A DNA stretch of 22,805 nucleotides, taken from positions 1 through 22,805 of the IMG/VR virus record IMGVR_UViG_3300007640_000257; one strand, given 5' to 3'. The first letter of the stretch is position 1; each line of letters starts with the position of its first letter. Shown here piece by piece: positions 1-22,805 of the stretch. Under the pieces are notes generated by a model, which was not told where the DNA came from, searched no databases, and saw only the letters and a list, made by a program, of their open reading frames with translations. The translations under genes were made by a program, and so were the position numbers. Source of the stretch: a virus.

Positions 1-1055
1 TCCTCAAAGTCTTGAAATTCTAATTGAATAGAAGGATCATTTATTTGAAATGCCTTTTCTAATCCATCAGTTAACATTTCTCTCATTGGGTTTATCTGTG
101 ATCTGTAAAGTAATTTTAAACTTTGTACCATTTTATCTGCTTCACTAGCGAACCCACTTGGTGTAGGAAGTCCGAACAATCCTGGATCATTTACTTTATG
201 TGCTAACATAATCTTAGATGTTGCCTCTTTACTTACAAAATCGAACTTCTGATAAGCGTCGTCAATAGTAATATTTTCTACTGTTGTTGCGTTTTCTTTA
301 TTATCATTAAACGCGACAATAATTCTATCACCACTTGTTCCTGTTAATTTATTTATGATAGCGTTCTTGGCATCTTCCATAGCTTCCTCAGAATCAGTTT
401 CACCTTGATTAATATTTACAATAGTACCAACCGAAAAACTATTCTTTATATGTTTCACAAAGAAATTTGAAAGTTCTTGTTCTACCTCACAATATTGTAT
501 TCCACTTTGGTAATCTGGTAATGCGAATATTGGTTGAGAAGAAATTCTCTTGATGTATAATATTTCAGATGATTTACCATCACCTTTACCGAACGCTGGA
601 AGAAATTCTGGTCTAAATTTAGATTTCAGATTCCAGTCAAAACTATACCAATATCCTGAAGGATCGTCTAATACATCTTGTTCTTTATTTACTGCTAATG
701 TTCGTACAGGTATAGAATATAATTTAACAAGATCCCCGTTGTAATCATAAACAACTTGAAAGGCACATTGCCCTTGTACTTTAAAATCTAATGCTCCCAA
801 TCTTAGATCATCTTCACTTAGAATATTTGATATATCACCACCTTCTGATGTTAATAAACCATCACCAATTATATAATTAGTAAAGTTGTCTATAATAGCA
901 GCGTTTGTAGGACTCCCGAAATACATACTCTCCACCTTATAGAAATAGGCATTATCAATACCGTTTGTTATATACTTTCCGTTATAACCACTAAGTAAAG
1001 TTGTTATATCAACTCGTTCATAATCGTTCTGATTTAATACGTGTATTCTTTTCAT
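1..1055 (-). CDS. Phage portal protein (C-terminus cut by window edge)
   Basis: The frame is open from ATG at 1053-1055 to the left edge, giving 351 codons without a stop. The protein begins MKRIHVLNQNDYERVD. It contains a portal-like N-terminal stretch (YFYKVESMYFGSPTNAAIID, then NFTNYIIGDGL) and a later segment, LAHKVNDPGLFGLPTPSG, of a kind seen in portals of Bacteroidetes phages. The portal forms the dodecameric ring at one capsid vertex through which DNA is packaged and to which the tail attaches. The start lies 18 bases after the stop of the preceding gene and has an A-rich leader (AAAGAGAATAAAGAAT) with no Shine-Dalgarno site. It is odd that the portal comes last in the virion module, far from terminase. 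Identity is from remembered family resemblance, not a search. Confidence 0.82.
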   Translation of the reverse strand, partial: MKRIHVLNQNDYERVDITTLLSGYNGKYITNGIDNAYFYKVESMYFGSPTNAAIIDNFTNYIIGDGLLTSEGGDISNILSEDDLRLGALDFKVQGQCAFQVVYDYNGDLVKLYSIPVRTLAVNKEQDVLDDPSGYWYSFDWNLKSKFRPEFLPAFGKGDGKSSEILYIKRISSQPIFALPDYQSGIQYCEVEQELSNFFVKHIKNSFSVGTIVNINQGETDSEEAMEDAKNAIINKLTGTSGDRIIVAFNDNKENATTVENITIDDAYQKFDFVSKEATSKIMLAHKVNDPGLFGLPTPSGFASEADKMVQSLKLLYRSQINPMREMLTDGLEKAFQINDPSIQLEFQDFE

Positions 1056-1072
1056 ATTCTTTATTCTCTTTT

Positions 1073-1858
1073 TTATATTGTTATAATATCATTACTTGTG
1101 TTTGGTTCATATAGATTGAAATTCTCTAAATCGGTCTGATCAGTAACATATATCTTTCCTCTCCATAATAATGGATTTCTCTTTATTAATGTTATATCAC
1201 TAATCGTTGTATCAAATCCATTTCCACTAAACACTAAATCTGTTCCACCACCACTTGTTAATATTATTTCTCTGTCAGTTGTTGATGTTATATATTCTAA
1301 TGGTCCACCACCTAAACTAACTCCTATTCCATATTCAAAATATCCTATATCAGTTCCACCTGTATATGTTAAATTATATTGAACTCCTCTTGATGTTGTA
1401 CCCACATCTTGTGTCAAAGATCCCGCTGTTCCATAATCACCATCAAAACTTGCCGATCCTCCTGATATACTCCATCCCAATACTGGTGTCCACGAGGCAG
1501 TACCATTACTAAAATCACCATCAACAACTAAATCTGTTTGATCCGTAACTCCATATATAATTCCCTCGTAACTATCTGCCTCATTAAATGTGAAAGAAAA
1601 TTCTACTTGTAACATACCTCTTGTTTGTGATGATGTTAAACTAAGAGTAGTCTCTACCTGTGTTAATTCATTTTTCAGTTGTAACTGAACAGGTTCAAAA
1701 TATTCTCTATATGGTACTGTTAGTGTGTTATCAGTTACGGTACCAGTTAATATACTTGTTATATCAGCGGTTAATATAATAGTATCCGCTGTGTATAAAG
1801 TAGTATCCGCTGTTATCGGAGTCCTATCATTTGGTGTTGTCGTTAATATTTTTAACAT
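1073..1858 (-). CDS. Virion-associated protein with inserted jelly-roll-like domain
   Basis: A 261-residue protein. Its first ~100 residues and last ~25 residues read like one small beta-rich Bacteroidetes-phage virion protein. Between them, residues ~110-235, lies a Gly/Ser/Thr-rich stretch (VVDGDFSNGTASWTPVLGWS, then tryptophan- and glycine-rich strands) typical of carbohydrate-binding jelly-roll modules. The insert is bracketed by near copies of one peptide, YGVTDQTDL before and YVTDQTDL after, as if a domain was added with duplication of the junction. Near the N-terminus the triplet TAD recurs (TADTTLYTADTIILTAD). The gene has its own promoter-like element and sits behind a terminator, so it and the portal can form a separate transcript. 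Exact role unknown; a head or tail decoration binding surface sugars is an inference. Confidence 0.6.
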   Translation of the reverse strand: MLKILTTTPNDRTPITADTTLYTADTIILTADITSILTGTVTDNTLTVPYREYFEPVQLQLKNELTQVETTLSLTSSQTRGMLQVEFSFTFNEADSYEGIIYGVTDQTDLVVDGDFSNGTASWTPVLGWSISGGSASFDGDYGTAGSLTQDVGTTSRGVQYNLTYTGGTDIGYFEYGIGVSLGGGPLEYITSTTDREIILTSGGGTDLVFSGNGFDTTISDITLIKRNPLLWRGKIYVTDQTDLENFNLYEPNTSNDIITI

Positions 1859-1887
1859 ATTTCTATTATATTTGTCTTATACCTTCT

Positions 1888-1921
1888 TACATTAAAAAGC
1901 CATAAAAAAGTTTTTGTCCAT
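1888..1921 (-). promoter_or_regulatory. Late-promoter-like element A
   Basis: Minus strand reads GGACA, 15 bases ending ATGG, then CTTTTTAATGTA. The layout and nearly all bases match two other copies, at 5343-5375 and 14034-14067. It lies 30 bases before the start at 1858 and immediately after the terminator at 1927-1958, exactly where a promoter restarting transcription would be expected. Promoter function is inferred from repetition and position. Confidence 0.6.
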
Positions 1922-1926
1922 AAATA

Positions 1927-1958
1927 AAAAAACCCCATACTTTCGTAAGAGGTTTTTT
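1927..1958 (-). terminator. Intrinsic terminator after the second paralogous tail gene
   Basis: Perfect A6/T6 arms continue into a C/G-rich stem around the loop GAAA (minus strand). The stem is 14 bp with one T-T mismatch and one G-U pair. The T-run follows the hairpin on the minus strand, 40 bases after the stop at 1998. The A-run on the other side means it could also act on the plus strand, but no plus-strand gene ends here. Confidence 0.8.
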
Positions 1959-1997
1959 AAGAAAAAAAATTATAATATAGAAATTATAAAATTATCA

Positions 1998-2558
1998 TTA
2001 TAAATTATCTGTAGAAACTAATGCTTCTAACGCTGTTATCGCTCCACTTGTTAAATAGAATATTGGGTCTAATTCAACAGCGGTTGCTATTAACTGATAC
2101 CCATTCAATGCATCTAATGTACCACCTACCAAAGAACTTCCTGCTATTTCACAACCAAACTCTTGTCCTATTAAAAATACATCACCACTGTTTGCTTCTA
2201 CAAATATAAGTGGTCTACCCAACGCCATCTGTTTAACCTGATACTCCATAAGAGGAGTTATTTTAGTTAAAGTAAAATTAAGTATTTGAGTCCAGATAGT
2301 TGTTCCGTTATCTCTACTTGAAAGTATATCTTGTTGAAAAGTATTAGCAGAATTTTTCAATTCGTATTTAAATACTTCAGATAATGTCCCAAGGTTCGAT
2401 ATAAACATTCCTGTTTGTGAGGTTGTTGGTCCAAAACTCCTACCACCCGTTGAGGTGAACCCATATTCATCATAATTAGCAAACATAATAGATTTTAGTC
2501 CACTTACACCATCCTTACATTCCAAGTCTATCTTACCTCTAGTAATATCACACGCCAT
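1998..2558 (-). CDS. Tail tube-like virion protein, copy 2
   Basis: A 186-residue protein starting MACDITRGKIDLECKDGVSG. It is a clear paralogue of the next gene to the right (2630-3169). The two are nearly identical over LGTLSEVFKYELKNSANTFQ and the stretch after it, and differ mainly at residues ~30-55, where this copy is 7 residues longer. Small proteins of this type occur beside the capsid gene in Bacteroidetes phages and are taken to be structural, probably tail tube or major tail protein; that role is inferred from size, position and absence of another tail tube candidate. A hairpin precedes the gene and a terminator follows it, so its expression may be set separately from its twin. The start has no Shine-Dalgarno site. 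Confidence 0.6.
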   Translation of the reverse strand: MACDITRGKIDLECKDGVSGLKSIMFANYDEYGFTSTGGRSFGPTTSQTGMFISNLGTLSEVFKYELKNSANTFQQDILSSRDNGTTIWTQILNFTLTKITPLMEYQVKQMALGRPLIFVEANSGDVFLIGQEFGCEIAGSSLVGGTLDALNGYQLIATAVELDPIFYLTSGAITALEALVSTDNL

Positions 2559-2590
2559 ATCTATGTTGTTTATCTTTTTTATATTAATTC

Positions 2591-2612
2591 AGGGGAACAT
2601 TAAAGTTCCCCT
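2591..2612 (-). promoter_or_regulatory. Intergenic hairpin between the paralogous tail genes
   Basis: AGGGGAAC and GTTCCCCT form a perfect 8-bp stem with a 6-base loop. It lies 18 bases after the stop at 2630 and is followed on the minus strand by GAATTAATATAAAAAA. There is no T-run, so a strong intrinsic terminator is unlikely; RNA 3' end protection, processing or partial attenuation fit better. A matching hairpin with the same flanks lies at 3202-3225. Confidence 0.55.
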
Positions 2613-2629
2613 TATTAATTTATTTATTA

Positions 2630-3169
2630 TTATAAGTTGTTTGTAGATACTAATGCATCTAAAGCAGTGATTGCACCAGCATCTAAATAATAGATGGGGT
2701 TCTTCTCAGTTGCCGTAGCGACCATTGTATATCCATTTAATGCATCCATTGTACCACCAACTAATGATGATCCACTGATTTCACAACCAAACTCTTGTCC
2801 AACAACGAAGACTTGACCACTATTCGCTTCCACAAATATAATTGGTCGTCCTAAAGCCGCCATTTTCATTTCATACTCCATTTCAGGAGTTATTTTTGTT
2901 AACGTAAAGTTTAATATTTGAGTCCAAAGTGTTGTTCCGTTATCTCTTGAAGATAATATATCTTGTTGAAATGTATTAGCACTATTCTTTAATTCATATT
3001 TAAACACTTCACTTAACGTACCAAGATCTGTAAGTGCTTCACCACTTGCTGTCGTTGAGGAAACTGTAAATCCATAAGCACTGTAATTAGCTAACATAAT
3101 GGATTTTATTCCACTTACTGCATCTTTACATTCCAAATCGATTTTCCCTCTTGTAATATCACACGCCAT
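2630..3169 (-). CDS. Tail tube-like virion protein, copy 1
   Basis: A 179-residue protein starting MACDITRGKIDLECKDAVSG and ending ALVSTNNL. It shares most of its length with the copy at 1998-2558, including FVEANSG, GQEFGCEI and SSLVGGT segments. Codons differ often where residues are the same, which points to an old duplication kept by selection at the protein level. It lies directly downstream of the major capsid gene and is likely made in large amounts. Tail tube (major tail protein) is the favoured role for one or both copies, by position and family resemblance; a head decoration role cannot be excluded. The start follows an A-rich leader (ACATATACAAATGG). Confidence 0.6.
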   Translation of the reverse strand: MACDITRGKIDLECKDAVSGIKSIMLANYSAYGFTVSSTTASGEALTDLGTLSEVFKYELKNSANTFQQDILSSRDNGTTLWTQILNFTLTKITPEMEYEMKMAALGRPIIFVEANSGQVFVVGQEFGCEISGSSLVGGTMDALNGYTMVATATEKNPIYYLDAGAITALDALVSTNNL

Positions 3170-3201
3170 TTGTATATGTTTATTGTTTTTTATATTAATT
3201 C

Positions 3202-3225
3202 GGGGGATTATATTTCAAATCCCCC
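3202..3225 (-). promoter_or_regulatory. Intergenic hairpin after the capsid gene
   Basis: GGGGGATT and AATCCCCC form an 8-bp perfect stem with an 8-base loop, 24 bases after the capsid stop. The flanks (CTTATTAATT on one side, TATTAATTCG on the other) match those of the hairpin at 2591-2612, so the whole spacer seems to have been duplicated with the tail gene. The minus strand lacks a T-run, so this is probably a stabilising or attenuating hairpin rather than a full terminator. Confidence 0.55.
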
Positions 3226-3248
3226 TTATTAATTGTTAATTTTATTTA

Positions 3249-4145
3249 TTATGCTGTTGCGTAATAAACGATTTCCGCTCCGAAACTATACCCAACTGCC
3301 GCTGTGAACTTAATCTGAGTGTTAATATTACCAGATAAATCTAATAATTCTTGAACTTTTACTTCGTTATAATCCGCTTCTAATCCTGTAAGGAAAGCAA
3401 CGTTTTTAAGTCTGTAAGCAGCTATTGTATTTGCTGGTAAACCACCAATACTGATGATTGGAACACCTAAGTAATCCAATTCTTTATCTCCTACTGGTGT
3501 ACCTACTAAGTAGTTTCCAATTTGAGATTGTTTGTAGTTTTTAGCTACATTACTTGATGCTACCATAACTAACATTGGATCGTTAATTACACTATCAGGA
3601 ATAGCGTCGTAAACTTTCGCTAATTCTGCTTGTACATTTGCCGATGTTGAAGCCGTACCTACTACGTCTACTACATCTCCGTCTGCTGCCCATTGTGCTA
3701 ATAAACCGTTGAAAGATGCTGTTGTACCATCACCTTGCCAGATTTCATTATCAATTGCTTGTCCCATATTATTTAACATCGCCTCTAAGATCCCGTCTAA
3801 TATAGTTGCTGGTACCTCAGCGTGAGCTGAAAATAAACCTGCTTGTTGTGCTTGAAAAGTTTGAGCGAAATCATCTTTACAGATTTGTTCGTCAATTTTA
3901 TACTTACTCAATGCTACTTCTTTATCTGCATATGTGATCGTTCCAGAAGGATCGAAACCACAACCCGCTCCTACTTGAAGAGCTGCTGAATAAGATAATT
4001 TTGGAAGGAATCCACTACCAATGATATTTGGTAAAATTGTGATTGCTCCTTTTCCGATTGTGTCTGATGCTTTAAACGCTTGAACGAATAACTCACCTGC
4101 CAGTGCTCCTGCGTAACCTGATGTTACTGTTGTACTTGTTGCCAT
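3249..4145 (-). CDS. Major capsid protein (HK97 fold type)
   Basis: A 298-residue protein starting MATSTTVTSGYAGALAGELF. It has the composition and order of Bacteroidetes-phage major capsid proteins: an N-terminal arm, a central segment AMLNNMGQAIDNEIWQGDGT, a Pro-rich stretch on conserved strands (DYLGVPIISIGGLPANT), and a C-terminal FTAAVGYSFGAEIVYYATA. It would form the icosahedral shell. There is no long N-terminal delta domain, consistent with a scaffold supplied by the protein encoded just upstream (4148-5341), whose stop lies two bases before this start. The identity is from remembered family likeness and from its place after a protease/scaffold gene. Confidence 0.85.
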   Translation of the reverse strand: MATSTTVTSGYAGALAGELFVQAFKASDTIGKGAITILPNIIGSGFLPKLSYSAALQVGAGCGFDPSGTITYADKEVALSKYKIDEQICKDDFAQTFQAQQAGLFSAHAEVPATILDGILEAMLNNMGQAIDNEIWQGDGTTASFNGLLAQWAADGDVVDVVGTASTSANVQAELAKVYDAIPDSVINDPMLVMVASSNVAKNYKQSQIGNYLVGTPVGDKELDYLGVPIISIGGLPANTIAAYRLKNVAFLTGLEADYNEVKVQELLDLSGNINTQIKFTAAVGYSFGAEIVYYATA

Positions 4146-4147
4146 TT

Positions 4148-5341
4148 TTATTTGTTATTTTTTTTTGTTATCCTTTCGATTGCATTCAACATACTTTCGT
4201 TAGATTTTTCAATTGTTTTAAAATTAATAGGATTTGTATTACCCATTGATTTTAATTTTTGAGAAACTGGTTGTTTTTTCAATTCCTCATTCTCTTTTGT
4301 AATCTCTTCTAATTTAGAGTTCATTTCCTCGAATTTTAATTTCAATTCAATTAATTCTTTATTCTCTTCGATTACTACTTCTTTTAATTCTACTTCTTCT
4401 TTTAATTCTACTTCTTTTAATTCTACTTCTTCTTCTTCTTCATCCATCATTTGTTCTTTCTTCTTGTTCATATCTTCTTCAACTTCTTCTGCTGGTGTTT
4501 CTTCAACAGCAACTTCTACTTCTTCTTCCGTTTCAGATTCAACATCTTCGATAGAAACAATTACACCTTCTGCGTCTGTAACATACTTTTTATCTTCGTA
4601 AACAAATTCACCCACGAAAACTTCTAAATCTTCATTTGTTACTGTATTACCTTCGATAAACTCATCTGCCGTTAACATCCCTTTATCAGTTTCCCAAGTC
4701 GCTAACTTAACGTCATCAGAAAACATTTTTAATAGTTTTTTTACTATGCTCATTTTGTTTGTTCTTGTATTTTTTTCACTTTCTACGGCGTGATCTCCAT
4801 CTTTTCTAAAATTTATTTTCTCAAATCGAACAAAAGAATCGATTGAAAAACCAGTTGCCAGACCCGTTTCTACATATTCCGACCAAAGTTCATCTGATAG
4901 TTTCATTCCTACAACCCAGTCACCTTTTTCAACTGATAAACCAATTGAGTTTCCTTTGTCATTTGATCCATCTTGAACAATCCATTGTTCAACTACTGAA
5001 GTTCCTGTTAACCACTTATCATTTTCGTGATCAAAAGAAGTATTCTTCTGGTAACCTTTCATAATAAAATCTTGACTAAACTTCTCAATAGTTTCTGCGT
5101 CAAATTTTAAAAGAAATTCAGTTCCATCATCAAATTTACGAGGGATCTGCTGTTCAGGTCGTAATACTATTCCATAAAGTATTTTCTTTTTCTTATCAAC
5201 ACCAAAATTAATTTGTTGTTTTCTTACTTCTTCTTTCATAGCGATAAAATTAAATCCATTCGCGGGCTTTCCCACAATCGAGATTCCGTATAACATACCA
5301 TCTTCGTAAACTACCTTATACATTAATTGATCTTGTTCCAT
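4148..5341 (-). CDS. XkdF-type prohead protease fused to acidic scaffold-like region
   Basis: A 397-residue protein. Residues ~50-175 resemble the XkdF putative phage serine protease domain: YGIVLRPEQQIPRKF, then SFDHE (His105), GDWVVGMKLSDELW and TGFSIDSF (Ser166). His105 and Ser166 are candidate catalytic residues. Residues ~197-397 are different: very acidic, with repeated VELKE units and a coiled-coil-like stretch (KLKFEEMNSKLEEITKENEE), as expected of a scaffold. An ATG at residue 197 (4751-4753, MSIVKKLLKMF) follows an A-rich leader and could start a separate scaffold protein. The protease would trim scaffold and capsid during head maturation. The start is uncertain: a promoter-like element abuts this ATG, and the next Met (residue 7, 5323) begins MYKVVYEDGMLYGISIVGKP, a more usual family N-terminus. 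Confidence 0.75.
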   Translation of the reverse strand: MEQDQLMYKVVYEDGMLYGISIVGKPANGFNFIAMKEEVRKQQINFGVDKKKKILYGIVLRPEQQIPRKFDDGTEFLLKFDAETIEKFSQDFIMKGYQKNTSFDHENDKWLTGTSVVEQWIVQDGSNDKGNSIGLSVEKGDWVVGMKLSDELWSEYVETGLATGFSIDSFVRFEKINFRKDGDHAVESEKNTRTNKMSIVKKLLKMFSDDVKLATWETDKGMLTADEFIEGNTVTNEDLEVFVGEFVYEDKKYVTDAEGVIVSIEDVESETEEEVEVAVEETPAEEVEEDMNKKKEQMMDEEEEEVELKEVELKEEVELKEVVIEENKELIELKLKFEEMNSKLEEITKENEELKKQPVSQKLKSMGNTNPINFKTIEKSNESMLNAIERITKKNNK

Positions 5342-5342
5342 T

Positions 5343-5375
5343 ATATTAAAAAGTCATTTTTTATTTTCTGTCCAA
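5343..5375 (-). promoter_or_regulatory. Late-promoter-like element B
   Basis: Minus strand reads TTGGACA, 15 bases ending ATGA, then CTTTTTAATATA, the same layout as elements A and C. It begins just past the tape measure stop (5386) and ends one base before the ATG at 5341. If CTTTTTAATATA is a -10-like box, the transcript would begin at or inside that ATG, so translation would be leaderless or would start at residue 7. Confidence 0.58.
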
Positions 5376-5385
5376 TTTTCAAATC

Positions 5386-7437
5386 TTACAGAAATGTTGC
5401 GTTGTTTAATCTATTTCTATCTAAACTTTGTTGTGATGTAACCTCATCACTAACTACGAATGCTTGAATAGGATTCGCATTTAAGTCATCTGTTTGTCCA
5501 CCAATAGCGTCTGCTATCTGATTACTATTTGATTGTCCAACTAAATTAAATTGTGCTTGTGGTACTGCTGGTGGTGCAGCTCCTCCACCTCCACCACCTT
5601 GTCCTGGTACTTTAACTGCTAAGATTTTCTTAACAGAAGCGAATCCACTTGCTACAACTCCCGCCGCTGCAACCACACCCAAAGCAATACCAACAGGTCC
5701 TGGTATAGAATCTACCATTCCTGTAAAGGCAGATACACCACCTTTAATAGTGTCAATTGTCGCACCTACCACAGCGAGTGCTTTACCAGCAGCAGTTTCT
5801 TTTCCTGCTATATCTGATAACGTTCCGAACGCATCTCCTATTTTTCCTAATACATCTAATTTAGAATCCAACTCAGCTTTATTCAATTGTTTCCTTGCTT
5901 CTACATTCTCTCTTATTTGTTTTGTTCTCTCTTCCTCAGATATAGATGTATTATCAGTTATTAATTGTTCTCTCTCTTCTAATAAAGCCAACTTCTCTTG
6001 AAAAGATACTTCTTCATTCTCTAAATCTAATTGTATTTGTTCTTGTCTTAACTCATATTCCTCTTGTTTCTTTTCCTCTTCTAAAGCTTTTCTTTCATTC
6101 TCAATTTCTTGTTTCCTATCTTCATAAGCTATATCAGCATCTAATCTCGCCTGAGTGTCTTCATCATATAATGTTTTCTTAAATTCATAATCCGCAATTA
6201 ATAATTCATTCTCTAAAGCAAGTGCTTCTTTCTGTAATTCTATTTTCTTTAGTGGGTCAGTTTCTAAACTCGCTTCAAATTCTAATTGAGCAAGTCGTCT
6301 AGCATCTTCACTTTCTAATAAATCTATTTGTAATTGTTTCTCCTCATTTAAAAGTGCCACTCTATTAGTTTCAGTTTCTTCACCCTTAGCTGCTATATCA
6401 GCACGTACTTGTTCTGTTGCAGCTTGTGCTGAGATTAAAGCCGCTACATTTTCAGCACTATCCTCTTTAGCGAGTTCAGCTGCAGCTGATGCTTCTGCTG
6501 CTTTAGCTCCCGCAAGTAAAGCGGTCTCTTGTTTATTTAATATCTCTAATAATTTCTCATTCGCAGCTTGTCTTTCTCCTATACCCAAATTAACATTATC
6601 TCTTATCTTCCTCTGTTCTGCAGCTTGTCGTTCTAATTCTGCTGATGTCTTTGCTGCTTGTGCCGCTGCTATGATTGCTGCATCAGTTGAGGCTTTATAT
6701 GCTTTAGCTGTGTCGCGAGCCAACGTACCACTTACCTTTGATAAATTTTCTACTAATATTCCACCTATATCTCCCACCTCACCAGCAGCTTCAACAAAAT
6801 TAGTAACTACATCTTTACCCGCTTGTACTGCGGCTACTCCAACTTCATATAAATTGTTCTTAGTTTCTAATATAGCTAAATTTAAATCATTAATTACTGA
6901 TTGATCACCATTACCAAAAGGTGATTTTTCCCAAACAAGTTGTGCTTCTTGTATTCCCAGTTTAATACCAAAGAATAATGCTTTAAGAGGAGTTAATTGT
7001 AATGTAATTAAACCACCCAATACTTTTCCAAGTGCATCAAAATTATCTGATGATTTCGTAACAGCGTCATATGTTTCAACAAGGGCGTTTGCTACTTGTG
7101 AGAATACTTCTTGTATTGTACCCAATGTTATTGATACAAAATCCATCACACGTTTATTTCTCGTAAAGGCTTCTGTTAATCCAGCAACGGCTGCGATAAT
7201 TAATCCAATACCAAGTGCCTTTAAAGCTACTCCAACCGACTTAACTGCACCACCCAAACCTTTAACGGCTTTCTTCTGAGTTTTCGCATTATCTCCTATA
7301 TCAGTAATTGTGTGATTAACATTAACCGCACTTTTATCCATATTATCTAAAGCGTCTGTTGCCTTATCAATATCTTTTACTGCTCCATCCGATCTAACAA
7401 TTAAATCAATAAATCTTTTAATTATATTATCTGCCAT
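5386..7437 (-). CDS. Tail tape measure protein
   Basis: A 683-residue protein with typical tape measure architecture. It has a short N-terminal helical part, a hydrophobic stretch at residues ~61-91 (LKALGIGLIIAAVAGLTEAF), a long Ala/Glu/Lys/Gln-rich helical region at ~235-540, a second hydrophobic stretch at ~575-605 (PGPVGIALGVVAAAGVVASG), and a Gly/Pro-rich tail. Tape measures fill the tail tube during assembly, set its length and help DNA delivery. Using about 0.15 nm per residue, an established rule of thumb, the length suggests a tail of roughly 100 nm; this is an estimate. It follows the frameshifted tail assembly chaperone genes as in lambda-like phages, with one 50-residue gene between. 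Confidence is high because architecture and context agree. Confidence 0.88.
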   Translation of the reverse strand: MADNIIKRFIDLIVRSDGAVKDIDKATDALDNMDKSAVNVNHTITDIGDNAKTQKKAVKGLGGAVKSVGVALKALGIGLIIAAVAGLTEAFTRNKRVMDFVSITLGTIQEVFSQVANALVETYDAVTKSSDNFDALGKVLGGLITLQLTPLKALFFGIKLGIQEAQLVWEKSPFGNGDQSVINDLNLAILETKNNLYEVGVAAVQAGKDVVTNFVEAAGEVGDIGGILVENLSKVSGTLARDTAKAYKASTDAAIIAAAQAAKTSAELERQAAEQRKIRDNVNLGIGERQAANEKLLEILNKQETALLAGAKAAEASAAAELAKEDSAENVAALISAQAATEQVRADIAAKGEETETNRVALLNEEKQLQIDLLESEDARRLAQLEFEASLETDPLKKIELQKEALALENELLIADYEFKKTLYDEDTQARLDADIAYEDRKQEIENERKALEEEKKQEEYELRQEQIQLDLENEEVSFQEKLALLEEREQLITDNTSISEEERTKQIRENVEARKQLNKAELDSKLDVLGKIGDAFGTLSDIAGKETAAGKALAVVGATIDTIKGGVSAFTGMVDSIPGPVGIALGVVAAAGVVASGFASVKKILAVKVPGQGGGGGGAAPPAVPQAQFNLVGQSNSNQIADAIGGQTDDLNANPIQAFVVSDEVTSQQSLDRNRLNNATFL

Positions 7438-7447
7438 AACTTACTAC

Positions 7448-7600
7448 TTATTTATTTTTTAAATATTTCTTTTTAATCCTACCCCACCTTGTCTTCGGAA
7501 GTTCATACTTCCCCTTTGCTATTGAAATATATAAATCTGTGTTACCTTTACACACCTCTTCATTTTTTAATAATCTTATAATATCTCTTAAACTTGTCAT
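7448..7600 (-). CDS. Small basic protein between chaperone and tape measure
   Basis: A 50-residue open frame starting MTSLRDIIRLLKNEE and ending RRIKKKYLKNK-like (WGRIKKKYLKNK). It starts 10 bases after the stop of the frameshifted chaperone product (7610) and ends 10 bases before the tape measure start, so it fills the only gap in this array and lies in the same operon. The C-terminus is very basic. Lambda-like phages do not normally have a gene here, although small proteins in this spot are plausible assembly helpers. No function is recognised. Confidence 0.6.
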   Translation of the reverse strand: MTSLRDIIRLLKNEEVCKGNTDLYISIAKGKYELPKTRWGRIKKKYLKNK

Positions 7601-7609
7601 CTTATCTAA

Positions 7610-8352
7610 TTAATTCTTTTTTCTATTCTTTCTTATTCTCGAAGCATCCAACTCATTTTTTCTTTGTAAAAAATTAACAAAAGTTAAAAATTCATCTATT
7701 GGTGTTTTTACTACTTCTTTTATTTTTAAATACTGTTCATTCGATGCTGAAAATATCATCGGGTACCATCCAAATTCTTCATTAAACTGGGTTTCTAAAG
7801 TATAGCTTCCACTTGCTTCAGTATTATCTTCCCGTTCTTCTGTTTCTTTATATAGATGTGAGAAGCGTTTAGTAAACTGTTCTCTAAACGAGAAAAAAAA
7901 ACCATAACTGCTTTTAATATTTTAAAATCAACTTTTCTCATAACCTCAGTGTATTTATCTGTTCCATCATATTTTTCTATCTGATATAAATTTCCTTTTT
8001 TCTCTGTAATTGGTCTATACAATATACTCATCATCCTATCTAACTTCGTACCCTCTTTTAAATACGTGTCTAAATCAATAAACTCACCTGTACTCATCTT
8101 TTCAAAATTGGGTATTAAACCATACTCTACACCACCAATATCAAATCTTGTCACAGTGTCTATTTCTTCTTCTAAAGTTTTTTGTAAACTTAATATTGTC
8201 TGATCACCATCAGCTATTGGTACATCTAAACTACCATCGAAAAATTCAATAATTTTCTTTTCGTATTCAGATTGTGTCTCTGGCTTATTATATGTATCTG
8301 TTATTAACTTGATTGCCATATATTGTTCTATCGTTAATGTTTCTACTTTCAT
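7610..8352 (-). CDS. Tail assembly chaperone, long form made by -1 frameshift
   Basis: A 247-residue fusion. Residues 1-153 come from the frame starting at 8352. The ribosome would then slip back one base on the nine-T run (7893-7901) and read 94 more codons from 7894 to the stop at 7610-7612. The added part begins FSFREQFTKRFSHLYKETEE and contains EEFGWYPMIFSASNEQYLKI and TPIDEFLTFVNFLQRKNELD. That frame is clearly protein-like yet has no start codon of its own near its beginning. This matches the gpG/gpGT arrangement of lambda and many siphoviruses, where the long form links tape measure to tail tube subunits. It sits one small gene before the tape measure, as expected. Frameshifting itself is inferred, not shown. 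Confidence 0.8.
7795..8352 (-). CDS. Tail assembly chaperone, short form
   Basis: A 185-residue product of normal decoding, starting MKVETLTIEQYMAIKLITDT. It includes GGVEYGLIPNFEKMSTGEFI and SILYRPITEKKG, segments resembling Bacteroidetes-phage proteins found just before the tape measure. It coats the tape measure during tail assembly by analogy with lambda gpG. The last 32 residues (after the slippery run) are unique to the short form and overlap the extension frame by about 100 bases. It starts 26 bases after the stop of the preceding tail gene with an A-rich leader. Confidence 0.72.
   Translation of the reverse strand: MKVETLTIEQYMAIKLITDTYNKPETQSEYEKKIIEFFDGSLDVPIADGDQTILSLQKTLEEEIDTVTRFDIGGVEYGLIPNFEKMSTGEFIDLDTYLKEGTKLDRMMSILYRPITEKKGNLYQIEKYDGTDKYTEVMRKVDFKILKAVMVFFSRLENSLLNASHIYIKKQKNGKIILKQVEAIL
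7860..7901 (-). promoter_or_regulatory. -1 ribosomal frameshift site: nine-T run and downstream hairpin
   Basis: The minus strand has nine T in a row (7901 to 7893) read as GTT TTT TTT TCT, a perfect slip site for both tRNAs. Two alternative hairpins lie just behind: CGTTTAG with CTAAACG (7 bp, 7884-7890 and 7866-7872), or GAGAA-GTTT with AAAC-TTCTC, which begins 8 bases after the run. Either could act as the stimulator. Confidence 0.75.
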
Positions 8353-8378
8353 TTCTTTCTATTTTTTTTCTTTTTTAT

Positions 8379-10832
8379 TTATTGATCTCTTCCTTTTTGT
8401 GTTACTGTTATTGATTGTGTTGCTCCGTCTATATCAACGAAGATGTTCATACTTCTTGATGATGTTGCTCCTGTTGTCTTTTGATCTATCTTCATAGTTA
8501 ATTCTCCTTCACCACTTCCACTACCCGATATAATATCTACCCAAGTTATTCCATCACCTGAATCTATCTTCTCACCACTCCAACTTATATTACTCCCAAC
8601 TGGTATTCCATAATACATACTCCCACTATTACTAACTATATTACGACCTGTTGTTCCACCAGTACCAATCTGATTCTCAAATATATCAACGAATAAATTA
8701 AAATCTGTTCTACCTGTATTTAGTTCCACTTTATAATCAGATATCTTATATCTATTACTTCCTATGATTATTCTATCATCTAAACTTAATTCATTTATAA
8801 TAATTGGTGGAAGGTATCCTGTACATTTTACTTTCCTTTGTTTTTCATCATAGATAGTTTCTATCCAATCTTGCCAGTAGTTTGAGAATAAACTTTGACT
8901 TAATTCACCTTGTAAAAAAGGATCAACTTCACTACCAAAATTAAGTGTCTGTGTTACTTGATTATATAATTCATCGTTACTATTTCCCACTAAATATGAA
9001 TAATCTAAACTACTTGTATTTCCCCCAAAAGATACTATCACTGGATTATCTGTTAAACTTATAACTCCATTATTATAAAAAAGAATTGGTTTAGATTTAT
9101 TCTTCTCAAATTCCGTTTCAGATATATTAGCTTTTATAGATTGTCCTATTACAACATTACTCACAACTCCACTATTCGGTCCAGATATAACAGGCATTCT
9201 TTCGAACATCATATTTTCAAAAGGGACTTTCACTTCTAATTTTTCTTTATTATCAATATCATATTCTCCTGATAAATCACCATAACCTACTTTATCTCTT
9301 GTAGGATCAAATAATTTTCTAAACTTTTTCCCAAGTACATTCTCCGTCTTTTCAAAATTAAAATCAATTGTCTTATAAACTACAGGCTTAGTTATATCTA
9401 TTTTATTCTGATCTATATACTGAGTTAAATTCCAAGTCTGACCACCTCTATAAAATTGGTTGATTGGTGCTATATAAAAACTTGTAGTAGATGTAGGACT
9501 AATTATTAATTTATACATTTTCATTATTCCCTGAAGAAAGTCCAAGACCTTCATCGATGGTACGTTCTGGCTAATTGCGAAACTTTGTGATATACCAATT
9601 GGGTTATTTAATGATTCTACATCTGTTATATCTGATTGCTGTACCCCAAATTCCAACTCTGTTATTATAGCGGTACAAGTTATCTTTGCTTCAAAATTCG
9701 CCTGTGGCTCTAAACATATTCTTCTCTCTCTTGATATAAGAGTTACATCATCTTCATCTGGGTTCTCATCACTACCGAAATATGAGTTATGAACACGATC
9801 ACCTGTTATATTTGAATTATATCCCACTTGAGAATTATTCTCATCATATGTTCGTATAGCATAATTAATATCTTCAAAACCAGGATATGGTTGAATAAAC
9901 CACCTCATATAACCAGAATAATGAAAATATCTATCATCTAAATCTGGATACACAACTTTCATATATGAATATCCTCCTGGATTAGCGGTTGAAAATGTAA
10001 ATCCAATTCCATTAGTATCATCAATACCCAACATACCACTACCTGTAAAAGGTACAGTTATATCAAAACAACTTTCTTTCCAACTTATTTCATCATCACG
10101 ATTTAACCACATATAAATATTATTGAAATGTGCTCTACCGAAAAAATCTCTACTAAAATCTATTCCATATTTAGTTTCTATTCCTTCTATTAATCTAATT
10201 ATTCTTAATCCTGGTTTCAATTCTGTTTCAGTAACGGATCCTGTTGATCCTGTTATATCATAAGATGGTGACGCACCTGTAATAACTGTACCCATATTCC
10301 AATCCCTATCAGCGAATGCAATCAATGGAGTTATTACATCACCAGTCCCACCATTATCATTATACAGACTATTCTTCCAAGCAGTTTCTGCCCATTGAAA
10401 ATCAAATTGTGATAAACTTGTGTGGAAACTTGGTGTTCCATTTATAGATGTATCTAAATTATCGAGAGTATCTTCACCAAATAATTCTGATAGTTGTGTT
10501 AAGTTTCCATAAAATGTAATCTTATAACTATCTGGTTCTCCATTTTTAACCTGAACACTTTCTAATTGTACTTCCCCATATTTAAACGGCATACTATCAA
10601 ATTCAACATAAGCATCTATTCTATTATTAGCATTATATGGATTGTCTATATTAATATTGTAATAATGTTTGAACACCTCATTGTTCGTAGGTGTTGCTGG
10701 GATTGTAAAGGGTTGTGAGAAGTCTGAAAAAACTGAACTTAGTTTTTCTAAATCATTTAACTTAGAAGTAATACTAATATTCTCGTCCTTAAATAAATCT
10801 AATTTTTTACCACCGATGAAAATCGCTACCAT
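8379..10832 (-). CDS. Large tail protein with C-terminal BACON-like domain
   Basis: An 817-residue protein. The N-terminal ~120 residues (SITSKLNDLEKLSSVFSDFS, QPFTIPATPTNNEVFKHYYN, then NLTQLSELFGEDTL) match a conserved large protein of Bacteroidetes phages and prophages that is usually placed among tail genes. The last ~85 residues (about 731-817) look like a separate beta-sandwich: an ITWVDIISGSGSGEGELTMK stretch, then FVDIDGATQSITVTQKG. The closing VTVTQKG-like strand is a hallmark of BACON domains, thought to bind carbohydrate or mucin. It likely forms part of the tail tip or baseplate and could contact host surface glycans; both statements are inference. It starts one base after the stop of the neighbouring tail gene, so the two are translated together. 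Confidence 0.65.
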   Translation of the reverse strand: MVAIFIGGKKLDLFKDENISITSKLNDLEKLSSVFSDFSQPFTIPATPTNNEVFKHYYNINIDNPYNANNRIDAYVEFDSMPFKYGEVQLESVQVKNGEPDSYKITFYGNLTQLSELFGEDTLDNLDTSINGTPSFHTSLSQFDFQWAETAWKNSLYNDNGGTGDVITPLIAFADRDWNMGTVITGASPSYDITGSTGSVTETELKPGLRIIRLIEGIETKYGIDFSRDFFGRAHFNNIYMWLNRDDEISWKESCFDITVPFTGSGMLGIDDTNGIGFTFSTANPGGYSYMKVVYPDLDDRYFHYSGYMRWFIQPYPGFEDINYAIRTYDENNSQVGYNSNITGDRVHNSYFGSDENPDEDDVTLISRERRICLEPQANFEAKITCTAIITELEFGVQQSDITDVESLNNPIGISQSFAISQNVPSMKVLDFLQGIMKMYKLIISPTSTTSFYIAPINQFYRGGQTWNLTQYIDQNKIDITKPVVYKTIDFNFEKTENVLGKKFRKLFDPTRDKVGYGDLSGEYDIDNKEKLEVKVPFENMMFERMPVISGPNSGVVSNVVIGQSIKANISETEFEKNKSKPILFYNNGVISLTDNPVIVSFGGNTSSLDYSYLVGNSNDELYNQVTQTLNFGSEVDPFLQGELSQSLFSNYWQDWIETIYDEKQRKVKCTGYLPPIIINELSLDDRIIIGSNRYKISDYKVELNTGRTDFNLFVDIFENQIGTGGTTGRNIVSNSGSMYYGIPVGSNISWSGEKIDSGDGITWVDIISGSGSGEGELTMKIDQKTTGATSSRSMNIFVDIDGATQSITVTQKGRDQ

Positions 10833-10833
10833 A

Positions 10834-13119
10834 TTATAATAAGTTGTTTATTTTTTCGTGACTACTTTCAAATCTAAAAGTATAATCACCTGGACCATCT
10901 GAATATCCTCTCTTTCTATTGAAGTTACTATCCTTTAATATAACAGGTCTTAAATTAGATGTCACAAGCTTTGATATTTGTCCTATATCATTACGATCAG
11001 AATCTAAATATGTATCATATAAATATATTTCATCACTTAAAAACATATCTTCAATAGGATCATTCATATACTCAGGGATCATACCTGTATTTAATATCCA
11101 TTCATCTTTTCCGTTAACACTAAAATCTGTATTACTATGTAATGTAGTATCAATTGATCCGTTTATATCTACAACTGATCTTAGATAATCATCTTTCTTA
11201 ACTTTTAAATTCTTTCTACTTACTTTACCCATACTCAATGTTTCTAACACACCATATCTGTTTTTAAATATAACATCAACTAATGGATATCTACAATCTT
11301 CATAATATTGTATTTCAATAGTAGTGTATTTTCCTGTGTAGTAATCAATTGAAAATGTTAATTGATTACCAAGATCTTCACTACTACCATTTACGGTTGG
11401 TATATTAAACGATCTTATATACTGAGTCGTTGTTGTTGATAACCCTCCCATATCTAAGATTGTTGTACTATTTAAATTTCCAACTACTATGGAATATCCA
11501 TAGTGCTCATCAGTCTTATAGAATATTCTTTTAAGACTATCTTTATGATAATATCTTTTTACTTTATCTTCATTACTATCAATAGCTATTATCCCTGATA
11601 AAAGGACTTTCGGAACTGAATGTGTTGTAGTTGGTGTCCAACCATCGAGACCAAGATGAATTGATTTTACCGTATCTGTTATAACACCAAATAATTTATT
11701 CTCTCTTGTCACTTCTATCCACTTAGCCATTTTCACTGGAGAATGAGTAACGCTTGCACCCCCAACATAAGAAGCAATATATTGTCTAAAATCTATCTTA
11801 CTTAATTTAGTAAAATCTAAATATAATCTTGTTTGATCATCTGAGATCAATTGTTTAGTTACTGACCAATCAGCCGTAGTTGGTATATCACTAACCACAC
11901 CTTCCCATACTCTAACTTCAAATGTACAACTATCATAACTGCTATCTAAATTATTAAAAACGGGTCCTGATATAGTCACAGGCGTTCCACTAAAAAATGT
12001 ATAAACACTAAGCGTCTGTGCGAGCGTCATTAAAATATCAGTATATAATGTTGTACCAAATCCATCTACTGAATATACAACTGGCACATCTACATTAAAA
12101 TTATATGTGTTTAAACTTGTTAATAGATTAGTTACTGTTGCTGAGGTACTACCTCCGATTAGCACATACTCTGCATCTGGTATTGATCCTTGTGATGTAG
12201 CAAATGTTTTTGATACGAATACTATCAATGTACCACTAACATTAAAAGAGAAGTTTAATATATTTCCATTAGTAGGATTACTATTAAATTTAAAAGTTTC
12301 TCTGGCTTTTTTATAATCCGTACTTGATGGAGAATAAGCGAATTGAGGTGATCTTAACAATACATCAGAAGTAACATATGTATCAGTTGGTACTTGATCT
12401 GATTTCGCTGAAATAGCTATACCACTACTTGTAACAGATACTAAACTTGATACGTTAATTGCAGATATACAGAAACTATATGTTGACGCTGATGGACCAT
12501 AAGCTGTTGAAAAGGATGTTTTGAATTCTCCCTTTTGATTATACCATTGATTAAAGTAAAATTCTAGATTATCATATGTACTTGTTGTTCCACCACCAAT
12601 TAATATTTCTCCACTTGTAGATGGAGTAGATCCTGTAAAAGATAATGTTATTGTTTCAGGAGTTGTGAGTGCTGGGAATGATGGATAATACACAAATGAT
12701 GTATCATCACCCGCTGATGGATTACTTAATAAGGTTATACAATATTGATTATTCGTTGTTAATACTTGTTCCGCTTCTGTATCTAAACTATATGTAAAAG
12801 ATGAGTTCCAATTATTAACTACAAGATTAGATATATCTGAATAATTATGTTGAATCCCATAACTCAATGCATTATCATTCGGAGTTAAAGTAAATTCAGT
12901 TTCCATTATATCAAAATCATTAATGAATTTTGTACCGAAGTATGTATAATCAGTATCTAATGATCCTTGTATTGTAAATTCACCTGATGAAGCTCTATCT
13001 TCATTTGCTCCTACCCAAGTTATAGCCACTGATTGAGTTGAACTATTTGTAACGTAATCAAAGCTTAAACTATTTGTTAAACCAGGTACATCTAAAAATC
13101 TAAAATCTAATATATTCAT
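10834..13119 (-). CDS. Large tail protein, Bacteroidetes-phage type
   Basis: A 761-residue protein starting MNILDFRFLDVPGLTNSLSF. The middle is Ser/Thr-rich and beta-stranded, as in secreted adhesins. The C-terminal ~300 residues contain EIQYYEDCRYPLVDVIFKNR, YGVLETLSMGKVSRKNLKVK and a final FRFESSHEKINNL, which resemble the conserved end of a tail-associated protein family in flavobacterial phages. A distal tail or tail-tip role is likely from position ahead of the chaperones and next to the 817-residue tail protein; no enzymatic motif is visible. A stretch reading TGGTCTTTTTAAATA just upstream resembles half of the late-promoter element but lacks the GGACA part. Confidence 0.6.
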   Translation of the reverse strand: MNILDFRFLDVPGLTNSLSFDYVTNSSTQSVAITWVGANEDRASSGEFTIQGSLDTDYTYFGTKFINDFDIMETEFTLTPNDNALSYGIQHNYSDISNLVVNNWNSSFTYSLDTEAEQVLTTNNQYCITLLSNPSAGDDTSFVYYPSFPALTTPETITLSFTGSTPSTSGEILIGGGTTSTYDNLEFYFNQWYNQKGEFKTSFSTAYGPSASTYSFCISAINVSSLVSVTSSGIAISAKSDQVPTDTYVTSDVLLRSPQFAYSPSSTDYKKARETFKFNSNPTNGNILNFSFNVSGTLIVFVSKTFATSQGSIPDAEYVLIGGSTSATVTNLLTSLNTYNFNVDVPVVYSVDGFGTTLYTDILMTLAQTLSVYTFFSGTPVTISGPVFNNLDSSYDSCTFEVRVWEGVVSDIPTTADWSVTKQLISDDQTRLYLDFTKLSKIDFRQYIASYVGGASVTHSPVKMAKWIEVTRENKLFGVITDTVKSIHLGLDGWTPTTTHSVPKVLLSGIIAIDSNEDKVKRYYHKDSLKRIFYKTDEHYGYSIVVGNLNSTTILDMGGLSTTTTQYIRSFNIPTVNGSSEDLGNQLTFSIDYYTGKYTTIEIQYYEDCRYPLVDVIFKNRYGVLETLSMGKVSRKNLKVKKDDYLRSVVDINGSIDTTLHSNTDFSVNGKDEWILNTGMIPEYMNDPIEDMFLSDEIYLYDTYLDSDRNDIGQISKLVTSNLRPVILKDSNFNRKRGYSDGPGDYTFRFESSHEKINNLL

Positions 13120-13149
13120 ATCTTATTTGTTATTTTATTATTATTTTAT

Positions 13150-13533
13150 TTAAAAAGACCATTTTCCTGCCTCATCACTTGTCACTAATTCAGATACTAT
13201 CTTATCCCACGACGCTTCTAATATCTTATCTCCTATATCACTTAAATCTGTGTCGAGTTTAGCTGCTATCCAATTCTGTGGTTTTAAACCTTTGTCTCTA
13301 CTTTTAAAAGAATAAGGACTACCAAATTGTTCTAATCTTCCATTAACTCCTTTATCTTGAAATAAACCATAATAGTTCATAGATAACTGAGTCTTAATAC
13401 TTGTATTAGATGTTGTTGATTGAAATGAAATACTCCTCTTCAAATCACCCGTGTCCACAGGTGCTCTGTTCCTCAATTGAGTCACAAGTTCTTGTAAGTA
13501 TTTCTGAAATTTCTGTCCGTCTATTATATCCAT
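13150..13533 (-). CDS. HK97 gp10-like head-tail connector / tail completion protein
   Basis: A 127-residue protein with the family pattern: a helical N-terminus, LRNRAPVDTGDLKRSI (residues ~20-35), then YYGLFQDKGVNG and a C-terminal helix. The phrase PVDTGxLxxSI is the best marker of this family. Such proteins join the head connector to the tail. It lies 7 bases after the tail terminator-like gene, in the usual pairing of these two genes. Confidence 0.8.
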   Translation of the reverse strand: MDIIDGQKFQKYLQELVTQLRNRAPVDTGDLKRSISFQSTTSNTSIKTQLSMNYYGLFQDKGVNGRLEQFGSPYSFKSRDKGLKPQNWIAAKLDTDLSDIGDKILEASWDKIVSELVTSDEAGKWSF

Positions 13534-13540
13534 ATCTTAA

Positions 13541-14008
13541 TTATATTGTTTCACAGAATGTGTTATTTGGTATTGTTAAAGTTATATTCACTATCCACCC
13601 ATCTAATACATTTAAATCATTTAATAATAATGGAGTTAAGTCTGTTGTGCTTTCTAATTCTATTAGAGAATCGTTGTTCTGATTTCTTAAATAATTAATT
13701 AAGTCGTTTAATATAACATATGTTATATTTAAGTTGTCTTGTAAATCATCCTGTCCATCCCATTTATCTGTTGCTATATCATTACTCATATCCCTTTGAT
13801 CAAAACAACCTATTTCAAATGTAAAGTAATTAACTGCTGAACTTGTTATTGGTGCTGATATAGGATTGATATGAACGATAGGGTATATGTTCTTCTCTTG
13901 AAAATCCTTTTGTTGTAATGTCGCAAAAACTACAGTATTTACATTTGTATTAGCGAGTAATCTATCTTTGATGAAATTAACTACCGTAAAGAAATCATTG
14001 TTTGCCAT
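13541..14008 (-). CDS. Tail terminator-like protein
   Basis: A 155-residue protein starting MANNDFFTVVNFIKDRLLAN. Its pattern is an N-terminal helix, a strand EKNIYPIVHINPISAP, a helix DDLQDNLNITYVILNDLINY, and a closing strand pair DGWIVNITLTIPNN. This order is that of gpU/HK97 gp9-like tail terminators in Bacteroidetes phages, which cap the tail tube and bind the head connector. It directly precedes the gp10-like gene and has its own late-promoter-like element upstream. Identity rests on context and on secondary-structure resemblance. Confidence 0.6.
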   Translation of the reverse strand: MANNDFFTVVNFIKDRLLANTNVNTVVFATLQQKDFQEKNIYPIVHINPISAPITSSAVNYFTFEIGCFDQRDMSNDIATDKWDGQDDLQDNLNITYVILNDLINYLRNQNNDSLIELESTTDLTPLLLNDLNVLDGWIVNITLTIPNNTFCETI

Positions 14009-14033
14009 AATTATTATTATTTATTTATTGTTA

Positions 14034-14067
14034 TACATTAAAAAGCCATAAAAAACTTTTTGTTTTA
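14034..14067 (-). promoter_or_regulatory. Late-promoter-like element C
   Basis: Minus strand reads AAACA, 15 bases ending ATGG, then CTTTTTAATGTA, matching element A almost base for base from the A-run on. It overlaps the last codon and stop of the large terminase gene and lies 26 bases before the start at 14008, so it would restart transcription for the tail genes. Confidence 0.58.
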
Positions 14068-15375
14068 ATATATCTTATATTTTTTTATATTTGGTTTAAG
14101 TACCCAATACATCCTCATCATCATAGCGTCACTATAATCAGGAGAACGTCCTATTAAATTCTTTATCTTATCCTTTGATAGTATTCTTAATTTATTATCA
14201 TCGGTATTATCAGACTTCACTTGTTCCAACTCTTGTGTAATATCTGCCTTTTGTTTAGTAGTTACTTCAAATGAAATATAGATTTCATCTCCTTGTATAT
14301 GTTCTGCTAATTTATAATAACATTGTGATTTTAGATTCTGATAGTATTCATCATTCATTGCCTTAGAGTTATTAACAAAATCCACACACCCTTTTATATT
14401 ATCTACTATTCCACCACCTACACCATCACCATCAACTACCACATTTCTAATAGGTACTTTATATTTCTTTATTAATGATCTAATAACTTCCTCTAATTCA
14501 TTTAACCTCGACTTATCATAATCATAAATATCTACTATCTCAAATCCTCTCCATACCATAATCACAGCTTTATCACTACCCAATCGGGCAACATCACAAG
14601 TGATATAATACTTCTCTTTCTCGTCACTAACAAATGTGTTGTTGAATATAGATAGTATGTTATCATAATCGATTAGACTATTGGGATCATTATCTGCTTC
14701 CCAATTACCAAATAGTAATCTATCTCTTGATGCTTGTGGGAGTGACTTTAAATTGGTGATATAATGTTTAGATATGAATCTATTATCTGTTGCTAAACTT
14801 TGTACGAACATCTTATTAAGTTCGAGTACTCCATTCTTAAATGGTTTATAAAATTCATTGTACACCCAATTCTTTTGTGGATTACAGGATCCGATTATCT
14901 TTGGGATAAGATCATATTCATCTAACCTATATCTTATTCTTGATTTAACTATCTGCCACGCTTTCTCCACCACTTGATTTACCTCATCGATAAAGGCTCC
15001 TGTAATTTCAAGTGATCCAAGTTCATCGAAGTCTGGATCTGCTGGATAATAGAAAAGATCTTTCATCAAGATCTCACTACCATTGAAAAATGTTATAATG
15101 TTTGATTGATTGTTTATATTGAAATGAATACCATTAACTACATCTTGTAATTTACATACCTCTAAAAAGGTTTTTAAGGTGGTCTCCTTTAACGTTTTTA
15201 ATTTCTTACGTCCCATTAACCATCTTGTACCAGGATACTTTAAACAACTCTTAATTAACCAATAACAACCTACTACTGACTTACCCCCACCAGCACCACC
15301 ACCAAAGACTATTTCATTAGTATTAGAGTCCTCTAATAGATCGAGGACTTGAGTTTGTTTTTTAGTTAGTTCCAT
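14065..15375 (-). CDS. terL: Terminase large subunit
   Basis: A 436-residue protein with both terminase activities. The N-terminal ATPase has a Walker A motif, GGGAGGGKS (residues 25-33), and a Walker B motif, GAFIDEV (126-132). The C-terminal nuclease shows YYITCDVARLGSDKAVIMVW (Asp261), VVVDGDGVGGG (~313-323) and SPDYSDA near the end, giving the acidic residues of the RNase H-like metal site. It cuts concatemeric DNA and drives it into the prohead through the portal. It starts two bases after the small subunit stop. Length and motif order are normal. Confidence 0.93.
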   Translation of the reverse strand: MELTKKQTQVLDLLEDSNTNEIVFGGGAGGGKSVVGCYWLIKSCLKYPGTRWLMGRKKLKTLKETTLKTFLEVCKLQDVVNGIHFNINNQSNIITFFNGSEILMKDLFYYPADPDFDELGSLEITGAFIDEVNQVVEKAWQIVKSRIRYRLDEYDLIPKIIGSCNPQKNWVYNEFYKPFKNGVLELNKMFVQSLATDNRFISKHYITNLKSLPQASRDRLLFGNWEADNDPNSLIDYDNILSIFNNTFVSDEKEKYYITCDVARLGSDKAVIMVWRGFEIVDIYDYDKSRLNELEEVIRSLIKKYKVPIRNVVVDGDGVGGGIVDNIKGCVDFVNNSKAMNDEYYQNLKSQCYYKLAEHIQGDEIYISFEVTTKQKADITQELEQVKSDNTDDNKLRILSKDKIKNLIGRSPDYSDAMMMRMYWVLKPNIKKYKIY

Positions 15376-15377
15376 AC

Positions 15378-15878
15378 TTAATCTAATAGATGATCATCAT
15401 CATAGTTTTTTGTTTCTTTCCAAACTATATTAGTATTCGTATTGATGTTCTCATTCCTTTCACTCCACTTATGTTTATTAGTTAATATAAACTTTGTGAT
15501 GTTTTCTTTCGTCCTACCATTAATCGCCAACATTTGTAACCTCAACTCTTGTATCTTATTGATTTCTTCCATTCGGTCTGCGACTGTGGTATATTTTCTT
15601 GTAACATATCCGATCCAATCATCCATTAACTTATTTCTATAAAGGAATTCCTTATAAAATATGTTACCATCATCCACTTCACCAATGACTTCACCATCAT
15701 CATCGAGTACTTCAGTTGTTGATAACAACCAATCTTCTAATTCATTTAATATTATATGTATTCTATCTTCTGTCCAAGTGGCGAAGTTACTACCATTATA
15801 ATCTTTTGTAAATGGTTTAGTGTTATCACTTGGTCTTATCTTTCCATACCCACCTACTTTTCTTGGTTTATCTTCCAT
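15378..15878 (-). CDS. terS: Terminase small subunit (probable)
   Basis: A 166-residue protein immediately upstream of the large subunit. Residues ~35-140 are helical (ILNELEDWLLSTTEV, MEEINKIQELRLQMLAINGR), and the end reads NTNIVWKETKNYDDDH, a C-terminal form common in small terminases of Bacteroidetes phages. The small subunit recognises phage DNA and loads the large subunit. The call depends mainly on position and the C-terminal motif; a helix-turn-helix is not obvious by eye. Confidence 0.65.
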   Translation of the reverse strand: MEDKPRKVGGYGKIRPSDNTKPFTKDYNGSNFATWTEDRIHIILNELEDWLLSTTEVLDDDGEVIGEVDDGNIFYKEFLYRNKLMDDWIGYVTRKYTTVADRMEEINKIQELRLQMLAINGRTKENITKFILTNKHKWSERNENINTNTNIVWKETKNYDDDHLLD

Positions 15879-15880
15879 AA

Positions 15881-17002
15881 TTAATACTTCTCGTGATTTT
15901 TTATTCGCTGTTCAGCGATCTTACAATATTCTTCATCCATATCCATACCGATAAATCTAAACCCTTCTTTTAGTGCTGATATACCTGTTGATCCCGATCC
16001 CATAAAAGGATCGAGTACAACTCCTCCTGGTGGTGTTATTAATCTACATAAATATCTCATTAATTTTACGGGCTTAACCGTTGGATGAGTTGAGGTTGTT
16101 CCTTCTTCTAATCCAATATTACGTTCTTTCTTACTAACCTTTGCGTTATAGAAAAATCTTGATGCCCCACCTTTATCACTAAAAGCTTTCGGTTCTACCA
16201 CTACTTTCTGTATATTATTATTTTCTGTTCCTACATATTGTTTTCTATGTCCTCCTTTTCTCGGTTTTCTATTCGGACTATCACCTTTTAATATACCTGT
16301 TTGTTGATCTAAAATATAACAAGGGCAATTCGAATCGGTGTGAGTATTTCCCGTGTCGTTGTATGTTCTATGTATATGTTCTCCTTCTATTACATTCTCA
16401 CACAAACATTCTAATATAACGTTTGCTGGGAATCTACCTGTCGGTTTTTTATTTATTGATGAGTGTTTAGTTTCTACCATCTGACTTTTCCCACCATCAC
16501 TACCAACTCTACACTCATCTATATTAATTCCACCTGTTCCCCACTCTAATACATTCTTTACTATAGTCTTTTCTGATAGAGGTTTTCGTGCCAAACATAT
16601 AGGTTCGTTTGCAGGTTTCAAACTCGTTCCGAATCCATTAAAATCATTATTATCAGGATCTATCTTCTTTATATTTTTCTCTATGTTATGACTTTTCGGA
16701 AAGCCACTTCCATACAACCACATAATCTGATCCCTGATTTCAAACCCAGCGTCCTCAATGTTAACTACCATTCTGTGATATGTTCTTGTACCACCAAAAC
16801 TCAGTATGTGTCCTCCTGGTTTTAATACTCTATATACTTCCTTCCATAATTCTACTGTTGGTACATCATAATCCCATTTCTTATTCATAAACGAAAGTCC
16901 ATATGGAGGATCGGTTACAATAGAGTCTACTGAGTTATCTTTTAACTTCTTTAATCCAACCATATTATCACCATTGAATATTTTATAATTCTTCTTTTTC
17001 AT
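15881..17002 (-). CDS. Beta-class DNA methyltransferase
   Basis: A 373-residue protein. The catalytic motif TDPPYG (DPPY at 31-34) comes first and the SAM-binding motif DPFMGSGSTG (331-340) comes last, the order of the beta class of amino-methyltransferases. DPPY favours N6-adenine, though N4-cytosine is possible. Between them, KPGGHILSFGG (61-71) and SRFFYNAKVSKKERN (281-295) match phage methylases. A pair of Cys-x-Cys units (C199/C201 and C226/C228) in the variable middle part could bind zinc. No restriction gene lies nearby, so protection of phage DNA from host restriction, or regulation, is more likely than a restriction-modification system. It starts 4 bases after the stop of the gene at 17007. 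Confidence 0.88.
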   Translation of the reverse strand: MKKKNYKIFNGDNMVGLKKLKDNSVDSIVTDPPYGLSFMNKKWDYDVPTVELWKEVYRVLKPGGHILSFGGTRTYHRMVVNIEDAGFEIRDQIMWLYGSGFPKSHNIEKNIKKIDPDNNDFNGFGTSLKPANEPICLARKPLSEKTIVKNVLEWGTGGINIDECRVGSDGGKSQMVETKHSSINKKPTGRFPANVILECLCENVIEGEHIHRTYNDTGNTHTDSNCPCYILDQQTGILKGDSPNRKPRKGGHRKQYVGTENNNIQKVVVEPKAFSDKGGASRFFYNAKVSKKERNIGLEEGTTSTHPTVKPVKLMRYLCRLITPPGGVVLDPFMGSGSTGISALKEGFRFIGMDMDEEYCKIAEQRIKNHEKY

Positions 17003-17006
17003 CTAT

Positions 17007-17744
17007 TTAATTATTATTTTTTTCCACTACACTATTGAAGAACTCACTACCATTATTCAATGAATGTATTTTACTATTATTTAATCTACCACTTTCAAAT
17101 ATAATTCTTAGATCATTAAAATTTAAATCTCTATGATCATCACATTCTTTCTGTGGTGTTTTATTATTATAAATTCCATTAGAATTTATTTTATCGTTAT
17201 TTCTTGCGTAACCATTTGAATAATCCATATCAAATCCACATACATAAATATTACTTGCTCCCATTAATATAGCGAGTGATAACATATGTACTGCAATTGT
17301 GTGTCCATTACTATATGATTCTTTATGACCTGTCTTATCTTGTAATAATTTCTGTATTAGTTTAGACCTTTGGTGATGTACCCAAGGGTTTTTCTTTTGA
17401 ACTGTCCATTGATCAAAAGGTATATGATCTATATTTAATTTATTTGTCATATGATCGTGTATTGTATTATCTACACTATCTCCCCATACCAATTTACTTT
17501 CAGGACGGGAGTTAAACTTATCGGTATATCTACCAACCTGAATACCATTCGCCCATAACCAATAATCTACTTTTATCTCAGGTATTATTAGATCACAATT
17601 ATTACAGGATATAACTATACTATCTTCTTTATTAGATTCTTCTATTAGAAAGTCTAAGTTTTTATTTAAACTCGGTCCTAATCCCAATACATAAATATCT
17701 TTACCTTTATGTATATCTACTAATTCTTCTATATCTTTTCTCAT
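17007..17744 (-). CDS. GPSL-motif Rossmann protein (glycosyltransferase / MptE-like)
   Basis: A 245-residue protein. The N-terminus has GKDIYVLGLGPSLNKN (14-29), followed by a strand and SCNNCD. Near residues ~146-176 is GHTIAVHMLSLAILMGASNI, then YVCGFDMDYSNG. A GxGPSL loop with a later GxxxIxxxGxD strand is seen in DUF115/MptE-like proteins and in GT42-type sialyltransferases. These bind nucleotide sugars or pterin diphosphates. The donor and acceptor are unknown here. Lying beside a DNA methyltransferase and terminase, it could decorate phage DNA or virions, but this is inference. Start chosen as the only Met near the motif; it has a plain A-rich leader. Confidence 0.5.
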   Translation of the reverse strand: MRKDIEELVDIHKGKDIYVLGLGPSLNKNLDFLIEESNKEDSIVISCNNCDLIIPEIKVDYWLWANGIQVGRYTDKFNSRPESKLVWGDSVDNTIHDHMTNKLNIDHIPFDQWTVQKKNPWVHHQRSKLIQKLLQDKTGHKESYSNGHTIAVHMLSLAILMGASNIYVCGFDMDYSNGYARNNDKINSNGIYNNKTPQKECDDHRDLNFNDLRIIFESGRLNNSKIHSLNNGSEFFNSVVEKNNN

Positions 17745-17748
17745 ATCT

Positions 17749-17937
17749 TTATCTTAATATTTTTTCTATTTTCATTTGTCTTAATAATACTTTTATATCA
17801 TCACAAACTACTTCTGGTATATCATAGGTGTAGTGGTCTAAAAACTTTTCCCATATCTCTATGTTATCATCCAATTGTTTATTACTTAATTTATCGACTA
17901 ATCCTATATCCCTTGCTATTAGTTTATTCTTCCCCAT
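17749..17937 (-). CDS. Small hypothetical protein, overlapping start
   Basis: A 62-residue protein if started at ATG 17935-17937 (MGKNKLIARDIGLVDKLSNK), which overlaps the upstream gene's stop by 14 bases in the manner of coupled genes. A longer reading from 18021 would add 28 residues but overlap the neighbour by 98 bases, so the shorter form is preferred. The rest is mostly helical with charged residues (DNIEIWEKFLDHYTYDIPEV). No family recognised. Confidence 0.5.
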   Translation of the reverse strand: MGKNKLIARDIGLVDKLSNKQLDDNIEIWEKFLDHYTYDIPEVVCDDIKVLLRQMKIEKILR

Positions 17938-18328
17938 TCTTTTCTTTCTTTTGATCTTGATATCGTTGTGCCCATTTCTCTTTATGTGCCTGATAATACT
18001 GTGATTGATAATCTGGGTCATTACCTTTATTCTTTTTATAATAATCTTTATCCTGTCTCTTTCTCTCAGCGTAATATTCTTTTCTATAATCAGCGTACTT
18101 CTCTTTTATCTCTTCTTGATTCTTTTCCCAATAGTCTTTTCTATATTGTAATAGTCTTTCTCTATTATCCTGGTAATATACTCTTCTGTATTCTTTTATC
18201 TTCTCAGTTTCTATTTCATATAATTCCTGTAAGTTATCTGTTCCTATTTCTTTACTATACTTATCATACTGAGGAGTCCCTATATTATTTTTATCTAATA
18301 AGTATTCTAATTTTTTTACATATTGCAT
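17924..18328 (-). CDS. Tyr/Arg/Lys/Glu-rich repeat protein
   Basis: A 134-residue protein. After ~45 residues it is a run of similar units in which YRxxYxxxNxE recurs with 15-19 residue spacing (EYRRVYYQDNRERLL, QYRKDYWEKNQEEIKE, DYRKEYYAERKRQ). The pattern implies a long charged helix. Proteins with such repeats are common in phages and their role is usually unknown; a nucleic-acid contact is possible because of the many basic and aromatic residues. The 211-residue protein at 19661-20296 has related units. The complementary strand also stays open here, which reflects this codon bias and not a second gene. Confidence 0.55.
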   Translation of the reverse strand: MQYVKKLEYLLDKNNIGTPQYDKYSKEIGTDNLQELYEIETEKIKEYRRVYYQDNRERLLQYRKDYWEKNQEEIKEKYADYRKEYYAERKRQDKDYYKKNKGNDPDYQSQYYQAHKEKWAQRYQDQKKEKNGEE

Positions 18329-18350
18329 TTTAATTCATTTTATTTTTTAA

Positions 18351-18827
18351 TTATTGTAGTATCTCAACGAACTTTTCTAATCTGATTATCATCTGTTGTG
18401 TTAATCCAGGACACGCGCATAGTTCAATCCTACTTCTTGTTATTTCATTATACAAAGCGAATAACCTCTTCTGTTCAGGACCGCTCATTTGTTTACGGCT
18501 ATGTAGATCCAGAATAAATTCTTCTTCATCTTCTGTTAAATCCCTTGACTTTTTTAACCAAGAGAATTTGTTGAGGTATTTTTTCCTACGCTCACAACCA
18601 GGACATTCTACCACACCAACTACCTTTGTAACCTTACTTATAATATCACCAAATCCCGATGGTTTTAATTCTTGGTTAGATAATTCTAATTCCTTATCTA
18701 ATTTTTCTAATATTTTCGCACCTGATACAGTATATTCATTTCCTTTTTTATTTTCAGAAATCCACTTACCTTTTACTTTCCAATATTCTTTATTCTTTAT
18801 CGTTACACTATTTTTATCCTTTTTCAT
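18351..18827 (-). CDS. Small protein with CxxC and CxC motifs
   Basis: A 158-residue protein. The C-terminal ~100 residues carry GFGDIISKVTKVVGVVECPG, with CPGC at 75-78 followed by ERRKKYLNKFSW, and a later CACPG at 137-141. This layout recalls a family in Bacteroidetes phages whose members read GLGDTxEKVTKATG and CGCDERKxKLN; its function is not known to me. The four Cys could hold a metal ion. The N-terminal ~50 residues are lysine-rich. It lies between the sigma-like gene and small genes in the same leftward array. Confidence 0.5.
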   Translation of the reverse strand: MKKDKNSVTIKNKEYWKVKGKWISENKKGNEYTVSGAKILEKLDKELELSNQELKPSGFGDIISKVTKVVGVVECPGCERRKKYLNKFSWLKKSRDLTEDEEEFILDLHSRKQMSGPEQKRLFALYNEITRSRIELCACPGLTQQMIIRLEKFVEILQ

Positions 18828-18837
18828 AAATTTTTAT

Positions 18838-19359
18838 TTACTTTTTTTTATTATTTTTCTGATCCCACTTTTCGTTGATCTCTTTTAATATATTATTAAT
18901 CTTAACATTAATCAATTGATGGCTTACATTAAGTTGTCTTGCGATAGCTCTTTGGCTAAACCCATACTTTTCCCTTTTCTTATCCCAAGTTAAATAATGT
19001 AATTCGAATAACTTTATATCACTTGGTCTAAGATGTAACACAACTCTTTTTATGAAGTCCATCTTCTTTGTATTCTTAATGTCTATTTCCATATGATCAA
19101 TTTCCTCCTCTTCACTATCATCTAATTGATCTATTACATATTCATTATCTACTATCTTATTACGACCACAATTTTTTCGGTGTAGATTTCTTAATGAAAT
19201 AAATATATAACTATCAGTGATCTTTTCATAAGGGATTTGCCATTTAGTCATATTGACTAATAATGTGTGTAAAAGATCACCACCTTCATCTCGACTAGAG
19301 ATAACATATGCCATATTCAACCAACGATTATAGTCTGCTTTCTCTACTCTCTCGATCAT
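18838..19359 (-). CDS. Sigma-70-like transcription factor
   Basis: A 173-residue protein. Residues ~10-60 resemble sigma region 2: a DLLHTLLVNM helix, then ITDSYIFISLRNLHRKN. A very acidic linker follows (DDSEEEEIDHMEID). Residues ~115-160 resemble region 4 with a helix-turn-helix: LFELHYLTWDKKREKYGFSQ, then RAIARQLNVSHQLINVKINN. Such small sigma-like proteins in Bacteroidetes phages are thought to turn on late genes by directing host RNA polymerase. The three repeated elements upstream of virion genes are natural candidate targets, but recognition is inferred. Its ATG overlaps the end of the 53-residue gene upstream. Confidence 0.6.
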   Translation of the reverse strand: MIERVEKADYNRWLNMAYVISSRDEGGDLLHTLLVNMTKWQIPYEKITDSYIFISLRNLHRKNCGRNKIVDNEYVIDQLDDSEEEEIDHMEIDIKNTKKMDFIKRVVLHLRPSDIKLFELHYLTWDKKREKYGFSQRAIARQLNVSHQLINVKINNILKEINEKWDQKNNKKK

Positions 19360-19489
19360 TCAAATAATCCGTTATTTTATAATATAGATCATCCCTAACG
19401 AATCTTTTTCTACGAGGTGGTAACTCATAGGTTAATTCTTTTAAACGTTCTTCTATCTCTTCTATTTCGGTTCTATAATTCTTTTCCAT
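19328..19489 (-). CDS. Small charged protein upstream of the sigma-like gene
   Basis: A 53-residue open frame starting MEKNYRTEIEEIEERLKELT, with PPRRKRFVRDDLYYKITDYL in its second half. Its last 32 bases overlap the start of the sigma-like gene in another frame, suggesting translational coupling. The first half is an acidic helix and the centre is basic. No family is recognised; it might be a partner of the sigma-like protein. Confidence 0.5.
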   Translation of the reverse strand: MEKNYRTEIEEIEERLKELTYELPPRRKRFVRDDLYYKITDYLNDRESRESRL

Positions 19490-19660
19490 TTATGTGTGTG
19501 TGTATTTATTTTTTACTCTTTAATATTATCAAGCAATTGGTAGTGGAGAGAGGGTGGTGGTAATTATGAGTATTATGCCATATACCTATACCACCTTATT
19601 ATAAATTAAACCTAACTACTAATTTAATTATACCTCTCTGTATGTCCCATCTACCATTTA
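19490..19660 (-). promoter_or_regulatory. Intergenic region with hairpin upstream of the sigma-like genes
   Basis: A 171-base gap without a gene. GGTGGTA (19556-19562) and TACCACC (19589-19595) form a perfect 7-bp stem around a 26-base loop. A TATAATAA box lies before it on the minus strand. There is no T-run, so a leader or operator structure is more likely than a terminator. Six TG units sit at 19493-19503, close to the start codon. Confidence 0.4.
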
Positions 19661-20296
19661 TTATTCATTCTTTTTAAATTCCTCTAATTCTTCTCGTAAT
19701 TCTTTATTTAACTGATTACGTCTTTTATTTAATTTCTCTTTGTTCTCTTCTCTATACTTCCTAGCGTATATTCTTTTCTTCTCTAACTTCTCTTCTCTAT
19801 CCTTTTCAAATAAACTTTCTTGTTCATCACTTAACGCCTTTCTTCTTTCAGATTGGTAATCCCTATTCTTCTGTAATCTTTCCTCTTTCTCTTCGGGAGT
19901 TTCTGATTCTCTTTCCTCTAATATAATATCTCTTCTGTTCCTTGCGTATTCTTTTGCTTGTTCACGATAAAGTTGTTTCTTTCTTTCCTTATCATCATCA
20001 AAAACATAATATTCTTCTGGCTCGTGATCTAAGTTATATTGAAGTAATTTTTTTAATCTGTAGTAACATAATATTAATTCATCTTCTGTTGAGAAAAATG
20101 ATAGTTCAAATATTGGTGGGAAGTGTAATAGGTAGTGGTGGACTAACTCCATACCATCTACGTAATTAATATAACCACCAAGACTTTCTACTTTATTAAG
20201 AAAGTCTAAGGTTCTTCCTTTCATCTTAACATTGTAGTTTAGTAAACTTTCTTGCTTGATTATTTTATCTTTTATTCTATTGCTCTTTGTGCTCAT
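19661..20296 (-). CDS. Hypothetical protein with charged coiled C-terminus
   Basis: A 211-residue protein. Residues 1-90 look globular (LDFLNKVESLGGYINYVDGM, then HHYLLHFPPIFELSFFS). Residues ~100-211 are almost wholly Arg, Lys and Glu with YAR/YRE units (EYARNRRDIILEERES, IYARKYREENKEKLNKRR), predicting one long charged helix. The units are related to those of the protein at 17924-18328. Its start overlaps the DUF3310-like gene by 20 bases. No function is recognised. Confidence 0.55.
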   Translation of the reverse strand: MSTKSNRIKDKIIKQESLLNYNVKMKGRTLDFLNKVESLGGYINYVDGMELVHHYLLHFPPIFELSFFSTEDELILCYYRLKKLLQYNLDHEPEEYYVFDDDKERKKQLYREQAKEYARNRRDIILEERESETPEEKEERLQKNRDYQSERRKALSDEQESLFEKDREEKLEKKRIYARKYREENKEKLNKRRNQLNKELREELEEFKKNE

Positions 20297-20540
20297 ATCC
20301 TAGTTTTTTTAATTCGAATTTTAAATGATTGATTGCTTTAAGTATATCAGCAATTTTACTTTCTTCTTTACTATCGTTTACATATACTTTATCTCCTGCC
20401 CTCAACAGATATGTAACTGCAGTTCCTACATTATATGATAGATCGAAGTCGTCTATTACATCACTACCTCTTATTCCGTAATTCTTACCAATATAATATG
20501 AGGGTATTTCTTTATGGTCTATATTATCATTCTTTTTCAT
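20277..20540 (-). CDS. DUF3310-like (SaV-like) protein
   Basis: An 87-residue protein. It has the recognisable course of DUF3310 proteins: SYYIGKNYGIRGSDVIDDFD, then LSYNVGTAVTYLLRAGDK, and DILKAINHLKFELKKLG. The key phrase is SYNxGxAxxYLLRAGxK followed by a helix with AINHLK. The family is widespread in phages; its biochemical role is unsettled, although it lies in nucleotide or replication regions. That fits its place next to the polymerase-like gene. Confidence 0.75.
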   Translation of the reverse strand: MKKNDNIDHKEIPSYYIGKNYGIRGSDVIDDFDLSYNVGTAVTYLLRAGDKVYVNDSKEESKIADILKAINHLKFELKKLGYEHKEQ

Positions 20541-20616
20541 ATACTATATATTAAAGTTTTTTACTGTAAATAGTCATTTTACGAATTATTTTTAATATTT
20601 TTTATTATAATATTCA

Positions 20617-21816
20617 CTATCCTATATTAACTTGTGTTTTTATTCCTAGCTTAGTAAAGTATTTTTCTATTTCTTTATAAATCTGACCACAATCTTCTAT
20701 ATCACTAAAATAGATACTATCAAATAATGTGAAGTAATACTTACTTTTCTTCGGAACTAAATTATTAAATAACTTTGCTTCTATATTCTGCAATCTCGAT
20801 GCTAGTGATATATCTGTTTTGTAGATTTTATCCAACGAATCCCAAGTAGTCGGGAATAATTCTTTAAATTTTTTATTATAAAGGCTTTGTTTATTAAATC
20901 CGAAATATACATTCTTATATAATCCTACTTTAATATCTTGTCGATCATCCTCTTCTTTAACTAAATTAAATTCCTCATAGAATATTCCTGACTCACAAAC
21001 ATATTTATAACTCTGATCATAATCAAATTCATTTTCTTTTAAATATGCTACTAATAATAATGGTTGGCAATTAGTTATATCAACGTAGTTAAAATTAACT
21101 GATAAGTGTTTCCTTGCGATCTTTGATAAGTTGGTAAAGCTGTGGTATATTCTATCTACTTTATTTCCTTTCTTTATAAATCTTCTGGATTTTAAATAGA
21201 ATATTTTACTTATCCTTGATCTTAATCTATGAGAACTGGATCCTTTCTTTAAATAATCATTTAATTCAGCCTCAATAGCGTTCTTTGTATTTATCTCTAT
21301 ATTCTCAATTGTGTTTTTAAATCTATCAGTAACATCTACATCTTTATCACAAGTAAATTCCCTTACATATTTTTTACGGGGTTCTTCTAATATAACTAAA
21401 CACAATTCTTTTTCTTCGAAATACTGATCGTGTATTCTATACTTCTTTACTATCTTCTTATCTTTATCATACCAAGTCCCATCTTTATATGGTACATTAG
21501 TTAATACCTTTAAATCTTTAAGGATCTTTTTATAACTATAATAATGATCTGTCCCAAAAAACTTAATAAACACACTTCTACTTAATAATTGCTCTCTCTC
21601 GTTTTCTATGTCTCTATTTTCTAAATACCTTAAAAATGATAATACATTCTTTAAGAATATTCTTCTATTCTTAATTGGTATATCCACAGTCAACAATTCA
21701 CTAATTAAGTGTATGTCAGTTACGAATAGTAAATTTCCAAATGCGAATGACTTAATACTTTCTTTTGTTAAGTCATCCCCAAACATTTTTTCTTCTAATT
21801 TTATAATTTCTATCAT
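20617..21816 (-). CDS. Divergent palm-type polymerase-like protein
   Basis: A 399-residue protein if started at ATG 21814-21816 (MIEIIKLEEKMFGDDLTKES). A longer frame from 21912 exists, but its extra part encodes a tandem 11-bp repeat that looks regulatory. Numbered from the short start, the second half has RIYHSFTNL (222-230), VDITNCQP (245-252, like motif A with Asp), KVGLYKNVYFGFN (296-308, like motif B with Lys and the aromatic-Gly pair) and TLFDSIYF (363-370, like the DS of motif C). This order is seen in family A DNA polymerases and single-subunit RNA polymerases, and in a poorly studied group in phages and plasmids. The first 200 residues look helical and unmatched. Whether it makes DNA or RNA cannot be told; replication is the best guess. 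Confidence 0.5.
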   Translation of the reverse strand: MIEIIKLEEKMFGDDLTKESIKSFAFGNLLFVTDIHLISELLTVDIPIKNRRIFLKNVLSFLRYLENRDIENEREQLLSRSVFIKFFGTDHYYSYKKILKDLKVLTNVPYKDGTWYDKDKKIVKKYRIHDQYFEEKELCLVILEEPRKKYVREFTCDKDVDVTDRFKNTIENIEINTKNAIEAELNDYLKKGSSSHRLRSRISKIFYLKSRRFIKKGNKVDRIYHSFTNLSKIARKHLSVNFNYVDITNCQPLLLVAYLKENEFDYDQSYKYVCESGIFYEEFNLVKEEDDRQDIKVGLYKNVYFGFNKQSLYNKKFKELFPTTWDSLDKIYKTDISLASRLQNIEAKLFNNLVPKKSKYYFTLFDSIYFSDIEDCGQIYKEIEKYFTKLGIKTQVNIG

Positions 21817-21880
21817 AATGTATATATAAAAATTATCTTCTCCCTGAGGGGTTATTTCAATATATTTTAAAAAAACTTTC

Positions 21881-21902
21881 AAAATGTCGAAAAAATGTCG
21901 AA
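21881..21902. repeat. Tandem 11-bp direct repeat, likely operator
   Basis: AAAATGTCGAA occurs twice without a gap (21881-21891 and 21892-21902). The 11-bp period is about one helical turn, as for paired protein sites. It lies 65-86 bases upstream of the chosen polymerase-like start. Confidence 0.6.
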
Positions 21903-21909
21903 AAACGAG

Positions 21910-21920
21910 CACTAATAGTG
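21910..21920. repeat. Small inverted repeat CACTA-A-TAGTG
   Basis: Two 5-base arms around one base form a perfect inverted repeat eight bases beyond the tandem repeats. A dimeric regulator, such as the rightward RHH-like protein, could bind it; this is inference only. Confidence 0.4.
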
Positions 21921-21971
21921 TTACCTCTGTTCCCTCTCTATTATATTATAATTCCGTTGAAAAACTTAACT

Positions 21972-22126
21972 GAAAAACCACCAATAGCGAGTTAGTGGTT
22001 CTTCATACCTACCCGATTGGGTGGTCGTAATTAACGGTCCTAAGCGTTAATTCTTAATGTCCTATTATATATCAATATCAATATTCACATTCCTGATCAC
22101 GACCCTTTGGGGGAGTGGATCAGACC
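21972..22126 (-). ncRNA. Candidate structured RNA / 5' leader with four hairpins
   Basis: The divergent spacer (21817-22271) has no gene but holds four hairpins in a row. On the minus strand in order: a CTGATC/GATCAG stem with inner AC/GT and CCC/GGG pairs (22093-22123); AATTAACG/CGTTAATT, 8 bp (22029-22052); ACCACCC with GGGT-GGT and one bulge (22007-22025); and a 13-bp stem starting GAAGAACCAC (21972-22004) whose last arm ends in TTTTTC. In the last stem two pairs are G-U on the minus strand but would be A-C mismatches on the plus strand; the first stem gains a G-U pair the same way. This favours an RNA read leftward and ending, or pausing, before the polymerase-like gene. A TATAAT box lies at 22141-22146. 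A replication origin is the main alternative. Confidence 0.5.
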
Positions 22127-22271
22127 TATAAGTAAAATCTATTATAACACATCTCAACTATAAGAAAGAAATATAGAAATAATTACTAAAAACACTAAAC
22201 AAAGCGTATCTTTATTTATATATAATATATATAATATACAGAGTACATAAAAAATAACTTTAAAATAAATT

Positions 22272-22538
22272 ATGAAAAAAAGTTCAAAAAAATTTACAAC
22301 TTTACGAGTAACAGAAGAGACTCAATCTATGGTTGAACAATTAAAAATATTGGTTTCTATGCGAGATCGTACATCATATACAACGGATGATGCTCTTAAT
22401 CTCTATCTAAGAGAGGGTTTAGATGATATTGAGATGAAAATACAAGTAGGTGGATTCTCGTGGAGAGATGCCTTTGACCAAGAAAATAAAGCAACAGAGG
22501 AATTACAAAAAAGAATAGATTTAGAAAATGGAAAATAA
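22272..22538 (+). CDS. Small ribbon-helix-helix-like protein
   Basis: An 88-residue protein, the first rightward gene, starting MKKSSKKFTTLRVTEETQSM. The basic start, a strand FTTLRV, then TEETQSMVEQLKILVSMRD and a second helix (TTDDALNLYLREGLDD) resemble a ribbon-helix-helix DNA binder. The remainder is charged and unmatched. It overlaps the next gene by 11 bases and lies behind an AT-rich stretch with TATAAT boxes (~22220-22240), which may be the rightward promoter. A regulator of the divergent spacer is plausible but not shown. Confidence 0.5.
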   Translation: MKKSSKKFTTLRVTEETQSMVEQLKILVSMRDRTSYTTDDALNLYLREGLDDIEMKIQVGGFSWRDAFDQENKATEELQKRIDLENGK

Positions 22539-22805
22539 AATAGAATATAAAAATATAAAATTAGATGTTCGTGCTATTAAAGTACTCGAAGATATACTTA
22601 AAATGAGTAATGAAATCAATAGTTACAAAAAAGACTACGAGAATACAGAGAGTGGTAGTACACTATTAAGTAAGTTAATCATTAAGGAATTTCAATTAGT
22701 TAATTACGCTTATGAAGAATATAAAAAGTATATTGAAGAAAATGGAGAAGAAAGTTATCGTATGATCGTTAACCAAGATTTCAATATAGATATAGATCCA
22801 GAAAA
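22528..22805 (+). CDS. Hypothetical protein, cut by window edge
   Basis: Open from ATG at 22528-22530 to the right edge, 92 codons seen, starting MENKIEYKNIKLDVRAIKVL. It overlaps the preceding stop (22536-22538) in another frame, so the two are probably coupled. Composition is helical and acidic with many Tyr and Lys (NYAYEEYKKYIEENGEESYR). No family is recognised, and the missing end limits any call. Confidence 0.6.
   Translation, partial: MENKIEYKNIKLDVRAIKVLEDILKMSNEINSYKKDYENTESGSTLLSKLIIKEFQLVNYAYEEYKKYIEENGEESYRMIVNQDFNIDIDPE

Follow-up and report, generated by a model that had tools for sequence, protein, structure and literature searches.

A compact cluster of hairpins lies in the spacer ahead of a minimal family-A polymerase gene, and as our preferred though tentative explanation it would constitute a minus-strand non-coding RNA/terminator element of about 170 nt within the control or origin region of that polymerase. 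The window, i.e. the whole stretch of DNA that was analysed, is the entire 22.8-kb (22,805 nt) IMG/VR virus record IMGVR_UViG_3300007640_000257, the topology of which is classed as linear and the phage terminase of which finds its best match in Flavobacterium phage 11b (55 % identity). An AT-rich spacer of 455 bp separates the leftward polymerase-like gene (ATG at 21816) from a rightward ORF of 88 aa that starts at 22272. Four clear hairpins (H1-H4) and a weak fifth were located between 21971 and 22124, all inside this spacer (Table 1). The original prediction had described four gene-free hairpins packed into ~155 bases, and this description holds, as the ORF list of the window contains no ORF of at least 50 aa within 21913-22271 and the hairpins are more stable than shuffled sequence on both strands.

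Table 1 Coordinates of features in and around the polymerase spacer (window positions; fold energies in kcal/mol)
Feature	Position	Strand	Remarks
Polymerase gene (399 aa)	20617..21816	-	Probable winged-helix N-terminus; family-A polymerase domain, residues 158-399
Promoter-like AGGGAG-N12-TATATA	21820..21845	-	Directly before polymerase ATG
Tandem AAAATGTCGAA, two copies	21881..21902	+	Between 26-bp motif and promoter-like site
26-bp motif ACACTATTAGTGCTCGTTTTTCGACA	21896..21921	-	Recurs in the relatives' polymerase spacers; iteron or operator candidate
Proposed non-coding transcript	21960..22134	-	H4 through H1 plus T-run; both ends putative
H1	21971..22005	-	14-bp stem, 7-nt loop, then T-rich on minus strand; terminator-like
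H2	22007..22027	no preference	GC-rich; minus strand reads ACCACCC-AATC-GGGTAGGT
H3	22028..22053	neutral	Perfect palindromic 8-bp stem, AATTAACG-GTCCTAAG-CGTTAATT
Weak AT-rich hairpin	22055..22091	unassigned	Between H3 and H4; plus -1.2, minus -3.9
H4	22091..22124	unassigned	CTGATC...GATCAG stem with internal loop, GA/GA (plus) or UC/UC (minus)
Extended -10-like site TGTTATAAT	22141..22149	-	Perfect consensus match, just upstream of H4
Divergent ORF (88 aa)	22272..22538	+	No family match

The hairpin cluster is real and goes beyond chance. Folding of both strands against dinucleotide shuffles, which had been proposed as a check, gave z-scores of -2.68 for the plus strand as RNA (equalled by 4 of 200 shuffles) and -3.23 for the minus strand (equalled by 1 of 200), and the fold computed with DNA parameters reached -4.17 with none of 200 shuffles equalling it. 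When the window was tiled into 147 pieces of 155 nt, no tile on the plus strand and a single tile on the minus strand folded as well or better.

Within the window alone, the strand is fixed by H1 only, since the whole 155 nt gives the same result on both strands (z of -2.87 and -2.98) and the remaining hairpins are either neutral (H2, plus -8.8 and minus -8.4 kcal/mol; H3, plus -6.4 and minus -5.5) or, as with H4 (plus -15.8 versus minus -13.2), slightly in favour of the plus strand. H1 folds with -15.6 kcal/mol on the minus strand versus -9.6 on the plus, where its two minus-strand G-U pairs become A-C. The argument that G-U pairs mark the minus strand therefore stands for H1, finds H2 and H3 indifferent and fails for H4. 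The claim that the last stem runs into Ts on the minus strand was confirmed; a stable stem-loop followed by a T-run was found on that strand only. H1 shares this stem-loop and 3' T-rich run with intrinsic (Rho-independent) terminators, however its main T-run is inside the stem, only 4 of its pairs are GC and it is located in a divergent spacer rather than after a gene.

A plus-strand structure, serving as 5' leader of the rightward operon from 22272, is very improbable. H4 and H3 do fold slightly better on that strand, where the internal loop of H4 would be a tandem G-A loop, but H1 is much worse there, and in the related locus L011 the promoter-like motif also lies close to the divergent gene, which would leave the hairpins outside that mRNA. 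None of the Rfam covariance models matched the window at gathering score; the S4-Flavobacteria model stayed far below its threshold (16.7 versus 35.2 bits) with a different pairing and was rejected as a chance match.

The proposed transcript (22134-21960, minus strand) folds with -51.4 kcal/mol and a z-score of -3.57 that no shuffle equals. The TGTTATAAT site is a weak candidate for its promoter, because seven sites of this type are present in the window versus 3.9 expected by chance. This extended -10-like type is not known as one favoured by Bacteroidota RNA polymerase; a search of the spacer for TAnnTTTG, the -7 consensus of Bacteroidota, found no exact match. A leftward RNA ending before the polymerase, as originally suggested, is nevertheless the best-fitting reading when H1, the TGTTATAAT site, the z-score of the span and the sense-strand structures and terminators of the relatives (see below) are taken together. 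The structure, the terminator-like H1, the shared motifs and, in the relatives, the recurrence of strong hairpins at this position and their sense-strand tendency are seen in the sequences, whereas we infer the production, ends and function of such an RNA: it would start near 22134, fold as H4-H3-H2-H1 and stop at H1 and the T-run that follows, ahead of the 26-bp motif and the promoter-like site. Its most likely job would be to end leftward transcription before these two elements, leaving polymerase expression and the start of replication to be set by their own signals, and the short RNA itself may modulate or prime initiation.

The original prediction had also offered that the RNA might be a leader controlling the polymerase. 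Such a 5' UTR of the polymerase mRNA, acting by attenuation or as a riboregulator, would agree with the sense-strand position of the hairpins upstream of the gene and with the terminator-like last stem, yet we consider it improbable, given the promoter-like motif that relatives share directly before the ATG and downstream of the hairpins; no Rfam riboswitch or leader matched either. As its placement suggests, the AGGGAG...TATATA motif is probably the promoter of the polymerase, and if so, the hairpins are upstream of the polymerase mRNA and outside its leader. Most phage relatives have this motif ahead of the polymerase; it also stands before other genes, the divergent one of L011 among them, and AGGGAG...TATATA possibly represents a phage-specific promoter. 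At many genes of the related loci, AGGGAG-N11-TATATA recurs as a gene-start signal some 20 nt ahead of the start codon. A weakly sigma-like protein is encoded at 18838-19359 of the window.

A small antisense or origin RNA had also been put forward at the outset. An origin RNA is conceivable; an antisense RNA of the OOP type was discarded, as there is no ORF of at least 50 aa opposite the hairpins. The nearest published parallel is nonetheless lambda pO/OOP near ori-lambda, where a short structured RNA ending at a terminator of its own is encoded next to the replication genes and the origin, and where the promoter affects replication (PMC3985674). The likeness is in layout only: OOP is antisense to cII, whereas the window hairpins have no gene opposite, and both their transcript and its promoter are putative.

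The gene that the spacer precedes is a minimal family-A polymerase, as judged from the palm fold of its predicted structure together with motifs A, B and C, which bears out the earlier 'polymerase-like' call. The 399-aa protein has no Pfam and no PHROG match, however its predicted structure (mean pLDDT 88) superimposes over residues 158-399 on Pol theta (Z 14.6, rmsd 3.4, 229 residues), and motifs A (DITNCQP), B (R...K...Y) and C (FDS) are kept across a 26-member alignment. Foldseek matches include Taq and Aquifex-type pol I; virophage proteins and one phage protein annotated 'putative DNA polymerase I' were matched as well. The fold of 158-399 and motifs A/B/C are thus shared with family-A polymerases (Pol theta, T7 pol, Taq) and with the polymerase domains of virophage replication proteins; in contrast to the family-A polymerases, the window protein is only ~400 aa long and has no exonuclease domain, with a probable N-terminal winged helix in its place. 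A separate prediction for the N-terminal 166 residues (pLDDT 80) shows the order helix-strand-helix-helix-strand-strand, and winged-helix proteins are frequent among its matches at Z 5-6.7, a plasmid replication initiator (Z 5.6) being one of them. On these weak scores, which are below the level for claiming a fold, the N-terminus is probably a winged helix. Distant relatives of the polymerase occur in the huge phages LR756504 and LR756501; in the isolate-phage collection, no polymerase match was found beyond such uncultured huge phages.

A single-sequence protein scan found no relatives of the polymerase, and the same was true for the 88-aa ORF. Scans with protein alignments, however, detected polymerase orthologues, those of uncultured phages with 32-49 % identity and others in the genomes of Flavobacterium and other Bacteroidota; the relatives of the terminase were without this polymerase in the DNA scanned. 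The window and 19 relatives carrying the polymerase (Flavobacteriia/Bacteroidota phages, prophages and MAGs) make up the set of 20 loci considered here. Most phage-type loci have the polymerase as the gene directly following a divergent spacer 350-800 bp long. In L058 (Flavobacterium urumqiense), a Cro/C1-type HTH protein is encoded on the divergent side, so that the spacer is located where a lysis-lysogeny control region would be.

Among these relatives, structure and position are kept and sequence is not. Most of the spacers exceed their shuffles in structure, and when whole loci were tiled in 80-nt pieces on the polymerase-sense strand, the most stable tile fell in the spacer in 8 of the 20 loci versus 1.2 expected (P = 7.5e-6; 9e-7 after removal of near-duplicates; both values overstate independence, as the relatives share ancestry). 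In 15 of the 20 loci, which are of shared descent, folding is better on the polymerase-sense strand than on the complementary one (Wilcoxon p = 0.006 on z, 0.013 without near-duplicates); in L062 the stem has many G-U pairs, and owing to these its energy is -34.1 on the sense versus -16.5 on the antisense strand. In the spacers, 19 terminator-like sites were found in the polymerase sense versus ~4.5 expected, and 10 in the antisense versus ~5.9 expected, all of these being hand-summed figures in which few loci dominate: the excess is mainly due to L015, L016, L064 and L057, and the one site of the window is H1. The gene upstream of the polymerase is co-oriented with it in L060 and L062, and the hairpin there could therefore be an ordinary 3' end.

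Judged by the refuting condition given at the outset, which included a lack of covariation or conservation in relatives, the result is mixed: position and structuredness are kept and the hairpin sequence is not. The hairpin sequences of the window could not be aligned to any relative, RNAalifold gave no supported structure for the hairpins of four relatives, and neither a DNA search of phage records with the spacer nor an exact-pattern scan with the H3 sequence returned a meaningful match. As these sequences are not conserved and no relative is close enough for an alignment of the window stems, the stems offer no countable base-pair covariation. Such lineage-specific sequences, along with the little structure beyond shuffles seen in L060, L063 and some MAG loci, are what would be expected if the hairpins had no function and were inverted repeats of a fast-evolving AT-rich spacer, conspicuous through a GC content higher than that of their surroundings. 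The fold z-scores and the recurrence of structure at the same position argue against this account, which we regard as rather improbable.

The region between the hairpins and the polymerase gene holds a further shared element. A model of a 26-bp motif (consensus ATACTATTTGTTTACATTTTTTGCAT) was built from L013 and L060-L063 with the window left out; it recovered the motif on the polymerase-sense strand of the window, at 21896-21921 (p = 0.003), and the motif is also present in L058 and L012. Scores of at least 17 are confined to polymerase spacers. There is one copy in the window and 2-3 in L060-L063, and in L060 and L062 the copies form direct pairs 42 bp apart. A near-perfect palindrome of 106 nt (-53.6 kcal/mol) is found at 3646-3751 of L012, with an inverted pair of the motif as its arms.

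These elements bring in a close rival to the transcript, namely a replication origin at the DNA level, in which the hairpins would act as DNA, by extrusion or single-strand initiation, beside a motif bound by the winged helix of the polymerase, any RNA being incidental. It draws on the DNA-parameter fold, which gave the strongest of the z-scores, on the specificity of the 26-bp motif for polymerase spacers and its direct and inverted pairs in relatives, on the weak resemblance of the polymerase N-terminus to winged-helix proteins including the replication initiator, and on the inverted pairs of GC hairpins found in L051, L052 and L056. The polymerase-sense bias and G-U-reliant stems of the relatives, however, fit an RNA or one single strand rather than a symmetric cruciform, and the window has but a single copy of the motif; on balance an origin of this kind appears possible but unlikely. 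With iteron-type origins, the window shares an AT-rich spacer, hairpins and an adjoining gene for a probable DNA-binding polymerase, as well as a motif that is repeated in relatives; yet the gene is that of a polymerase and not a classic Rep, and since iteron origins have several copies of their motif and the window has one, membership in this class is not claimed. GC skew was rejected as evidence of an origin: it flips at the spacer in divergent loci and not in L060 and L062, and hence follows gene direction.

The tentatively preferred minus-strand RNA and the DNA-level origin both concern a spacer that, with its shared 26-bp motif, promoter-like element and structure kept without sequence, forms a compact candidate origin/control region. 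This polymerase family has no Pfam family, and a search of the literature on origins and promoters of Flavobacterium phages yielded nothing usable. If the transcript exists, it would be a phage regulatory RNA invisible to sequence-based RNA searches. A bolder version, to which we give little credence, is that a short, fast-evolving polymerase-sense RNA beside the 26-bp motif sets or primes the start of replication, which would make it an undescribed type of phage origin that retains structure and position rather than sequence, used by those Bacteroidota phages whose family-A polymerase has a winged helix.

A few minor observations were also made. Within H3, 13 nt (22032-22044, TAACGGTCCTAAG) are identical to a universal region of 23S rRNA near the I-CeuI site; this likeness is treated as chance, because 13 of 500 shuffled spacers match E. 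coli 16S/23S equally well. Upstream of the polymerase in L051, L052 and L056, the two GC-rich hairpins are oppositely oriented, ~240 bp apart and retain their pairing despite changes on both sides; L052 and L056 have an integrase-like ORF upstream. Related divergent proteins of 195 aa (TTQQKFYEKSL...DKLPTTYDYKTWMTPA), that of L015 having no Pfam match, are encoded in L015, L016 and L064.
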